Assembly: GCF_000190435.1 (NCBI RefSeq)
Contig: NC_015152.1
Location: forward strand, 2,796,458-2,860,457
DNA length: 64,000 nt
Direction: 5' to 3'
From: Sphaerochaeta globosa str. Buddy
Lineage (GTDB): Bacteria; Spirochaetota; Spirochaetia; Sphaerochaetales; Sphaerochaetaceae
Each line of letters begins with the position of its first letter. Positions within the stretch are counted from its first letter, which is position 1. Position numbers and translations under genes: made by a program. Of the stretch, positions 1 to 64,000 are shown piece by piece. The notes below the pieces were generated by a model that was given only the letters and a program-made list of their open reading frames with translations, did no database searches and was not told the origin of the DNA.

Positions 1-525
1 GGCAAAGAGGTCGGGATGCTCTGATAAAGCCAGGCTAAGCTGAGCCTTATCAGAAAATGTCCGAACCGAAGCATCGGTAATACCCACCGAGGCTTCCTGA
101 GCGACAGGTTTAAGCATCAAGGGGACCTGAAGGAAGTCAGAACACTCAGCAACATCTTCGAACCAAGGAGGAGTTGGAAGACCAGCCAAACCGAGTTGCC
201 TCTTGGCAACCAGCTTGTCTCCGGTAACAGAAAGCGTATAGGCACTACCTCCGCTGTACGGAACCGAAAGCGTCTGACAAACCAACGGGACCAAGTGAAG
301 AAGTCGGCTTGAACTCAGATTCTCCACCAGATTGAACACTAGGTCGCAGCCCGACTTCTCAATGCGGCGGGCAGTGAGAATCAGGTTCAAGGAAAAGGCA
401 GCCACCTCGACGGAATGGCCAAGGCGGAGCAAAGCTTTCTTTACCGCCTTAACCTGAAGCAGCGTGTCAGCCTCATCCTCACGCATACCGCTACGCTGTA
501 CATCGGTGAGAATCAGAACCTTCAT
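1..525 (-). CDS. ATP-grasp ligase, D-Ala-D-Ala ligase-like (C-terminus off window)
   Basis: The reading frame starts with ATG at 525 and runs off the left edge, giving about 175 residues. It begins MKVLILTDVQRSG and shows the preATP-grasp fold of D-Ala-D-Ala ligase relatives: CDLVFNLVEN around residue 59, then a VPLMLKPVAQEASVGIT stretch equal to the FLKPVAGGTGIGIT nucleotide-binding strand of the next gene upstream. It is therefore a diverged paralogue of that gene. Its start codon overlaps the upstream stop by four bases (ATGA), which implies translational coupling in an operon with the aminomutase. The family joins a carboxylate to an amine using ATP. The substrate here is unknown; the neighbouring aminomutase suggests a beta-lysine-containing product, which is inference. 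Confidence 0.85.
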   Translation of the reverse strand, partial: MKVLILTDVQRSGMREDEADTLLQVKAVKKALLRLGHSVEVAAFSLNLILTARRIEKSGCDLVFNLVENLSSSRLLHLVPLVCQTLSVPYSGGSAYTLSVTGDKLVAKRQLGLAGLPTPPWFEDVAECSDFLQVPLMLKPVAQEASVGITDASVRTFSDKAQLSLALSEHPDLFA

Positions 526-1499
526 AAGCCGAGCCTCTTTTGTGCAGAGTGCATGATCCGGGCAATAAGCTCATCATAGCCCAAGCCATGCATCCTGCTT
601 AGTATCGGGAGATCTGAATCGATGGGATGCAGGCCGGCCAAAGGATTCACTTCCAAGAAGTGCACTACCCCTTTCTCGTCCATTTTCACATCGATACGTC
701 CCCCGTCGCGGCACCCGAGGGCACGCCAAGCGGCCAAGGCAACAGCCTCGGAGGCCTTCCATGCCGACTCATCGGGTCTCTCATAGCGGGTAGTGGTCTC
801 GTACTCCTGCTTGGTCTTGTAGGAATAAATGCCACCGTCACTGCTATGGTCAATAATAATTTCCATCACCCCGGTGCTCTGTGCCTCATCACCGGTTCCT
901 GTGATGCCGACAGTGAACTCACGCCCACCCAGATACGTCTCGACCAAGACCGGCTGCTGATACGCAGCAAGCATTGCCCCCGAAACCTTCTGAAGATCTT
1001 TGGGGTTCGTTACCTTGCTGGATGCGGTAATCCCAATACCCGTACCCCCTGCAACCGGTTTAAGGAAGAGAGGATAGGGCAACGAAACTTGCTTCCAGTC
1101 ATCGGATGAGCTCAGCACGCAAAAGTCTGCAGTAGCCACCCCGGCTTTTCTCACCACTTCCTTGGTGAATCCTTTATGCAGGCAAATCGCCAGAACGAAG
1201 GAATCGGAGAAAACATAGGGTATCTGATAGGCATCCAGGAGGGCCGGGATCACCGACTCACGCAACAAGCCGAACAGACCTTCGGCAATATTGAACACCA
1301 GATCGCAACGCTTACCTTCACCAAGATACCCCACCAAAGCCTTCACGTTGCCGATACGCACCGTCTGATGGCCCAGTTTCTGCAGTGCCGCATCGATAGC
1401 ATCGATGGTTACGATGCTATCGCACTCGGCAACCAATTCAGGTGCATACCCTTCTTTGAGGTAGTCGTCCTTCAAGTCATAGGTCATTCCAATCAGCAC
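522..1499 (-). CDS. ATP-grasp ligase, D-Ala-D-Ala ligase family
   Basis: A 325-residue protein close in length to D-alanine-D-alanine ligases. Visible landmarks are CDLVFNIAEG near residue 65, the ATP-grasp strand FLKPVAGGTGIGIT near 145, the metal-binding region GGRIDVKMDEKG near 265, and HFLEVNPLAGLHPIDSDLP near 283, which corresponds to the EVNT-PG-T magnesium loop of Ddl. The loop is changed (LAGLHPIDS), so the enzyme probably does not make D-Ala-D-Ala. It overlaps the end of the aminomutase by 7 bp and is itself followed by a second ATP-grasp gene overlapping by 4 bp. A role in ligating the aminomutase product (a beta-amino acid) to another amino acid is an inference from this context. 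Confidence 0.88.
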   Translation of the reverse strand: MLIGMTYDLKDDYLKEGYAPELVAECDSIVTIDAIDAALQKLGHQTVRIGNVKALVGYLGEGKRCDLVFNIAEGLFGLLRESVIPALLDAYQIPYVFSDSFVLAICLHKGFTKEVVRKAGVATADFCVLSSSDDWKQVSLPYPLFLKPVAGGTGIGITASSKVTNPKDLQKVSGAMLAAYQQPVLVETYLGGREFTVGITGTGDEAQSTGVMEIIIDHSSDGGIYSYKTKQEYETTTRYERPDESAWKASEAVALAAWRALGCRDGGRIDVKMDEKGVVHFLEVNPLAGLHPIDSDLPILSRMHGLGYDELIARIMHSAQKRLGL

Positions 1500-2758
1500 G
1501 TTACTTGCTCCCTTGCAGTGGGATAGGTAAACACTTTTCCCTCATAGTTTCTGAGGTACAGATGCTCATCATCCTGTCCTACTTCGTACTGCGGCAGAAT
1601 AGGTACCTTGCCACCGCCGCCCGGAGTATCAATGACGTACTGGGGAATCGCATACCCGCTGGTAAATCCCCTGAGTCCCTGCATCAGTGCCTTGCCCTTG
1701 TCCACCGTTGTTCTGAAATGTTCGGAACCGGAAATAGGATCGCACTGGAAGAGGTAGTAGGGTTTCACCCTTGCACGCAAGAGCTTGTGAAACAAATCGG
1801 TCAATACAGATACCGAGTCATTGACACCCTTGAGCAACACCGTCTGGCTGCCCAACACCACACCGCTGTCGGCAAGTGCATTGCAGGCCCTGACCGATTC
1901 CTTGGTCAGCTCATCAGGATGGGTTGCATGGATACTCATGTAAATCGGTTTGTATTTTCTGAGGATTGCCAAAAGGCTTTCATTGATACGTTGGGGCATG
2001 ACCATCGGAACCTTGGTACCGATACGCACCATCTCTACATGGTCGATACTGGTCACCTGGTCGAGCAGATAGTCAATCATCTCATCCGAAAGGGTAAGCG
2101 GATCGCCACCGCTGATGACCACATCACGGACCTCGGTATGCTCTTTGATATAGTTGATCGCGCCTTCCCAATGCTTTTGCAGAGCCTCGGTGTGACCTCC
2201 AACCATACGCGAGCGGGTGCAGTACCTGCAGTAGGTGCTGCAAAAGCTGGTGGTTAGAAAAAGCACACGGTCGGGATAGCGGTGCACCAGACCTTGTACG
2301 GCGGTGGTATGCTCCTCGGCCAAGGGATCTGCACTCTCGCCTTTACCAACATACGATTCCTCGATGGAGGGTATGACAGTCCTGCGAAGGGCACTTGTAG
2401 GATCATTTGGATCAATGAGACTGAGATAGTAGGGGGTTACGGAGAAGGGAAACAAGGTGTCCGCACTCTTGAGGGCTTCGCGTTCACTTTCAGTGGGAGT
2501 GAGGAACCGACAAAGGTCCGCGTAGGTGGTGATTCGATGAAAAAGCTGCCAGTGCCAGTCATTCCACATCGTATCGGTCGCGTCCGGGAAGAACTGCTTC
2601 CTGAACTCTTCGATTCTGCCTTCCAGAGGAAATCTCGACTCTTGAAGGTTGCCGTTCTGGTGATGAGGTTTCGGTGCACCCGAAGGTACACCGCTCCGTA
2701 TAAGCGGAGGCTCGACATCATCAATAATAACACGCTCGTTAGTATTGAACTGTCCCAT
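1493..2758 (-). CDS. kamA: Lysine 2,3-aminomutase (radical SAM, PLP)
   Basis: A 421-residue member of the KamA family. The radical-SAM cysteines are C173, C177 and C180 in CSTYCRYC. The PLP lysine is K384 in the DTPGGGGK loop. Two aspartates that hold the lysine side chain in the Clostridium enzyme (D293 and D330) have counterparts at D340 (QCD) and D377 (VIDTPGGGGK), with the same 37-residue spacing; glutamate 2,3-aminomutases have other residues there. So L-lysine to L-beta-lysine is the best prediction. The start is supported by an AAGGA ribosome site before the ATG. It is the first gene of an operon with two ATP-grasp ligases; there is no AblB-type acetyltransferase next to it, so the usual N-acetyl-beta-lysine osmolyte route is not visible here. 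Confidence 0.93.
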   Translation of the reverse strand: MGQFNTNERVIIDDVEPPLIRSGVPSGAPKPHHQNGNLQESRFPLEGRIEEFRKQFFPDATDTMWNDWHWQLFHRITTYADLCRFLTPTESEREALKSADTLFPFSVTPYYLSLIDPNDPTSALRRTVIPSIEESYVGKGESADPLAEEHTTAVQGLVHRYPDRVLFLTTSFCSTYCRYCTRSRMVGGHTEALQKHWEGAINYIKEHTEVRDVVISGGDPLTLSDEMIDYLLDQVTSIDHVEMVRIGTKVPMVMPQRINESLLAILRKYKPIYMSIHATHPDELTKESVRACNALADSGVVLGSQTVLLKGVNDSVSVLTDLFHKLLRARVKPYYLFQCDPISGSEHFRTTVDKGKALMQGLRGFTSGYAIPQYVIDTPGGGGKVPILPQYEVGQDDEHLYLRNYEGKVFTYPTAREQVTC

Positions 2759-3049
2759 AAAAATCGTCCTTGACGACCAAAATCACGGTCCTTTCGACTC
2801 TCCATGATCGTCGCCACCAGTGTATCACTAAGAATAAAAAAGGTCGCTATACTCTGTGCATATTTCTTCATCATTTCGTAGGTATTTTTTCAGAATGAAA
2901 GCTCTCAAAAAACTGAACGAGAACAATGAAAAACAACCTTGCTTTCCGGTCTCAGTGAATGGCCGGAATCCAGGAAACCCTACTTGTCGATTTATGTTTC
3001 CTCGGCGCCTCCTCTCTGCTACCATCTACCCAATACCTTAGGAGAAATC

Positions 3050-4021
3050 ATGAGAGAATGGAAGGTCTTTCATCCCGAACTGTTCCAAGGCGCAAAGAGA
3101 AAGCACAAGTATTTTGAAGGCTGGTATTGCAAAATCGCCCTACAAAAACCGACGCCTGAAGTACTGTGCCTCATCAGCGGCATCTCCCTCTCCTCTGACT
3201 CGCATGCCTTTATCCAGGTTGTTTCGAGCTTGCAGGAAAAATCCTGGTATGTACGGTTTCCACTCTCAGCCTTTCATGCAGAAAAGAACCGGTTCATCAT
3301 TCACATCGGTGAGAACAGCTTCAGCCGGGATACGGTACACATCAGTATCAAAACCGACGGGTTGGACCTTGTCGGGGATTTTACTTTCTCGGAGGTGAAA
3401 CAATTCCCTGTCTCTTTTACCAGGCCAGGCATCATGGGTTGGTATGCCTATGTACCTAGAATGGAATGCCTGCATGCCGTTGTTGCCACATGCTGTACAG
3501 CAAGAGGCCAGTACGTGCTGAACAGTCGGTCTGTCGACATTGCAGAGGCCGACGGATACATGGAAAAGGATTGGGGGACTTCGTTTCCCAAAGCCTACCT
3601 ATGGATGCAGGCCAACAGTTTTGCCGCCAAAGGAGTATCGGTCATGCTCAGCATCGCCCACATACCCTTTCACGGGCTCTCCTTTACGGGTTTTCTTGGA
3701 TTCATCCAGCTACCCGACTCCCTAATTTCGTTCGGCACCTACACCGGCGCAAAATTCCGTATCGATGAGGTTAAGCCGACCAATGTACAGGTGACGATAT
3801 CCACCAAAGCATATCGGATTACGCTTTCTGCCTCGCTAGGAAGCGCCAGCGGCCTGGCAGCACCGAAACAAGGGAGTATGGAGCGCACCATCTACGAGAG
3901 CGTGGACGGAACGATGCAACTCAGACTGGAAACAAATCAAGGCGAACTTTTGTTCGACGCTTGCAGCCCCCATGCCGGCCTTGAGTTCAGCGAAGCTTCC
4001 CATCTGATGGATGGCAGATAA
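3050..4021 (+). CDS. Tocopherol cyclase-like / lipocalin-type protein
   Basis: The start at 3050 is chosen because AGGAGA lies six bases upstream and the product then begins MREWKVFHPELFQG; a longer frame upstream has no ribosome site. The 323-residue product carries hallmarks of the tocopherol cyclase-like family (PF14249): the opening F-Q-G-...-YFEGWYCKI, and the central MEKDWGTSFPKAYLWMQAN stretch, which resembles the EKNWG-FP-W-Q motif of that family. No signal peptide is evident, so a cytosolic place is likely. Bacterial members have no settled function, and an anaerobic spirochaete is not expected to make tocopherol, so a lipid- or quinone-related role is only a guess. It sits just ahead of an MscS channel on the same strand. 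Confidence 0.8.
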   Translation: MREWKVFHPELFQGAKRKHKYFEGWYCKIALQKPTPEVLCLISGISLSSDSHAFIQVVSSLQEKSWYVRFPLSAFHAEKNRFIIHIGENSFSRDTVHISIKTDGLDLVGDFTFSEVKQFPVSFTRPGIMGWYAYVPRMECLHAVVATCCTARGQYVLNSRSVDIAEADGYMEKDWGTSFPKAYLWMQANSFAAKGVSVMLSIAHIPFHGLSFTGFLGFIQLPDSLISFGTYTGAKFRIDEVKPTNVQVTISTKAYRITLSASLGSASGLAAPKQGSMERTIYESVDGTMQLRLETNQGELLFDACSPHAGLEFSEASHLMDGR

Positions 4022-4042
4022 AAAGTATTGTATAGTACCTAC

Positions 4043-5113
4043 ATGACATATATCACAGAATTCCTGAAAACCTTTGAAGAGCAATACATGGTCTCCTTTT
4101 TCATACTCCTTGGCACGTTGCTGGTATTGCTTGGAGCAAATGCATTATTGGGTAAGCGTATCAAAAAGCTTGAGGATCTGAAAATTCGGGATGAGAAGAG
4201 CGTCAAGGCACTCGCCCTTCCTGCCTTGCGCTTTATCAAGCGCATCGCCATCCCCCTGCTCTTCCTTGCCTCTCTCTCTTTGTTTTTGAACAGTGTTTCG
4301 TTTGCAGAGGGAGTGCATAGGATAGTCCAGATTGTCTTTGCCGTTATTATGACCATCATTATTGTGCGATCGGTCAATAAGGCCCTGGAACTGAGTTTTT
4401 CCAAGTATTTTGAAAAAGAGTATGCAAATCGGGAGCATGAGAAGAATCTCAAGCCTTTGCTCTCCTTTGTAAAGTTGCTTCTGTGGGTGATAGGTTTTCT
4501 CATATTAGTCAGCAACCTTGGCTTCAATATCACCACGGCCCTTGCGGGCCTCGGGGTCGGCGGTATCGCAGTTGCCATAGCCGCCCAAGGAATCTTGGGG
4601 GATCTGTTCAGCTACTTCGTCATTTTTTTCGACCATCCCTTCGCACTCGGGGACTTCATCGTCTTCGGTGATAAGTCAGGTGTCGTGGAACGGATCGGAA
4701 TCAAGAGCAGCCGTATACGGGTCCTCAGCGGTGAGGTTCTGATCATCTCCAATTCCGATTTGACCTCGAGTCGGATCCATAACTATAAACAGATGCAGCG
4801 AAGGCGTGTAGTATCCTCCATTACCATTCCGTATGAGACTCCTATTGAAAAGGTGCAAAAGGTAACTGGGTTCATCAAGGATGCAATTGCCGATGTAAAA
4901 ACCATAGAGGGTGTACTGTGTGACCGCTCCCACTTTCAGACCTTCGGTGCTTCGGCCTTGGTTTTCGAAACAGTCTATTATGTACCCTCTCCGGAATACC
5001 TAATCTTCATGGACGTACAGCAAGAAATCAACCTTGCCTTACTCAAGAAGTTTACCGAAGAGGGTATCAAGTTTGCCTATCCCACCCAAAAGATATTTAC
5101 CGTTCCCGTCTAA
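4043..5113 (+). CDS. mscS: Small-conductance mechanosensitive channel (MscS family)
   Basis: An inner-membrane channel that opens on hypo-osmotic shock. The product is about 356 residues from ATG 4043; a TTG at 4028 and an ATG at 4088 in the same frame are possible, and no clear ribosome site decides. There are three N-terminal hydrophobic segments, then the pore helix NITTALAGLGVGGIAVAIAAQ followed by LGDLFSYFVIFFDHPFALGDFI, the diagnostic MscS stretch, and a C-terminal beta and alpha/beta vestibule domain. A TATAGT element just ahead of the start could be a -10 box. The stop overlaps the stop of the convergent histidine kinase gene by four bases. Confidence 0.92.
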   Translation: MTYITEFLKTFEEQYMVSFFILLGTLLVLLGANALLGKRIKKLEDLKIRDEKSVKALALPALRFIKRIAIPLLFLASLSLFLNSVSFAEGVHRIVQIVFAVIMTIIIVRSVNKALELSFSKYFEKEYANREHEKNLKPLLSFVKLLLWVIGFLILVSNLGFNITTALAGLGVGGIAVAIAAQGILGDLFSYFVIFFDHPFALGDFIVFGDKSGVVERIGIKSSRIRVLSGEVLIISNSDLTSSRIHNYKQMQRRRVVSSITIPYETPIEKVQKVTGFIKDAIADVKTIEGVLCDRSHFQTFGASALVFETVYYVPSPEYLIFMDVQQEINLALLKKFTEEGIKFAYPTQKIFTVPV

Positions 5114-8100
5114 ATGACTTTGATCTCCTCGATATCTTCTTCCTTGTCCACACTCAGGATGCGGTCCATCTCATCGTGGACTGCCTGGGTATAGGGACCG
5201 AAGTCGAACAACGGCCTGAGACGAATGAAAAGCGGACGGACAAAGTGCCTGAGCTGGCTTCTATCCTTTTCCAACGTGGATTTGCTTTGCAACACCATTA
5301 CGGTCACCGCCGAGGGTGAGTTGTACGAGCCAACTTCGACGAAACCGAACTTCTTGTACAGTTTGATAGTCTTATCGTCATCGGCGAACACATCGATGAT
5401 CAACTCCTCCACCCCTGTAGCACGAGCCAAAAGGAATACCAGGATGATCAAGCCGATGGACGCTGAGGTATTGCGCATCTCAGGCAGCACCGCCAAGCGG
5501 ATGATCTCGGCACACTTGCGTGTCTTAAGCACCGATTGGATGTCAAAGTACTTGGAAATCGGCAGCGGCCAGAAGTGCTCGCTGGTCATCAGGCTCACCG
5601 TTCCCACCGGGTGCAGACCCCTGAAAGCAAGAATGTGGAGAGCCTTCTCGTCCACCTTGCGGTGGATCGACTCCTCAATGTAGCCCTTCTCCCCAACCAG
5701 CACCTTGCGCTGGATGAAGAATACGTCATTCATGCCGTTCTGATCGGTGACAAGCTGGAACCGGATGTTTTCCTTGTTCTCCTCATTGAGGGCAAAGATG
5801 GTCGTGAATTCCGAACCTACCTGTTCCTCGCTCTTCACCCGGATTCGTCCCCCCATCTTTTCTACAATGTTATAGCAGTTGGATAGTCCAAGACCGGTAC
5901 CGCTTCCAGGAGCCTTGGTGGTGAAGAACGGGGTAAAAATCTGGCTCATATGCTTCTCAGGAATACCGCAGCCGGTATCACCGACTTTGACCTGCACAAA
6001 TCCATCTTTCTCTATACAGCTCAAGGTGAGCTTGCCATTTCCATCCATTGACTGGATGGCATTGACGATAAGATTCAGGAAAAGCTGTTGCAGCTCTCCC
6101 TCATTGGCTTCAATGGAGGGAAGTGCATGATAATTACGCTCAACATGAATATTCAGGGAATCGATACCTCGGAGAGCCAATCGCAGGGAGAACTCCAGCA
6201 CCCGTACCAGTTCAACCTGCTGGGTCTGCTTCACTTCTTCCTTGCGGCTGTAGATGGACAACTCCTTGATAACATCGCTGGCAGTCTTGGAATAGGTAAG
6301 GATATCCTGCACATATTCAAAGTGCGGGTTCTTCTCCTCAAGCTCACTGAGCATAATTTCGGCTGTTCCCACAATACCGGCTAACGGATTGTTCAATTCG
6401 TGGGCGATACCGGCAGCCAACGTTCCGATACCCGCCATTTTCTCGGTTCGGACCAGTTCCTCCTGCATGTGCTTCTGCTCGGTGATGTCGTTGATTATCT
6501 CAATGAATACACTCTTGCTCTTATCCGGGGAACGAACGGAGTGAAACTGGAATGAGAATACTTGGTCGGCGACATCGGCTTCGGTCTCCTGCAATACCCC
6601 GGTGTGCAGGCACTCAAGGCCTTGGCAGAATGGGCAGGGACGGCTTCGGTGGAAGAACGCGCGGTAACACTTGCTTGAGATAAGGGCTTCCCGGTCCTGG
6701 CCGAAAAAGCTTACAGCAGCGGTATTGGCTTCCTGGATGGTGAAGTCGATATCAATCAGGCAGACAGGGGAAGCGATACCATTGAAAATGGCCTCCAGCT
6801 TATTCTTGCTCATGGTCAGCTCATCACCTTGGATGCGCAGTTGTTCAAACGAAAGAGCGTTCTCCAAAGAAAGGCTGCTCTGGGCGGCAAGGATTTCCAA
6901 TGCTTCGCGTTCGATCTCACTGATCAGAGCTTTGGCATGGTCATAGCCGATAAAAATGTAGCCGGCGATCTGCTTGCGGAAAACCAAGGGAATGAGTACA
7001 TCGACCGGAGGAAGCGAGGAGCTGACTTCCATGCGTTTCTCATCGGGGTTTACACTGATGACCGAACCCTGATTCTCCTTCTTATACAACTCCAGACGTT
7101 GTGAAACCTCATCGGAAAACGAGAAGCTAATCTCTTGTCCAATCTTACATGCGGAAGGACAGTTGTTGTGGGCTACCAAAAAGAACTTTTGCTCATCGTC
7201 ATGACGCTTGGCTACAAACACAACCCATTCGGTTTTTAGACCCGAACTCAGGCTTTTGACCACCTCGTTGCCCAAATCGTGCAAGTTGACGATGGTGGTA
7301 AGTCGTTTGCTCAAATTCTTGATGGTTGTTTGGTAAGGGTGGCGCTTGGGAATAATTACCGTATCCACGATATAGGAGAGCAAATTGCGTAGTGGGTGGA
7401 TGATCAATACCGTTGCAACACCAAGGATGAAGGAGAGCTGGAAAATGTTGCCGGGATCGAAATTGCTGTTGTAGTACTGGATAAACGTAAAAATCAGCAG
7501 GTACACCACCGAGGCCGCTATTGCCAAAATGGTCGAGTAGATGATTGACAGCCCGATGCGTGAGTAGTTTATCAACTTATACTTATAGATAGTGTAGAAA
7601 AGAAGGACTGCGTTGATGGTTGCAGCGAAAATATCGATTGGATAGCGCCCCAGTTCCGGGAAAACATTCATGAAAATACCAACGAGCATGATCGCAACGC
7701 CGATGAGGGGAAGTGCAAGATTCTTCTGGAACCCTTGACTGTTTCGGCGATTGGCCCCGATCAGCAGCATGACCAGGGTGAAAATCAAATAGACATAGCT
7801 CAGCGAGTATGCCGAAAGTGCTCCTGGGGCCAACTGGTAGGAGAATTCTCCCCCTGCGCTGAAACTGACGGCACTGACGATATTGCCGGTGAAGTTGAGG
7901 AGCATCAGGGGAATGATCAATATATAACTAAGCTTGATGATAACCACAATCGCGCGTTTCTGGATTTCCAGAATATCGACTACGAAACTGCACAGGGCGT
8001 ATGGTACAGACAAGAGGCCTATAAGCATAATACGGTTCCAGAACAATGGTGTCTGGATTGGGCTGTTGAGGTGCATCATCATTGAGCCGAAGCTCCAGAT

Positions 8101-8235
8101 GGAGACAAAAATCATATATAGCTGAAAGGACCAATAGAAACGATCTTTCTTGTATTGGAAGAATCCAAATATAACAAATGACACATATAAGACGAACGCC
8201 ACCGCAGGAATTATAGTCGAGACATCAATAATCAT
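5110..8235 (-). CDS. Membrane histidine kinase (7TM-GAF-PAS-HisKA-HATPase) with C-terminal FeeM/GNAT-like domain
   Basis: A 1041-residue hybrid. Residues 1-280 hold eight or so membrane helices of the 7TM histidine-kinase sensor type. A GAF-like region spans roughly 305-465, then a PAS domain about 475-590 containing CPFC. The phospho-acceptor is H612 in [10 protein letters not shown]; the ATPase has N725, the D753 G1 motif (VGDTGCG) and G-rich GSGTGLGL at 777-784. After the kinase, residues 835-1000 match a GNAT-fold acyltransferase of the FeeM/autoinducer-synthase kind: [39 protein letters not shown], then [11 protein letters not shown]. That tail is not a normal part of histidine kinases. 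GAGGA stands before the ATG. The REC-HD-GYP gene at 8828 is a plausible partner. Confidence 0.9.
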
Positions 8236-8294
8236 GGGGATTCCTCTTTTTTCCTTTCACTCACGGAAAATTTGTATTAGTATAAAGGCAATTT

Positions 8295-8801
8295 ATGAAC
8301 ATAATCAAACTATTTCTACTAGGAGCATGTGGCTATTTGCTTGCCACTCTATACGATATTGCTTTGTTGTATAATAAAAATTGGCTTGCCAGACTATTAT
8401 ACGTGGGTTTTTTTCTAACTGCCCTTCCGTTTGTCTTCTTTTTCATCTCTTTCACCTCACCCCATCCAACCGCATTACGAGTCGTTATCTTGGTCCTGAT
8501 GTTCATTTCCTTGGTATTGACCCTCTACTCGGTCCTGCTGGAAATACCCTTGCATGGAAATGGTACACTCTACACAAAAGGGACCTACAGCCTGTGCAGA
8601 CATCCCGGTTTCCTATGGTATTCCTTTTTCACCTTGTTGACTGCTACCTATTTCTGGTATGCTCCACTTGCTTGGGTGTGCTTGGGATTTATATGCTGCA
8701 ACTTCGCATTGATAACGCTGGAGGATGTAGTATTGTTTCCAAAAATGTTCCCCCAATACAAGGATTATAAAAAGACTACACGTTTTCTCATTCCCTTCTA
8801 G
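8295..8801 (+). CDS. Membrane methyltransferase, isoprenylcysteine carboxyl methyltransferase-like
   Basis: A 168-residue integral membrane protein with about five hydrophobic helices. The motif YSLCRHPGFLWYSFF near residue 99 corresponds to the R-H-P-x-Y/F SAM-binding signature of the ICMT/PEMT/NnrU group, and the C-terminus has the Y-K-D-Y-x-x-x-T-R-F pattern often seen in that group. A small lipophilic acceptor or a modified lipid is the usual type of substrate; none can be named here. It is transcribed divergently from the histidine kinase, with 59 bp between the two starts, and precedes the response regulator by 26 bp, so it probably shares its transcript. Confidence 0.8.
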   Translation: MNIIKLFLLGACGYLLATLYDIALLYNKNWLARLLYVGFFLTALPFVFFFISFTSPHPTALRVVILVLMFISLVLTLYSVLLEIPLHGNGTLYTKGTYSLCRHPGFLWYSFFTLLTATYFWYAPLAWVCLGFICCNFALITLEDVVLFPKMFPQYKDYKKTTRFLIPF

Positions 8802-8827
8802 GGCTGGAAAAATCGGAGAAGCTTGCG

Positions 8828-9853
8828 ATGACTAGACATATTGTGACTACTGATGACGATCCTGCTATCCGTAAAATCCTTCAAATCATGCTCCGCAAGG
8901 AAGGGTACATGGTTACTGCCTGTGAGGAAGGAAATGGGTTGCTGCAACTGCTGCGCCAGAGTGAGGAATCCATCGACCTCATATTGCTGGATATCAAAAT
9001 GCCGGGCTTCTCGGGTTTTGAGCTGCTTGAGATGATTCGTGCAAGCTATCCACAGATTCCCATTGTTATGATTACCGCTTTCAACGACCTGGATACCGGT
9101 ATGAAAGCCATGCGGATGGGAGCCTCCGATTACCTGGCCAAGCCGGTGCACCGAGAGGCTTTGTTTGCTACCGTCAAGCGTGTGCTTGATGAAGCTGAAA
9201 AAGAGCAACAACTCTTGGACAAGCAGATGCAGTCCCAACATCAGAGGGCATTACTGGAGACTGAACTCAAGGAGGTCCTTACTTCCTTGCAGGATACCAC
9301 CATTGCTACACTGGAAGCTTTCAGCGAGACCATTGAGCAGAAGGATTCCTATACCAAGGGACACTGTAACCGGGTGCGCAACCTCTCGGTAGCCTTGGGC
9401 AGGGTTCTGGGACTGCCACACGAGAGTCTTGATATACTGGAGGGAGGCTCCCTTTTGCACGATATCGGCAAAATCAGCATCCCCGAGGAAATTCTCAACA
9501 AGGATTCCTCGCTAAGCAAAGAAGAGTATGAGGTTATCAAGACACATCCGGAGGCAGGCCAGCGCATTGTTGCACACCTTCCCTACCTCAAGCGCTATAT
9601 CCCCATAGTAAGAAGTCATCATGAACGCATCGATGGACAGGGATATCCCGATGGGCTGAAAGGCGAAGCCATTCCCCTTGAGGTTAAAATTGTCAGCCTT
9701 GCCGATGCCTATGATGCGATGACCAGCAGCCGAGCATACCGTGCCGCGCTACCCACAGAAATCGCTATCGAGGAACTCAAGTTTTTCAGCGGCTCCCAAT
9801 TTGATACCGATTTGGTCAATCTATTCATCGAAAATGAGCTGTATTTGCTTTAG
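8828..9853 (+). CDS. Response regulator with HD-GYP c-di-GMP phosphodiesterase output
   Basis: A 341-residue two-domain protein. The receiver domain (1-120) has acidic D9-D11, phospho-site D55 in LLDIKMPG and K105 in AKPV. After a charged linker comes an HD-GYP domain: H211-D212 in LHDIGK, HHER at 264-267, and GQGYPDG at 270-276, so the metal ligands and the GYP signature are all present. The expected activity is hydrolysis of cyclic di-GMP under phosphorylation control. GGAGAAG precedes the ATG. It lies downstream of, and divergent from, the large histidine kinase, which is its likely phosphate donor. Confidence 0.93.
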   Translation: MTRHIVTTDDDPAIRKILQIMLRKEGYMVTACEEGNGLLQLLRQSEESIDLILLDIKMPGFSGFELLEMIRASYPQIPIVMITAFNDLDTGMKAMRMGASDYLAKPVHREALFATVKRVLDEAEKEQQLLDKQMQSQHQRALLETELKEVLTSLQDTTIATLEAFSETIEQKDSYTKGHCNRVRNLSVALGRVLGLPHESLDILEGGSLLHDIGKISIPEEILNKDSSLSKEEYEVIKTHPEAGQRIVAHLPYLKRYIPIVRSHHERIDGQGYPDGLKGEAIPLEVKIVSLADAYDAMTSSRAYRAALPTEIAIEELKFFSGSQFDTDLVNLFIENELYLL

Positions 9854-9907
9854 TACAACGCTGTACAAGCTTTGATAATCGAGCGAGACTGAGACAAGGA
9901 GGCTTCT

Positions 9908-11152
9908 ATGGCAGATCCTTGGTATGTTTCGCTTTTTAAAAACTATGCCCACCACTATGACAACGAGTCCTTCACGCAGGGTACGCTTGGCGAGTGCGAC
10001 TTCATTGAACAGGAATTGGGCTACGACAAGAAGCTCAAACTCCTCGATGTAGGCTGTGGAACCGGAAGGCATACTATCGAGCTGACTAAGCGCGGGTACA
10101 CTGTCACCGGCATCGATTTGAGCGAGGCACAATTGCAGCGTGCAAGACAGAAAGCTCAAGAGGCTCATCTGGACATCCCCTTTCTCCAGGCCGATGCCCG
10201 CAATCTGAATTTTGATAGGTGTTTTGATGCAGCAATCATGCTTTGTGAGGGTGGCTTCTGCCTGATGGAAACGGACAGGGAGAATGAGGCAATTCTCATC
10301 AGCATTGCAAAAGCACTCAAGGATGAGGCCCTTCTTATATTCACCACGCTCAACGGCCTGTTTCCACTCACCCACTCGCTGGATGACTTCTATGGCCAAG
10401 TAATTGATGCAGGCTCGGCGTGTGCCGATACTCATTTCAACCCAATTTCCATGCGTGATCACAATACGACATCCTTTACCGATGATGCAAACAAGGAACA
10501 CTCCGTTACAAGCAGCGAGCGCTATTACATCCCAAGCGAGCTTACCTCGATGCTTGAAAAGCTTGGCTTCTCCACCATAGAGTTCTTTGGGGCAACACTG
10601 GGTGCTTTCAGCAGGGAAAAGCCATTGACGTCCGATGATTTTGAGATGCTGGCCGTTGCCAAAAAACAGCTGAGTGATGATTCACTGATCGATCTCTACA
10701 CCCGGAGTCTGCAGTCGGGTTTGCAAGAGAGAGCCTATCGCTTGATCTTCTCGTTCTTTTGCAACCTGCAAACACAGTTGCAACAGCAGTATCCCCAAGC
10801 AAAGGTCAGCTCGCTCTACCAAGGGTATCTGGATATGAGCTACCTGGCACTGGTTCCCCCCAGACTGGAACAACTCGGCCTTAAGCTTGCCATCGTCTAT
10901 GTGCATGCAAACAAAGGCTTTGAATTCTGGCTGGCTGCACGGAACCGTGGATTGCAGGATAGTTGGAGGGAGAAGCTCAGAAACAAGGTGTATGCACCCT
11001 ACCTATTGGTCGAAAAGGGGCCGGGCATCGATGCAATCGTCAGCATCGGATTGGAAGGCAACCTCTCTTTTGGCAACCAACATGCCCTGATCACCCGATT
11101 GTGTGATACACTGGATCTGATGCTTACGGACTTGGAGAAACTACTGAATTAG
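9908..11152 (+). CDS. SAM-dependent methyltransferase fused to a DUF7000-like domain
   Basis: 414 residues in two parts. Residues 1-250 are a class I methyltransferase: LLDVGCGTGRHTIELTKRG (45-63) is motif I with the SAM loop and GIDLSEAQL is motif II. Residues 255-414 resemble DUF7000, a family of unknown function, with SLYQGYLDMSYLALVPP and LKLAIVYVHANKGFEFWLAARNR as landmarks. The two families normally exist as separate proteins, so the fusion suggests that the C-terminal part supplies or senses a substrate. AAGGAGG lies ahead of the start. It is the first of four same-strand genes, and the second begins 9 bp after its stop. Confidence 0.82.
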   Translation: MADPWYVSLFKNYAHHYDNESFTQGTLGECDFIEQELGYDKKLKLLDVGCGTGRHTIELTKRGYTVTGIDLSEAQLQRARQKAQEAHLDIPFLQADARNLNFDRCFDAAIMLCEGGFCLMETDRENEAILISIAKALKDEALLIFTTLNGLFPLTHSLDDFYGQVIDAGSACADTHFNPISMRDHNTTSFTDDANKEHSVTSSERYYIPSELTSMLEKLGFSTIEFFGATLGAFSREKPLTSDDFEMLAVAKKQLSDDSLIDLYTRSLQSGLQERAYRLIFSFFCNLQTQLQQQYPQAKVSSLYQGYLDMSYLALVPPRLEQLGLKLAIVYVHANKGFEFWLAARNRGLQDSWREKLRNKVYAPYLLVEKGPGIDAIVSIGLEGNLSFGNQHALITRLCDTLDLMLTDLEKLLN

Positions 11153-11161
11153 GAGTCAGGT

Positions 11162-12091
11162 ATGTGGGATGCTAAACGATGGCTTGAACAATTTGAAAAG
11201 GCTTCTCATGAAAAAGATTATGAACGGTTGCACGCGCTCAGGCGTGATGTGTTTTTCGATACCGTCGCTGATGTACAGAAAGGTTACTATCTATCCAGTT
11301 CTGGCAAGCAGGTCCTTCTGAAGGACGATGCTCTACGTTTAGAAAAATCGGAATTGTACCAACAAGAACTTCAGGTGGAAAGACCCAGGGAAGACAGGAC
11401 AACCCGTATCGAGGTCAAGGAGCTGGACACCCTGAAGGCTGCACAATTACTCAGTAATCCCCTGGTTTTGAATATGGCTAACCGCCACCAGCCGGGAGGC
11501 GGCGTGCTCGATGGGGCTGGGGCCCAGGAGGAATATCTCTTTCGCGTCTCCAACTACTTCCGCTTTCTCTATCAGTTCAGCGATACAGGCTCCTCCTTCA
11601 TGGTTCCCAGGCGAGAAGAATCTTACCCGCTTGATCGAAACTACGGGGGTGTCTATTCACCATCGGTTAGTGTGTTCCGCTCGACGGAGCAAGAGGGGTA
11701 TGCGAAACTTGAGCAGCCGTTCGAGGTTTCCTGCGTAGCTGTTGCAGCCATCAGCCAACCCAACCTGCTGAGCGACCATACTGAGCACTACTGGCTCGAA
11801 GACTCCTTCATTGAACCGACCAAACGCAAGATCAGGACCATTTTCAACATCGCAATCCTTCACAACCACACCCATCTGGTCCTTGGGGCATTCGGCTGTG
11901 GCGCCTTTAAGAATCCTCCAAACCACATTGCTCTTCTGTTTAAGGAAGTCCTTGAGGAACCTTTGTACAAGAATCAGTTCTCGCACATCCTATTTGCCAT
12001 TCTGGATAATCACAACTCCTATAGATGGTTCAACCCCGAGGGAAACCTGAAGCCCTTTCAGAAGGTGTTCGAACCCTACCAAGGAATGTAA
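11162..12091 (+). CDS. TIGR02452 family bacterial poly(ADP-ribose) glycohydrolase-like protein
   Basis: 309 residues. The PARG catalytic signature is visible: NRHQPGGGVLDGAGAQEE, with GGG at 112-114 and QEE at 122-124, the second Glu being the catalytic acid in bacterial PARGs. A further conserved segment LGAFGCGAFKNPP near 235 belongs to the macro-like core. The enzyme would remove ADP-ribose polymers or units from a modified target. It is nine bases downstream of the methyltransferase gene and two bases ahead of a macro-domain gene, so two ADP-ribose-handling proteins are translated side by side. No ADP-ribosyltransferase is seen nearby. Confidence 0.88.
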   Translation: MWDAKRWLEQFEKASHEKDYERLHALRRDVFFDTVADVQKGYYLSSSGKQVLLKDDALRLEKSELYQQELQVERPREDRTTRIEVKELDTLKAAQLLSNPLVLNMANRHQPGGGVLDGAGAQEEYLFRVSNYFRFLYQFSDTGSSFMVPRREESYPLDRNYGGVYSPSVSVFRSTEQEGYAKLEQPFEVSCVAVAAISQPNLLSDHTEHYWLEDSFIEPTKRKIRTIFNIAILHNHTHLVLGAFGCGAFKNPPNHIALLFKEVLEEPLYKNQFSHILFAILDNHNSYRWFNPEGNLKPFQKVFEPYQGM

Positions 12092-12093
12092 AC

Positions 12094-13068
12094 ATGCCCT
12101 TTTTCCTGATCAAAAAAGATATCACCACGCTTAGGACCGATGCCATCGTCAATGCAGCAAATACTGCCTTGAAGATGGGAGGCGGGGTATGCGGTGCAAT
12201 TTTCAAGGCAGCAGGCATTGAAGCTATGCAAAGCGCCTGTGAGGCTCTCTCTCCTATCAACATTGGGGAGGCGGTACTTACCCCGGGCTTCAATCTGAGC
12301 GCCACCTACGTGATTCACACTGCAGGCCCTGTCTATAGGGACGGAAAGCATGGAGAGCAGGAGAAACTCAAAGCCTGTTACACCAACAGCCTCAATCTAG
12401 CCAAGCAACATCATTGCAAACGTATTGCCTTCCCGCTGATCAGCAGCGGAATCTATGGGTATCCTAAAGAGGAGGCCTTGAAGATTGCTACCGATGCCAT
12501 CCAAAGGTTCTTGCTGGACTGTGAAATGGAAGTCACCTTGGCCCTCTTCGACTCGATTCAGATACGAAGTACGTTGCTTGGTCAAGTTGGAGCCTATCTC
12601 GATACTGCCTACGAACCCGCCCTTTCTCGGGCATTGCTCAATGCAGAAATCCAAGCAATGCAAAGTGTGCAAGAGTGCGGAATTGGATCGCCTCATTATG
12701 ATGGCCTCGACGATTTGTTGGAACATCTGGACGAGAGCTTCTCCGATACGCTGCTTCATCTGATCCAGCAGAAAGGGAGAACCGAGGTCGAGATTTATAA
12801 GAGGGCGAACCTCGACCGCAAGCATTTCTCAAAAATCAGGACCGGCGGTGGATATGTACCAAGCAAAAAGACAATTCTGGCTCTTGCTGTCGCGTTGGAG
12901 TTGAGCCTTAAGGAGACCCAATGGCTCTTGAGCCTTGCTGGCTACTCATTTTCCCATGCCAGCAAATTCGATGTGATTGTTGAGTATTTCCTCAAAGAAC
13001 ACCTGTATGATATCTATTGCATCAATGAGGTATTGTTCAGCTACGACCAGCCGCTCTTGGGAAACTGA
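12094..13068 (+). CDS. Macro-domain ADP-ribose hydrolase with C-terminal HTH-like domain
   Basis: Starts at ATG 12094, two bases after the previous stop, rather than at the longer upstream frame that would overlap that gene. Residues 1-155 are a macro domain of the TARG/MacroD kind: DAIVNAANTALKMGGGVCGAIFKAAG, then YVIHTAGPVY and IAFPLISSGIYGYP, which cover the ADP-ribose binding loops. Residues 210-300 (LIQQKGRTEVEIYKRANLDRKHFSKIRTGGGYVPSKKTILALAVALELS) look like a helix-turn-helix of the Cro/XRE fold. Macro proteins with this tail occur in several Firmicutes and spirochaetes; the tail may bind nucleic acid, which is inference. Confidence 0.88.
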   Translation: MPFFLIKKDITTLRTDAIVNAANTALKMGGGVCGAIFKAAGIEAMQSACEALSPINIGEAVLTPGFNLSATYVIHTAGPVYRDGKHGEQEKLKACYTNSLNLAKQHHCKRIAFPLISSGIYGYPKEEALKIATDAIQRFLLDCEMEVTLALFDSIQIRSTLLGQVGAYLDTAYEPALSRALLNAEIQAMQSVQECGIGSPHYDGLDDLLEHLDESFSDTLLHLIQQKGRTEVEIYKRANLDRKHFSKIRTGGGYVPSKKTILALAVALELSLKETQWLLSLAGYSFSHASKFDVIVEYFLKEHLYDIYCINEVLFSYDQPLLGN

Positions 13069-13113
13069 AAATGTCGCTTTTCAAGTGACCTCTTACCAAC
13101 ACAGACATGGTAC

Positions 13114-13133
13114 TCCTTAGTCAGCCTAAGGAG
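13114..13133 (+). promoter_or_regulatory. Hairpin that would cover the ribosome site of the vWA gene
   Basis: CTCCTTAG (13113-13120) and CTAAGGAG (13126-13133) are perfect 8-base complements with a 5-base loop. The right arm contains most of the AAGGAGG Shine-Dalgarno sequence of the vWA gene that starts at 13143. In RNA this stem would hide the ribosome site, so translation may depend on temperature, a protein or a coupled ribosome. The pairing is directly visible; its use in the cell is inferred. Confidence 0.55.
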
Positions 13134-13142
13134 GGCGTTGTA

Positions 13143-13787
13143 ATGCAAACTGGATTGACGGAATTGGTTTTCATCCTGGACAAGAGTGGTTCGATGAGTG
13201 GCTTGGAAACGGATACCATCGGAGGTTTCAACGCAATGTTGAAGAAACAGAAGGCTGTTGAGGGTGAGTGTTTCATCACCACCGTTCTGTTCGACAACGA
13301 GTATGTGTCGCTGCATAACCGCCTACCCATCAAGGCCGTAAGCCCCATTACCGAGAAGGAGTACTGCGTCGGCGGCAGTACGGCATTGCTGGATGCCATC
13401 GGCAGGACGGTGCATACGATTGAGAATGTGCAGAAGCATCTGGAATCGGAGTTTCAGGCAAAGCAGGTGCTGGTGGTCATCATCACCGATGGGCAGGAGA
13501 ACTCGAGCAGGGAATACACCGCCGAGGCTGTAAAGGACTTGGTCAAAGCAAAGCAAGCCGAACACTGGGAGTTTATGTTCCTGGGTGCAAATATCGATGC
13601 CGTCGAGACTGCTTCCCATTTCGGCATCGATGCCGATCGTGCCCAAAGTTTTCATGCCGACAGCGAGGGCATCCAGGTCAACTTCAATACGGTATGTGAG
13701 ACGGTGACCAGCGTGAGAGCCTGCAAGGCATTTCCCAAGAACTGGAACAAGGATATCAAGCAGAATTTTGAGAAACGAAAGAAATAG
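13143..13787 (+). CDS. von Willebrand factor A domain protein
   Basis: A 214-residue cytosolic vWA domain and little else. The metal-ion-dependent adhesion site is complete: D13-x-S15-x-S17 in LDKSGSM, the threonine in GGSTALLD, and the aspartate in IITDGQENSS. The start at 13143 is set by AAGGAGG at 13128-13134. It resembles stand-alone vWA proteins of phage- and stress-associated loci. It follows the macro-domain gene by 74 bp on the same strand, so it may belong with the ADP-ribose genes or be separately controlled through the hairpin in its leader. Partner proteins cannot be named. Confidence 0.88.
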   Translation: MQTGLTELVFILDKSGSMSGLETDTIGGFNAMLKKQKAVEGECFITTVLFDNEYVSLHNRLPIKAVSPITEKEYCVGGSTALLDAIGRTVHTIENVQKHLESEFQAKQVLVVIITDGQENSSREYTAEAVKDLVKAKQAEHWEFMFLGANIDAVETASHFGIDADRAQSFHADSEGIQVNFNTVCETVTSVRACKAFPKNWNKDIKQNFEKRKK

Positions 13788-13896
13788 CAACCATGATTCC
13801 CATCCTTGTGGAGAAAGTGCAACAGACCAGGTATTCACCTGCCCTACAGCTTCCTCCTATCTGTCATGCGGTACACATCAACCTTCCCCTCATTGA

Positions 13897-13930
13897 ATCA
13901 GCATATTCTGCCATGCTACAGTATGCTGAT
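13897..13930 (+). promoter_or_regulatory. Inverted repeat ahead of the ABC importer operon
   Basis: ATCAGCATA (13897-13905) and TATGCTGAT (13922-13930) are perfect complements around a 16-base loop whose ends (CTG/CAG) can extend the pairing. The element lies 18 bp before the start of the substrate-binding lipoprotein gene. It could be an operator or a leader hairpin. No known riboswitch core (for example the TPP thi-box) was recognised here. Confidence 0.5.
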
Positions 13931-13948
13931 GTATGTATGAGGTCTACC

Positions 13949-14875
13949 ATGTATAAAAAGATTCTGATCGCCTTTCTCTTCTCGACCCTGTTACTGTTTC
14001 CCGGCTGTAGGAAAGAAGAACAACAAACTTCTGCACAAGCTGCCCTTCCCAGTCTGACCGTAGGCATGATGAGCGCTGTTGATGCCGCGCCCTTTTATGT
14101 AGCCCTGGAGAAAGGGTATTTTCAGGAAGCAGGCGTTGCTGTCGACCTGATACTTTTCACCAACGGCCAGAATCGCCAGACTGCCTTGCAGACCGGCCAG
14201 GTCGATGGGGCCATGACCGACCTGGTTGCCCTCATCACCCAGACAGAGGGAGATTTCAAGCTCATAGGAACGCTTTCCACCGATGGGGATTTTCCCCTTC
14301 TGGCAAAACCCGGTTTACAGGAAAAGCAGGCAATTTCGGCTGGCACGATGGAAATAAGTGTCACCAACTACCTCGTCGACAAGTACCTTGGGCAAGACCA
14401 TACCATCAACAAAGTCTATATCAATGAGATACCCGCCCGCCTTGAGGCTGTAGTCTCAGGCCAACTCGATACCGGCATATTTCCTGAGCCTTTTGCCTCC
14501 ATCGGGCAGCTTCGTGGGTTGGATAAGCTCTTCTTTGCTGGCATTCCTTCGGAAAGCCTGAACATCATCGCTTTCACCGAGAAAGCCACGCAAACGAAGA
14601 CTATAGCACTCAAGAGATTTCATATCGCCTATGCAAAGGCGGTTGAAGCCATCGGACAGGACGAGAATCTTGCACGTGACGCCCTGATGAAATATATTCC
14701 AAACCTTCCTGGAGAAATCTGCTTGACGATCAAGGTGCCGATATACCAATCCCCCAGGCTTCCCAGCACTCCTTTCATACAGGAGATTATGGACTGGACG
14801 AGTTCGGTAACCGGTATGAAGTATCAATTCTCACCTACCGCCATGATCGATTCCCGCTTCATCGAAGGCCTGTGA
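13949..14875 (+). CDS. ABC transporter substrate-binding lipoprotein, NMT1/THI5-like
   Basis: The start at 13949 gives MYKKILIAFLFSTLLLFPGC, a lipoprotein signal peptide with a FPGC lipobox; the longer frame upstream would bury this signal. The mature part is a 290-residue periplasmic-binding fold of the NMT1/SsuA type: GMMSAVDAAPFYVALEKGYFQEAGVAVDLILF and QTGQVDGAMTDLVALI. Relatives carry thiamine pyrimidine precursors, sulfonates or nitrate analogues; the ligand is not determined by the sequence. The stop overlaps the ATG of the ATPase gene (TGATG), followed by a permease, so the three genes form one importer operon. Confidence 0.9.
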   Translation: MYKKILIAFLFSTLLLFPGCRKEEQQTSAQAALPSLTVGMMSAVDAAPFYVALEKGYFQEAGVAVDLILFTNGQNRQTALQTGQVDGAMTDLVALITQTEGDFKLIGTLSTDGDFPLLAKPGLQEKQAISAGTMEISVTNYLVDKYLGQDHTINKVYINEIPARLEAVVSGQLDTGIFPEPFASIGQLRGLDKLFFAGIPSESLNIIAFTEKATQTKTIALKRFHIAYAKAVEAIGQDENLARDALMKYIPNLPGEICLTIKVPIYQSPRLPSTPFIQEIMDWTSSVTGMKYQFSPTAMIDSRFIEGL

Positions 14876-15561
14876 TGCTCAGCATTCAGGATGCCTCTCT
14901 TAGCTATGGCACCAAGCTCGCATTCTCCCACTTCTCTTTGGAAGTACAGCAAGGCGATAGGGTGAGCATCATAGGTAAGAGCGGCTGTGGCAAAACCAGT
15001 CTGCTGTATGCCATTGCATCCCTGCTTCCACTGAGCACGGGGAGCATTGCTTCCCCGCTTGAGTGTTCACTCATGTTTCAGCAGGACCGTCTGCTTCCCT
15101 TCAAGCGAGCCCTCGACAATGTGTGCCTTGGGCTGCCCAAGGACATGAGAAAGCAGGCACAAGAGATGTTGGCTCTGGTAGGACTCTCGGATAAGGCGGA
15201 AAGCTATCCCAAACAACTCAGCGGCGGGGAAAGACAGCGGGTCGCCCTTGCACGCTGTCTCATTCGCAACCCCCGCCTTCTGTTGCTCGATGAACCCTTT
15301 GCCTCCTTGGATGAACAGACCAGGGAGCGGCTGCAGGATGAAGTGAAAGCCTATGTCCAAGCTCACCACATCACGTTGGTTCTGGTTACCCACAGCATCA
15401 GGGAGGCTGTGTTCATGGGAAATAGGATTGTAGTGATGACTCCTGGCGGAATTTCCTATGAGACAGAAAATCCTTATTACGCCCTTTCAGACCTACGCAG
15501 CAGAACCGAGGCCTTTGAGTTGGAGCGGACGTTGCGTTGTAAGCTTGGAGGGAATCTATGA
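14875..15561 (+). CDS. ABC transporter ATP-binding protein
   Basis: 228 residues from ATG 14875; a GTG three bases upstream is an alternative. Walker A is GKSGCGKTS near residue 36, the Q-loop is LMFQQDRLLPF, the signature is LSGGERQRVALAR and Walker B is LLLLDEPFASLD, with the switch histidine in VTHS. It powers uptake by the adjoining permease and lipoprotein and is of the SsuB/TauB/ThiZ subgroup. It overlaps both neighbours by one to four bases. Confidence 0.93.
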   Translation: MLSIQDASLSYGTKLAFSHFSLEVQQGDRVSIIGKSGCGKTSLLYAIASLLPLSTGSIASPLECSLMFQQDRLLPFKRALDNVCLGLPKDMRKQAQEMLALVGLSDKAESYPKQLSGGERQRVALARCLIRNPRLLLLDEPFASLDEQTRERLQDEVKAYVQAHHITLVLVTHSIREAVFMGNRIVVMTPGGISYETENPYYALSDLRSRTEAFELERTLRCKLGGNL

Positions 15562-16286
15562 AATACCTGCGAGGTTCATTGGTTGTTCTTATAGGGTGGT
15601 ACCTGTTGGCCTTGCTGATGCACAGTCCGATCATACCCTACCCCCATGCAGTGTTTGTTTTTCTTCTTTCAACCATGCAAACTACAAAGACGTACCTGCA
15701 TCTGCTTTTTTCGCTGTACAGGATTGCTATGGGGATGGCTCTTGCCCTCTTCTTCGCCATTCCCACCGGTATGGTCGCCGGCCGCAAGAAGCGCCTCGAC
15801 CAGTTCATTTCGCCGGTACTGTACCTGCTCTATCCCCTTCCCAAGATTGCTTTTCTTCCGGTTTTCATGGTGCTTTTCGGTATCGGTGACCTCTCAAAAA
15901 TCATCCTTATCGCAGTCATAGTATTCTTTCCTGCAGCCGTAACTATCCGCGACGGAGTGAAGGAAATCCCCATGCAGTACCTGGAGCTTGCCAAAGCGTA
16001 CCGACTCACCCCAAGGCAGGTGATTACCGATATCGTGTGGCCGGCAATACTACCGAGAATATTCAGTTCCTTGCGCATTACCCTCGGCATTTCGCTGTCG
16101 GTGCTGTTCATCAGCGAAAACTATGCAGCCACCTATGGGCTGGGTTATTACATTATGAACAACTGGGTGATGGCCCACTATGTAGGCATGTACGCAGGAA
16201 TTGTTCTGCTCAGTCTCCTGGGACTTGGGCTCTATATACTGCTCGATGCTTTGGAGAAGGTTGTGTATCCGAACGAGATGCGCTGA
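15558..16286 (+). CDS. ABC transporter permease, SsuC/ThiX type
   Basis: 242 residues with six hydrophobic segments. The coupling motif for the ATPase is visible as YLELAKAYRLTPRQVITDIVWPAILPRIFSSLRITLG (EAA loop). GGAGGG precedes the ATG, which overlaps the ATPase stop by four bases (ATGA). It forms the membrane channel of the importer. A convergent terminator-like hairpin follows at 16299-16327. Confidence 0.92.
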   Translation: MKYLRGSLVVLIGWYLLALLMHSPIIPYPHAVFVFLLSTMQTTKTYLHLLFSLYRIAMGMALALFFAIPTGMVAGRKKRLDQFISPVLYLLYPLPKIAFLPVFMVLFGIGDLSKIILIAVIVFFPAAVTIRDGVKEIPMQYLELAKAYRLTPRQVITDIVWPAILPRIFSSLRITLGISLSVLFISENYAATYGLGYYIMNNWVMAHYVGMYAGIVLLSLLGLGLYILLDALEKVVYPNEMR

Positions 16287-16293
16287 GCAAACT

Positions 16294-16327
16294 AAAAAGG
16301 AGGAACAAGCCAACGGCCTGTTCCTCC
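16294..16327 (-). terminator. Rho-independent terminator of the FMN reductase gene
   Basis: Arms 16299-16311 and 16315-16327 (GGAGGAACAAGCC and GGCCTGTTCCTCC) pair at 12 of 13 positions around a 3-base loop. Read on the minus strand the hairpin is followed by TTTTT (16298-16294), so it ends transcripts coming from the FMN reductase; it may also slow the opposing ABC importer transcript. Confidence 0.75.
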
Positions 16328-16361
16328 CAACGTTTATTTGGTTACTGGATATCGATGCGTA

Positions 16362-16940
16362 TTACTTACTCTCGCGGGCGCTCTTCAATGCAGTTGCCCA
16401 CCAGGAAAGCTGATCGAGCATGTTTGTTACCTGGGGTTCGAGATTGGGAAGGTCCTTTACCTGCTTCTGACCGTTCATGATCGGATAGAAGTCATTTCCC
16501 ATAATCAGTACAGACTGCCTGACCGGTGCCATCTGCAGTTCAACACAGATGTCCCTAAGGTGCTGTACAGCACGTGCTCCACCGGCTGATCCATAGGAGA
16601 AGTAAGCTGCTGCCTTGCGATTCCACTCAGGATAGGCATAGTCCAGTGCATTTTTCAGGGCTGCTGTTATACTGTTATTATATTCAGCGGTAACGAAAAT
16701 GAAGCCATCCAGACTTGCAACCTTTTTCTGCCATGCTTGGGCAATAGTGTTGGTTGAAGGGACATAAGCGTTTGAAGCTACTTCGTCGAAGAACGGCATG
16801 GGAAAGTCCCGAAGGTCGACGATCTCAAAAGAGAGGTCGGTTCTCTTCTTTGCGATTGACTCAACATACTCTGCCGCCTGCTGTCCTACTCTCGTTGCTC
16901 TGGTGCTGCTTATGATAATTCCAATTTTTGGTACGTTCAT
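16362..16940 (-). CDS. NADPH-dependent FMN reductase family flavoprotein
   Basis: 192 residues starting at ATG 16940, where AAGGAG lies nine bases upstream; a longer frame starting at 16958 lacks that spacing. The flavodoxin-like fold is marked by the FMN phosphate loop GIIISSTRATRVGQQ at the N-terminus, the PMPFFDE segment, and the VTAEYNNSITAALKNALDYAY stretch typical of the family, then FSYGSAGGARAVQHLR. Enzymes of this group reduce FMN, quinones or azo compounds with NADPH. It stands alone with its own operator-like palindrome upstream and its own terminator. Confidence 0.92.
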   Translation of the reverse strand: MNVPKIGIIISSTRATRVGQQAAEYVESIAKKRTDLSFEIVDLRDFPMPFFDEVASNAYVPSTNTIAQAWQKKVASLDGFIFVTAEYNNSITAALKNALDYAYPEWNRKAAAYFSYGSAGGARAVQHLRDICVELQMAPVRQSVLIMGNDFYPIMNGQKQVKDLPNLEPQVTNMLDQLSWWATALKSARESK

Positions 16941-16984
16941 TTCAAATCTCCTTAACAATGTTTGATTGCTGTATATTTAGTAGC

Positions 16985-17010
16985 TTACAATATTATTTTG
17001 TAATCGTCAA
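16985..17010 (-). promoter_or_regulatory. Putative operator and -35 element of the FMN reductase gene
   Basis: TTACAA (16985-16990) and TTGTAA (16998-17003) form an inverted repeat with 7 bases between, directly beside TTGACG on the minus strand (17010-17005), which fits a -35 box. The repeat covers the spacer of the presumed promoter, as MarR- or HxlR-type redox repressor sites often do. The regulator is not in the window and the -10 is weak. Confidence 0.4.
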
Positions 17011-17101
17011 GTAGATACCTAAGATTTAGTACTCCCCCAGCCTTTACGCCAGGCTGCCATGGCACTACAATGAAGCTACGTATTGAATGAGGAGTGAGAA
17101 C

Positions 17102-17533
17102 ATGGCAAAAGATCCTAAGGCATCGCTACAGATTGTAGCATCGAAAAAAGCTATGCAAATGCTTATCGCCCTGCTGTTTATTGCAATGGGAATCCTCGGG
17201 TTCTCTTCTGGCAGGGGACTAGGTAACCAGATTTCCCGGGAGCTTTCCAACATGTTTGGAGGTGACAATGAGCTGTTGCTCTATCTCATCTCCACACTCG
17301 AACTGCTGTGTGGGTTGTTTCTGGGCGCCCAATTGCTTATGCAAGGCATCCCTGACAAGTTCGTCAAACTTGCCCATATGGCAATCGTGATATTCTGGCT
17401 TGCCATGATTGTCATCCTCGATGTATTGACCATAGACTTCGGTAACATTAGCGGTTCTGAATGGTTCTCCTGGATTGAACAGGTGGTGCTGCATTTGATC
17501 GTACTCGCAGGCATTGTGCAGATTCAGAACTAG
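17102..17533 (+). CDS. Small integral membrane protein, unknown function
   Basis: 143 residues, start at 17102 with AGGAG upstream. There are four hydrophobic helices: MLIALLFIAMGILGF, LLLYLISTLELLCGLFLGAQLL, MAIVIFWLAMIVILDVL and VVLHLIVLAGIV, with a short charged N-terminus. The pattern of a glycine-rich loop (SSGRGLGNQISRELSNMFGG) between the first two helices suggests a periplasmic loop. I do not recognise a named family. It is flanked by unrelated genes and appears monocistronic. Confidence 0.75.
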   Translation: MAKDPKASLQIVASKKAMQMLIALLFIAMGILGFSSGRGLGNQISRELSNMFGGDNELLLYLISTLELLCGLFLGAQLLMQGIPDKFVKLAHMAIVIFWLAMIVILDVLTIDFGNISGSEWFSWIEQVVLHLIVLAGIVQIQN

Positions 17534-17593
17534 AACACGGCTTTCATTCAAGATTTGAATGTTTGCTCTCTGTCCCGAATAGTATCTAGGATC

Positions 17594-17900
17594 CGGGACA
17601 GTCTTACAAAGAGATGTTCTCTATTACACCTTGTTGAGAAATTCTTTGATACCGTTGAGATAGACTTCTTCACCATCTCGCATGGCCATGTGGCTGGCTT
17701 CGGTGCGAGCGAGCTAAGAGCCATTGGATATCTGCTCGCTCATACACCTCATGGAAAAAATCGTGGTACTTCCTCTGGAATTCCCCCAATGCCATCCTCA
17801 GTACAGGAAAACCTGAAGCAGAACCGAATGCGTTTTCACTTACTATATTGTTAAAGCATTCTGAGTAAAATCCAGTATATACCGTTTCAATTGTAGCCAC
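17594..17900 (-). pseudogene. Possible remnant of a degraded gene
   Basis: On the minus strand a frame from 17900 reads MATIETVYTGFYSECFNNIVSEN and on through FQRKYHDFFHEVYERADIQW, then runs out; after a shift of frame near 17690 it continues as MAMRDGEEVYLNGIKEFLNKV and stops. Both halves read like protein and not like chance translation, which suggests a frameshifted remnant at the edge of the AbiE island. The family is not recognised and the whole call is tentative. Confidence 0.25.
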
Positions 17901-17943
17901 AATTGCACAGAAAGATAGTTATAACCATCTTTCTGTGTTATAT
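17888..17943 (+). promoter_or_regulatory. Operator palindromes and -10 box of AbiE system 1
   Basis: Two adjacent inverted repeats. CAATTGT (17888-17894) pairs with ACAATTG (17899-17905). Next, a 32-bp near-perfect palindrome spans 17906-17937, with 11-base arms CACAGAAAGAT and ATCTTTCTGTG and only one mismatched pair inside. TTATAT at 17938-17943 follows as a probable -10 box and AAGGAGGT at 17953-17960 is the ribosome site. AbiEi antitoxins are known to repress their own promoters by binding inverted repeats, so these are the expected sites. Confidence 0.7.
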
Positions 17944-17965
17944 TACCTACAGAAGGAGGTAGTGT

Positions 17966-18730
17966 ATGAAGTATTATCCAGAGTTAGTATCTCTCGGATG
18001 CTTCCGAATTACAGACTTGGAAACCATTACAGGCAGTGAAGCTGCCGCAAAGTCTCTTAGCCAAGCGTATAGAAAGAAAGGATATATCCAAAGTGTCCGG
18101 AAGAATCTCTATGTTGCAATCAGCCTAGAATCGAAACAACCAGTACCAAGTCGTTTTGAAATTGCCTCCCATATCAGCGATGATGCTGTTGTTTCGTACC
18201 ACAGTGCTTTTGAATATTACGGCTATGCGAATCAAGTGTTCTATGAGGTTTATGTGACAAGTCAGAGTCGGTTTCGAGATTTTGAATTTGATAGCATCAA
18301 TTATCGGCGAGTTGTCCCAAAAATTTACAGCCACATACAACACGAACCAAATGGAGTCCGTATCTCGTCCCTTGAACGAGCTGTGATAGAAAGCATAGAT
18401 ATGTTCGAGAGAATTGGGGGATTGGAAGAACTGTTACGATGCCTCTTGCTGATTCCTGCACTGGAGGAAACAGCTCTTCTTGCTTGCTTGGAGGAGTATG
18501 CTAACGGGTTCTTGTACCAAAAAACCGGATTGATTCTTTCTGCATTAGCAAACTCACTCCATATATCCAATTCGTTTTTCAAGGAGTGCAAAACACATCT
18601 CCCATCTGGTAAATCGTACCTGCATGAAAAATCGAACGGTTTTATATGGCATAAGAATTGGAACATGTACGCACCTGCAGATGTGTTGCAGCTTGTTAAT
18701 AAAGGAGTGACTGATTACGATGCAATATAA
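17966..18730 (+). CDS. abiEi: Type IV toxin-antitoxin system antitoxin, AbiEi family
   Basis: 254 residues. The N-terminal 70 residues form a winged helix (FRITDLETITGSEAAAKSLSQAYRKKGYIQSVRKNLYVAI), the DNA-binding part of AbiEi, and the rest is the AbiEi C-terminal antitoxin domain with SYHSAFEYYGYANQVFYEVYVTS and RISSLERAVIESID, which are common to the family. It counteracts the nucleotidyltransferase toxin encoded next and represses the operon through the palindromes upstream. It overlaps the toxin gene by 11 bp. The pair is AT-richer than its surroundings, in line with horizontal transfer. Confidence 0.88.
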   Translation: MKYYPELVSLGCFRITDLETITGSEAAAKSLSQAYRKKGYIQSVRKNLYVAISLESKQPVPSRFEIASHISDDAVVSYHSAFEYYGYANQVFYEVYVTSQSRFRDFEFDSINYRRVVPKIYSHIQHEPNGVRISSLERAVIESIDMFERIGGLEELLRCLLLIPALEETALLACLEEYANGFLYQKTGLILSALANSLHISNSFFKECKTHLPSGKSYLHEKSNGFIWHKNWNMYAPADVLQLVNKGVTDYDAI

Positions 18731-19679
18731 TCGCATGGTACTAGGCAGACAAGCTCGAGAACTGGGCTTTGTCAGAGATACCTTTGAAAAAATATGTCGG
18801 CTGGCAGATGTATTGAAATGGATCAATTCTGACTCATTATTATCTGAGTTATTAGCTCTCAAAGGAGGAACCGCACTCAATCTGATGATCCTCGAGCTTC
18901 CTCGGCTCTCTGTTGATATAGATTTGGATTTCACTGACAATATCTCCCGTGATGAAATGTTGCTGACCCGAAAAATCCTTGTAGAACGAATTGGAAAGTA
19001 CATGAGTTCTGCCGGTTACCTGCTTGGGGCCAAGTCAAAAACGTATCATGCTCTGGATTCACTTGTGTTTGAATACCAAAATGCTGGTAGCATGAAGGAT
19101 AATATTAAAATCGAGATCAACTACATGCTTCGTTGCCATATTCTTCCTCCTACAAAAAGAACTGCCCTATTGTCATGGAGAGAAGAAGAGCTAACTGCAC
19201 TTAGCCTCGATCCAATAGAAATATATGCTTCAAAAATTGTGGCTATGATCAATCGTGCCGCACCAAGAGATCTGTTTGATGTAGCTATGATGATACAGCA
19301 GGGCCTTATCAATAAATCTCAAGAATCATTATTAAGAAAATGTGTGATGTTCTATAGCGCAGTTGGGTCTGAGAAGGTACCGGAACAATTCAATTTAGAG
19401 AATGCCAAATTAATAACTCAACAACGAATCAAGACTGATCTCGTACCAGTTCTACGTCATGGTACATGGTTTGATGTCAAAAAATCCTATGAAACGGTTG
19501 TTGCATATTTGCAGGAAATTCTTATACCGACAACTAATGAGCTGGCTTTTTGGTCATCCTTCTCTCGAAACCAATATAAGCCTGAGTTATTGTTTGATGA
19601 TTCAACTATCGTAGAACGACTTATGTATCACCCTATGGCAATCTGGAAATGCAGGGATAAAGTAATCGGGAATATATAA
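18720..19679 (+). CDS. abiEii: Type IV toxin-antitoxin system toxin, AbiEii nucleotidyltransferase
   Basis: 319 residues, close to the usual length. The DNA polymerase-beta-like nucleotidyltransferase core has the GGT motif at 49-51 (LKGGTALNL) and the acidic motif VDIDLDF at 65-71, and a later D-L-F-D-V-A segment (PRDLFDVAMMIQQ). The toxin adds nucleotides to an essential RNA such as a tRNA acceptor end and stops growth when phage infection or antitoxin loss frees it. Translation is coupled to abiEi by the overlap. All catalytic motifs are intact. Confidence 0.9.
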   Translation: MQYNRMVLGRQARELGFVRDTFEKICRLADVLKWINSDSLLSELLALKGGTALNLMILELPRLSVDIDLDFTDNISRDEMLLTRKILVERIGKYMSSAGYLLGAKSKTYHALDSLVFEYQNAGSMKDNIKIEINYMLRCHILPPTKRTALLSWREEELTALSLDPIEIYASKIVAMINRAAPRDLFDVAMMIQQGLINKSQESLLRKCVMFYSAVGSEKVPEQFNLENAKLITQQRIKTDLVPVLRHGTWFDVKKSYETVVAYLQEILIPTTNELAFWSSFSRNQYKPELLFDDSTIVERLMYHPMAIWKCRDKVIGNI

Positions 19680-19909
19680 TTGTAATAAGCCATACTTCAC
19701 ATACTGGATTATCGCTATACACTGCGATGGCATCTCCTGTCAGATTTGGGCGGAAAGACCTCCCTAGTGGCATGTACTCCAATTGGTGATATGCAGGTAA
19801 GGAACCAGCAGATATCCTATGCCCCCCATCCAACAAGCCATGGTATACTACCGGGGTAGTTTCATCGTGCACTTTTGCATGGGAAAGCTGAAATAGCGAG
19901 GAGCATCGC

Positions 19910-20257
19910 ATGACCATCACAAGAATCTATGCAGACCAAAGCGGTAATTCCCATTTCGAAGAACAGGAAGTTTTGGTTACCCCTTCAGGACCTTTGGGGT
20001 GGATGTCCTCTCCTCTTGCAGTACAGTGCATGATACTTCGGGAAAACCCTCCAGGATACGATTATCCTTGGCACACGGCACCCTGCAGGCAGTACATCGT
20101 CATGCTAGAAGGGTTGGTGGAGATTGAAGTGGGAGATGGCGAGAAACGGACGTTTGGACCAGGGTCCATTGTCTTGGTAGAGGACACAACGGGAGTCGGG
20201 CATGCTTCCAAAAGTCCTGACGGAAAAGGTAGACGGTCGCTGTTTCTCCCTCTCTGA
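19910..20257 (+). CDS. Cupin-fold protein
   Basis: 115 residues forming a single cupin barrel: PWHTAPCRQYIVMLEGLVEIEVGDGEKRTFGPGSIVLVEDTTGVGHAS gives both conserved cupin motifs, although only some metal-ligand histidines are clear (the histidine in PWHTAP and the one in GVGHAS). GCGAGGAGC precedes the ATG. Enzymatic or binding roles cannot be told apart from sequence. It stands between the AbiE operon and the convergent NCS2 permease gene. Confidence 0.85.
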   Translation: MTITRIYADQSGNSHFEEQEVLVTPSGPLGWMSSPLAVQCMILRENPPGYDYPWHTAPCRQYIVMLEGLVEIEVGDGEKRTFGPGSIVLVEDTTGVGHASKSPDGKGRRSLFLPL

Positions 20258-20262
20258 TACAG

Positions 20263-20300
20263 ACGAACGGCCTCATCCTTTTCTTGATGAAGCCATTCGT
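20263..20300 (+). terminator. Convergent terminator hairpin
   Basis: ACGAACGGCCTCATC (20263-20277) pairs with GATGAAGCCATTCGT (20286-20300) around an 8-base loop; on the minus strand the two mismatches become G-U pairs, so the fold is better for the long catabolic transcript. The plus strand continues into a T-rich run, so both directions could stop here. Confidence 0.5.
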
Positions 20301-20371
20301 TGCATGATTTCTTTTCTGGTTGTTCCTTTCTTAATCCTTTTCTTTGGAATCAGTCCATTGCAGACTCACCC

Positions 20372-21625
20372 TTAGCCCTCGGACTTGGTTATATCCTTCG
20401 GCCTGAGGATTGCATTGAGAATAATACCGAAAATGGCAGCGAGTCCAAGACCCGAAAGTTGTATTGCGCCCAACTTGAAGGCAGCTCCACCGAGTCCCAA
20501 CACCAACATGGCAGCACTGATGATCAACAGCTTCGGATTGGAAAGGTTCACCTTGGCGTCAACCATATTCTTGATACCGATCGAACTGATCATACCAAAC
20601 AGCAAAATGGAAATACCACCGATTACAGGAGCGGGAATGGTACCGATCAACGCGGTGAACTTGGGAATCAAGGAGAGGAAAATCGCAAACACTGCAGCAA
20701 TTCTCATAATAATGGGATTGGAAACCCCCGTAAGGGCTATAGCACCAGTATTTTCAGAGTATGTCGTGTTTGCAGGACCGCCGATCAAACCGGCCAAACT
20801 GGTCGCAAGACCATCACCAAGCAACGTTCTCTTGATGCCGGGATCCTTGATGAAATCCTGGCCGACTACATTGCCGATAGCAAGGATGTCACCAAAATGT
20901 TCCACCATCGTAACAATGGCGATGGGGACCATGACGGTTATGGCACTTACTGAGAATTTGGGCAGTGTAAAATGAGGGATACCCACCCAGGCGGCTTCCT
21001 TGACTGCGGAGAAATCGATGATCCCAATGATGATGGAAACAAAATAGCCAAACACCAAGGCAAGCAGAACGGGAAGATTGGAAGCAAACTTCCATCCAAA
21101 TTTTGGGAAGCCAATCTTGACGAACACCCCAGCTCCGAACGTCAGCAAGGCAACAAGCCAGCAACCATTCTGCCCAATTGCTTCGGCGATGCCCGGGGAG
21201 TTCGTCCCATTGGCATTCTGGATGGCAACAGGGGCTAGAATCAGCCCAATCATAATGATCATGGGTCCTGTGACATGGGGAGGAAGAATCTTATGCAGGT
21301 TCTCATATTTTACATATCTGAAAATAATTGAAACTACAATATAGAGCCCGCCGGAAACGACTATACCACCCAATGCATACGGCAACCCTTGAGAAGCCCC
21401 GATGGCAACAATGCCGGGTATATAGGCAAAAGAACTTCCCAAAAACACAGGAACCTTGAATTTGGTTATCACATGGAACAACAAAGTTCCGATACCTGCG
21501 GCAAACAACGTCACCCCGATATCCAACCCTGTAAGAATCGGGACCAATACCGTTGCCCCGAACATGACAAAGGTATGTTGGAGTCCAAATACAATGTTCT
21601 TTCCTGTCAAATCTTTCTTAGTCAC
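20372..21625 (-). CDS. NCS2 family nucleobase permease, uracil/xanthine type
   Basis: 417 residues with about 12-14 hydrophobic helices. Signature pieces are FGLQHTFVMFGATVLVPILTGL at the N-terminus, FLGSSFAYI, GGPANTTYSENTGAIALTGVSNP, and PAPVIGGISILLFGMI, which are all typical of UraA-like symporters. It imports uracil, xanthine or a similar base with protons. It is the last gene of the long catabolic unit, 88 bp after the molybdenum subunit gene, and therefore probably brings in that pathway's substrate. Confidence 0.93.
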   Translation of the reverse strand: MTKKDLTGKNIVFGLQHTFVMFGATVLVPILTGLDIGVTLFAAGIGTLLFHVITKFKVPVFLGSSFAYIPGIVAIGASQGLPYALGGIVVSGGLYIVVSIIFRYVKYENLHKILPPHVTGPMIIMIGLILAPVAIQNANGTNSPGIAEAIGQNGCWLVALLTFGAGVFVKIGFPKFGWKFASNLPVLLALVFGYFVSIIIGIIDFSAVKEAAWVGIPHFTLPKFSVSAITVMVPIAIVTMVEHFGDILAIGNVVGQDFIKDPGIKRTLLGDGLATSLAGLIGGPANTTYSENTGAIALTGVSNPIIMRIAAVFAIFLSLIPKFTALIGTIPAPVIGGISILLFGMISSIGIKNMVDAKVNLSNPKLLIISAAMLVLGLGGAAFKLGAIQLSGLGLAAIFGIILNAILRPKDITKSEG

Positions 21626-21713
21626 GATAGTCTCCTCATAAAAAAGCCTACAGTCCTATCCGGATCTCACGCGCAGAGACATAAGCCCGGACATTTGATT
21701 CAAATACATCGTT

Positions 21714-24170
21714 TCAATCAATTCCATGCTTGCTTGCATCCTCCTTTTTGTATACCAAGTCGCTGCGACATGAACCGATCGGAGACTTGGTAATCCAATT
21801 GTCGATTGGCGTTTTATCCCCCATAGCTCTCCAGACATCCTCACTTCGAATAGGCATATGAACCAGGTCGGCCCCTACTGCCTCAAAAAGAGCATTTCCC
21901 AACGCCGGTGCAACGCTGATCATAGGGTGTTCAGCCACCCCGCGGGCTCCATAAGGCCCGTCGATTTGAGAATTCTCCACTGCAATCGTCTCAATCTCAA
22001 ACGGCAAATCCTTGGAAGTCGGAATCTTATTATCGGTAAACGAAGGATTGAGCAGATGCCCTTGTGTATCGAATATATAGCCTTCACACATGGCTGTTCC
22101 CAAACCCTGAAGCATCCCACCGACAATCTGGCCCCGAAGCAACTGAGGATTGACTACCTTTCCTACATCAAAAGCCGAGGCAATCTTTCGTATGTTGTAT
22201 TCCCCAGTCCTGGGGTTCACCTCACAGATGATTCCATGGGCACCAAAGGTCCAATCCAGGGCAGGTTTACCCTGGCCTGTCTCCTTATCGAGATTGGAAA
22301 GTCCCTGGGCTATGTAACTACCCACCCCGATCAAGGGCCCGCCGATGGCTTTCCCATCCGGATACGCGTACCCGATGGCTATCTGAGGCCATTCAATGCG
22401 GTTCTCACTGTCATGCTTTACATAGACACCCTCTCCGTCATGGGCAAGGTCATCCACACTAGCCTTCAGGACATGGGAGGCCACGGCATACCCTTTTCTC
22501 AACAGATCCTCACAAGCCAGGATACAGGCGTTCCCCGACATGATCAGACCTTTGGAAGCTACCGTCTGCCAGTCATAGGGATCGCTGTCAGTATCCTTCT
22601 CGATTTTGACGAAGACCTTCTTGTACTCGAAACCCAGGCGCTCGGCAACAATCTGTGCCAATGCAGCTGAGGACCCTTGACCGATATCGGTCAACCCTAC
22701 ATTGACAGAAACCGTCCCATCGCTGTTCATTTTCACCACGCTGGCAGTAGCGGTATTGGAAGGCATGGCTGGAGCTTTCTGCAACATCGCCACCCCCTTG
22801 CCAATCCTCCAACCGGTATCCTTCTGTCTTTGTCGCTCTTCCTTGGAAAGCTTCCCATATCCGATTGAGGCAGCAACAGCATCCAAGCAGGCTACCACAT
22901 CTCCTGAATGCTTGGTGATTTTCTCCCCGGTCAAGGTAATGGAGCCTTCCTTCAGGGCATTGAGCTTTCTGAAAGCAACCCGATCCATCCCCACCGTTTT
23001 TGCGACCAAATCCATATGGCGTTCGATACCCCAGTGAAACTCCACGTGCCCAAATCCACGGTAGGCAGTCCCATAGGGTTTGTTCGTATACAACGTATAC
23101 GCATCGACCCATGCATTGGGAATCTCGTACGGCCCCGAAGCCGAGTACCCCGAAGCCCTGGTGACATTCACCGCATAATCAGCATACGCACCGGCATCCC
23201 AATACATCTCCATTTTCTGGGCAAGGATTTTTCCTTCCTTGGTAACTCCTGTTTTTATGTGATACGTCAGGGCACTGCGACAAGGCAATAAGGAAAATTC
23301 TTCCTCCCTCGTAGCTTGGAATTTCACCGGCCTTCCGCCGGCCTTCTTCGAAAGGCATGCCGTCAAGGGCTCGATATGAATACCGGCCTTCCCGCCGAAT
23401 CCACCTCCGACATACGGGATGACCACCCGTACGTTGCACAGGGGAAGACTGAACGTATTGCAGAACAGATTGCGGACGGTAAACGGCGACTGGGCACTGG
23501 TATAGATGGTGACCTTGTCCCCGGAACCCCAGGTAACAATGGCCACATGGGTTTCCATGGGAACATGCTGTACACTTGGATTGTCGTACTCGCGTTCCAC
23601 AATATAATCACTTTCTGCGAATCCTTGTTCCACATCGCCTTTGCGGAGTTTCGTCCAGTTCGCAATGTTGGTATTCGGAATCGGAGTGAAGACCGCCTTG
23701 ATGTATTGGTAGCTGCCCAAATCGGGATGTACCAGAGGAGCATCCTCTTTGCGCGCATCCATATGACTGAGTACGGGAGGCAGGACCTCATAGACAACCT
23801 CTATCAAATCGACTGCCTTGCGGGCTATTTGCAGCGTCTCGGCTGCCACTGCAGCTACCGCCTCCCCATAATGGCGCACTTCTCCTTTTGCAAGAATATA
23901 CTTGTCCACGATGTAGAGCCCCAGCCGATAATCGAGCTCGGCTCCCGTCAATACAGCCCTTACTCCCGGCAAGGCTTCGGCTTTTGACGTATCGATGCTC
24001 AATATCCTTGCCCGTGCATGCGGGCTCTTCTTAACCTGCGCATACAGCATCCCGGGAAGGACCATGTCGCTGACATAGCCGGCCTCACCTGTCAGCTTGA
24101 CCCTTGCATCGGGGCGAATCTCACTTTTTCCTACACTTTTCAGAACAGAACGATCGAGGGTTTCATACAT
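21714..24170 (-). CDS. Xanthine dehydrogenase-type molybdenum hydroxylase, large subunit
   Basis: Starts at ATG 24170 (AAGGAGGAG upstream) to give 818 residues; the longer frame is not supported. The Mo-cofactor domain shows QSPFTVRNLF, VGGGFGGKAGIHIEP, PYGTAYRGFGHVE and, near the C-terminus, PYGARGVAEHPMISVAPALGNAL. That last piece holds the expected base catalyst glutamate, but the usual GVGEPP of xanthine dehydrogenases is GVAEHP here, so xanthine is only one of several possible N-heterocyclic substrates. It overlaps the iron-sulfur subunit gene by 8 bp and uses that subunit and the FAD subunit for electron transfer. Confidence 0.9.
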   Translation of the reverse strand: MYETLDRSVLKSVGKSEIRPDARVKLTGEAGYVSDMVLPGMLYAQVKKSPHARARILSIDTSKAEALPGVRAVLTGAELDYRLGLYIVDKYILAKGEVRHYGEAVAAVAAETLQIARKAVDLIEVVYEVLPPVLSHMDARKEDAPLVHPDLGSYQYIKAVFTPIPNTNIANWTKLRKGDVEQGFAESDYIVEREYDNPSVQHVPMETHVAIVTWGSGDKVTIYTSAQSPFTVRNLFCNTFSLPLCNVRVVIPYVGGGFGGKAGIHIEPLTACLSKKAGGRPVKFQATREEEFSLLPCRSALTYHIKTGVTKEGKILAQKMEMYWDAGAYADYAVNVTRASGYSASGPYEIPNAWVDAYTLYTNKPYGTAYRGFGHVEFHWGIERHMDLVAKTVGMDRVAFRKLNALKEGSITLTGEKITKHSGDVVACLDAVAASIGYGKLSKEERQRQKDTGWRIGKGVAMLQKAPAMPSNTATASVVKMNSDGTVSVNVGLTDIGQGSSAALAQIVAERLGFEYKKVFVKIEKDTDSDPYDWQTVASKGLIMSGNACILACEDLLRKGYAVASHVLKASVDDLAHDGEGVYVKHDSENRIEWPQIAIGYAYPDGKAIGGPLIGVGSYIAQGLSNLDKETGQGKPALDWTFGAHGIICEVNPRTGEYNIRKIASAFDVGKVVNPQLLRGQIVGGMLQGLGTAMCEGYIFDTQGHLLNPSFTDNKIPTSKDLPFEIETIAVENSQIDGPYGARGVAEHPMISVAPALGNALFEAVGADLVHMPIRSEDVWRAMGDKTPIDNWITKSPIGSCRSDLVYKKEDASKHGID

Positions 24171-24648
24171 ACCGCAACTCCTCCTTTTCCTGCACCTGAC
24201 CGGTGACATCCAAAATAGCCTCGATAATCTGCTCATAGCCGGTACATCGGCAGAAATTACCTTCCAGACCTTCCTGAATCTCCTCTTTCGTAGGATGGGG
24301 ATTGTTATGGATCAACTGTCGTGCAGACATGATCATCCCCGCAGTACAGAAACCGCATTGGACCGCCCCATGGGCTTCAAACGCTGCCTGCAACGCGGAA
24401 AGCATTCCCTCTTGAGCTTCCCCCTCTATTGTTTGGACAACACCACCATCGGCTTCCACAGCAAGGACCATGCATGAATTTACCGTCTTTCCATTAAGGA
24501 ATACCGTACAGGCGCCGCACTCACCGGCACCACACCCTTCCTTGGTTCCTGTCAGCCCCAGGTCTTCCCGTAAGAACCTCAGCAGGGTACGGTTTTCCTT
24601 CACCTCACGTTCATAGACTACTGTATTCACCGTGACTCGTATCAGCAT
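24163..24648 (-). CDS. Molybdenum hydroxylase [2Fe-2S] subunit
   Basis: 161 residues from ATG 24648, where GGAGGTGA supplies the ribosome site. The plant-type cluster ligands are in GCGAGECGACTVFLNGKTVNSC and the second cluster ligands in CGFCTAGM and CRCTGY, so all eight cysteines are present. It relays electrons from the Mo centre to FAD. It is placed between the FAD and Mo subunit genes, overlapping them by 7 and 8 bp. Confidence 0.93.
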   Translation of the reverse strand: MLIRVTVNTVVYEREVKENRTLLRFLREDLGLTGTKEGCGAGECGACTVFLNGKTVNSCMVLAVEADGGVVQTIEGEAQEGMLSALQAAFEAHGAVQCGFCTAGMIMSARQLIHNNPHPTKEEIQEGLEGNFCRCTGYEQIIEAILDVTGQVQEKEELRYV

Positions 24649-25463
24649 GATGTCACCTCCCTCAGCAAATACTTGGTGTACTCCAAAACCATGAACCTGC
24701 GATATTCCTGTGAACACCGGACATCGCTGATGGGACTGATGATGGAATCGACTTCCTTGAGCAACGCTTCAACGGAAAGAGTACCATCCAAAGGCTTGGT
24801 AACTACAGGAGTTGGAGCTGCTGAGCTCACCGCAATTCTTAGTTTCCCCTGTACTTGGGCTACTGCAACCCCTACGATCCCCAGGTCATGGCCCTGTATT
24901 CTCTTCAACTTCCGATAGACGCCATTTGCAGATGCACTGCTTGCAGGAACATGTACGGCAGTGACCAGTTCGTCTTTTTCCAGTACGGTCTTTTTCACCC
25001 CGGTAAAGAACTCGCCGATTGCCACTTCGCGTTTCCCCCTCACCGAGGCAATGGTGATCGTCGCATCCAGGCACAGCAATGCGGGAGCCATATCGGAACA
25101 CGGAGAAGCATTCACGATATTCCCAACCACGGTCGCCCGATTGCGAATCTGATAGGAAGCCAAGTCCTTGGCACATGCACACAGAAGAGGATGGTACTGC
25201 TGCACTACTTTGTTTGAGAGAATCTCATTGATGGTAACAGCAGGTCCTATCGTAAGGGCGTGATCCTCCCCCAAAACCAGTTTTTGATACTCGGGTATCT
25301 TTTTCAGGTCGAGTACCAAATCGGGTTTGTATACACCTCCCCGGATACCAACCAATAGGTCTGTCCCACCGGCGAGCAACTTTGCCTTTCGGGATGTATC
25401 AGACAACAATTCCAACAGAGTAGATTCCGAGGTAGGTCCTTTGTACGAGAATTCAACAATCAT
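24642..25463 (-). CDS. Molybdenum hydroxylase FAD-binding subunit
   Basis: 273 residues of the CoxM/XdhB type. The FAD pyrophosphate loop LLAGGTDLLVGIRGG lies near residue 30, and a second FAD segment NIVNASPCSDMAPALLCLDA near 115. The C-terminal CO-dehydrogenase flavoprotein domain follows (KRIQGHDLGIVGVAVA). It passes electrons to NAD or another acceptor. An AAGGGGGA ribosome site precedes the ATG, and the start overlaps the DUF2877 stop by four bases. Confidence 0.92.
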   Translation of the reverse strand: MIVEFSYKGPTSESTLLELLSDTSRKAKLLAGGTDLLVGIRGGVYKPDLVLDLKKIPEYQKLVLGEDHALTIGPAVTINEILSNKVVQQYHPLLCACAKDLASYQIRNRATVVGNIVNASPCSDMAPALLCLDATITIASVRGKREVAIGEFFTGVKKTVLEKDELVTAVHVPASSASANGVYRKLKRIQGHDLGIVGVAVAQVQGKLRIAVSSAAPTPVVTKPLDGTLSVEALLKEVDSIISPISDVRCSQEYRRFMVLEYTKYLLREVTSC

Positions 25464-26419
25464 ACGTCCCCCTTCCCAAAAATTTCCGGCATAAGGCCAT
25501 GAAGGCAGTACAACAGGCCGGAAGCTGCATCAAACCCGGAACTATGGCCCAATCCTGAAAGTACCTGTAACGCTCCAGCAAACTGCACTTCATCGACTTG
25601 GGCTTGAGAAAACACCTTGGCAAACGCAACCAATGCCTGAGCAAACAAATTGTCGCAGGCAAGGAGCAGCATGTGTTTTGAGATGTCAGTTGTATAGTGG
25701 AATGAATCATGGAGCATTCGACGAATACTCGTAGTGAATACCTGTACGAAATGAGTAAACGAGCTATCGTCGGCCGATTGAGAGAGCATAAAAAGGGCGA
25801 GAAGAAAACCACAAAGAAAATCATCACCCACCGGGGTGGAACCGGGACCAAGCCCCAAGAGGGCCTGCATTCCCCGTTCAGCTACGAGAAGATTTTTTGT
25901 TTGGACACCTACGAGAAGAACCTTTGCATGAGGGGAAAAATATCCCATAAAACCATCGCTGACATCGAGATGCTGAAATAATGCATCATACACCAACAAC
26001 GTACCTTTTCCGTGTTGGGCCTTGGAAAGCTCATTTCCCTGTCGAGTAATGCTCTTTACTTTCAGGGAGCTGACACAAGGTGCTGCCTCGTTGTATGGAT
26101 GCACCCTCATGGCTCCTACAAAGGAAACCCAAAGTCCACAGTCGAAACTTATGCGTTCCTCCTGCAGCATAACCTTCTGTCCGGCGCTAAGGCAAAGCTG
26201 GGAAAATTCTGTACAGGTCGATTTGGGATGCATGACAGCGGTACAGGGATGCAGTTGCGAAGGTCGCATCACCAGAGCGTACAGGCTACCATCTTTATCC
26301 TTAAGATTCAGCGAGGTGTTGAATACAGAGTGCACCGAAAGCACCCTTGGAGAAGAAGGGAAGCGTGAGCCCATTACCTCAATGGTCCCCAAGGGACCTT
26401 CAGGCCATATGGTGCGCAT
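25460..26419 (-). CDS. DUF2877 protein, AllH-like
   Basis: 319 residues with the family hallmark GLGPGSTPVGDDFLCGFLLAL near 195 and a C-terminal LSGLGHSSGFDAASGLLYCLHGL. In E. coli the DUF2877 protein AllH works with FdrA (AllF) and the DUF1116 protein AllG as oxamate carbamoyltransferase, the step that makes carbamoyl phosphate from oxalurate. The other two components are fused in one gene at the head of this unit, so all three parts are present. AAGGAGG precedes the ATG; the gene overlaps the GntR regulator gene by 20 bp. Confidence 0.85.
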   Translation of the reverse strand: MRTIWPEGPLGTIEVMGSRFPSSPRVLSVHSVFNTSLNLKDKDGSLYALVMRPSQLHPCTAVMHPKSTCTEFSQLCLSAGQKVMLQEERISFDCGLWVSFVGAMRVHPYNEAAPCVSSLKVKSITRQGNELSKAQHGKGTLLVYDALFQHLDVSDGFMGYFSPHAKVLLVGVQTKNLLVAERGMQALLGLGPGSTPVGDDFLCGFLLALFMLSQSADDSSFTHFVQVFTTSIRRMLHDSFHYTTDISKHMLLLACDNLFAQALVAFAKVFSQAQVDEVQFAGALQVLSGLGHSSGFDAASGLLYCLHGLMPEIFGKGDV

Positions 26420-27068
26420 GAAACAACGCCTCCTTGATGGCGGTATCGACCTTCTCTTTTCCCCAAAGGATGTTCCGCCGCACGATCGCCTTTGCTGATT
26501 CTACATCCCTTTGCTGAAGTGCAGACAACAGATCAAGATGGTCCTGGCAGGTTATCCGCATCCTGTCAGGATCGGTTATGTCCGATAGTCTGACGAAGTG
26601 AATCCTCTTGGCAATATCGTCCAACATCTGGGCCATCACCAAATTCCCCGCAGCACTGCAGAGCGTTCTGTGAAAAATCTCATCCTCGTCGGCACACAAG
26701 GCAAGTACCTCAGGCAACGTTTCTATCAACGTATTCCAACGTTCCTGCAAATCCTTAAGCACGTGGATATCCATACCTTTTTCACAAAGAGTCTGGACTA
26801 CCGCGAGTTCCAGGACCAGTCGGGTGTCATACAGTTCGTTCACTTCCCTGAGGTCGATCAGCCTTACCATATACCCCTTATGAGCTTCCTTGGAAACCAA
26901 ACGGGCTGATACTAGACTGTTGAGCGCTTCTCTCACGGGAGAGCGGCTAACCTCAAACTCGGCACAGAGCTCTTCTTCCGTCAACCGATATCCCGGGGTG
27001 TAAGCCCAGGTTATGATTCGCTTTGAAAGCGTGTTGTAGATATCAGTGCTGCGTGCCGGATTGCCCAT
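26400..27068 (-). CDS. GntR family transcriptional regulator, FCD subgroup
   Basis: 222 residues. The winged helix is at 1-75 (ITWAYTPGYRLTEEELCAEFEVSRSPVREALNSLVSARLVS), followed by an all-helical FCD effector domain with RLVLELAVVQ, FHRTLCSAAGN and a CQDHLDLLSAL segment carrying a metal-ligand histidine. FCD regulators sense carboxylic acids and similar metabolites. It is embedded in the unit it probably controls. TTGTATACAA at 33426-33435, upstream of the first gene, has the form of an FCD operator. Confidence 0.93.
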   Translation of the reverse strand: MGNPARSTDIYNTLSKRIITWAYTPGYRLTEEELCAEFEVSRSPVREALNSLVSARLVSKEAHKGYMVRLIDLREVNELYDTRLVLELAVVQTLCEKGMDIHVLKDLQERWNTLIETLPEVLALCADEDEIFHRTLCSAAGNLVMAQMLDDIAKRIHFVRLSDITDPDRMRITCQDHLDLLSALQQRDVESAKAIVRRNILWGKEKVDTAIKEALFHAHHMA

Positions 27069-27086
27069 CGAGATCCTCCTGGGATG

Positions 27087-27470
27087 CTACTGCTTGAAAA
27101 CGAATACCTTCACGGGGTTGCCCGGTCGTTCATCCGACTCCACCACGGTTGAAACCAACTTCATTCCTGTTTTGGGTTCATCCACTTCCAGTTGCCCGGA
27201 TGCACGGAGTCCATTTTCGAATTCAACGATCCCGAATAGCATGTTCTTTTTTGTATAGCCTTCGGGAAGATTCCACAGCCGTGTCCAAGAAAGCAAGGTG
27301 CACGGTCCCTCCAAGTCGAATTTCTCCCATCCCCTGTCAGTTACAGGATCGCGGCGGCAGTTGCAGGTTTTGCACACCATGGGTGCTGGGTAATACAGCG
27401 TCCCGCACGATTCACATCGGTAGGCGGAAATCTTCGGTTCCTTAAGCTCGTACATGCTGAAATCAATCAT
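27087..27470 (-). CDS. DUF35 zinc-ribbon OB-fold protein, thiolase partner
   Basis: 127 residues. The N-terminal zinc ribbon has CESC at 19-22 and CKTC roughly 14 residues later, and the rest is an OB-fold (LLSWTRLWNLPEGY, LFGIVEFENGLRASGQLEV). In archaea and some bacteria a DUF35 protein holds the thiolase and channels the acyl-CoA substrate; here it stands 10 bp after a thiolase-like gene, so the same pairing is expected. Confidence 0.88.
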   Translation of the reverse strand: MIDFSMYELKEPKISAYRCESCGTLYYPAPMVCKTCNCRRDPVTDRGWEKFDLEGPCTLLSWTRLWNLPEGYTKKNMLFGIVEFENGLRASGQLEVDEPKTGMKLVSTVVESDERPGNPVKVFVFKQ

Positions 27471-27480
27471 GGTTGCACCC

Positions 27481-28677
27481 TTACTCCTTCGCGCAGATCA
27501 GCGCAACGACATTATTGCCGAATCCACCGAAATTGACCGACATTCCATAGCGTGGATTGCTTACCTGCCTTCCTTTCTCAGCTTCCCCGCGCAACTGCCT
27601 TACCAGTTCCACCGCCTGCGATACTCCGGTCGCCCCTACCGGATGGCCTTTGGATTTCAACCCCCCGGACGTATTGATCGGCAATCTCCCATCGATGTTG
27701 GTCTGTCCCTCACGTACCGCCAAGAAACTCTTACCCCGCTCAAAGAACCCAACCTCTTCACTGATGGCAAGTTCAAGAATGGAGAAAGCATCGTGAAGCT
27801 CCGCAAAGGAGATGTCCTTTGGTGTAAGCTTTGCCATTGCATAGGCTTTCTCAGCTGCAATCCTCACTGCATCGAGCAGTAAAGGATCTTTTCTGTTATG
27901 CACGCAATGCGTATCGGTGGCACTGGCGATGCCTGCGATCCTGATCGGCTTCTTGGGGAAAAGCTTAGCCTTCGGACTATCCATGTTTACCAACAGCAAG
28001 GCTGCGGCCCCATCGCTTACCGGACAGGTGGAATACATGCGAAGCGGCTCAGCCACGTACGTATTCACTACCGACGCTTCAGGACCATCACTGATTGCTT
28101 CTATGGAACAAGGAGCTTGGATGTGGGCGTACTTGTTCTTTGCTCCATTGGCATGGTTTTTCACTGCCAACAAGGCAAGATCACGTTCGGTCAGTCCATA
28201 ACGTTCCATATACATGCGGGTGAACATGCCCCCGAAGGCAGGAAGAGTGAGTCCCATGTTGTATTCGGCTTCGGTCTGCAGCATCGTCGCTACATACTCG
28301 GTTCCAACCCAACCCGAGACCTTGCGCATGATTTCGCCTCCAACAACCAGAACGATGTCGGCCATGCCGGAGGCAATCGCCATGTACCCGATCTTGATGG
28401 CACTGGCTCCCGAGGCGGGCCCATTCTCCACCAGCTCTGCAGGGACCGGTTCCATATCCATGCGACTTACCAAGGCTGAAGCCACGGCACTTTGGTGACA
28501 GAAGAGACCGCTTGCCATATTGCCTACGATCACCTGGTCCACTTCTTTCCTTCTTGATAGGAAATGTGCATCCTCCAGGGCATCAGTTGCAGCATACGCC
28601 AATACATCCGAAAGATCATACTCGGATGAATTGCCGAATCGTGTGTGCCCGATTCCTACTATTCCTACATTTGCCAT
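27481..28677 (-). CDS. Thiolase-superfamily protein lacking the catalytic cysteine
   Basis: 398 residues of the SCP-x/archaeal thiolase type: FGGMFTRMYMERYG, FAELHDAFSILE and NTSGGLKSKGHPVGATGVSQA (with the catalytic histidine in GHPVGATG) are intact. The nucleophile position, normally ACASG, reads GPASG here (86-90), so proline occupies the cysteine site, and the second cysteine near the C-terminus (C-G-G-G) is NFGGFGNN. The protein thus cannot form the usual acyl-cysteine. It may bind CoA esters or catalyse another step with its DUF35 partner. Intact length and strong conservation elsewhere argue against decay. Confidence 0.88.
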   Translation of the reverse strand: MANVGIVGIGHTRFGNSSEYDLSDVLAYAATDALEDAHFLSRRKEVDQVIVGNMASGLFCHQSAVASALVSRMDMEPVPAELVENGPASGASAIKIGYMAIASGMADIVLVVGGEIMRKVSGWVGTEYVATMLQTEAEYNMGLTLPAFGGMFTRMYMERYGLTERDLALLAVKNHANGAKNKYAHIQAPCSIEAISDGPEASVVNTYVAEPLRMYSTCPVSDGAAALLLVNMDSPKAKLFPKKPIRIAGIASATDTHCVHNRKDPLLLDAVRIAAEKAYAMAKLTPKDISFAELHDAFSILELAISEEVGFFERGKSFLAVREGQTNIDGRLPINTSGGLKSKGHPVGATGVSQAVELVRQLRGEAEKGRQVSNPRYGMSVNFGGFGNNVVALICAKE

Positions 28678-28680
28678 GGC

Positions 28681-29367
28681 TTACCTCTTGAATCCCGGGA
28701 TCTGGGGATATTCACTGGGCATAATCAGCTTTTCGGATGATTTGAGATCCTCAGGTGAAACCGGCCGGCTGCCGGTACACTTGCTTGGCCGTACGGCTTC
28801 CCAAAGCGGTCGAGTCAACACATAGGTGGGAACTCCGCCTAATTCATGCCTGACTTCGGGGAATTGGGCTGATCGGTCTTCAAGCTGGTATTCGATCATC
28901 CATCGCTTGAAACCGTTGGGACTCTCGGCAACGATGTACACTTCATCTTCACCCAAAATGTCGATGTGATGTTCCATTTTTGCAGCAAACAGCTGAGCCC
29001 CTACCCGAAGGCCTCGCTTGATCGTCAATGTATGCAGGCTCATACCCAATTGCGGAGTAACGGCACGGCTGGTGACGATGCCGGCGATGACTCCGCCGAT
29101 GGTACCGACCAGGACGAACTCATTGGCCACCCGATAGCGATACCAGCCAAGGATTTCCGAATACATGCGCACAGCTACGATGTCGTAGAAGTCCTTTGGG
29201 ACACCGATCAGGGGATACAAGGTTCCCAGCAAAGCTCCCACTTCTTCCCGTTTAGCTTCCCGAACCACCATTTTCTCCCCTGATGCCAAAGTTATTACCT
29301 TGGGGGGATAGGCCTTGAGCGTCAGCTCAGGAGGTCTCAATGTCTTTTCCATAGCATCCAATGCCAT
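28681..29367 (-). CDS. GNAT-fold protein, function unknown
   Basis: 228 residues from ATG 29367, which has AAGGAG at the right spacing; the upstream extension lacks it. Residues 20-180 look like an acetyltransferase fold: VVREAKREEVGALLGTLYPLI, FVLVGTIGGVIAGIVTSR, LTIKRGLRVGAQLFAAKMEHHIDILGEDEVYIVAESPNGFKRWMIEYQLE. The acetyl-CoA loop is not a classical R/Q-x-x-G-x-G/A. It lies 3 bp ahead of the thiolase-like gene and 19 bp after the cyclase gene, so it is part of the pathway, but its reaction is not known. Confidence 0.72.
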   Translation of the reverse strand: MALDAMEKTLRPPELTLKAYPPKVITLASGEKMVVREAKREEVGALLGTLYPLIGVPKDFYDIVAVRMYSEILGWYRYRVANEFVLVGTIGGVIAGIVTSRAVTPQLGMSLHTLTIKRGLRVGAQLFAAKMEHHIDILGEDEVYIVAESPNGFKRWMIEYQLEDRSAQFPEVRHELGGVPTYVLTRPLWEAVRPSKCTGSRPVSPEDLKSSEKLIMPSEYPQIPGFKR

Positions 29368-29386
29368 ATCGTAGACTCCTTTTTTT

Positions 29387-30262
29387 TTACCTATGTTTTC
29401 TTGCTTCTTCATGCAACCAAGCGTTCTTGCTTCCTGCAACATCCCCAAAACGGGTAAGTACAGCCTTTGCCTTCTTTGCCATCAGCCTTTCATAGCGATC
29501 GTCATCGACATGGGCTACAATTCGGGCGATGGAGGACTCCCCATCCACGAACCGCCAAGGATAGCATCCGATGACCGCCCGTTGGTTCAACAGCAAATCG
29601 AGGTCTCCCCCGACACACTCTGCATGGATGATTCCATGGTTGAACATTTCAATGTGCATCAACTGGTACTTGTCCTCGGAAAAGAACTCATCCAAAGGTT
29701 TGCCGTACTTTTCCTTGAAATGTGCATCGCACTGCTTGGCTTCCTTGGGCATCCAGTCCCGGATTTTGGTGTTCATGGGATGGTCGGCGCTGCCGCAGTC
29801 GACTCCTATCCACCGCAGTTTCTTTTTCTTGGCCCATTCTGCAAACTCCCGATCGGGTCCCGGGTGCTTGATCATGTATCTGATCTCGTCCCCGGTAGGC
29901 TGGTCCCACCCATAGTGGTGATACCCGGTATGGATGAGCAGGATATCACCCTCTTTCACCTCGACGCGTTCCTCGACCATTTTCGAGGTGTAGACATCGT
30001 AGTCGCCGCACACATCGGAAAGGTCGACAATGGCGCCTTCATGTACCAGAAAGTCCATATCCAGCTGTGCAATATCCTTGCCGGGCGTATAGAAGTGAAT
30101 TTCTCCATCAAGGTGAGTTCCCACGTGGTTGGAGTGGGTTACCACCTGCCCGTTAGCTCCGTTGGGGGCAAGCCGCTTGAAATATTGGACCTGTAGCGGT
30201 ATATACGTTGGCCAAGGCGGGGTTCCGACGCCCAAGGGAATCGTCAGATCAATTACTTTCAT
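29387..30262 (-). CDS. Cyclase/kynurenine formamidase-like metal hydrolase (PF04199)
   Basis: 291 residues. The metal site is visible in HSNHVGTHLDGEIHFY near residue 42, matching the HxGTHxDxPxHF signature of the family, with a further H-T-G-Y at about 117 and a glutamate in HIEMFN near 210. Members hydrolyse amide or cyclic amide bonds (formylkynurenine, isatin, some polyketide rings). Here it probably opens the ring or splits an amide after the molybdenum hydroxylase step. AAAGGAGAA precedes the ATG; its start overlaps the end of the preceding gene by 14 bp. Confidence 0.88.
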   Translation of the reverse strand: MKVIDLTIPLGVGTPPWPTYIPLQVQYFKRLAPNGANGQVVTHSNHVGTHLDGEIHFYTPGKDIAQLDMDFLVHEGAIVDLSDVCGDYDVYTSKMVEERVEVKEGDILLIHTGYHHYGWDQPTGDEIRYMIKHPGPDREFAEWAKKKKLRWIGVDCGSADHPMNTKIRDWMPKEAKQCDAHFKEKYGKPLDEFFSEDKYQLMHIEMFNHGIIHAECVGGDLDLLLNQRAVIGCYPWRFVDGESSIARIVAHVDDDRYERLMAKKAKAVLTRFGDVAGSKNAWLHEEARKHR

Positions 30263-33200
30263 TGCTTTCTCCTTTCACGCTATGATCAACCGGCGCATAT
30301 TCGTCGGCAAAAGCCAAGAGAGCATCCTGAAAACACTGCATCGGAGGTTTCACCAAACCTGCCCCAACCATTCCGATACCCGGTTCCTTATGCGCGATTC
30401 CGGTATTGATGACGGGCAATATTCCCTTCTCCACCACGCTCCGTACATCGATGCCGGTGGGAGTCCCTCTGAAATCCAGAATGGGAATCCTATACTCTCT
30501 GTTTTCAGCCATGGTGATGGTGTACATCCGTTTGGTGTACATGATTGCATCAGAGGGAGAGCCACCGACGAACTTGACGATGGAAGGAGAGGCTGCCATG
30601 GCAAAGCCGCCGATACCCGATGTCTCGGTTATGACCGAGTCTCCGATATCCAATGCGGCATCCTCGGCTTTATACCCGGGCAGATATAACCCTTCCACCG
30701 CCGTTGCCCCGGCTTTAAACCAACGGTCTGCAAGGCCTGAAAGCTGTATACCGAAATCCGTACCGTTGCGGGCCATCGCCGTTATGAGCGTACTTCCCTG
30801 AATATTTCTTGCACTGTCCATCGTGCACTTTGCAGACGGCATGGAAAGATTGAGGAAGAAGTGGTCATTCTTGTGCATGAATGTCAGCACATCGGAGATG
30901 TCCTTCTTCGGTTCGTCAAGCAATACAAGATACGGGGCCAATTCACGAATGACCAGAGAGGTTCCCGCCCTGTTGCGGTTGTGGCATTCATCGCCCATCT
31001 GCAAGGCTTGCACCATCAAGGAACGCATGTCTATCGGTCCATGGAGCTGCAGGGCTTTGTTCAGAATCGGTGCCAGTACTGTTTCCATCCAAGAGAGGCG
31101 GGTCAACACTTCCTCATTGTATGCGCCGTAACGGAGCACCTTTCCCAGTCCTTCATTGAGTGTTGCATACGCCTTGTTTTTGTAGGTGTCGTTCTCTACG
31201 ATCCACACCGGCATACGACTGCTGATAATGCCGGCCATAGGACCGACCGCATTATGGTGATGGCAGGGCTCAAATTCTATGCTGCCCGAGGCTGCAAGCT
31301 TTTGGGCTTCCTTCTCATCCTTTGCCATCCCTTCATACAACAGAGCGCCGATGACCGCCCCCCGCATGGGACCACACATACGGGCCCAGGTAACCGGGGG
31401 ACCGGCATGCAATAGAAGATTCTCCCGCATGCCAGGGATGACGTCCTTTGCCTTGGCGATGCCAAGCAGCATCGGTTTGCTGGTTAGGACCCTTTCCACG
31501 GCTTGCTTGTTGGCTTGCTCGATATCGATGCCCTTGATGTCCTCTATGCGACGTAGTGCATCTATCAAAGCGACATCACCACCGGCAGGGGGTTTCCAAT
31601 CCAAATGGTGAACATCGCCCCCACATACCTTGAGATTCGTAGAGAATGATTCCAAACCGAGGTTTACGGCATGTACTCCCTCTGTAAAGAGCGAGAGAAT
31701 CGGGGCAACCTGCAGCATAGGTGACAACGTAGCACTCTTGAGTTTGGGTTGCACCGATGCAGCTGTTTGTTTTACTTGTTTTCCGACGCCCTGTTGCTTC
31801 AGTAAAATCCTCTGGGCCAGTTTGACAGCCTGGAAGTTCGACGGCATGACGACAACCCCTGCCTGCTCAAGTTTTTGCACCTGGCTTGCAAGACCTTGGG
31901 GATCGTGCTGTGTTCCGGTTACCGAAGCGACGATACTCAGATACCCTCCCCGTTTGAGAGCAGCCTGTTTGGCTGCAAGCAACGTGGGAACCATCGCTCC
32001 CGCCGGGTCGTCGCAACTTCCGTAGCCGAGTACGCAGTCGAGTACCATGACAGCGATGGTTGCGTCATGCATTTCCTTGCGAATTCGATCGGTACGGGTG
32101 GTGGGGTCGATCATGGGATGCGGCCGCCCTACGGTAAAGACGTCATCACCCAGATCGATGATGGTATTCCCGCTAGAGATGTGCGGGTCTGAGGGGACCA
32201 AAGCTGGGTTGGTATGGTTGTTGGAATAGACCTTTTCCTTGAGGCCGGCAAGGGATATCCAAGCCTCGTCACAGAGTGTCCCCCCTGTGTAATATCCACG
32301 GATACAGGTTTGCTCACTCAATCTATGCGCTGTTTCCCGTAAGACCAAGGCGTCGATGGTTTCATGGTCCAGGTCAAACGGCCAATCATCAGAGTGTTCA
32401 CGCTTGGGGATGGCTTTACCGCTGAGCGAGGCTGCAATGCGTGCGGTTTCTTCCAGATTGGAAGCCCAGTGAATCAAGGGATGACCGGGAAACTGATTTG
32501 CATCGGCTCCGATGAAGTGCACGACTGAGTTCTTGTTTGTCTGCACCAAGGCATTGAGTACGGTGGTAACCACTTCCGGTGCGGGGGGTTTTGATACCAC
32601 CACGATAAGCTCGGTGTTTGGATCGTTGCCCAGGGCTGTGATGCCCATGAGCATCATCCGCCCTCCTACGGCTTTGTTCTTCAGGTCTCTTCCCCCGGTA
32701 CCGATGGCCTGGCTGATGCCGCAGCCCATTCGAGTAAGGAGGCATGTCACTTCCTGTAAGCCTGTACCTGATGCGGCAACCACCCCGATCGAGCCACTGG
32801 GGACTACATTCGCGAAGCACAGGGGTTTTCCCCCGAGTATGGCCGTCCCACAGTCGGGACCCATGACCAGCAAGCCTTTTTCCTGGGCACGGCTCTTGAG
32901 CGCAATTTCATCTTCCAAGGTAACGTTGTCGGAGAATATCATGACATTCAGGCCAAGGTCCAACGCCTTTTTTGCTTCATGCGCTGCATAGGCACCTGGT
33001 ACGGATATTATGGCGAGGTTTGTTTCTTCTTGGGCTTGTACTGCATCTTCAATGCTGCAAAAAACTTCCTGCGAAGTCCCTGCTTTCCCACTCCCGCCTT
33101 TGCCTGCCAACAGCGTGTCGGTGAATGTAAGTATGGTGGGTATGTCTTTTTCATGATGACAATTGAGGGCTATGAGCAGGTCGGAAGGGGTAGCTTTTTC

Positions 33201-33368
33201 GAGCTGTGCGGGAGAGAACCCTTGGGCGATGAGCAATTGCACATTCATGGCAGTGCCCATGGCAACAGTTGCCGATTCGACTTCTTCTCTTGTTTCCAGA
33301 TCCCTGCTGAGTAGCATTAAGACAACAGAATCGACATACATGTCTTTCTTGACAACGACCTGTTTCAT
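30249..33368 (-). CDS. Fused FdrA-DUF1116 protein, oxamate carbamoyltransferase-like
   Basis: 1039 residues from ATG 33368. Residues 1-560 match FdrA (AllF), an acyl-CoA synthetase relative: GLLVMGPDCGTAILGGKPLCFANV and PSGSIGVVAASGTGLQEVTCLL near 195-235, TGGTLCDEAW, and MVLDCVLGYGSCDDPAGAM. Residues about 610-1020 match DUF1116 (YlbE/AllG): GGDVHHLDWKPPAG, LLHAGPPVTWARMCGPMRGAVIGALLYEG, and QMGDECHNRNRAGTSL. In E. coli these are two separate genes; fusion confirms that the parts act together. With the DUF2877 gene downstream all components of a carbamoyl-transfer enzyme are present. It heads the long catabolic unit. Confidence 0.88.
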   Translation of the reverse strand: MKQVVVKKDMYVDSVVLMLLSRDLETREEVESATVAMGTAMNVQLLIAQGFSPAQLEKATPSDLLIALNCHHEKDIPTILTFTDTLLAGKGGSGKAGTSQEVFCSIEDAVQAQEETNLAIISVPGAYAAHEAKKALDLGLNVMIFSDNVTLEDEIALKSRAQEKGLLVMGPDCGTAILGGKPLCFANVVPSGSIGVVAASGTGLQEVTCLLTRMGCGISQAIGTGGRDLKNKAVGGRMMLMGITALGNDPNTELIVVVSKPPAPEVVTTVLNALVQTNKNSVVHFIGADANQFPGHPLIHWASNLEETARIAASLSGKAIPKREHSDDWPFDLDHETIDALVLRETAHRLSEQTCIRGYYTGGTLCDEAWISLAGLKEKVYSNNHTNPALVPSDPHISSGNTIIDLGDDVFTVGRPHPMIDPTTRTDRIRKEMHDATIAVMVLDCVLGYGSCDDPAGAMVPTLLAAKQAALKRGGYLSIVASVTGTQHDPQGLASQVQKLEQAGVVVMPSNFQAVKLAQRILLKQQGVGKQVKQTAASVQPKLKSATLSPMLQVAPILSLFTEGVHAVNLGLESFSTNLKVCGGDVHHLDWKPPAGGDVALIDALRRIEDIKGIDIEQANKQAVERVLTSKPMLLGIAKAKDVIPGMRENLLLHAGPPVTWARMCGPMRGAVIGALLYEGMAKDEKEAQKLAASGSIEFEPCHHHNAVGPMAGIISSRMPVWIVENDTYKNKAYATLNEGLGKVLRYGAYNEEVLTRLSWMETVLAPILNKALQLHGPIDMRSLMVQALQMGDECHNRNRAGTSLVIRELAPYLVLLDEPKKDISDVLTFMHKNDHFFLNLSMPSAKCTMDSARNIQGSTLITAMARNGTDFGIQLSGLADRWFKAGATAVEGLYLPGYKAEDAALDIGDSVITETSGIGGFAMAASPSIVKFVGGSPSDAIMYTKRMYTITMAENREYRIPILDFRGTPTGIDVRSVVEKGILPVINTGIAHKEPGIGMVGAGLVKPPMQCFQDALLAFADEYAPVDHSVKGESNESN

Positions 33369-33416
33369 GAAGGCACTCTCTTTCCACACCACTGGAAAAG
33401 TACCCGACTTCCATTT

Positions 33417-33447
33417 TATACAAGATTGTATACAAGTCAATAAAAAT
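33417..33447 (-). promoter_or_regulatory. Promoter and GntR-type operator of the catabolic unit
   Basis: On the minus strand TTGACT is followed after 16 bases by TAAAAT, a usable -35/-10 pair. The 10-bp palindrome TTGTATACAA (33426-33435) fills the spacer. TATACAAG occurs twice at one-turn spacing (33417-33424 and 33429-33436). FCD-type GntR proteins bind palindromes centred on GTATAC, so the regulator at 26400-27068 is the obvious candidate. Confidence 0.6.
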
Positions 33448-34165
33448 TTTAATACATTTTACGACTTCGTACTTTTCAAGAGAATCCCTGACTTTACAAG
33501 GCTAAAGTAATTCAGAGTAAAGACAACAGATTGTACTACTCCAACAGCATTGAAGGATTGGATTTCAATTTTACTAAACTATATAAGGAGACTTGACCAG
33601 ATTTCATTACATAACGATGCAAGGAATACCTGCATGAATTTGAATGCTTGCTTTGGATTCATTATGTAAAGTCCCCATTGGTATTACCATGCATAGCCTC
33701 GAGAATTTACGAATGCATCAAGCAAAAGTTTCAATCCCATAAACGTGCGATTTTACTGAAGAGCTGTTTTGACTATTCGAAAGAACACTGTAAGGGTATA
33801 AACCTCACATCAACAGCCGGGTTTATCCATGAAAAAATAGCAAACCTCCTGTTTAGTATCTTGTATTAAGCGGGAGGTCTGCGAAAACTTCAAAGGTATC
33901 AGCGTTGGCTCAACATAAAATGTCATTCATACAGGATTTCAATCATGCCTTGGCACCGTAACCGGAACCTGCTTCACCCCGGGGTCAGAGGCATGGTATT
34001 CCTTTTCAAACCAGAATCCCTTGGGATGGATTTTTGTCCTGTAGCGACTGTATAGGGCGGAAATTGGGTCGGTAGCACGCAGCATACTTAGGCCACTGAT
34101 CCAGGGGACAGCGAAGCACATGCTTCTCAGAGTGATGAGGTAACAGGAGCGCTTCTATTCTAAAT
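33448..34165. other. Long gap without a supported gene
   Basis: No convincing gene. A hairpin at 33844-33878 (ACCTCCTGTTTA pairing with TAAGCGGGAGGT through some G-U pairs) could be a terminator or leader structure. A minus-strand frame at 33939-34121 (CFAVPWISGLSMLRATDPISALYSRYRTK) ends in PVTVPRHD and may be the tail of a lost gene; I do not recognise it. The stretch marks the border between the metabolic unit and the accessory island. Confidence 0.4.
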
Positions 34166-34654
34166 TTACTTTATTTGAACCAGATACGTAAAATTTTCAT
34201 TAACCACATCAACAAACTTTCCTGCTTCATTTTTATAACTGACAGTGAGGGTCCAAGTGGATACCATACCTTTTTGAGCATAAACAGCTTGATTACTGTG
34301 TATATAATAAATCCAACCACCCCGTATAATATTTGAAGCTGTTGGTGGTAGTCTCCCACTTGGTTTATACCATATACCAACTTCATCAGCATCTACTGGA
34401 ATTTCTCCCGAATTCGAGGACCAAACATCGGGATAAATCCAGACATAATACACCGAAATATTCGTTGGAAGATCGATGGAAACATTGAAAGTGAAGCCAT
34501 CTTTCATATCTTCAGGGATTGGATTTGCTGATACTATGGTGACGGCCTTATCTGCGGATTGATAAATATACGAGTTGTTTTCATTCTCACATCCACCAAG
34601 AAGCATATCCATTAATGCAACCAGTAAAAGAACATATAATACTTTTTTGTTCAT
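34166..34654 (-). CDS. Small lipoprotein, unknown function
   Basis: 162 residues, starting at ATG 34654 with GGAGGG upstream. MNKKVLYVLLLVALMDMLLGGC is a lipoprotein signal peptide with an LGGC lipobox. The mature part is rich in aromatic and beta-prone residues (SVYYVWIYPDVWSSNSGEIPVDADEVGIWYKPSG) and looks like one or two immunoglobulin-like beta domains. No named family was recognised. It would sit on the membrane surface. No obvious operon partner. Confidence 0.7.
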   Translation of the reverse strand: MNKKVLYVLLLVALMDMLLGGCENENNSYIYQSADKAVTIVSANPIPEDMKDGFTFNVSIDLPTNISVYYVWIYPDVWSSNSGEIPVDADEVGIWYKPSGRLPPTASNIIRGGWIYYIHSNQAVYAQKGMVSTWTLTVSYKNEAGKFVDVVNENFTYLVQIK

Positions 34655-35108
34655 AAACCCTCCAGATGTAACGATACGGATTAAAACCATATAAAATTTC
34701 AAAGCGTTTTGCTTTGCTAGGTTTCACACATATACAATGTTCTGGGTGGTACACTCTGCAAGTAAATTAGCGAGATGGTTTCGGTCGAGTTATGGTTAGC
34801 AACGGATTTTTTTTACTGTAATTCAACAATAAAAAATATTCCATATCAAGGACAGCATAGGTCCAACAATTGTAATTGTAAAGATTTAGCATCTGATCAT
34901 AGTCATCAATAGTTACCTTATTTGGCCTTGTATTGATGTTACATCGGGGATGCTCTCTATGATTCAAGATTTTAAGTGAAGGGTTCAACCTTGGAAATAC
35001 AGATTTACTTCAGAGAAGAACAAGCAGGAATATTGTGCTTGGGAATCTTCATTACGACAATAATTCGCGGGAAGCGAGAACGCTTCATTATTGAAGTAAG
35101 GGTAATAC
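34655..35108. other. AT-rich gap
   Basis: About 450 bases of AT-rich sequence. A minus-strand frame at 34767-34988 (73 residues, NKVTIDDYDQMLNLYNYNCWTYAVLDMEY) has no clear ribosome site and no recognised family; it may be a small island gene or chance. Nothing else is supported. Confidence 0.3.
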
Positions 35109-36203
35109 TCACGCTCTTTTACCTAGTACATCGTATGCATATTCGATTGCTTTGATGTCGAGAACTTTGGTTTTGGTGCAACGGAATACTGACTCCTTGA
35201 AAACTGCAAGATTCCTTCCCTCTTCACTCATGGTACTGGTGTATTCTATTCCATCGAACCCAAGACTCTTGATGAAATCGCTGATGTATTGTGTAGGCAG
35301 ATAATCCAAGGAGCTATCGTGCCGACGAAGCGGTTTTGCAATCTCAGCTCTCATTTTCCGTAGCACCTCAAGATTGACTGCATACTGTACATAGTCAATT
35401 CCAAATAAAGAATTAGCTATAAATGGGCTGATTACATCAATTTCAGCGAGATTGATGACTTCGATTTGCTTGAGCAATGCAAAAGCTCCGATGGAGACGT
35501 AGTCAAACATACCCGCACGAATCTCGTGCAGTGTCGTCTTCTCGGAATTTGATACATAGAGAACCTGAACACCTTCAGGATTCGCCCGGCCTGCAGTTGC
35601 ACGCTCGAATGGGGGAGCGCCCATTTCCTTTGTCTTGTACCCGGCTATACTCGTGCAAATTCTTGCCCGGTAAAAAACCTGCCTAGGCTCATATGTTTTT
35701 CTCACACAATGTATGAACAGTTTCAATATGTCTTTGTTCACATACTTGGTATGAAATCTATTGTTTCGCTTGATGTCCTCAACAAAAGTCTGCCAACTAT
35801 AAGTCTTAAGAATGGCATTCTTCTCCAAATATGTGGGATTACAATATTCTGCAATTCCAACTGGTGATTCAAAAAGCTTGGGTTGGGCGACATATTTGTC
35901 GTGGCATAGGGCAAGTATGAGTTTTTGGATACATTCTGCGTCCACGGCAAAGATGCCCCAATCTTGAAACAGGCAATCACGTAATAGAGCTTTTCGTTCA
36001 TCTGGATACCCAGGGGGCAATTCATCAACCACCGAATAGATGTCAAGAAATCCTTCAAACAGTTCTGTTAGGATTGTGTTGGCGGAAATTTCATATATGG
36101 CAGTGTGCTCATGCCCACAAAAGTCACAGGTCCCAATATTTTGAGTTGCTTCAATAACCGCAATGATTTCAGAATCCTTAAAACAATGGACGCAACATTT
36201 CAT
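35109..36203 (-). CDS. HEPN/RES N-terminal domain and RES-domain toxin-like protein
   Basis: 364 residues. The N-terminus carries a small zinc finger (C4-x-x-C7 and C26-x-x-C29) followed by the helical region that precedes some RES domains (the HEPN/RES N-terminal family). Residues 170-330 are a RES domain: VFYRARI (R179), ERATAGRANPEGVQVLYVSNSEKTTLHEIR with R206, Y216 and E227, the positions used by RES toxins to cleave NAD+. The start overlaps the sce7725-like gene by four bases (ATGA). It is the last gene of a three-gene cassette, so it may be the effector that depletes NAD+. Confidence 0.85.
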   Translation of the reverse strand: MKCCVHCFKDSEIIAVIEATQNIGTCDFCGHEHTAIYEISANTILTELFEGFLDIYSVVDELPPGYPDERKALLRDCLFQDWGIFAVDAECIQKLILALCHDKYVAQPKLFESPVGIAEYCNPTYLEKNAILKTYSWQTFVEDIKRNNRFHTKYVNKDILKLFIHCVRKTYEPRQVFYRARICTSIAGYKTKEMGAPPFERATAGRANPEGVQVLYVSNSEKTTLHEIRAGMFDYVSIGAFALLKQIEVINLAEIDVISPFIANSLFGIDYVQYAVNLEVLRKMRAEIAKPLRRHDSSLDYLPTQYISDFIKSLGFDGIEYTSTMSEEGRNLAVFKESVFRCTKTKVLDIKAIEYAYDVLGKRA

Positions 36204-37159
36204 ACAAACAATCCCCCATCAAGCAATTTGCCCATCAGTTCGAGATGGTGCATGATGGTGAGCTTTTTCAAGCTTCCGAGTCCAGGATACGTTTCATCCT
36301 TAAAATGATTGAGTAACGTCTTCAGTCCCATTGTCAGAGGTACTGCTCTCTCTTCCTCATACCAACGAACCAATTTTCTCAAGGCTTGGTAGAATTTTTG
36401 GGCAGGATTGCTGATGTCTTCATTGGAATCGGAAACAAAATGCCTGACTCTCAGGCTATTATCCTTTGCTGGATACACAAGATGGATGGCAACTGCGTAA
36501 GGAGCAAAGCCCGAGGCATTATAGTCATCTCCAATTATGGAGTAGTCACCGAATCCGACATACCCTTCATCTGCGTAGTATTGATACGTATCAGAAAAGG
36601 GTTCGTCTTCTTTATGAGAGTAATCAGCATTACGCTCCTGCCGTTGAAAGCAGTCTGTAAGCAAGACTTTATTTGTAGCAATATTGCGCCTAAATGTTCC
36701 TTCATCGGGTATTACAGTATAGCGGGGCGCAGCTGATGCAAACAAGTTCTGATATGGTTTGAGCATGTCCCGATCGCTAAGGACGACTACTAAATCTTGC
36801 TTCTGGATGCCTAATACTGCTAATTCAGAAAGAATTCTAGGCGTTTCGTTGTTCATAATAAGCGCTTGCAACACTGTAGGCTGCTGAATTGATGCAATGA
36901 AATCCTGTTTTTTCGAAGCATTCCCGATTGCTCCGTCGAGACTTCCAAATTCTTCCAAAAAAGAGCCCACTTCAGGGTTTCGGATTACTGCAAGCGTATG
37001 TTTCATTGTATTGAACTGGGCGATTGTGGATATCAAGGTTGAGGACAGATTGACTGGCTCAATCACCGGGATAATCTGTTCATGTAAAAGGTTTTTTCCC
37101 ACCAGTTCACGTAACGCCAATAAATCAAATTGTCGGCCTCGTATATAAGGGAAATACAT
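36200..37159 (-). CDS. sce7725 family protein
   Basis: 319 residues that I recognise as the sce7725 family, which co-occurs with sce7726. It begins MYFPYIRGRQFDLLALREL, close to the family opening, and contains TVLQALIMNNE and the C-terminal LVRWYEEERAVPLTMGLKTLLNHFKDETYPGLGSLKKLTIMHHLELMGKLL. No catalytic residues are known for the family; a TIM-barrel-like fold is possible. It lies 4 bp after the sce7726-like gene and overlaps the RES gene by 4 bp, which implies that the three act as one unit. Confidence 0.75.
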   Translation of the reverse strand: MYFPYIRGRQFDLLALRELVGKNLLHEQIIPVIEPVNLSSTLISTIAQFNTMKHTLAVIRNPEVGSFLEEFGSLDGAIGNASKKQDFIASIQQPTVLQALIMNNETPRILSELAVLGIQKQDLVVVLSDRDMLKPYQNLFASAAPRYTVIPDEGTFRRNIATNKVLLTDCFQRQERNADYSHKEDEPFSDTYQYYADEGYVGFGDYSIIGDDYNASGFAPYAVAIHLVYPAKDNSLRVRHFVSDSNEDISNPAQKFYQALRKLVRWYEEERAVPLTMGLKTLLNHFKDETYPGLGSLKKLTIMHHLELMGKLLDGGLFV

Positions 37160-37163
37160 ACGT

Positions 37164-38018
37164 TTACCTCCCGTATTGCTGTGTCAGAAAGGATTGCAAG
37201 GATGCAGGATTTGCGCCTGATTCCTTGGAAAAATAGGCAAGAGAGCGCAAGGGATATGGGACATCAATCAGGTGTTCTTGCTTTGCAGATACCCGCTGTT
37301 TCAGCGTATTCAGCACCATGGGATAGGCTTGATCCATTGGAATCTTTGAAAACAACGATTCACACGCTTCATACCAGAACACAGGAGTCGCTTTAGGCAG
37401 GAAGCTATAATAGGAGTACACGATATGCTCGTATTCTCTCTTTCTAAGAAGCTTGAACAATGATTGATGAGAAAGTTTGCTTCTATCAACAATAGGTTCT
37501 TTCTTGTAGGTTGCACTGATAGTATTGCGCTTTGTCAGTGTATAGATGCCAACAGGACCTTCACTAAACATTGCTTGCAACTTGGGAAACGACGACTCAG
37601 GGGCTACAACACAGACGTGGTCGAACGCTTGATAGTAAGCTTGGATCTGACTTTCCAATCGGTCGAAGTTGTCCAAATCAGATTTTATTTCATACACTAC
37701 GGCTTTCCCGTTGATGAGGAGGAAATCAGCTACTGCCTTTCCGATCGGAACTTGGCTTAATGCAGTCGTAGTACGTACGCTGTGCTTTCCTAGCAGCAGA
37801 CTATTAAGCAGGGTGTTCTGATAGAAGTATTCGTTACGGTACGATTTTGCCATTAGTGTATAGAGGGTACTCACAATCTCGCCATTGCTATGGAGATTAG
37901 GATTATCCAGATTGTCCTCAACTATCTCGTGAAAAATGGGATGAGTTCTCTTATTCACTAACTCACCGAACACTTTCTGTGTAAAGAGTTTATTGAATAA
38001 TTGACTGCTATTTTTCAT
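37164..38018 (-). CDS. sce7726 family protein, PD-(D/E)XK nuclease-like
   Basis: 284 residues matching the sce7726 family: YRNEYFYQNTLLNSLLLGKHS, then VPIGKAVADFLLINGKAVVYEIKSDLDNFDRLESQIQAYYQAFDHV. D98, E110 and K112 form the D...ExK pattern of the restriction-endonuclease fold, with the conserved Q after it, so nuclease activity is plausible. GAGGGAT precedes the ATG. It is the first gene of the sce7726-sce7725-RES cassette and the likely sensor or nuclease. The surroundings are defence genes. Confidence 0.8.
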   Translation of the reverse strand: MKNSSQLFNKLFTQKVFGELVNKRTHPIFHEIVEDNLDNPNLHSNGEIVSTLYTLMAKSYRNEYFYQNTLLNSLLLGKHSVRTTTALSQVPIGKAVADFLLINGKAVVYEIKSDLDNFDRLESQIQAYYQAFDHVCVVAPESSFPKLQAMFSEGPVGIYTLTKRNTISATYKKEPIVDRSKLSHQSLFKLLRKREYEHIVYSYYSFLPKATPVFWYEACESLFSKIPMDQAYPMVLNTLKQRVSAKQEHLIDVPYPLRSLAYFSKESGANPASLQSFLTQQYGR

Positions 38019-38326
38019 CTGAAATTATCCCTCTATACCCTACCAAACCATCTTCGCACATCCGGTCCTGATATGCAACGATTCTAGAGACTTGCGCCAT
38101 TTGCTACCCGTAAGTCTAAGGAACATCAGTTTCTGTTTTGCTTCAGAAGAATCATCTCCAACAAGGTTCAGTCTTAGGTGATGGAGCCTAAACTAAAAAA
38201 AAAGAGTTCTCCCATGCATGTTTTGCTCGAGTAAATATCATACTTCTGTAAGTTTGGTAAGAATTCAGAAAATCTCAATGTTGATCTATTTACCTACTCT
38301 ACCACTGTACTAGGTCTTTGTTTGTT
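38019..38326. other. Gap between two defence cassettes
   Basis: About 300 bases containing the promoter region of the sce7726 operon at its left end and an A-run at 38193-38204. No gene, repeat or clear terminator was recognised. Confidence 0.4.
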
Positions 38327-39235
38327 CTAGTGATACACATGCTCCGCATGCCACATGAGGTACTCTCCAGAAGGTCTCTCCTGAGGAGCATTAGGTAGGT
38401 TTGGCAGTTCCTGACCATGGTAAGCATAATAGATTTTTCCATTGCCGTAGTCCTGTTTAAGACGAGGACTTACCTCGACATGATATGACGGAGTTACAGT
38501 CAGGTATCCTTTGTCATACAGCGTATGAATATCCTTTCTGAGCAGAAGGCCATTTCGAACAGAATAACTTCCCTCTTCATTGAAAGGTATGATGTGGGCT
38601 GCATCAAGAACAGGAAGGGTCTTCTCTCCGCTGATTGCACACCTTCTATGGTAGGCTTCGGTAACCATGACACGAAAAGTTCCTTGTCCGATTCGGTATT
38701 TTGTCAGAGTCAAACCTTCTCTGACACCGTCTACCTGCTCAAAATAATTCCGTCCAAAAGGCATGCCGATCCGTTCATACACCGCATCAAACAAAGCTTT
38801 ACCCGTCGGGGTATCAGAATAATACGTTTTGCCTTGTACAATGCTCTTGCCCCAATCAGAGGGAGCTGGTATCCAATCGGACTCAGCAAAGAAGAAGGGA
38901 GAGCTAAGGATGATGCACCCTATCTGGGGATTGGGATCATTGGTCGTACGATATTTTGCAATTCGACTCTCCAACGACTCAAAGCTCTGTGTTCCATTCT
39001 TCTCCCCAAAAGCTTCCCAGGCTAGAAAGCTGGGCAAGATATAGAACCGGACAAAGTAAGCGCCGCCGACAATGTAATTCAACGGTGCATGGAGTTTGAA
39101 TAAGAAAAGTTCTCCTGGTTCGAGCGCCTTGAAATTGGTACTCCCACCCGGCTTCCAGAAGTTCACCTCATCGTATGCTTGAGCTGAAAGTCTCTGATAC
39201 CAATCATAATCAGTTACCCCAACGAATGCTCTCAT
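38327..39235 (-). CDS. HNH endonuclease with N-terminal PUA/EVE-like domain
   Basis: 302 residues. The N-terminal third (GSTNFKALEPGELFLFKLHAPLNYIVGGAYFVRFYILPSFLAWEAFG) looks like a PUA/EVE-type modified-base reader. The C-terminal part is an HNH nuclease: RCAISGEKTLPVLDAAHIIPF, then RNGLLLRKDIHTLYDKGYL, giving H, N and H. A reader plus HNH suggests cleavage of modified DNA. It starts inside the end of the helicase gene (ATGA overlap), so it is the third gene of a cassette with HTH-MazG and DUF2075. Confidence 0.85.
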   Translation of the reverse strand: MRAFVGVTDYDWYQRLSAQAYDEVNFWKPGGSTNFKALEPGELFLFKLHAPLNYIVGGAYFVRFYILPSFLAWEAFGEKNGTQSFESLESRIAKYRTTNDPNPQIGCIILSSPFFFAESDWIPAPSDWGKSIVQGKTYYSDTPTGKALFDAVYERIGMPFGRNYFEQVDGVREGLTLTKYRIGQGTFRVMVTEAYHRRCAISGEKTLPVLDAAHIIPFNEEGSYSVRNGLLLRKDIHTLYDKGYLTVTPSYHVEVSPRLKQDYGNGKIYYAYHGQELPNLPNAPQERPSGEYLMWHAEHVYH

Positions 39236-41187
39236 CGCGTTTCCTCCGCTGCCAGCATTTCGTCGTCTTCAAATGCATACCCTGTAATCCTGCTCCTCAG
39301 GAATTGTGCCAATACTTTATCAGTGCAATACACATAACAGCCTTTCATCCCCCGGCTCATTAAAGTTCTATAGGTATTGCGGATGATGATGTCCACATCC
39401 TTCGCTGCCTGTAAGTCGCCCTTTTTCACTTTACCAATTAAACCATGCAGGGACTTGTCACTCTTTGCTCGCCTGGAAAAATCGGTGATGACCTTCCCAT
39501 TTTCAAAGCGCAGGTCATCCCCGATTATCACACCGACATACGAAAATTCCAAACCCTGAGTGGTATGAATGCATCCAACTTGGTCGATGGAACTCTTGGA
39601 TATGGCAAAGGTCGGGTCACTGCTGAGATTCCAACGCATGGCAAAGTCACCGAGAACAATGTCATTCTCAGTATTAGCTCCATTTTTACTAATCCACTCC
39701 CAGCAGTAGCCGGCAACCAGGCGTGCTTTATTGTCTGGTGCATTCCTTTCTTCAATGAGCCTTCTGAGCTCAGCCGGGTCATCCAATACTCTAAAATCGT
39801 ACTCAATACCTACCAGTGTTGGATTGGCTGTTTCCCTCTGGATTCCCAGAACATAATCAAGCCAAGACAGGTAGCCATCGGATCCATTGCAACGGAATTG
39901 TGAGACCAGCTCCCCTTCCTGCACCTCTGCTCCAAACTGCTTTGCCCAATAAAGGATTCGCTCCCTATCACCATAATCCTGGGCGGTTACCCGTTGATCT
40001 TCGTCTAGAAAGAATACGCTGCAGGCAGCAGCATGCATGATTTCCTTGATCTGGTCCTCACCAGTTATCTTCGGGCCAAGTTGGGTTCTCTTATTCAAGC
40101 GATGTGCCTCATCGACAATGAGCGTACCAAAGTCATTGGACTCAGAATCAATGAAACCAGAAGAACTCTTGAAAAGACTGGAAATGTTCTTTCTCTTGAA
40201 CTTCCCATCCTTCAATCGTTGTTCAAATACATTGCGTGGAGCACTGTTTTTGGTCACATAGGCACATACCTGACCTTCATTACTTAACTGGACCAGCAGG
40301 TTAATAGCAACAACCGTCTTGCCTGTTCCCGGTCCGCCTTTGACTAAGAAAACACGTTTCTTTCCATCAGAGTAGGACCTGCGGGAGAGGGAGAGTATCT
40401 GCTCATAGACAATCTTCTGCTCATCGATGAGAACAAATTCCCGCTTGCCCCGAAGCATTGCTGCCAAGGAGTCCTGTAGGCTCTTGGAAGGCCTAATCGT
40501 TCCATTCTCAATATAGAAGAGAGTCTGCTTGGCATCGCCCTTGCGGATGTACTTTTTAATAAAGGTACAGAGAAGTTCAGAATCGGAGCGGCAGAACAAT
40601 GGCGATTCTTCAAGAATTTCCTTGAAATATGGCATAAACAAAGGATCATTCTTTGCTTTACTGTAGTAATTGTGCAGGTATGCACAGCTCTGCAAGGTAA
40701 TAGGAACATCTTCAACGCTGGAGTTGTAATCAGAAATGAAAGCTCGATAGGACCAAGCTTGGTAGGAGGGATGCACAGCCTTGTGTTTGCCTCCTCCAAG
40801 GTAAGTTTTCACATGCTTGATCTCTGGTTCATCCTCGGTAAGCAACAGCTGGTCAACAGCTTCAAGAGGAAACACCTCGCTCCACTGCTTTAATTCAATT
40901 ATTACAGCACTATGGCGGTTGTGTTCATCAAGACCGCTAAGGATGAAGTCGACTCGCTTAGAGGTATTAGGGATGGCAAACTCGATGGCTACTCCTGAGT
41001 CCTGAGGAATTTCAGGGTCAAGCAGAATATTCTGCATATGGGTAAGCGAATTAATCCACGACTGCTTTTCACTGCTCCCTACATGCTTATGCAGCTTCAC
41101 TGCCATCAAATCCTCAATCTTTCGGTCGATGGCATTGGTCCGAACATCGTGAAGAAACTGCTGTTTGTCTCCTGCATATACAAGCAT
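39232..41187 (-). CDS. DUF2075 (Schlafen-type) helicase with N-terminal PD-(D/E)XK nuclease-like domain
   Basis: 651 residues. At the N-terminus RVDFILSG (D80) and AVIIELK (E98, K100) form a restriction-endonuclease-like core. The helicase has Walker A at 284-291 (GGPGTGKT) and DEAH at 359-362, a FRCNGSDGYLSWLDYVLG motif, and CIHTTQGLEFSYVGVIIGDDL near 540, which are typical of the DUF2075/Schlafen group 3 family. It acts on DNA or RNA with ATP. GGAGG precedes the ATG. Flanked by the MazG gene (13 bp) and HNH gene (overlap). Confidence 0.9.
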   Translation of the reverse strand: MLVYAGDKQQFLHDVRTNAIDRKIEDLMAVKLHKHVGSSEKQSWINSLTHMQNILLDPEIPQDSGVAIEFAIPNTSKRVDFILSGLDEHNRHSAVIIELKQWSEVFPLEAVDQLLLTEDEPEIKHVKTYLGGGKHKAVHPSYQAWSYRAFISDYNSSVEDVPITLQSCAYLHNYYSKAKNDPLFMPYFKEILEESPLFCRSDSELLCTFIKKYIRKGDAKQTLFYIENGTIRPSKSLQDSLAAMLRGKREFVLIDEQKIVYEQILSLSRRSYSDGKKRVFLVKGGPGTGKTVVAINLLVQLSNEGQVCAYVTKNSAPRNVFEQRLKDGKFKRKNISSLFKSSSGFIDSESNDFGTLIVDEAHRLNKRTQLGPKITGEDQIKEIMHAAACSVFFLDEDQRVTAQDYGDRERILYWAKQFGAEVQEGELVSQFRCNGSDGYLSWLDYVLGIQRETANPTLVGIEYDFRVLDDPAELRRLIEERNAPDNKARLVAGYCWEWISKNGANTENDIVLGDFAMRWNLSSDPTFAISKSSIDQVGCIHTTQGLEFSYVGVIIGDDLRFENGKVITDFSRRAKSDKSLHGLIGKVKKGDLQAAKDVDIIIRNTYRTLMSRGMKGCYVYCTDKVLAQFLRSRITGYAFEDDEMLAAEETR

Positions 41188-41200
41188 TCAAGCCTCCAGG

Positions 41201-41749
41201 CTAATCGGTCTCTGAGAATTCAGTGTACTTCTTTGCATTCCCGAAGGCTTTGGCTACGGCGTACTTCTCACCGTTCTTCTTGAGCTTGTTATGTATGATG
41301 GTAGGAATATCAACACCAATGGCATCTGCAAACAGAACGCTATAGATAAGGATATCTGCAAGCTCCTCTTCCATCTGAGCCTGCTTACTCTTTGCTTCTA
41401 CATCACTTCCCGACCACTGAAAACATTCAAGCAGCTCAGCAGCCTCAAGGCTCAAGGAAATTGAGAGGTCCTTTGGAGTGTGAAACTGTTTCCAGTTGCG
41501 AGCATCCCTAAAAGCAAGGATTTCAGCAATGGGAAGCGGCCGTTCAGTAAACATAGGACCAACTCCCTCGGTAAGGTACTGATGAGAAAGACCAAAAACA
41601 GAACAGAGTTGTTCAATCAAGGAAGCAGAGGGAAACTCAATGCCGATCAAGTAGTCTTGTTCGGAGAGTCCTAGTTTCTCTGCCATCTCGGATGGAGAGA
41701 GCTGGAGTTGTTTCCGGATATCTAGAATGCGGGTATAGGTGGTAGTCAT
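41201..41749 (-). CDS. HTH-MazG fusion, nucleotide pyrophosphohydrolase
   Basis: 182 residues. Residues 1-70 form an XRE-type helix-turn-helix (SPSEMAEKLGLSEQDYLIGIEFPSASLIEQLCSVFGLS). Residues 80-180 are a MazG-like domain, with LEAAELLECFQWSG, EEELADILIYSVLFADAIGVDIP and NKLKKNGEKYAV giving the E-x-x-E...E-x-x-D metal site. Such enzymes hydrolyse (d)NTPs to monophosphates. AAAGGA precedes the ATG. As the first gene of the cassette it may sense and repress through the HTH and deplete nucleotides on activation; the last is inference. Confidence 0.88.
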   Translation of the reverse strand: MTTTYTRILDIRKQLQLSPSEMAEKLGLSEQDYLIGIEFPSASLIEQLCSVFGLSHQYLTEGVGPMFTERPLPIAEILAFRDARNWKQFHTPKDLSISLSLEAAELLECFQWSGSDVEAKSKQAQMEEELADILIYSVLFADAIGVDIPTIIHNKLKKNGEKYAVAKAFGNAKKYTEFSETD

Positions 41750-41903
41750 GCGGGTGTCCTTTATGACCTATCATACCATACTCTAAAAACTATAGAGGTA
41801 TAGAAAAATAGCTTTCTGAATACAAAAGGTTGCAATATGTATAGAACACGGTATAACTTCATATGTGATATTATAACTATGCTTATCAATAAGGAATGAA
41901 CTG

Positions 41904-43286
41904 ATGCCTTACCTCTATGATGCAAATTCGAAGGAATCAATTTGTGATTTTGCCCGTATGCTTGAAGATTCTTGCGTTGCAGAAGCACTTGATACAAACG
42001 CAATGTATGGGGGGATGCCCATAGGAGAGGCCTCGATTGAGTGGGATAAAGAATATTCAGGTAAAGGAGGCTTTGGTCAGTATCTTGAGGAGGTCTATTT
42101 TGGCAAACGTAATAATTCATTGTCCAAAGCTGACTTTGAAGAAGCTGGATTGGAACTTAAGACTGCTCCGCTCAAGAAACTTTCGAATGGGGAAGTAAGG
42201 GCAAAAGAAAGAATTGTGCTTGGACTCATGGATTTTATGACTATCGTACATGAGAATTTTGACACATCTCATTTTATCGCAAAGAACATAGACATCTTAT
42301 TGGTTTTCTATTTCCATGATCCTCTCAAAGAGTACTGCAATCTCGGCATCCCGCTAGTAGATATATGGAACTGTATCCAGGAGGATGAGTACCAGATTAG
42401 GAAGGACTGGGAATATATAGTTAATAAAGTACAGGAGGGCCGTGCCCACGAAATCTCTGAGGGAGATACACTTTACCTTGGAGCATGTACCAAAGGAGCA
42501 ACAAAAGAAACTGCACAAAGAATGCAACCATATTCTCCTTTGCTCGCCCACGCTCGCGCCTTCTGTTTTAAGATTCAGTATGTCAATCATATCTATCAAA
42601 TACTATTGGACCGAAAAAAGGACCGTTTCGTCTCATACATCCACATGCTCAACTCCCCTGGTAACGAACTGGAGCAAATCGTTAAAAATAAGTTCTTGCC
42701 CTACATAGGTATGAATGTACTTATGATTTGCACTCTTCTAAAAATCCCTTTTAAGCTGAAGTCAAAAAATTTTTATGCAATGGTGACTAAACGAATACTT
42801 GGAGCAGAGGATACTCAACAGATATACGAGTTCGAGGCTGCTGATATACAGATTAAAACCATCAGAATTGAACCTAATGGCAAATGCAAAGAATCAATGT
42901 CGTTCAAGCAAATCCGGTACGAGGAGATAATTGATCAAGAATGGGAAGATAGTGATTTTTATGTAGAACTTACCAGCAAATTCTTTTTTATAGTTTTCAA
43001 GCATGATCACCCAGAGGATCCCTACATTCTCGACCGGGTTCTATTCTGGAATATGCCCGAAACAGACCTTCAAGTAGTAAAGCAAGTGTGGTTGGATGCT
43101 CAACAGAAAATTTCCAGTGGGAATTATGAGAATTTTGTCAAATCTAGCGATAGGAAAATCGCTCATGTGCGGCCTCATGCAACAGACTCTTCTGATGTAA
43201 TGAGAACACCACAAGGAACCTATGAGAAAAAGAAAAGCTTTTGGCTTAATCGAAATTACATCATGGAAATTTTGAACAATAATTAA
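41904..43286 (+). CDS. Type II restriction endonuclease, Sau3AI/MutH family
   Basis: 460 residues, near the length of Sau3AI. The catalytic region GGFGQYLEEVYFGKRNNSLSKADFEEAGLELKTAPLK contains D78, E85 and K87, with the MutH spacing D-(6)-E-x-K, followed by RAKERIVLGLMDF. A second, C-terminal MutH-like half follows, as in Sau3AI, starting near residue 200. Predicted recognition sequence: GATC. AAGGA lies ahead of the ATG. Its methyltransferase is 5 kb away at 48302-49510 on the other strand, with three genes between them. Confidence 0.88.
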   Translation: MPYLYDANSKESICDFARMLEDSCVAEALDTNAMYGGMPIGEASIEWDKEYSGKGGFGQYLEEVYFGKRNNSLSKADFEEAGLELKTAPLKKLSNGEVRAKERIVLGLMDFMTIVHENFDTSHFIAKNIDILLVFYFHDPLKEYCNLGIPLVDIWNCIQEDEYQIRKDWEYIVNKVQEGRAHEISEGDTLYLGACTKGATKETAQRMQPYSPLLAHARAFCFKIQYVNHIYQILLDRKKDRFVSYIHMLNSPGNELEQIVKNKFLPYIGMNVLMICTLLKIPFKLKSKNFYAMVTKRILGAEDTQQIYEFEAADIQIKTIRIEPNGKCKESMSFKQIRYEEIIDQEWEDSDFYVELTSKFFFIVFKHDHPEDPYILDRVLFWNMPETDLQVVKQVWLDAQQKISSGNYENFVKSSDRKIAHVRPHATDSSDVMRTPQGTYEKKKSFWLNRNYIMEILNNN

Positions 43287-43418
43287 TCTATTTGAATATT
43301 TCTCCAGGTATCACCGCTCAACTGCAATGATATTAGAAACTTCATCCTCATCTGAAAATACGTCATGAATGCGCGTCTAGATTGTATATAGATAATATTA
43401 GCATGATTAGATATTTTG

Positions 43419-43428
43419 GAGTATACTC
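43419..43428 (+). promoter_or_regulatory. Palindrome in the promoter region of the ParB-SNF2 cassette
   Basis: GAGTATACTC is a perfect 10-bp palindrome 28 bp before the ParB-like gene. TATACT inside it could be a -10 box; a TTGTAT element (43382-43387) lies upstream. This suggests that the three genes have their own regulated promoter and are not simply read through from the restriction enzyme gene. Confidence 0.4.
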
Positions 43429-43455
43429 ATAGCGATATATTTTTATGAGGTTGAT

Positions 43456-44754
43456 ATGGATAAAAGTGCCCGCGAGCGAAAGATTCAAGAAGTTTTAAAA
43501 ACCACCCCAATAAAGACAGGAATTCATCTCACACTACGCAATAAATCCAGAGACTTCAATGTCTATCAAATCCCTTTAGATTGTCTTATCTACAACTCCT
43601 ACAACGGACGATTCAAATCGAAGTTCAAGACATATGAAGCAATTCATGGGAGAAAGCTTAATTCAGAGATTTCGTCAGACATGCAAATCATCAACGACTT
43701 TCTTTGGAAATCTAATGAACCAAAAAATAAGCAGACCATGGATGACATCCGTGAGAAAGGGCAACAGCAATCGGGAATTGTAACAAGAGATGGTCAGATA
43801 ATTGATGGGAACCGCCGTTTCATGGTTCTTTCGAAACTGCACGAGATATATCCCACCCAATTTGAATATTTTGAGGCAGTAATCCTCACTGAAGACATTG
43901 ATGAGCGTGAGCTGGTACGACTTGAAACTGAGGTACAATTAGGTACAGATGAGAAAGAAGGCTACAACGCCATTGAGAAATACCTTCGTGTCGATGAGTT
44001 ACTCAATGAGTATACTTATACTCCTGAAGCCATTGCTAAAATGATGAACCTAACGATAAAGGACATCGAGAAGTACCAACAAATATATCAACTATTCAAG
44101 GAGTATCTGGAGTTCATTGGGTATCCAGAATACTATGATTTACTCGAAGGGGTTGAGGATCCAATCTTACAATTACATTCAGCTGTATCCAGATTAGAGA
44201 AGGGTTCCCATTCAGCAAATCTCTCTAGGACGATAAATCCGGAAGAAATTGAACAGCTGAAGCTTATCGTTTTTGATACAATCAGAATAAAACCTACCAA
44301 CGATCATAAAATCGTTCGTGAAATTATTGGAAAACCAAATGCTAAAACAGCTGACGGTATTTTTGGCAGAAAAGCTATTTGGGAAGACTTTTTCGAAAAA
44401 CACATGGAAAAAGTGCATAAAAGAATCGCCCCTACCGTACAAGCACTTAAAACTGAGCTTGCAACTGATGATTTTGAATCCTCGACCAATGACATAGAGA
44501 AAACTCTCCAGAATACTTATTCAAAAGAGATGAGAACCAATTTGGATAAAGCAATTAGAGAAGTCAAAATTGACAACGAGGATGATAAAGTTCTTGTTAT
44601 TGTGGAAACAATCCGAGACAGCACTAAAAATCTATTCGATACTTATCATGATTTGTTGATTGCCCAATACTCAAAAAACAAAGAAGTGAAGAAAGCAATT
44701 GCTGAGACTATCGAGAATCTGACTATGATACAGAAAGAAATGGCAGGTTCATAA
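43456..44754 (+). CDS. ParB/Srx-fold nuclease-like protein
   Basis: 432 residues. The ParB-like core lies at 95-125: REKGQQQSGIVTRDGQIIDGNRRFMVLSKL, whose DGNRR (117-121) matches the GHRR/NRR loop of ParB/DndB/Srx proteins. It follows with HTH-like helices (YTPEAIAKMMNLTIKDIEKYQQIYQLFKEY, 195-225), as in ParB. No plasmid-partition partner (ParA) is close. GAGG precedes the ATG, and the SNF2 helicase begins 4 bp after the stop. ParB-fold CTPases and nucleases occur in several defence systems; the role here is not established. Confidence 0.82.
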   Translation: MDKSARERKIQEVLKTTPIKTGIHLTLRNKSRDFNVYQIPLDCLIYNSYNGRFKSKFKTYEAIHGRKLNSEISSDMQIINDFLWKSNEPKNKQTMDDIREKGQQQSGIVTRDGQIIDGNRRFMVLSKLHEIYPTQFEYFEAVILTEDIDERELVRLETEVQLGTDEKEGYNAIEKYLRVDELLNEYTYTPEAIAKMMNLTIKDIEKYQQIYQLFKEYLEFIGYPEYYDLLEGVEDPILQLHSAVSRLEKGSHSANLSRTINPEEIEQLKLIVFDTIRIKPTNDHKIVREIIGKPNAKTADGIFGRKAIWEDFFEKHMEKVHKRIAPTVQALKTELATDDFESSTNDIEKTLQNTYSKEMRTNLDKAIREVKIDNEDDKVLVIVETIRDSTKNLFDTYHDLLIAQYSKNKEVKKAIAETIENLTMIQKEMAGS

Positions 44755-44758
44755 GGGA

Positions 44759-46750
44759 ATGAAAAAACCGACTTTGTCCTTTGGAATTGAAGGCACTGAG
44801 CTAACAATTCAAATTAGTCCAGATATTAGAGAGCAAACTATCTTTTTTAGAACCTTGCAATCTTTGATTGCAAAATCTGTTGTGTATAGGAACAATTTTC
44901 AATCCAGTGATAATTTTTCTGTAACAACTAATTCTACTGATCAATCGAAAGATCTCCTGATTGCTATATATGGATTATGTCAACGTCAAAACATCATTTT
45001 TGAACCATTGACGTTACAAACTCACAAATTGGTGGAGCAACTTAAGTCTAAAAAGAATGATTATGATACTTGTAGAGAAGCAGCAATCTTAGCAAGGGAC
45101 AATTTTCTAGGGATAGAGTATCAATCGTTCAAGCATTCTATTGACAGATTAATGACTAGAACATTACGGGAATACCAGTATAGGGCTGCTTTTTTTGCCG
45201 TAAAAGCCATTATGTCATGTAATTTTTCAGTTCCCGGTTCAGGAAAGACATCCATCGCCTATGCATCGTTTGCGTACCTTAACAGCCTTCCAGAGACCGA
45301 GTCAGAACATGTTGATAAAGTCTTGGTAATCGGCCCAATCAGTTCCTTTCAACCGTGGAAAGAAGAATTCGTGCAATGCTTCGGAAGCAAACGCGAACTA
45401 AGTGTAGTAGTCCTTGATAAATTCACACCTGATCAAATCAATACATATTGCAGAAGTATGCTTACGAATGAAATTACCGTGGTTAACTATGAAAAAGTGA
45501 GAAGAAACGCAGATTCATTTAAAATATTCCTTGAACGTAACAAGACAATGCTTGTGATAGACGAAGTGCATCGAATGAAAAATCCCCTCTCGCAAACATC
45601 CATCGCTATCAGAAAATTTGGGGATATACCTAACGCAAAAATGTTATTAACCGGTACTCCAATGCCCAATGGGTATGAGGACTTATATACGCAGTTTTCA
45701 TTTCTTTGGCCAGACCATAAAACAATAGGTTTTACCTATGACCAGCTGAAAAACCTATCCAAGGCAGGACAAAACTCGCTTTACGCAAAACCGACGATAG
45801 AGGTTTTACAACAAAATATCTCCCCTTACTTTGTAAGAATCACAAAACAAATGCTACAGCTGCCCCCGCCAGAGTTACCTGTTATAAAAACGGTTAGACT
45901 TTCTGAAACCGAACAAAAATTGTATGACCTAGTCAATCAAGCAAAAATCAATATTGATCCAAATGATCTTACGTCTATTCGCTTACTACGTGCAAAAGTG
46001 ATTAGACTTATGCAAGTGACAACCAATCCAAAGTTACTGAAAAAACCCTTAAATAGGATTAGTTTTGAGTTACTTTTCAACAACTCTGTTCCCGATGACA
46101 CTGAAGAGAGTGATGATAAAGACTCTTTCAATCCAATGATTTACGATCCCCTGGTCCTAATGGCCTCTCAAGCATCCAAGAATCAGATTTCAAATCTGAT
46201 TGAAGAAATTGGAGTTTCAACAAAGCTGAGAACAGTGCTCAATCTAATTTCTGATTTGGTAAAACAAGGTAATAAGGTAATCGTTTGGACCATCTTCGTG
46301 CAGACAATGCAAGACTTGCGCAATCTCATACAAAAGGAACTTGGACTTTCTGTAGAACTACTTAACGGGCAAACTAAAAATTTTAGAGCAGAGATTATTG
46401 AAGAGTTTAAACACTCAGATGCGCTCCCTGTAGTAATTGCAAATCCAAGTGCGGTGTCCGAATCAATTTCACTCCATACTTGCTGTCATCATGCCATCTA
46501 CTTGGATATGAGTTACAACGCAGTTCATTACATCCAATCGAAAGATAGGATACACCGATTGGGCCTCTCTCCAGAAATTAAAACCTTTTATTACTATATT
46601 CAGGCAAATAATACGATTGATGAACGAGTCTACAGTCGTGTCATCATGAAAGAAGTGAGGATGAATCAAGCAATTGAAAATGAACTACCCCCTATTCTCC
46701 AACAATCCTCTATTACTGAAATAATTGAGGATTTGACTGCAAAGGGGTAA
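44759..46750 (+). CDS. SNF2-family helicase/translocase
   Basis: 663 residues. Walker A is SVPGSGKTS (157-165), DEVH is at 268-271 (VIDEVHRMKNP), motif III is LTGTPMPN near 297, and the C-terminal half has VIVWTIFVQTM, ISLHTCCHHAIYLDMSYN and QSKDRIHRLG, the SNF2 motifs V-VI. The N-terminal 130 residues are unlike known SNF2 regions and may carry target binding. SNF2 enzymes translocate on double-stranded DNA. It stands between a ParB-like protein and an unknown coiled-coil protein, with 4 and 29 bp spacing. Confidence 0.9.
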   Translation: MKKPTLSFGIEGTELTIQISPDIREQTIFFRTLQSLIAKSVVYRNNFQSSDNFSVTTNSTDQSKDLLIAIYGLCQRQNIIFEPLTLQTHKLVEQLKSKKNDYDTCREAAILARDNFLGIEYQSFKHSIDRLMTRTLREYQYRAAFFAVKAIMSCNFSVPGSGKTSIAYASFAYLNSLPETESEHVDKVLVIGPISSFQPWKEEFVQCFGSKRELSVVVLDKFTPDQINTYCRSMLTNEITVVNYEKVRRNADSFKIFLERNKTMLVIDEVHRMKNPLSQTSIAIRKFGDIPNAKMLLTGTPMPNGYEDLYTQFSFLWPDHKTIGFTYDQLKNLSKAGQNSLYAKPTIEVLQQNISPYFVRITKQMLQLPPPELPVIKTVRLSETEQKLYDLVNQAKINIDPNDLTSIRLLRAKVIRLMQVTTNPKLLKKPLNRISFELLFNNSVPDDTEESDDKDSFNPMIYDPLVLMASQASKNQISNLIEEIGVSTKLRTVLNLISDLVKQGNKVIVWTIFVQTMQDLRNLIQKELGLSVELLNGQTKNFRAEIIEEFKHSDALPVVIANPSAVSESISLHTCCHHAIYLDMSYNAVHYIQSKDRIHRLGLSPEIKTFYYYIQANNTIDERVYSRVIMKEVRMNQAIENELPPILQQSSITEIIEDLTAKG

Positions 46751-46779
46751 TACTTGAAGGAGAAAAGAATACCAACATC

Positions 46780-48297
46780 ATGGAAACAACCACCTTTTTT
46801 AGCATAGAGCCCTTCAATTCAGTCCCCTATTGGGAAAAACGCGTTTCTGAATTTTCTCTACAAAAAGGTACCTCAAAAAGGGAACGGGATTCTTTTTATC
46901 TTGAGTTCTTCATCAGTGCATATCTTGATAACAAATCAAAGATTGCGAGAAAGCTAGGTGTCCCATTTACCGAAGTAGTTTTCGATAATCCCAATGCTCC
47001 AATTATGGAGAAAATCGTTCAACAGTATAATTTTTATGATGAGAAGGAATTGAAACGAGTCGCTGAAGGCTTCTATCACTATTTTCGAATTTTTCAATTC
47101 TGGAATGAATATTGGACTATAAACTACGACACCTTGCGAAAAGATGTCGATAAAAGATTTCTCACTCGTTGTGCTCTAACTTTTCTCACCCTATCCTACC
47201 CCGCTTCGTATACTTCATACATGGAAAGAAACGCTCAATCCACATTTTTCCTTTATGATGATCGTGTAAAGGGGCTTGGTTTTTCTAGCATAGCAAAACT
47301 ACTTGAGTGTTCATTGCTATTTTGCCAGCCAGGTACCAAATTAGCTTTTCCTTGGGATCCCAGACATCAGGATGAGTCCACTTTCATCTGGAACGAAGCA
47401 GAGAAGAAAGATTACTTCGAAGACTTCAAAGAAGTATTGGGTAATTTCCTTCACTCAGGATATTCAATGCGGCATGAAGACTATTCGCTTCTCACTAAAA
47501 TCCGAAGTGGTGTACTGCCTCTTCAATATTCGTGGCGAAGAAATTCAACCAATGAGACACTACAAGACAAGCAAACTATAAATCGATTGATTGTTGAATA
47601 TTCCAAGAAACCAATTCAACCAACTTTCTTAGTCAGAGTTGATGTAAATCAGTCTCCAGCATTTGAAGATGATTCAACATCCATCGATTCCCTCGAGCTA
47701 GATAGTAAAGATGCTTATTCAGAGCAGATTGTTATACTTTTAGAAACTGTCTTTATAATGGAAGAATTACTTCTAAATAAAGCACTTACTAATGATGACA
47801 AGAACGATAGAATTGAAGAACTTAATACAGAACTGAAGACCATCCTTGAAACCGTCACAAATTTGGATGGTGATGTGCCATTCGAGTTTCTTAAACTTGC
47901 TACCACTCATTTGGAAAGACTTTACGTTCAATTACAAGGAATCGTTGCTCTACGCGAAAAGGAAAAAGCAAGCACACCCTCTGCTTCGGAAATATTCAAC
48001 GATGTAAATGTCTTGACCGCCTTTGAAGAAGAAAAAAGGACTCATGCTCTTTTTGTCCATCTCCAGCAAAGTCCAGCCCCTGAACCATTAGAAAAGCAAA
48101 ATAGCAAATATTCATTGCTTAAAGATCAACATCTCAAGCAAACTTTACTACTTTCCAACGCTTTGGAGCAGAATCGGAAGTTGAGAGATCAATTGCAGGA
48201 AAGTATTTCAATCAACTCGACCAAGAAAGCACTATCAAAATATTTCTCAGCAGAATCACTTGATCGATTAATTGAATACCTCAAGAAAAACGGGTGA
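46780..48297 (+). CDS. Unknown 505-residue protein with C-terminal coiled coil
   Basis: I do not recognise a family. Residues 1-270 are rich in aromatic and charged residues (FYHYFRIFQFWNEYWTINYD, LAFPWDPRHQDESTFIWNEAEKKDYFEDFKEVLG), compatible with a compact alpha domain. Residues 310-390 and 440-505 are predicted helical with heptad-like patterns (EELLLNKALTNDDKNDRIEELNTELKTILETV; LLSNALEQNRKLRDQLQESISI), so oligomerisation is likely. No nuclease motif is visible. Third gene of the ParB-SNF2 cassette; its stop is 4 bp from the stop of the convergent methyltransferase. Confidence 0.75.
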   Translation: METTTFFSIEPFNSVPYWEKRVSEFSLQKGTSKRERDSFYLEFFISAYLDNKSKIARKLGVPFTEVVFDNPNAPIMEKIVQQYNFYDEKELKRVAEGFYHYFRIFQFWNEYWTINYDTLRKDVDKRFLTRCALTFLTLSYPASYTSYMERNAQSTFFLYDDRVKGLGFSSIAKLLECSLLFCQPGTKLAFPWDPRHQDESTFIWNEAEKKDYFEDFKEVLGNFLHSGYSMRHEDYSLLTKIRSGVLPLQYSWRRNSTNETLQDKQTINRLIVEYSKKPIQPTFLVRVDVNQSPAFEDDSTSIDSLELDSKDAYSEQIVILLETVFIMEELLLNKALTNDDKNDRIEELNTELKTILETVTNLDGDVPFEFLKLATTHLERLYVQLQGIVALREKEKASTPSASEIFNDVNVLTAFEEEKRTHALFVHLQQSPAPEPLEKQNSKYSLLKDQHLKQTLLLSNALEQNRKLRDQLQESISINSTKKALSKYFSAESLDRLIEYLKKNG

Positions 48298-48301
48298 AAA
48301 C

Positions 48302-49510
48302 TCAAGCCTTTAGCAATTTATATTCCTTGGCAAACTCAAGCAAGCTTTTTCCCATTCTCTCGATTAATCCTACGACTAAAGCATTACCCATGCAGAAATA
48401 TCGAGTTCTCATAGGCATGCCTGTTGCAGTCCAATCTGGTTCAAAGCCATCCAGTTTTTCACATTCTCGTGGAGTCAACAACCGCAAACGGTTCGTCTGT
48501 GGGTCAAGAATCACATGAGTAGATCTATTCTTTGTAGATTCTGAAGTAAGCATGGTCCTACTTGGCCTATCCAAGTATTCAGGAAATGGTATTGCGCCTT
48601 CTGTATAATTGTACTCAAACCCTTCGCGGGTTTTCCTCATCTCCCGTTTCGATCCTTTCATGTATTCCCATTTGGGCATGTCCTCTGCCCTGATATAGAA
48701 TGATTCACCAACATCTGTATCTAAGATGTCACCTAGTGTCATTCCGTTTTCACATTCTTGGGGAAGAACAGTCTGATGAACAGCTGAGAAGTCAACACAA
48801 TAGCCGGCATTTCCAAAGAGCGTACTGAACTCATCAGTGATTCTCACCAAATCCTTAGGGATTTCGATGCTCTTTTGAATTGAGCCTGACTCAACCGGAA
48901 AGGTTCGAGCAAAGAACCCTGACTGAAGAATCACATCAGAAGAAGGGGACGCATACATCTTACGAGCTTTCTTATTTGGTTTGGTTGCAAATATAAAAGT
49001 TCTCCTTCTTCGTTGAGGGAAACCATAATCAGCCGCATTGATGATTCTCCATTCGACAATATAACCCAATGCATTTAAACAAGATAGTATAATTGCAAAA
49101 TCCCTACCTCGTTGCTTAGCCGGTGATTTTATTAATCTATCAACATTCTCCAACAGAACAAACTTTGGTTGCTTCTGTTCAATAATTCTTCTTATTTCCC
49201 ACCAAAGAATTCCTTTCTTGCCTTGAATTCCCTTGGCAAGAGTAGCAGCAACCGAATAGTCCTGGCAGGGGAACCCCCCAACCAGAAGGCTGTGGTCTGG
49301 AATATCCTTTGCTTCAACCTTTGCAATATCTGCGTTGGAATGAATGCCTTCTGAGAAATGTTTGGTGTAACAGTCAAAAGCCCATTGGTTCTTCTTTCCG
49401 GGTTCCCACTGATTGGCGAATGCTACTTTCCAGACTCCACTAGCCTCGAGCCCGACCCGAAAGCCTCCCACACCAGCGAACAGTTCCACTACATTATAGT
49501 TATCAGACAT
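48302..49510 (-). CDS. DNA cytosine-5 methyltransferase, Sau3AI-type partner
   Basis: 402 residues with motif I FAGVGGFRVGLEASG (11-25), the PCQ catalytic loop at 81-83 (GGFPCQDYSVA), ENV in LLENVDRLIKS, QRRRRTFIFA and C-terminal RLLTPRECEKLDGF. These order as in m5C enzymes, with a target-recognition domain of about 130 residues between. It protects host DNA against the restriction enzyme at 41904-43286; the closest pairing known is M.Sau3AI, which methylates the cytosine of GATC. Orientation is opposite to the nuclease. Confidence 0.93.
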   Translation of the reverse strand: MSDNYNVVELFAGVGGFRVGLEASGVWKVAFANQWEPGKKNQWAFDCYTKHFSEGIHSNADIAKVEAKDIPDHSLLVGGFPCQDYSVAATLAKGIQGKKGILWWEIRRIIEQKQPKFVLLENVDRLIKSPAKQRGRDFAIILSCLNALGYIVEWRIINAADYGFPQRRRRTFIFATKPNKKARKMYASPSSDVILQSGFFARTFPVESGSIQKSIEIPKDLVRITDEFSTLFGNAGYCVDFSAVHQTVLPQECENGMTLGDILDTDVGESFYIRAEDMPKWEYMKGSKREMRKTREGFEYNYTEGAIPFPEYLDRPSRTMLTSESTKNRSTHVILDPQTNRLRLLTPRECEKLDGFEPDWTATGMPMRTRYFCMGNALVVGLIERMGKSLLEFAKEYKLLKA

Positions 49511-49719
49511 GATTACCTGCCATTCTTAAAAATACGTATGTTAACATTAGTATACATATATTTGCAGAATCGATCCAGCAAAATTTGCGTGCCGGCATGC
49601 GATTTTATAAATTTCCCCACACATCAGTTAAGCTGCTCTCGTACCTAAGGACACAGGGAATCAATGCAACTTATTCGCTGTAGCATACTGAAAAGGACAT
49701 TTTTGATCAAGCCCATCTG

Positions 49720-50451
49720 CTAAAATAGCCGCTTGCTCTCATCCTCGGTGATGAGATCCAAGAATTCCTTTGGACCTAATCTAATACCCGATTCTTCAAG
49801 CCTTTCTTTTCGCTCATCAAACAGCTTTTTCCACACAGGTTTCTTTTCACTTAGGACTCCATGATGAAGCAAACGATGGCAAATTGGGCACAGGGAGAGG
49901 ATATTTGCGTACACATCGAGGCTATATTCAAATTTCTCCTGCTGTTTTAAGGGTATCAAATGATGTCCTTCCATGTAGGGCATCTTGTAAGCAACTGAAG
50001 TAAAAGTCCTATGTGATGAATCTGATTCACATTGAAAATGCTCAGCAATCAATACTTGCCTAACAATAATTCGATCCCTATCAGCTTCTTCTCTTACCCC
50101 TAATGTACGTTTTCTTGTAGGGATAACAGGATAATCAATCAGTGCTAAGGGGGCAGGTTTTCGCTCGAACTCTTTACCTTCAACAAAATTCATATAGTTA
50201 TGCAGGCCAGCAGTATACATCTGCTTTCCTCGTGAATCCAAGGCACAGAAATCTTCATCACGCTTTAGCATTTGCTCTATGTCTTGCAGTTCAGCATATG
50301 AATCAATTTCGTAGATTGAAGCATATTCGTTGAATCCATTGCTTTGTAAAACAGAATCAATCTTTCTTAATGCCTGCTTATAGTTCTCAATCGATTTTGT
50401 TGAGAGATCACGAATATTTAGCAGGTATCGTTCAAAGTACTCTTGTTGCAT
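49720..50451 (-). CDS. HNH endonuclease family protein
   Basis: 243 residues. The N-terminal 85 residues (YFERYLLNIRDLSTKSIENYKQALRKID) resemble the SAM-like core-binding domain of phage integrases. The C-terminal part holds an HNH motif: GHHLIPL, then ANILSLCPICHRLLHHG, which supply the histidines, asparagine and CxxC. AGGA precedes the ATG. It closes the defence island on the right and may be a third restriction-type nuclease or a mobile-element remnant. No partner gene is adjacent. Confidence 0.82.
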   Translation of the reverse strand: MQQEYFERYLLNIRDLSTKSIENYKQALRKIDSVLQSNGFNEYASIYEIDSYAELQDIEQMLKRDEDFCALDSRGKQMYTAGLHNYMNFVEGKEFERKPAPLALIDYPVIPTRKRTLGVREEADRDRIIVRQVLIAEHFQCESDSSHRTFTSVAYKMPYMEGHHLIPLKQQEKFEYSLDVYANILSLCPICHRLLHHGVLSEKKPVWKKLFDERKERLEESGIRLGPKEFLDLITEDESKRLF

Positions 50452-50557
50452 GGATAATTCCTAAAGCAATAATACATCACCCTGGGGAACTTACAAGTCT
50501 AATCCCCTAAAGCTGCCTTCAAACAACTGAGAAGGATGGAACCCAATACAAGCATCC

Positions 50558-51682
50558 TCACTCTCCCACCGCCTCAAACACCTTCTCCAGCCCCTCTGGA
50601 ATCTCACCAGTTAATACATAGTCAATGTAGTTAAGGTCATGGTTGTAGCCTTCAAATACTGAGACAGTAAGATTATCTTTGCCTAGTTGCTTGAATTTTG
50701 CTTCGATTGCATAGACACCCTCGACAGAAGCATTCTGATCAAATGTGCCATGAATAATGTGGATTGGGATATCAACTTGGGGAAGAATCTCCTTGTTTGT
50801 TGGCATCAGCTTGTGACCGGCAAACCACTCAGGAGTGAGATATACACCGTAACTGTCTTTTAGGAATTCTCGATTTCCTTCTTCAATCGCTTTATAGAGC
50901 TCGGTTCTTGAAGGCTCAAGCATAATTGCAAAGTCAGCTTCATCGAGAATCCCATCCTTGTTCTGATCCATGTAGTCGTACGTGATCCCAAAGTACTTTG
51001 CGATTTCGTTCCTGTCTTCTGCAAACTCCTCAGGCGATACAATGCCATTCTTGTCGTAATCAAAATAGTTGCGATAGAAAACCATGCTTGATCCACCTGT
51101 CTGCTGCCAGTCAAGAATGGTCATCATGTCATCGTACATAAAGCCGCAGAGAATAAGGCCGTCAATATGGGTTTGTTGTGAGACTAATGGTGCTATAAGC
51201 GTGCCTTCGCTCCAACCCAATAGAATTACTTTTGCATGTTTAAGTCCAGGCTGTTTCTTCAGATATTTAACCATCGAGACCACATCTTTCACACTCGCCT
51301 GCGGTGTGTAACTTCTGTAGAGCTCATCATCAACATCAGTGAAATAAGGAGGTTCATCAGAAGTGGTAACTCCTCGTGTATTGTAACTAAAGAATGCACT
51401 CCCCCGCTTCGTAAATTCTTCTCTGAAGAGATCGAAATAGGTGAACTTTTTATGCTCATCAAGCTGACGCTTGTTGTCATACGTATTGGGCCCTGATCCA
51501 TTAACGTAAATGACCAGCTGATCAGCTGTATTGCCTTCCGGCATTGCAAGCTTGCCCTCGATTAAGTAGCCGTCATACGAGGGAATCTGATATATTCCGG
51601 ATTCTGTTGTTCTTGTTGAAACAGAAGCGCAACTAGACAACAACACTATAATACAAAGAGAACTAAATATGAGCTTTTTCAT
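50558..51682 (-). CDS. Alpha/beta hydrolase lipoprotein with two EF-hand calcium loops
   Basis: 374 residues. MKKLIFSSLCIIVLLSSC is a lipoprotein signal with an LSSC lipobox. The hydrolase core shows the nucleophile elbow GWSEGT near 150 and a late histidine in GYNHDLNYID. Between elbow and histidine lie two EF-hand loops: DYDKNGIVSPEEF and DQNKDGILDEADF, with the D-x-D/N-x-D/N-G spacing, so calcium probably controls or stabilises the lid. GGGAG precedes the ATG. Substrate unknown; an esterase or peptidase on the cell surface is likely. No operon partner. Confidence 0.85.
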   Translation of the reverse strand: MKKLIFSSLCIIVLLSSCASVSTRTTESGIYQIPSYDGYLIEGKLAMPEGNTADQLVIYVNGSGPNTYDNKRQLDEHKKFTYFDLFREEFTKRGSAFFSYNTRGVTTSDEPPYFTDVDDELYRSYTPQASVKDVVSMVKYLKKQPGLKHAKVILLGWSEGTLIAPLVSQQTHIDGLILCGFMYDDMMTILDWQQTGGSSMVFYRNYFDYDKNGIVSPEEFAEDRNEIAKYFGITYDYMDQNKDGILDEADFAIMLEPSRTELYKAIEEGNREFLKDSYGVYLTPEWFAGHKLMPTNKEILPQVDIPIHIIHGTFDQNASVEGVYAIEAKFKQLGKDNLTVSVFEGYNHDLNYIDYVLTGEIPEGLEKVFEAVGE

Positions 51683-51804
51683 GCCTACTCCCGCAATAGA
51701 TATCTAATTATTGATTTATAACAATACAAAGGTATTTTGCATAGCATGTGCATTGATTCTTAGTACAGAATTATCGCAATACAGCTCGATACGCAAACTC
51801 CCCC

Positions 51805-51833
51805 TTGCATCCTCCTCATATCCTACCTATACT
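51805..51833 (+). promoter_or_regulatory. Promoter of the rubrerythrin gene
   Basis: TTGCAT (51805-51810) and TATACT (51828-51833) with an exact 17-base spacer form a good sigma-70-type promoter. The coding start is at 51856 with GAGGAGG in the leader. No operator is evident. Confidence 0.7.
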
Positions 51834-51855
51834 GTAGACAAACGAGGAGGACGTT

Positions 51856-52335
51856 ATGGATTTGTTTGAAGTTGCAATCAAGCTCGAGCAAGAAGGTGCT
51901 CAGTTTTATAAAGAGCTAGCTAAGAAGGCTCCAACCGAGGGTTTCGCTACTATCTTCAACATGCTTGCTGATGATGAAAAGAAGCACGAAAGTTACTTCA
52001 AGGCATTACAGGCAAGAAGTGCTCTCGTAACCGTTAAATCTTCAGTTCTTGAACAAGCAAAGCAGGTTTTCTTGGCATTCAATCCTGAAAACTTCTTTAT
52101 CATCGATGGCCAGATTCCCGCCTATGAAGAAGCATTGCTTGTAGAAAAGAAGAGCATCGACTTCTATACAGCACAACTTCCCTCCCTCGAATTTGAGGCA
52201 GAGAAGAAAGCTCTCGCTCTGATTCTTGCTGAAGAGAAACGCCACTATGCAATCCTGGAAGAGATCATCAAACTTGTCACTCGCCCGCATCGCTGGGTTG
52301 AGAATGCCGAGTTTGGAGTACGGGAAGAGTATTAA
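51856..52335 (+). CDS. Rubrerythrin-type ferritin-like diiron protein
   Basis: 159 residues with two E-x-x-H iron-binding pairs: EQEGAQFYKELAKKA and DDEKKHESYF in the first half, VEKKSIDFYTAQLP and EEKRHYAILEEI in the second. The rubredoxin C-terminal domain of classic rubrerythrins is absent, so it depends on another electron donor. Peroxide removal in an anaerobe is the usual role. A good promoter stands alone upstream. Confidence 0.92.
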   Translation: MDLFEVAIKLEQEGAQFYKELAKKAPTEGFATIFNMLADDEKKHESYFKALQARSALVTVKSSVLEQAKQVFLAFNPENFFIIDGQIPAYEEALLVEKKSIDFYTAQLPSLEFEAEKKALALILAEEKRHYAILEEIIKLVTRPHRWVENAEFGVREEY

Positions 52336-52408
52336 TGATTGTTGGGCATGCTGAATGGCATGCCCGATTCATTTATTCATCAATTCACGTGTTTCTCAAG
52401 GAAGCGTC

Positions 52409-54652
52409 ATGTATACTTTCTGTATGCGTGCAAAGGCTCAATCAACACCTATACCAATCAAGCGCATCGCTTTTCTCGCCCGCAACCCCTTCGGAGGGGC
52501 TTCGGTTGAGATGATCAGCCACCTCTGTAGAGCACTTGGAGCCTCGGCAAGCCTTGTCATGGTTGGTTATGTGAAGGAGAACAGTGCATATGAGCAGGTA
52601 CTCCAACTACTTACTCCTGCGAATTTCGATGCCTTAATAGTCTGGGGAACCGTTGAAGCCTTCGCCCCGGTCTATGCCAAGGCGAAAGAGGAAGAGCTTG
52701 CAGTGATCAGCATCGGAGGCAAGCATCCCGACCACCCCTGTCTGCTCTTTGACTCCTACTCTGGCATGAAGGCCGTGGTACTACATTGCATTTACGAGCA
52801 CAAGGCCAAACGGCTTGCCTTCATCCGTGGGCCGCAAGAGGATGCCTACGCACAAGAGCGGTACCAAGCATACCTAGATGCACTCTCTTATGCCGGCATA
52901 CCCTTCCAATCCGACCTAATCAGCCCTCCGGTGGACTGGAGCTGCGGGCAACTAGGGTTGGAAGCCCTCTATAGAAGAGGCCTTGCCCCAGGCAGTGATT
53001 ATGAGGCTATCATCTGTGCCAGCGACCTGTTGCTCACTGGAGTGTACAGTCTGCTTGGAAAACAAGGCATCAACATCGGCGAGGATGTGAAGGTCATCGG
53101 CTTCAACGACAGCAAGGAGAGTAGAAGCTTCAATCCTCCTTGCACTACCGTACGACTTCCCTACCGGGAGATGAGCTGTGCTGTATATACCCTTCTGGAC
53201 AGAGTATGGAAAGGTCAATCGGTCAGCGATCTCAGCTATCCCGCCAAGACTATTATCCGCCGCTCATGCGGTTGTACGGTACAGGACACCTTCGGACAGA
53301 CCTCGCGTAGCCTGGAGGCAGTCCAGAACCGTATGGCTGGTCTCTTTCACCTCGCAAAAGAGGAAAAAGAACGCCTGATTGAAGTATGGAACCTACTTTC
53401 TTTCTACGAACAAGAGCAGACCAAAGAAAACAAAGCTCGACTCGAACGCCTGTTCTTGCAGTGTGTGCAGGACATCATCGGTTCATCCGAGGACATTGAA
53501 TTACTACACGCAGGTCTGCTCCGCTGTGCAGAACTCAGCAATCAAAACCTTCGGCCACTTGTCAGCGAACTGCTCTTTCCCCTTATATCCCGAGCCCAGG
53601 AACAGCAGTATGTGCACACGCTTGCGAGAATCTCCAAACGCGAAGAGATGCTCTCTTCCTTCAAGGTAGCCCTAGGTGAAATCCATTCTTATAATCAGCT
53701 GCAAACTCTGCTGATTAAGTATCAAAGCGGGTTTCGCCTCCAAGGGTCCAGCTTCCTTGCTACAAAAGGTGAAACGATGTCATTTGCACAGGAGCCGGGC
53801 ATCCACAGCCTTAAGCCGATCATCAGAGACCAAAAGCTGCTTGGATACCTGCATCTTCAGCCCTCACAGTGGGAGGCCTCACTGCTTGAAACGTTGTGTG
53901 TCTATATCGGTGATGCTGCCTACCACATCCAACGACTCAACAAGCCGCACGCCTCTTCACAGCAACCCAGCACCGACAAGGTCCAAACTGCAGACATCTA
54001 TCTGTATGGAGCTCCACCTCAGGAACTCTCGAACAGGACAAAGCAAACATTCACCAATTTCGAACAACTGGTCGCAGCTGTTTTGGAAGCAAAACCGCTG
54101 GCTATTCTCACCGATTCACTGTCGGCAGTTGAGATCATGGACCTTCGGTCCTTGACCAACACCAAAACAGTACCGATTGTCATCCACAAAAGACGATGGT
54201 CGAATCAAGAGGGTGAAACGTACCATAATCTTTCCCAGGTACTACTTTGCGACCCAGCCTTGGCGGGAAGTAAGGGGTTTCTCGACCGCCTTGAAGGTCT
54301 TGTATCTGAGACCCAACCTCTGAAAGACACTGCCAGCGCCATGGCAAAACAAATCTTTTTCGCCCTGCATAGGCGCTTTGACACCCCGTTCGCCCGTTGG
54401 GAACTTGCCCAGGAGCTGGGTCTCAGCGAAGATTACCTGACCGTTCTTTTCAAGGCCGAGTACGGGCTGACTGTCTGGGAGTACTTGAACAGGTATCGTA
54501 TCTGGCATGCCTCAAACCTATTGGGAACCACCACACTACCGGTCGAGCTGGTTGCAAAAATGTCGGGTTTCTCTTCAAGCCCCTATTTTTGCAGGATGTA
54601 TCGCAATCTGACGGGCAAAGCCCCTTCCGCCTTCCGTAGCGGGAGAAATTAA
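52409..54652 (+). CDS. AraC-type regulator with periplasmic-binding-protein-like sensor
   Basis: Start at ATG 52409, which has AAGGAAG in front; the longer frame lacks a ribosome site. 747 residues. Residues 20-290 are a LacI/GalR-type sugar-binding domain without its own HTH (RIAFLARNPFGGASVEMISHL, AIICASDLLLTGVYSLLGKQGINIGEDVKVIGFNDSKESRSFNPPCTTVRLP). A middle region of helices and a GAF-like part follow (300-600). Residues 650-747 are the AraC pair of helix-turn-helices (ELAQELGLSEDYLTVLFKAEYGLTVWEYLNRYRI; KMSGFSSSPYFCRMYRNLTGKAPSAFR). It is cytosolic and likely controls the solute-binding protein gene downstream. Confidence 0.9.
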   Translation: MYTFCMRAKAQSTPIPIKRIAFLARNPFGGASVEMISHLCRALGASASLVMVGYVKENSAYEQVLQLLTPANFDALIVWGTVEAFAPVYAKAKEEELAVISIGGKHPDHPCLLFDSYSGMKAVVLHCIYEHKAKRLAFIRGPQEDAYAQERYQAYLDALSYAGIPFQSDLISPPVDWSCGQLGLEALYRRGLAPGSDYEAIICASDLLLTGVYSLLGKQGINIGEDVKVIGFNDSKESRSFNPPCTTVRLPYREMSCAVYTLLDRVWKGQSVSDLSYPAKTIIRRSCGCTVQDTFGQTSRSLEAVQNRMAGLFHLAKEEKERLIEVWNLLSFYEQEQTKENKARLERLFLQCVQDIIGSSEDIELLHAGLLRCAELSNQNLRPLVSELLFPLISRAQEQQYVHTLARISKREEMLSSFKVALGEIHSYNQLQTLLIKYQSGFRLQGSSFLATKGETMSFAQEPGIHSLKPIIRDQKLLGYLHLQPSQWEASLLETLCVYIGDAAYHIQRLNKPHASSQQPSTDKVQTADIYLYGAPPQELSNRTKQTFTNFEQLVAAVLEAKPLAILTDSLSAVEIMDLRSLTNTKTVPIVIHKRRWSNQEGETYHNLSQVLLCDPALAGSKGFLDRLEGLVSETQPLKDTASAMAKQIFFALHRRFDTPFARWELAQELGLSEDYLTVLFKAEYGLTVWEYLNRYRIWHASNLLGTTTLPVELVAKMSGFSSSPYFCRMYRNLTGKAPSAFRSGRN

Positions 54653-54776
54653 GAACAATGAGTCACAGGGTTTACCGGTATAATGCAATAATATTTAGGA
54701 ATTGCACTTTTTTCTCCTTCTATACTGAACCTACACACGGGAAGGGCTCTGCCCTATCCGCAAAAGGGAGGATTCT

Positions 54777-56348
54777 ATGAACAAACACCTACGCATTCTC
54801 GTCGGTCTGGCTCTGTGCCTGATGATGGCACTCTCTTTGCCTGCCCAAGGAACCAAGGAACAAGCGCAAAAGCAAGAATTAATTCCAATCACCATGTGGT
54901 ATGGAGCATTGATGACCGAAGCCGGTCCACCGCCTGCAGACTGGGTCGTGTATGACATCGTACGCGAAAAGCTTGGCATCGAGCTTAGCCTCACTGCCCT
55001 TCCTTCCAGTGAAGGCGACCAAGACGTTAAGGTCCAGGCAGCAGGAGCGGCAAACAACCTTCCCGATGTATTCATGATTCGACGCACCCCGTGGCTGAGG
55101 CTGGTCAAGCAGGGTGTCATTGCAGATGTCGACGACATGTATCCCCTCATGCCCAAACGGACTGAAGAGATGTACACTCCCGGCAGCCGCGCCTACACCA
55201 CCTACAACGGCAAATCCTACGGCCTTGCCTCCCCGGGAGCCATCATCAAGAATGAAGGCGTGGTCATTCGCAAGGACTGGCTGGACAGACTTGGCCTCGC
55301 AGCACCAAAGACAACAGAAGAATTCTTGAACGTCATGCGTGCGTTTACTTTCAACGACCCTGATGGAAACGGCAAGAACGACACCTACGGCTATGGGGCT
55401 TTTTTGGAAATCAATCCGCGTGAGGAAGGACTCGGACGTAGGCTCGACCCCTTCTTCGGAGCATTCGGCGTAGCCGGCACTTGGAACATGAGCAAGGACA
55501 ACTTCGGCCTGAACATCCGAAAGCCCGCATACTACGATGCCCTCGCATTCGTCAAGCAGATGGTTGATGAGCGCTTGATCGATCCAAACTGGCTCTCCTA
55601 CCGCAAGGACGACTTCAGAGCCGCTTGGAAACAGGGCCGCTTCGGCATCATGCGAGAACAGAACGGAGCGCTGGCCATGGAAGCGAACTACAAGCCGTTT
55701 GACATGAATTTCCCCGACGGCCAGTGGATGGTCATCGATCCTCCTATGGGTCCTGAAGGCAAGTCTTCCGTCGGTGTATACTCTGTCACCTACCGCATCA
55801 CTGCCATCAGTGCGAAGGCTGCCAAGGAAGGCAAGAAAGAAGCCATCGCCCGCCTGTTTGAATGGATGAGCAGCGACGAAGGTTACTACTTGCTAGGCTG
55901 GGGTGTTGAAGGTGTGAACTACACCTTTGACAAGGATGGTATCCCGACCGCTGCCGGCATTCCCAATGCTGAGCTTGCTTACACGCAGCCCAAGGGAAGA
56001 CCAGTCATCCAGCTTGCAAATCTCATCTACCGCTATACTGATGCCGAATTGAAGGCCACCTTCCCCACGTACAAAACTGCCAATGGGAGAAGCCAGAGTG
56101 CCTTGGATATTCTGCGGGACTACCAGACCCGCTCTTGGACCGAGGATACCGGTGCCGATACCCTGCCGCTGCCAAATGACGATCTCAAGCGCTTCTATGA
56201 ACAGGGTGTTGCGGAGTTCATCACCGGCCGCAGAGTGCTGAACCAGGCCAACTGGAAGGCCTTTGTAGCAGATTTCGACCGTCTGGGCGGCAAAGCCTGG
56301 GAGGACGAAGCACGTGCCTACGCCCAGGAGAATGGACTCCTGTTGTAG
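54777..56348 (+). CDS. Extracellular solute-binding protein (sugar ABC importer)
   Basis: 523 residues. MNKHLRILVGLALCLMMALSLPAQG is a Sec signal peptide cut after AQG, with no lipobox. The rest is a family 1-type binding protein for oligosaccharides or large sugars (ITMWYGALMTEAGPPPADWVVYDIVREKLGIELSL; NNLPDVFMIRRTPWL; GVVIRKDWLDRLGLAAPKTTEEFLNVMRAF), of the LipO-like subgroup of about 500 residues. GGGAGG precedes the ATG. No permease genes follow in this window, so it uses components encoded elsewhere or its partners were lost. Confidence 0.9.
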   Translation: MNKHLRILVGLALCLMMALSLPAQGTKEQAQKQELIPITMWYGALMTEAGPPPADWVVYDIVREKLGIELSLTALPSSEGDQDVKVQAAGAANNLPDVFMIRRTPWLRLVKQGVIADVDDMYPLMPKRTEEMYTPGSRAYTTYNGKSYGLASPGAIIKNEGVVIRKDWLDRLGLAAPKTTEEFLNVMRAFTFNDPDGNGKNDTYGYGAFLEINPREEGLGRRLDPFFGAFGVAGTWNMSKDNFGLNIRKPAYYDALAFVKQMVDERLIDPNWLSYRKDDFRAAWKQGRFGIMREQNGALAMEANYKPFDMNFPDGQWMVIDPPMGPEGKSSVGVYSVTYRITAISAKAAKEGKKEAIARLFEWMSSDEGYYLLGWGVEGVNYTFDKDGIPTAAGIPNAELAYTQPKGRPVIQLANLIYRYTDAELKATFPTYKTANGRSQSALDILRDYQTRSWTEDTGADTLPLPNDDLKRFYEQGVAEFITGRRVLNQANWKAFVADFDRLGGKAWEDEARAYAQENGLLL

Positions 56349-56361
56349 AAATACCAAATCT

Positions 56362-56394
56362 GAGGGAGCCTGACGGGAACATACAGGCTCCCTC
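56362..56394 (+). terminator. Hairpin after the solute-binding protein gene
   Basis: GAGGGAGCCTG (56362-56372) and CAGGCTCCCTC (56384-56394) form an 11-bp perfect stem with an 11-base loop. The following sequence GCTTTG has few T residues, so it may be a weak terminator or an mRNA-stabilising stem, as is common after binding-protein genes. Confidence 0.6.
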
Positions 56395-56416
56395 GCTTTG
56401 AAAAAGGATGAAGCAT

Positions 56417-57346
56417 ATGGATCGAGCGTTGCTGTTGCGTCTCTTGGGAGAAAAACCTGCCAGACAGGAAAAAACCACCTACAGTCTTGCGACATTGACG
56501 CAGGAGGATGGGTATCGATATACCGAGATCTCCTACCAAGCATGTGACGGTGAGACGGTGCAGGCATTGCTCTTGATCCCCGATGGTGTGGATATTGAAA
56601 CGAGTGAGAAGCATCCCACCATCATCGCCCACCATCAGCACGGAGGGCGATACGATGCCGGGATGCTCGAGCCGGCAGGCTTGTGCGAAAATCCGGCCAA
56701 CACCTTCGCTCTCACACTCTGCAAGGCAGGCTTTGTCGTCCTCTGCCCCGAGCAGATAGGATTTGGCCGAAGAAGAGAGAAGCTCTCTGACGGACAGTAC
56801 ATGAACGGCCGAGACAATGAGCGCTGGCTCTTCATTCAGTACTACCTTCAAGGCCGTACGCTACTTGGCAAGTGCCTGTTCGACCTGGAATGTGCGGTGG
56901 ATGTACTCGCTAATGTACCATTTGTGGACAAGGAGCGCATCGGCATCTGTGGCCACTCAATGGGAGGCCTTATCGCCTACTGGTTCGGCTGGTATGAAAA
57001 GCGGATCAAGGCAATCACCTCGGCATGCGGCTTCTCCTCTCTTACACTTCTTCAGGAACGACACCTGAACCACACCTTCACCATGTACCTGCCCAGCATC
57101 CTGAACTACGGGGATACCCCGGACCTGCTTGATGAAATCTGTCCCAAACCGCTGTATCTCACCTTCGGAGCTGAGGACAGGATTTTCCCTGTGGACGCCT
57201 CTTTGGACATCTGCAGAAAGGCTCAAAGCATCTATACCCTTCAGGAAGCGTCCAATCAGTGCATAACAGAAGTGACTGAGGATGGACATGTCTTCACAGA
57301 GGAGAAACAATCAAGAGCGGCAAACTTTTTCAGAAGGTTTTTATAG
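56417..57346 (+). CDS. Alpha/beta hydrolase, acetylxylan esterase/dienelactone hydrolase-like
   Basis: 309 residues from ATG 56417, chosen because AAAAAGGA is at standard spacing; the in-frame ATG at 56408 is the alternative. The fold is marked by PTIIAHHQHGGRYD, VVLCPEQIGFGRRRE, the elbow GICGHSMGGLIAYW near 178, the acid in GAEDRIFPVDAS and the histidine in DGHVF. It has no signal peptide, so acts in the cytosol, perhaps removing acyl groups from imported sugars. It follows the solute-binding gene after the stem, and convergently meets a small minus-strand frame at 57330. Confidence 0.88.
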   Translation: MDRALLLRLLGEKPARQEKTTYSLATLTQEDGYRYTEISYQACDGETVQALLLIPDGVDIETSEKHPTIIAHHQHGGRYDAGMLEPAGLCENPANTFALTLCKAGFVVLCPEQIGFGRRREKLSDGQYMNGRDNERWLFIQYYLQGRTLLGKCLFDLECAVDVLANVPFVDKERIGICGHSMGGLIAYWFGWYEKRIKAITSACGFSSLTLLQERHLNHTFTMYLPSILNYGDTPDLLDEICPKPLYLTFGAEDRIFPVDASLDICRKAQSIYTLQEASNQCITEVTEDGHVFTEEKQSRAANFFRRFL

Positions 57347-57500
57347 TACTACCAAGTTCTGTTGCTATTGCCTGTAGGATATCCTCTGAGCTAAATCGTC
57401 TCTGATCACTCTCAGCTTCTTGTTCTGCGAATACAAGGCTTTCATATGCCAAATCAGAAAAATCAATTTCATGGTTCGTGTCTGCTTGGTTGCTATTCAT
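57330..57500 (-). CDS. Possible small acidic protein
   Basis: A 56-residue frame (MNSNQADTNHEIDFSDLAYESLVFAEQEAESDQRRFSSEDILQAIATELG) starting at 57500; an ATG at 57524 is an alternative. The composition is protein-like and acidic, reminiscent of small antitoxins, but there is no good ribosome site and it overlaps the hydrolase gene end. No family recognised. Confidence 0.3.
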   Translation of the reverse strand: MNSNQADTNHEIDFSDLAYESLVFAEQEAESDQRRFSSEDILQAIATELGSTIKTF

Positions 57501-57562
57501 AGGTGCATGATACCATAGTACCAAGACAACAATAAATCATTCTCTCTATCTTGCTCAGCTCC

Positions 57563-57598
57563 TTGTTATATTTCTAGAATGCACTATAATTAGTGCAT
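57563..57598 (+). promoter_or_regulatory. Promoter and operator of AbiE system 2, leaderless start
   Basis: TTGTTA (57563-57568) and TATAAT (57585-57590) with 16 bases between are a strong promoter. The -10 box lies in the middle of a perfect palindrome, ATGCACTATAATTAGTGCAT (57579-57598). The antitoxin ATG is at 57600, ten bases after TATAAT, so transcription would start at about the start codon and the mRNA would lack a leader. A repressor binding here would block the promoter completely; AbiEi itself is the likely one. Confidence 0.75.
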
Positions 57599-57599
57599 C

Positions 57600-58232
57600 A
57601 TGGAAACAAATGAACGTGCTTCATATCTCACATTCCGATCTATCTTCTCTGAAATGGGTTGCTTCTCCCTGAATCAAATACGCTTTGGTGGAGTATACCA
57701 AGTGGGCAGGAACTCCATTTCCCGGTGGGTTAAGGAAGGCAAGCTAATACAGCTTAGGCAAGGAATGTATGCATTTCCCGATGTAAAGCAGGATGGTGAT
57801 GCCCCATTCTACATTGCAAACAAGCTCTATACACCATCATACATCAGCATCCACTCGGCACTCGCTTTCTATGGAATGATACCTGAAGCGGTAGTTCAAA
57901 TTACGAGTGTCGGCAGCAGAAAAACAACCTTCTTTGAGAATGAGCTGGGACAGTTCAGCTACCATACCGTGAAAAGGGAAGCGATGTTTGGCTACACAAT
58001 CGAACAAAGTGCCTTCCATCCAACTTGGGGAATGCTCATCGCTGAACGGGAAAAAGCAATCTTGGACTTGCTCTACCTGTATCCACAGTACACGAGCAAA
58101 CTGGACATGCTTGACTTGCGTCTGGACCTGGATGACGTCGATATAGTAAAACTCGATGCCTATACAGTGCAGTATGGAGTAAGAGCCCTCGAAAAGCGTG
58201 TACAAACCTTGAAGGAGGCGTATTCTATATGA
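57600..58232 (+). CDS. abiEi: Type IV toxin-antitoxin system antitoxin, AbiEi family (second copy)
   Basis: 210 residues. A winged helix occupies residues 10-60 (MGCFSLNQIRFGGVYQVGRNSISRWVKEGKLIQLRQGMYAFPD), followed by the AbiEi body with YTPSYISIHSALAFYGMIPEAVVQITSVGSRKTTFF and IAEREKAILDLLYLYP. It represses and neutralises the toxin encoded next, with which it overlaps by four bases (ATGA). It shares little sequence with the first copy at 17966, so the two systems are likely independent acquisitions. No Shine-Dalgarno sequence is found, in line with a leaderless start. Confidence 0.85.
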   Translation: METNERASYLTFRSIFSEMGCFSLNQIRFGGVYQVGRNSISRWVKEGKLIQLRQGMYAFPDVKQDGDAPFYIANKLYTPSYISIHSALAFYGMIPEAVVQITSVGSRKTTFFENELGQFSYHTVKREAMFGYTIEQSAFHPTWGMLIAEREKAILDLLYLYPQYTSKLDMLDLRLDLDDVDIVKLDAYTVQYGVRALEKRVQTLKEAYSI

Positions 58233-59020
58233 TCGATCTACAAGCATTGCAACACTACTTTCCCGTCACGGTACAACGAAGAACAGACTTGGCTGCTTAT
58301 ATGGTAAAAGAATACCTGCAGTGCCAAATATTGGAATATCTAGGCCATACGCAATATATGGAGCACCTCACATTCATCGGTGGAACAAACCTCCGTTTGA
58401 TCAAGCGAATCGACCGTTTCAGTGAGGATCTCGATTTTGATTGCAAGAACCTCAGTTCTGAAGAGTTTCAGGAGATGACAGACTTGGTAATCAAGCATCT
58501 TTTGGACCAAGGGTACAACGTTGAGCCAAAACCGCAGGAACATGAGGGACTGCATGCCTATCGAAGAAGCTTGTATTTCCCCCAGCTTCTCTTTTCCTTG
58601 AACCTCAGCGGTTATAAAAATGCAAAATTCCTTATAAAGCTTGAGATGCAGGACCAAGGATACACCTATCCTGTTAAGCGTGCCTTTATCCAGAGCTGTG
58701 GTTTCCATTTCCCTGTCCCTGTTCCTCCGGATGACATATTGTGTGCCATGAAAATTTCAGCTCTGCTTTCAAGAACAAAGGGAAGAGATATCTATGATGC
58801 TCAGTTTCTGCTAACACAAACAAAGCCCAACTATGACTTTCTTTCAGTAAAGCAAGGGATTACAAGCGAAGCCGAGCTCAAGCAGGCAATTCTGGAACGT
58901 CTCAAACAAGTCGACCTATCTCTGAAGCAGCATGATTGTGAACATCTGCTCTTCGACAAACAAAAGAGCAGTAGCATTCTCTATTTCCCAGAATTCATAC
59001 AGTCCTACCGTGAAGCCTGA
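58229..59020 (+). CDS. abiEii: Type IV toxin-antitoxin system toxin, AbiEii nucleotidyltransferase (second copy)
   Basis: 263 residues. The nucleotidyltransferase motifs are FIGGTNLRLIKRIDRFSEDLDFDC near 50-73 (GGT and D-L-D-F-D). A later KGRDIYDAQFLL segment corresponds to the D-L-[FY]-D helix of the family. All motifs are intact. The gene is coupled to the antitoxin gene by a 4-bp overlap, and its stop lies inside the 3' end of the convergent lipoprotein gene (16 bp overlap). Confidence 0.88.
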   Translation: MIDLQALQHYFPVTVQRRTDLAAYMVKEYLQCQILEYLGHTQYMEHLTFIGGTNLRLIKRIDRFSEDLDFDCKNLSSEEFQEMTDLVIKHLLDQGYNVEPKPQEHEGLHAYRRSLYFPQLLFSLNLSGYKNAKFLIKLEMQDQGYTYPVKRAFIQSCGFHFPVPVPPDDILCAMKISALLSRTKGRDIYDAQFLLTQTKPNYDFLSVKQGITSEAELKQAILERLKQVDLSLKQHDCEHLLFDKQKSSSILYFPEFIQSYREA

Positions 59021-59499
59021 GCACTCACATTCACCGCTAATGGTACCGAAAGGTTTATACTCACCGAACCCTCGACATCGTAACCGACCGACTTAATGTA
59101 GTACCTTCCGGCTTTCAAGTTCACCGTCCGGTTGGCATAGCCTGAACCTTGGATAAGGGTGACAACTTCCTGCCGGACGGTATCGACGAGAACCAGCTTG
59201 AAGTGTGTGGTATCGACAGAGCTGCTGATGGTAATAGTCACGTACCCACTCTGGTCGCAATCGAGGCGGTAGAGCGTCTCGATGCCATGAAAGCCTCGAA
59301 AGGAAAGGCTAGCATTGCGATTTGTGAGACTCAAATTCCGATTACGGTAAAAGAATGAGTCACCGGCTTGCAGCATCCTCTGCTGGTCATCGACAATTGA
59401 CGGTGAATAAGAACCGAGGCAGATATTGCCCATGAACGAGCAGGAACTCAAGACGAGGCAAACGATACTAAGCAAAAGTAAATGTTGTAATTGTTTCAT
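59005..59499 (-). CDS. Small lipoprotein, beta-rich, unknown function
   Basis: 164 residues starting at ATG 59499 with GGAGA upstream. MKQLQHLLLLSIVCLVLSSC is a lipoprotein signal with LSSC. The mature part (ETLYRLDCDQSGYVTITISSS, KLVLVDTVRQEVVTLIQGSG, LKAGRYYIKSVGYD) resembles bacterial pre-peptidase C-terminal-like beta-sandwich domains. No named family is certain. It would be membrane-anchored. Confidence 0.75.
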   Translation of the reverse strand: MKQLQHLLLLSIVCLVLSSCSFMGNICLGSYSPSIVDDQQRMLQAGDSFFYRNRNLSLTNRNASLSFRGFHGIETLYRLDCDQSGYVTITISSSVDTTHFKLVLVDTVRQEVVTLIQGSGYANRTVNLKAGRYYIKSVGYDVEGSVSINLSVPLAVNVSAQASR

Positions 59500-59607
59500 A
59501 ACGTATCTCCAATGCCCCAAACTTAGATTTATTACAAAAAAATTACACTCAGAAACTCTTCGTAGTTACGCTTTCCTACGACCAAGTATTGCCTATCAGG
59601 GAGTGCG

Positions 59608-60552
59608 ATGGTACGCTTTTTCCCTATGAAGCACTTCATCCTACTGGTCTACATTTTGATCTTCTCCACCGGCTTTGCCTCCCTTGCAGGCTTGGGTGTG
59701 CTTGCTGTGCGTCTCTCTCATCCGTTTGTCAAACGAATGCTCTTGGTGCAGAGCCTGTTCATCGCCAACCTTGCACTGGTTGCCATTTACTACTATACCA
59801 TGCAGGTGGTAGAGCTCGTCGGAACTTCGTCTTCAATAGACTTCACCTTCGGCATCATTGCTACGATTCTCAGTATTGCCCTCTACGGGTCGTTGGTCTT
59901 TCTGCTGTCACTTCACTCATTTCGCACTGCTAATAAAAGTCTCTATAAAACAGCTCTCGCCCTTTGTTTGACAACCATTGCCATCCAAATCGTGCATCTG
60001 CTCTCTGCTCTACTCGGGTCGCCTGGGTTGGTGCAATCGTCACTGTGGCAGGTTGCCACCTATTTGATAATTGCCCTGGCAATGGGAGCCCTAGGTCTTC
60101 TGCTCATAAAAAGCCGCACAAGCAATGACCACCCCTCCCTTCAGATTCTCTTTAAGGGAATCGGGCTATGCTGCCTACTCTTTGTTCCCATGGGGGCGAT
60201 AGAGTATGTTCTGGAAGTATTTTCCCTGTATGCCTACCAACCGCTGAGTTTGGAGTATCTGCTGTACTTGGGCATCAACATCACAATTCTCTTGGCCGCT
60301 GTACAGGTCCTTGCCAAGCAACCTAAAAGCGGAGCCGCCTTTGGTGAGCTCTCTTTAGAAACAGCGAAGCGCTTTCTGCTCACCGCCCGTGAGCAGGAAA
60401 TGGCATCACTCATAGCACAGGGACTTACGAACAAGGAAATCGCTTTTCGTCTCGGTATTTCCGAGGCAACGGTACGCACCCATATCTACAATCTATTCCA
60501 GAAAGTCGGTGTGCAAAGCCGTATCGAACTGCTGAATGTGCTGCATCAATAG
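59608..60552 (+). CDS. LuxR-type regulator with N-terminal membrane domain
   Basis: 314 residues. Seven hydrophobic helices in residues 5-235 form a membrane sensor; the C-terminus (FLLTAREQEMASLIAQGLTNKEIAFRLGISEATVRTHIYNLFQKVGVQSRIELLNVLHQ) is a LuxR helix-turn-helix. The combination implies DNA binding from the membrane. GGGAG precedes the ATG; an ATG at 59626 would also fit. The lipoprotein peptidase gene 107 bp downstream is the first candidate target. Confidence 0.9.
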   Translation: MVRFFPMKHFILLVYILIFSTGFASLAGLGVLAVRLSHPFVKRMLLVQSLFIANLALVAIYYYTMQVVELVGTSSSIDFTFGIIATILSIALYGSLVFLLSLHSFRTANKSLYKTALALCLTTIAIQIVHLLSALLGSPGLVQSSLWQVATYLIIALAMGALGLLLIKSRTSNDHPSLQILFKGIGLCCLLFVPMGAIEYVLEVFSLYAYQPLSLEYLLYLGINITILLAAVQVLAKQPKSGAAFGELSLETAKRFLLTAREQEMASLIAQGLTNKEIAFRLGISEATVRTHIYNLFQKVGVQSRIELLNVLHQ

Positions 60553-60659
60553 GGCTCTACGATACAGTACGTAGATGAGTTTTACAGTACTCAACGTTTC
60601 TTCCGATAGGTTTTCCCTCACTGGCTCCCTACACTTGGCCTAGTAAGGAGTCAACAATC

Positions 60660-61730
60660 ATGCATCACAAATTCATCACAGCAAGCGTTCTCATTTTTTG
60701 CCTACTTCTTCTGGCAACTTCCTGCACCCACACAGCGAAAGTACAGGATGAAGAGGGAAACACACTCGCCCTTGAGCTTCATAGCAAGCAGAGAGTCTCG
60801 ATCAACGGTACCAAGCAGACCATCTACACAGCAGGAACTGACAAGAACAACCCAATTCTTCTGTGGCTCGACGGAGGCCCCGGCGGCTCGGAGCTTGCCT
60901 GGGTGAGAAAGTATCTGGGGCCGCTGCATCAGGATTTCACCATTGTCTGCTGGGACCAACGAGGTGTTGCTGCAAGCTTCAAGGCAGCAAAGAAAGGACA
61001 AAGTGTTGAGGACTACGTCCTGGATGTCATCGCCCTCTCCGAGTACCTGGTAAAGGAACATGGACAGAAAAAAATCTTCCTACTTGGTCACTCCTGGGGT
61101 GGGTTCATCGGAGCCTTGGCAACCCAACAGCGACCCGATCTCTACCATGCCTTTATCGCAGCCTCCCCGCATGTGAACTCCACCGAGAACGACACCATCG
61201 GGTACCACATGATTCTGGATGGAGCCAAGAAACGGGGCGACACCAAAACAGTAGCGAAGCTTGAGGCTATCGGCCTGCCTCCCTATGAGAAGCTGGACAA
61301 GAAAGGCAATGTAATTGGCGATGGGGATGCTTACTATGCAGTGCTTTCGCGTCTCTATTCCTACAGCCCCAAAGCCCTTTCAGACTCGGGTTTCCGTTCA
61401 GAGATTCTATTCCTGGCCCCGGAGCATTCATTCTTTGATCGAATCAATCTAATAAAGGGCTTAATTCAGGGAGTGAAAGAGGTCTATCCACAGCTGAGGC
61501 ACCGTAGTCTGGAGAACGAAGCAACTCAGTTCGACTGCCCTTTGGTGGTAGTCAATGCTACATACGACTACAGCTGTGTAGCATCAATTACCGAGCGATG
61601 GTATTCCAAGGCAAAAGCACCAAGCAAGCACTACCTTTGGCTTGAGCGATCAGGGCATAACGGTGTGTATACACAAGCATCCATGTTCATCGACTTCATG
61701 GTCAGTGAAGTTCTGCCGCTGAAGAACTAA
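60660..61730 (+). CDS. Alpha/beta hydrolase lipoprotein, proline iminopeptidase-like
   Basis: 356 residues. MHHKFITASVLIFCLLLLATSC is a lipoprotein signal with ATSC. The hydrolase has the oxyanion segment LWLDGGPGGSEL, the D-Q-R-G motif WDQRGVAAS, nucleophile GHSWGGFIGA and a late ERSGHNGVY histidine, all typical of proline iminopeptidase and relatives. AAGGAG precedes the ATG. Peptide or ester hydrolysis on the outer face of the membrane is expected. Downstream of the membrane LuxR regulator on the same strand. Confidence 0.9.
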   Translation: MHHKFITASVLIFCLLLLATSCTHTAKVQDEEGNTLALELHSKQRVSINGTKQTIYTAGTDKNNPILLWLDGGPGGSELAWVRKYLGPLHQDFTIVCWDQRGVAASFKAAKKGQSVEDYVLDVIALSEYLVKEHGQKKIFLLGHSWGGFIGALATQQRPDLYHAFIAASPHVNSTENDTIGYHMILDGAKKRGDTKTVAKLEAIGLPPYEKLDKKGNVIGDGDAYYAVLSRLYSYSPKALSDSGFRSEILFLAPEHSFFDRINLIKGLIQGVKEVYPQLRHRSLENEATQFDCPLVVVNATYDYSCVASITERWYSKAKAPSKHYLWLERSGHNGVYTQASMFIDFMVSEVLPLKN

Positions 61731-61746
61731 GGTAGGTTTACAAGAT

Positions 61747-61776
61747 TTTGTAAGCTATTTTGAAATAGCTTACAAA
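61747..61776 (+). promoter_or_regulatory. 30-bp perfect palindrome after the peptidase gene
   Basis: TTTGTAAGCTATTT (61747-61760) and AAATAGCTTACAAA (61763-61776) are perfect 14-base arms with TG between. The arms include TTGTAAGCT, which also occurs near the FMN reductase operator (16981-17003, inverted). No T-run follows directly, so it is at least as likely to be an operator as a terminator. Confidence 0.5.
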
Positions 61777-61807
61777 TATTTGTATGCCCCTTGACTGAAG
61801 CAGTTCA

Positions 61808-61917
61808 CTCCTCCCTCCTTTCATTGCAGGGAGGAGGCAAGTATGGTAGGCTTGAATGAAAAAGGAACACCGAGTAGACGTTTATCAAACACTATTCTAT
61901 GCCTGTTTTTTAAGTAA
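61808..61917 (+). other. SD-covering hairpin and a 24-codon frame
   Basis: CTCCTCCCT (61808-61816) pairs perfectly with AGGGAGGAG (61828-61836). The right arm is a strong Shine-Dalgarno sequence seven bases before ATG 61843, which opens a 24-codon frame (MVGLNEKGTPSRRLSNTILC...) ending at 61917. This looks like a sequestered ribosome site for a tiny peptide, or a stem with no coding purpose. The gene is not established. Confidence 0.3.
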
Positions 61918-61939
61918 ATAGTAGGATAAATTCTTGTTT

Positions 61940-61987
61940 TTTACTTATATTTTACTTATATTATAAATGAAAATTGAATGAAAATTG
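61940..61987 (+). repeat. Two 11-bp tandem duplications upstream of the HTH gene
   Basis: TTTACTTATAT is repeated head to tail (61940-61950 and 61951-61961), then AATGAAAATTG is repeated head to tail (61966-61976 and 61977-61987). An 11-bp period is about one helical turn, so the same face of DNA would be presented twice, as in a protein-binding site. Both lie in the AT-rich promoter region of the small regulator genes at 62003-62447. Confidence 0.5.
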
Positions 61988-62002
61988 AAAGCCATCAAAC
62001 AA

Positions 62003-62128
62003 ATGAAGAAGATTCCAAAATCAGATCAAATGAGAATTTCTGCCCATGTTGACTCACTGGAGGATGGAATCGTAATCATCAGCATTGAAGAGGTAAGAAA
62101 ACGTGATGAGCGCACATACTCAGTATAG
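62003..62128 (+). CDS. Possible 41-residue peptide ahead of the HTH antitoxin
   Basis: Frame MKKIPKSDQMRISAHVDSLEDGIVIISIEEVRKRDERTYSV, overlapping the following HTH gene by 23 bp. It occupies the place where a RelE-type toxin gene usually sits but is too short for one. It could be a remnant, a real small partner or chance. No strong ribosome site is visible. Confidence 0.3.
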   Translation: MKKIPKSDQMRISAHVDSLEDGIVIISIEEVRKRDERTYSV

Positions 62129-62447
62129 CAGAGTGGTTGGATCGGATGGTAAAACACACTATTTCCTCGTGCCTGTGGAAGACTTTCAGAAGTTGATAGT
62201 CCAATCAAAACAAGATGAACAAATTTCCATACCCAATGCTGTGGTTAAACTCCATCTGTTGGATGAACTCTCTGTTATTGCAGCATGGCGGACATATCTG
62301 GGATTGACCCAGGAGGAAGTGGCGCATAGGCTCAATGTCTCTCAAGCTGCCTACTGTCAGATGGAAAAAGCGAAGCGTCCGAGACAAGCAACAAGGAATC
62401 GAGTTGCTATAGCTTTCGGGTTGGATGCACGACAGCTTTCTTTCTAG
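62106..62447 (+). CDS. HTH-type antitoxin-like regulator (XRE family)
   Basis: 113 residues from ATG 62106 (a GTG precedes directly). The N-terminal 40 residues (GKTHYFLVPVEDFQKLIVQSK) resemble the Phd-like/RelB-like dimer part; residues 60-110 are an XRE helix-turn-helix (YLGLTQEEVAHRLNVSQAAYCQMEKAKRPRQATRNRVAIAFGL). Antitoxins of HigA/relBE-like pairs have this layout. No toxin gene is visible next to it. Probably represses its own promoter at the tandem repeats upstream. Confidence 0.82.
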   Translation: MSAHTQYSRVVGSDGKTHYFLVPVEDFQKLIVQSKQDEQISIPNAVVKLHLLDELSVIAAWRTYLGLTQEEVAHRLNVSQAAYCQMEKAKRPRQATRNRVAIAFGLDARQLSF

Positions 62448-62977
62448 AGTATCTGAGGTTTTCTTGTAATCCTGGGATCGGTAAAAATATCCTCTTCATC
62501 AAAGCTGGGAGTGGAGAACTCTGAGACTACCGCTCCCTCATCTCCCGCCTGGAACCAGTGCTTGGTATCGGGTTTGAGGGTGTATTGCTCTCCCCCAAGG
62601 AGCTCTATCTCATGAAAGACCGTATAAACCCCATCAACAGGCTTGGCCTTGATGGGATTTGTTGTCTCTCCATCCACATAGAGAAATACCCTCCCCCATC
62701 GGCAGCGGAAGGTCTCCTCCTTGCCGATGTAGGAGCCGAAGGCGGGGTGACGGTGCTCAGGGCAGGTCTGGCCCGGGAACAATACAAGTTCCTTGGCACA
62801 GACACGTTCGGTATTCAGGTAGGTGATCAACTCAAGACCGGTATGAGAAAGGTCGTTCAAACCAAAGTCGGCAACCTCGATTGAGGCTTTCTCTTCCTTA
62901 GTAAGCACAATCTGTGCCTTTTCAAAGAAAGAAATGGTTCGCTCTACCGCCTTCTCATACTCGCTCTTGCTGATCAT
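62444..62977 (-). CDS. D-lyxose/D-mannose isomerase-like cupin
   Basis: 177 residues. The cupin metal site shows CPEHRHPAFG and GKEETFRCRWGRVFLYVDGE near residues 70-100, and a later HWFQAGDEGAVVSEFS; this set matches D-lyxose isomerases (EcSI/YdaE group). It isomerises D-lyxose and D-xylulose or D-mannose and D-fructose. The stop overlaps the stop of the HTH gene convergently. The gene starts 8 bp after the stop of the GH4 gene, which suggests an operon for a hexose or pentose. Confidence 0.88.
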   Translation of the reverse strand: MISKSEYEKAVERTISFFEKAQIVLTKEEKASIEVADFGLNDLSHTGLELITYLNTERVCAKELVLFPGQTCPEHRHPAFGSYIGKEETFRCRWGRVFLYVDGETTNPIKAKPVDGVYTVFHEIELLGGEQYTLKPDTKHWFQAGDEGAVVSEFSTPSFDEEDIFTDPRITRKPQIL

Positions 62978-62985
62978 GCTTACTC

Positions 62986-64000
62986 CTAATACTGCAACTT
63001 CGAAGCTTCGAGCATCTTCTCAAAGAGCTCACGTGCCTTGTCCAGACTCAAGTTCATCAACGGGTCGGACAGGAAAGCTGTGAACAGAAGCTCGTCATCG
63101 TTGTTGTAGATAGCCTCTAGTGTCATCTCTTGGACATCGCTGACCTGCTTGACCAGGTTCTGGATGGCAAGCGGGGGATCGTTGGCGACGATGGGTCTGA
63201 TCGAATCCTCGCTGATCAAACCATTGCTCTCCACAATCCGGCCCTTGGGCAGGTAGCTGATCTGCCCCTCGTTGGGTCGATTTATGTTGGTGACCATGCT
63301 CTTGTCGCCCATCAACGAGCGCATGATGTCCACACCCTCCTCGTCGGAGAGTGCAGCCTTCAGATCCTCGTCCTTGAATGTCCTCTCCCGCTTCTCCTTA
63401 GCCTGACGCATTCTCCAAGCATAGGGAGTACGAATGACACCATAGGTGTGCAGGTTCTCATCACTGGTGAGGAAGTAGGGAACGAATTCAGCAAGATGGC
63501 GGTCCCCGGCAGCTCCGAGGGAACCGAAGTCACGCAGGAAAGCCAGAGCAATTTTCTGGTCGCAGTCAAACCACTTCTCATTGGCAAGCCGTTCTTTGGC
63601 AATGGCTGTCTCATCGGTGAACGTTGCAGGATCGGCAATTTCTTCAATGAGTTTTGCCATCAGGTCGTGACCCTGCCAGAACGCTTTGGTCACGAAGGTG
63701 AAATGGTTCACCCCTGTCAGGTCGATCTTGATCTCCCGGCGGTCGGGCGTGGGGACATTGAACCACGCACTGACTTTCTTTGCCAGGAAATTCTGGGTAT
63801 GAAAAACCTCGTGACAGCAGCCCAAGGCCTTAATGTTCGGGAATGCCTTGTACAGCGCTGCAGTGCACAGCGTCATGGGATTGGTATAGTTGATAACCCA
63901 GGCATCGGGGCAGAACTGCTCAATTTTCCTGGCAAGGTCGAAGAACATGGGGAGCGCACGTCGTGCACGCATAATGCCGCCAGGGCCTGTGGTATCACCG
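62986..64000 (-). CDS. Glycoside hydrolase family 4 enzyme (N-terminus off window)
   Basis: About 338 C-terminal residues are in the window; the start lies beyond the right edge. The visible part begins GDTTGPGGIMRARRALP, typical of GH4, then NYTNPMTLCTAALYKAFPNIKALGCCHEVFHTQN. The cysteine and histidine in CHEV coordinate the manganese, and the CHEV variant is associated with alpha-glucosidase-type GH4 enzymes. These enzymes hydrolyse glycosides through an NAD-dependent redox step. Downstream is the lyxose/mannose isomerase-like gene, so the two probably act in one sugar pathway. Confidence 0.9.
   Translation of the reverse strand, partial: GDTTGPGGIMRARRALPMFFDLARKIEQFCPDAWVINYTNPMTLCTAALYKAFPNIKALGCCHEVFHTQNFLAKKVSAWFNVPTPDRREIKIDLTGVNHFTFVTKAFWQGHDLMAKLIEEIADPATFTDETAIAKERLANEKWFDCDQKIALAFLRDFGSLGAAGDRHLAEFVPYFLTSDENLHTYGVIRTPYAWRMRQAKEKRERTFKDEDLKAALSDEEGVDIMRSLMGDKSMVTNINRPNEGQISYLPKGRIVESNGLISEDSIRPIVANDPPLAIQNLVKQVSDVQEMTLEAIYNNDDELLFTAFLSDPLMNLSLDKARELFEKMLEASKLQY

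Follow-up and report, generated by a model that had tools for sequence, protein, structure and literature searches.

A ParB-fold protein and an SNF2 ATPase recur as a gene pair beside restriction-modification genes: a candidate energy-dependent accessory of restriction

Why do three closely spaced genes lie between a Sau3AI-type restriction nuclease and its methyltransferase in Sphaerochaeta globosa str. Buddy? The arrangement is found in a window of 64,000 nucleotides (the whole stretch of DNA that was analysed), and a sequence-only reading had proposed that the trio, described as a ParB-like protein, an SNF2 protein and a coiled-coil protein of no recognised family, might be a DNA-translocating defence module or an accessory that makes restriction act over distance. 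The genes and features of the locus, in window positions, are:

41904-43286, plus strand: Sau3AI-family type II restriction endonuclease, predicted to recognise GATC (NF040973, 427.6 bits, cut-off 300; PF02976 MutH, 5e-39)
43426-43449, no strand: imperfect 24-bp palindrome (80%) just 5' of the ParB gene; a possible operator, weak
43456-44754, plus strand: ParB-fold clamp-like protein, 432 aa (AF2 pLDDT 92; Foldseek 7bnk; boxes I-III)
44759-46750, plus strand: SNF2-family dsDNA translocase (predicted), 663 aa, 4 bp after ParB (PF00176, 3.7e-24; PF00271, 3.1e-11)
46780-48297, plus strand: orphan protein, 505 aa, 29 bp after SNF2, without family or relative, coding-like codon-position GC
48302-49510, minus strand: C5-cytosine DNA methyltransferase, convergent with the module (PF00145, 3.6e-66; PADLOC MTase_II, 532 bits)
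49720-50451, minus strand: HNH endonuclease, beyond the methylase (PF01844, 2e-5)

A check of the open reading frames reproduced exactly the coordinates of the trio and the two gaps, and the matches listed above agree with its earlier placement between a Sau3AI-type nuclease and a methyltransferase on the opposed strand, as well as with the identities given to the ParB-like protein (by the fold of its model) and the SNF2 protein. The nuclease scores above the curated cut-off of its family and has an adjacent C5-methylase, as in Sau3AI-type II restriction-modification (R-M) systems; it ends 169 bp before the ParB module. With ParB directly 5' of SNF2 and R-M genes adjacent, the window holds an R-M-linked pair. 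The trio is indeed AT-richer than its surroundings (GC 0.375-0.377 vs 0.515-0.528 in flanking genes) and lies, together with the R-M block, inside a low-GC island at about 33-52 kb of the window, whose flanks were matched in an empty-site comparison in different relatives, on contigs ending early. The trio had also been credited with its own palindromic promoter; the palindrome exists, but the region holds fewer promoter-like matches than shuffled sequences do (14 vs 21.4).

We scanned an alignment of the SNF2 protein against 84,980 species genomes, obtained at least 547 confirmed places and analysed the best 80, which were picked on SNF2 alone and not on ParB (locus L103, with a weak ParB match and no SNF2, was left out). 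Among these best 80, ParB lies directly 5' of SNF2 in 74 of the 74 loci with upstream room, the remaining 6 having just 2-526 bases of upstream sequence, and the pair is present in all 46 loci of 15 kb or more. The two genes are separated by 20 nt or less in 88/90 cases. The best 80 of the at least 547 loci come from at least ten phyla (Bacillota 54, Bacteroidota 12); 5 of 393 Spirochaetota genomes have a true pair, and in viral collections 22 of 24 contigs carry it; of the two that do not, one is truncated. Plasmid searches with ParB and with SNF2 find largely the same records, with the genes side by side, from Enterococcus, Lactococcus, Lactiplantibacillus, Exiguobacterium, Priestia, Mesorhizobium, Azospirillum, Kozakia and Streptomyces; many copies are on plasmids and many are chromosomal. 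The whole trio was not found as a unit elsewhere, so that what recurs of it is the pair, both beside Sau3AI genes and beside several other R-M types. The unit is the ParB-SNF2 pair, and the third gene occupies an exchangeable position. At a contig edge in Staphylococcus pasteuri (L085, 13-3087), ParB and SNF2 matches fall in one 1024-aa open reading frame, which suggests a fusion of the two.

The association of the pair with R-M genes is strong. An automatic screen of the best 80 of at least 547 loci found R-M genes in at least 42 of the 46 loci of 15 kb or more and a C5-methylase in 41 of them, while the chance rate for a C5-methylase, estimated from at most 52 matches over 91.6 Mb of such genomes, is about 1% per 20 kb. 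Within the same best 80, 56 of 74 genome pairs have R-M genes as co-directional direct neighbours within 100 nt. The screen missed D12 methylases in L081, L084 and L088, a BglII-like enzyme accompanied by an N6/N4 methylase in L117, and a C5-methylase visible by eye in L054; it recognised no R-M gene within reach of the pair in L002, L005, L077, L099 and L100, which belong to the sigma-HTH group described below. The partners include Sau3AI with a C5-methylase, DpnII/BanI-like enzymes (PF04556, PF24447) with a C5-methylase, type III Mod-Res, BglII-like enzymes with an N6/N4 methylase, D12 methylases and, in Alphaproteobacteria, PADLOC REase_II. On a tree of the SNF2 core the R-M type changes 24 times vs 62.8 with shuffled labels, a difference that measures clustering and not probability, as the shuffle ignores relatedness. 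Bacillota share a DpnII/BanI clade with Bacteroidota and one Sau3AI clade with Prevotella. Since the tree clusters by R-M type over phylum boundaries, the pair and the R-M system appear to move as a unit.

Directly 5' of ParB there can be a member of a family of ~650-1160 aa, some members of which have a sigma70 region-4-like HTH (L059, 5391-7778; L061, 5418-7793; L002, 6363-8957; L005, 3013-5460). Its members are found in Bacilli and groups related to them and in two genomes of Spirochaetota, and the gene frequently separates Sau3AI from ParB.

What could these two proteins do? The ParB-like protein has an N-terminal nucleotide-binding domain with boxes I-III, an HTH region and a long helical C-terminal region. 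Its model, built from a 74-sequence alignment (AF2 pLDDT 92), finds ParB-CDP 7bnk as best Foldseek match (E 2e-5, prob 1.0), with ParB and Noc in nucleotide-bound form as the top matches. At 0.15-0.3 of query the global TM-scores are low, which we read as correspondence of only the N-domain and the HTH region, with a different domain orientation. The boxes GQ, DGNRR and E..Q........YN.I align to Myxococcus ParB (7bnk/7bnr) with key residues invariant, and Q103, G113, N119, R120, R121, E157, Q161 and Y170 are invariant in the family. On model and alignment, the protein is an intact clamp-type NTP fold, with putative nucleotide binding and clamp closure. ParB-fold proteins may bind CTP, ATP or GTP, and sequence does not predict which (PMC12704722); that this one uses CTP would be a guess. 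No model in Pfam, PADLOC, NCBIfam or PHROGs recognises the family, and against Pfam the window protein gives sub-threshold matches only (ddrB-ParB, E 0.059), so that annotation pipelines would miss the system.

The SNF2 protein of the window has N- and C-terminal helicase domains with Walker A, DEXH and motif VI (motif I NFSVPGSGKT, DEVH, QSKDRIHRLGL), and the motif I of its subfamily is kept in 114/114 members. It has no PLD domain. It matches phrog_62 (E 5.7e-70), a family of long phage DNA helicases which we take to be DarB-like.

The third gene is of another kind. Searches of Pfam, PADLOC, NCBIfam and PHROGs give no match for the 505-aa protein, and none in PDB is significant, in keeping with its description as a protein of no recognised family. 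Plasmids, phages, viral contigs and genomes of the bacterial family (139) and phylum (393) yielded no relatives, and there is no profile similarity to sigma-HTH, NOV_C, Sau3AI, ParB, HNH or REase families; two matches at E 0.003-0.005 and the PDB matches (SopD2, Dps; E 0.016 or worse) were taken as noise. Since its codon-position GC matches that of neighbouring genes, it looks like a real gene. The earlier term coiled coil would lean on a mostly helical model, built without relatives, whose low confidence (pLDDT 37.6) makes it unusable.

In relatives, the position 3' of SNF2 is usually taken by a NOV_C (PD-(D/E)XK-like) protein, whose gene usually overlaps SNF2 by ~26 nt. Among the best 80 of at least 547 loci, NOV_C is present in 49 of 64 genome loci where SNF2 lacks a PLD and in 1 of 16 where it carries one (p = 3e-7, a value weakened by phylogenetic non-independence). 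The signature GYD...EVK, kept in 69 of 70 NOV_C proteins, agrees with the published prediction that DUF3883 is a REase domain (PMC3710099), and the PLD part of SNF2 matches an NCBIfam anti-phage PLD protein at 91 bits, far under the cut-off of 1100. In L056, L057, L063 and L073 a stand-alone Sau3AI C-half followed by an HNH protein stands in third position, adjoining a complete Sau3AI-type system; the C-half of L057 (11688-12380) corresponds to positions 241-475 of NF040973. Relatives of the window HNH protein lie beside the pair in these four loci and in L083 and L012, and the gene at 49720-50451, outside the coordinates of the trio, belongs to such loci too. The layout of L062 (SNF2, NOV_C, opposed C5-methylase, Sau3AI) resembles that of the window, with NOV_C in the place of the 505-aa protein. 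By this argument from position, the 505-aa protein would take the place that a nuclease or a part for recognition has in relatives. In type III and several sigma-HTH loci the pair has neither PLD nor NOV_C. A Prevotella locus (L014, 11616-13109) has NOV_C fused to an S24 peptidase domain (LexA/repressor-like), hinting at induced self-cleavage.

Is the pair a known system? It shares with ParB-CTPase fold proteins (ParABS, Noc, KorB) the fold and boxes I-III followed by an HTH region, but has neither ParA motif nor ParA partner, being partnered by an SNF2 ATPase and an R-M system; SNF2 is absent from the text of a survey of ParB-fold proteins (PMC12704722). R-M operons with SWI2/SNF2 and MORC ATPases, a C5-methylase, Vsr and nucleases have been described, with a proposed role in looping or translocation (PMC2292703). 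The likeness lies in these operon parts, SNF2 ATPase, C5-methylase, Vsr and nucleases, and in that role, whereas their second ATPase is GHKL/MORC and here a ParB-fold protein takes its place; Pfam finds no GHKL domain among ten window proteins. The same two fold types meet in phage polyvalent proteins with DarB SNF2 and DdrB-like ParB domains (PMC5512222), but these are injected and protect phage DNA, together with adenine methylases, while here separate genes stand beside a complete R-M system. DUF3883 fused to SNF2 has been reported (PMC3710099), as have BREX-related SNF2 systems (PMC12839542). Like BREX-related systems, DISARM, Zorya type I and Dpd combine an SNF2 ATPase with methylase and/or PLD parts. 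DISARM was rejected (DrmD 50 bits vs cut-off 610; no DrmA/B among ten neighbouring proteins), as were Zorya type I (ZorD 50 bits vs 1500; no ZorA/B neighbour) and Dpd (DpdE 24 bits vs 500; no DpdA neighbour). GmrSD/DUF262 and DndB are ParB/Srx-fold NTPases of restriction or modification systems, but the window ParB matches neither family and lacks an HNH fusion, and DndB, unlike it, acts in phosphorothioation. We found no description of a ParB-SNF2 pair in the openly accessible papers searched, and the earlier remark that no named system with such parts is known agrees with the family libraries and literature searched.

The best explanation, which we regard as evenly balanced, is that ParB-SNF2 is a two-gene accessory of R-M loci, a clamp and a translocase forming an energy-dependent arm of restriction. 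The clamp would load on DNA that lacks the mark of the partner methylase, the SNF2 motor would travel along the duplex driven by ATP, and an exchangeable partner would cut or mark DNA over distance. This role would fall to a protein of the NOV_C or HNH kind, to the PLD of a PLD-SNF2 fusion, or to a free-standing Sau3AI C-half together with HNH, and host DNA would be protected by the partner methylase. In the window, the 505-aa protein would hold the partner position and the HNH protein (49720-50451) would be the likely nuclease. The sequences show the tightly coupled pair, its linkage to R-M, the folds with their conserved active-site residues and the exchange of the third part; from these we infer complex formation, the loading rule, translocation, cutting at a distance and the role of the 505-aa protein. 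The methylases that go with the pair differ in chemistry, so it is probably the R-M partner or the third part that reads the mark of self or non-self, with clamp and motor supplying movement. As the type III and several sigma-HTH loci have neither PLD nor NOV_C, a dedicated nuclease is not universal, and in those loci Res or some other protein would have to act as partner. In the window itself, the 169 bp that part the module from Sau3AI and the orphan nature of the third part also speak against this explanation. A DNA-translocating defence module, as the sequence-only reading had it, survives in that a clamp and motor module tied to restriction recurs widely, but not as a trio; that it makes restriction act at a distance is a plausible inference. 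A fuller version, a widespread and so far undescribed restriction machinery in which ordinary type II and III systems have a second energy-driven arm whose ParB clamp and SNF2 motor bring interchangeable nucleases to unmodified DNA, the 505-aa protein being a new effector family, we hold to be tentative and somewhat doubtful; to our knowledge it would be the first case of a ParB clamp switch at work in immunity.

Where a nuclease part is present the energy-driven arm fits best, and its main rival is a regulator. The pair might be a helper of R-M which clears proteins from DNA or times R activity so that the methylase protects the host, as on establishment in a new host. A general helper would be expected to partner many R-M chemistries, as the pair does (C5, D12, N6/N4, type III), and the loci without added nuclease and the frequent sigma-type HTH protein upstream fit as well; most loci, however, also encode a predicted nuclease, either as a fusion with SNF2 or in a gene that overlaps it, and a helper could do without one, so that we consider this reading unlikely. 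Still less probable is a backup or abortive arm that detects when restriction has failed (foreign DNA that is cut or protected, anti-restriction proteins) and responds by degrading DNA or killing the cell. In its favour, the module is always tied to an R-M system yet carries its own nucleases, and RES and sce7726 genes lie in the window island, but the module has no recognised toxin domain and, short of systematic comparison, we noticed no sign that those genes are kept with the pair. Quite improbable, too, is a self-standing defence system that merely gathers beside R-M genes in defence islands, as the five loci without recognised R-M neighbours would allow; against it stand the direct operon contact with R-M genes, the retention of R-M type along the SNF2 tree over phylum boundaries, and a linkage of about 90% vs about 1% expected (best 80 of at least 547 loci). 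A partition or replication module of a plasmid or mobile element, to which the ParB fold and the many plasmid copies might point, is very improbable and was rejected, since the ParA-binding motif LG[R/K]GL is found in 0/74 ParB-like sequences, the strict partner is SNF2 and not ParA, and many copies are chromosomal.

Recurring over at least ten phyla beside very different restriction systems, the pair looks like a motor-type accessory to restriction in bacterial defence that is so far undescribed. It would join the R-M-associated ATPase modules; calling it categorically new would need mechanism. If the reading as an energy-driven arm holds, many type II R-M systems, thought of as simple cutter and methylase, would possess a motor arm that depends on energy. 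Type II restriction would then be set apart less sharply from types I and III, and the nucleotide-switch clamp of ParB would extend from chromosome segregation to immunity. Compact, and present on enterococcal, lactococcal and lactobacillal plasmids with several R-M chemistries, the pair offers a test bed.

Other genes share the island. On the minus strand at 35109-38018 a RES-domain gene (its N-terminus weakly matching HEPN/RES), a 319-aa gene of no recognised type and an sce7726-family gene form a close tandem that looks like a toxin or defence cluster. An HNH_2 endonuclease (38327-39235), which weakly resembles restriction enzymes for phosphorothioate DNA (58.9 bits vs cut-off 180), overlaps by 4 bp the end of a Schlafen group-3 (SLFN-g3) helicase gene (39232-41187). 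Another SLFN-g3 helicase gene, in L067 (6564-8438), overlaps the start of the ParB gene, and such helicases may at times join the ParB-SNF2 module.
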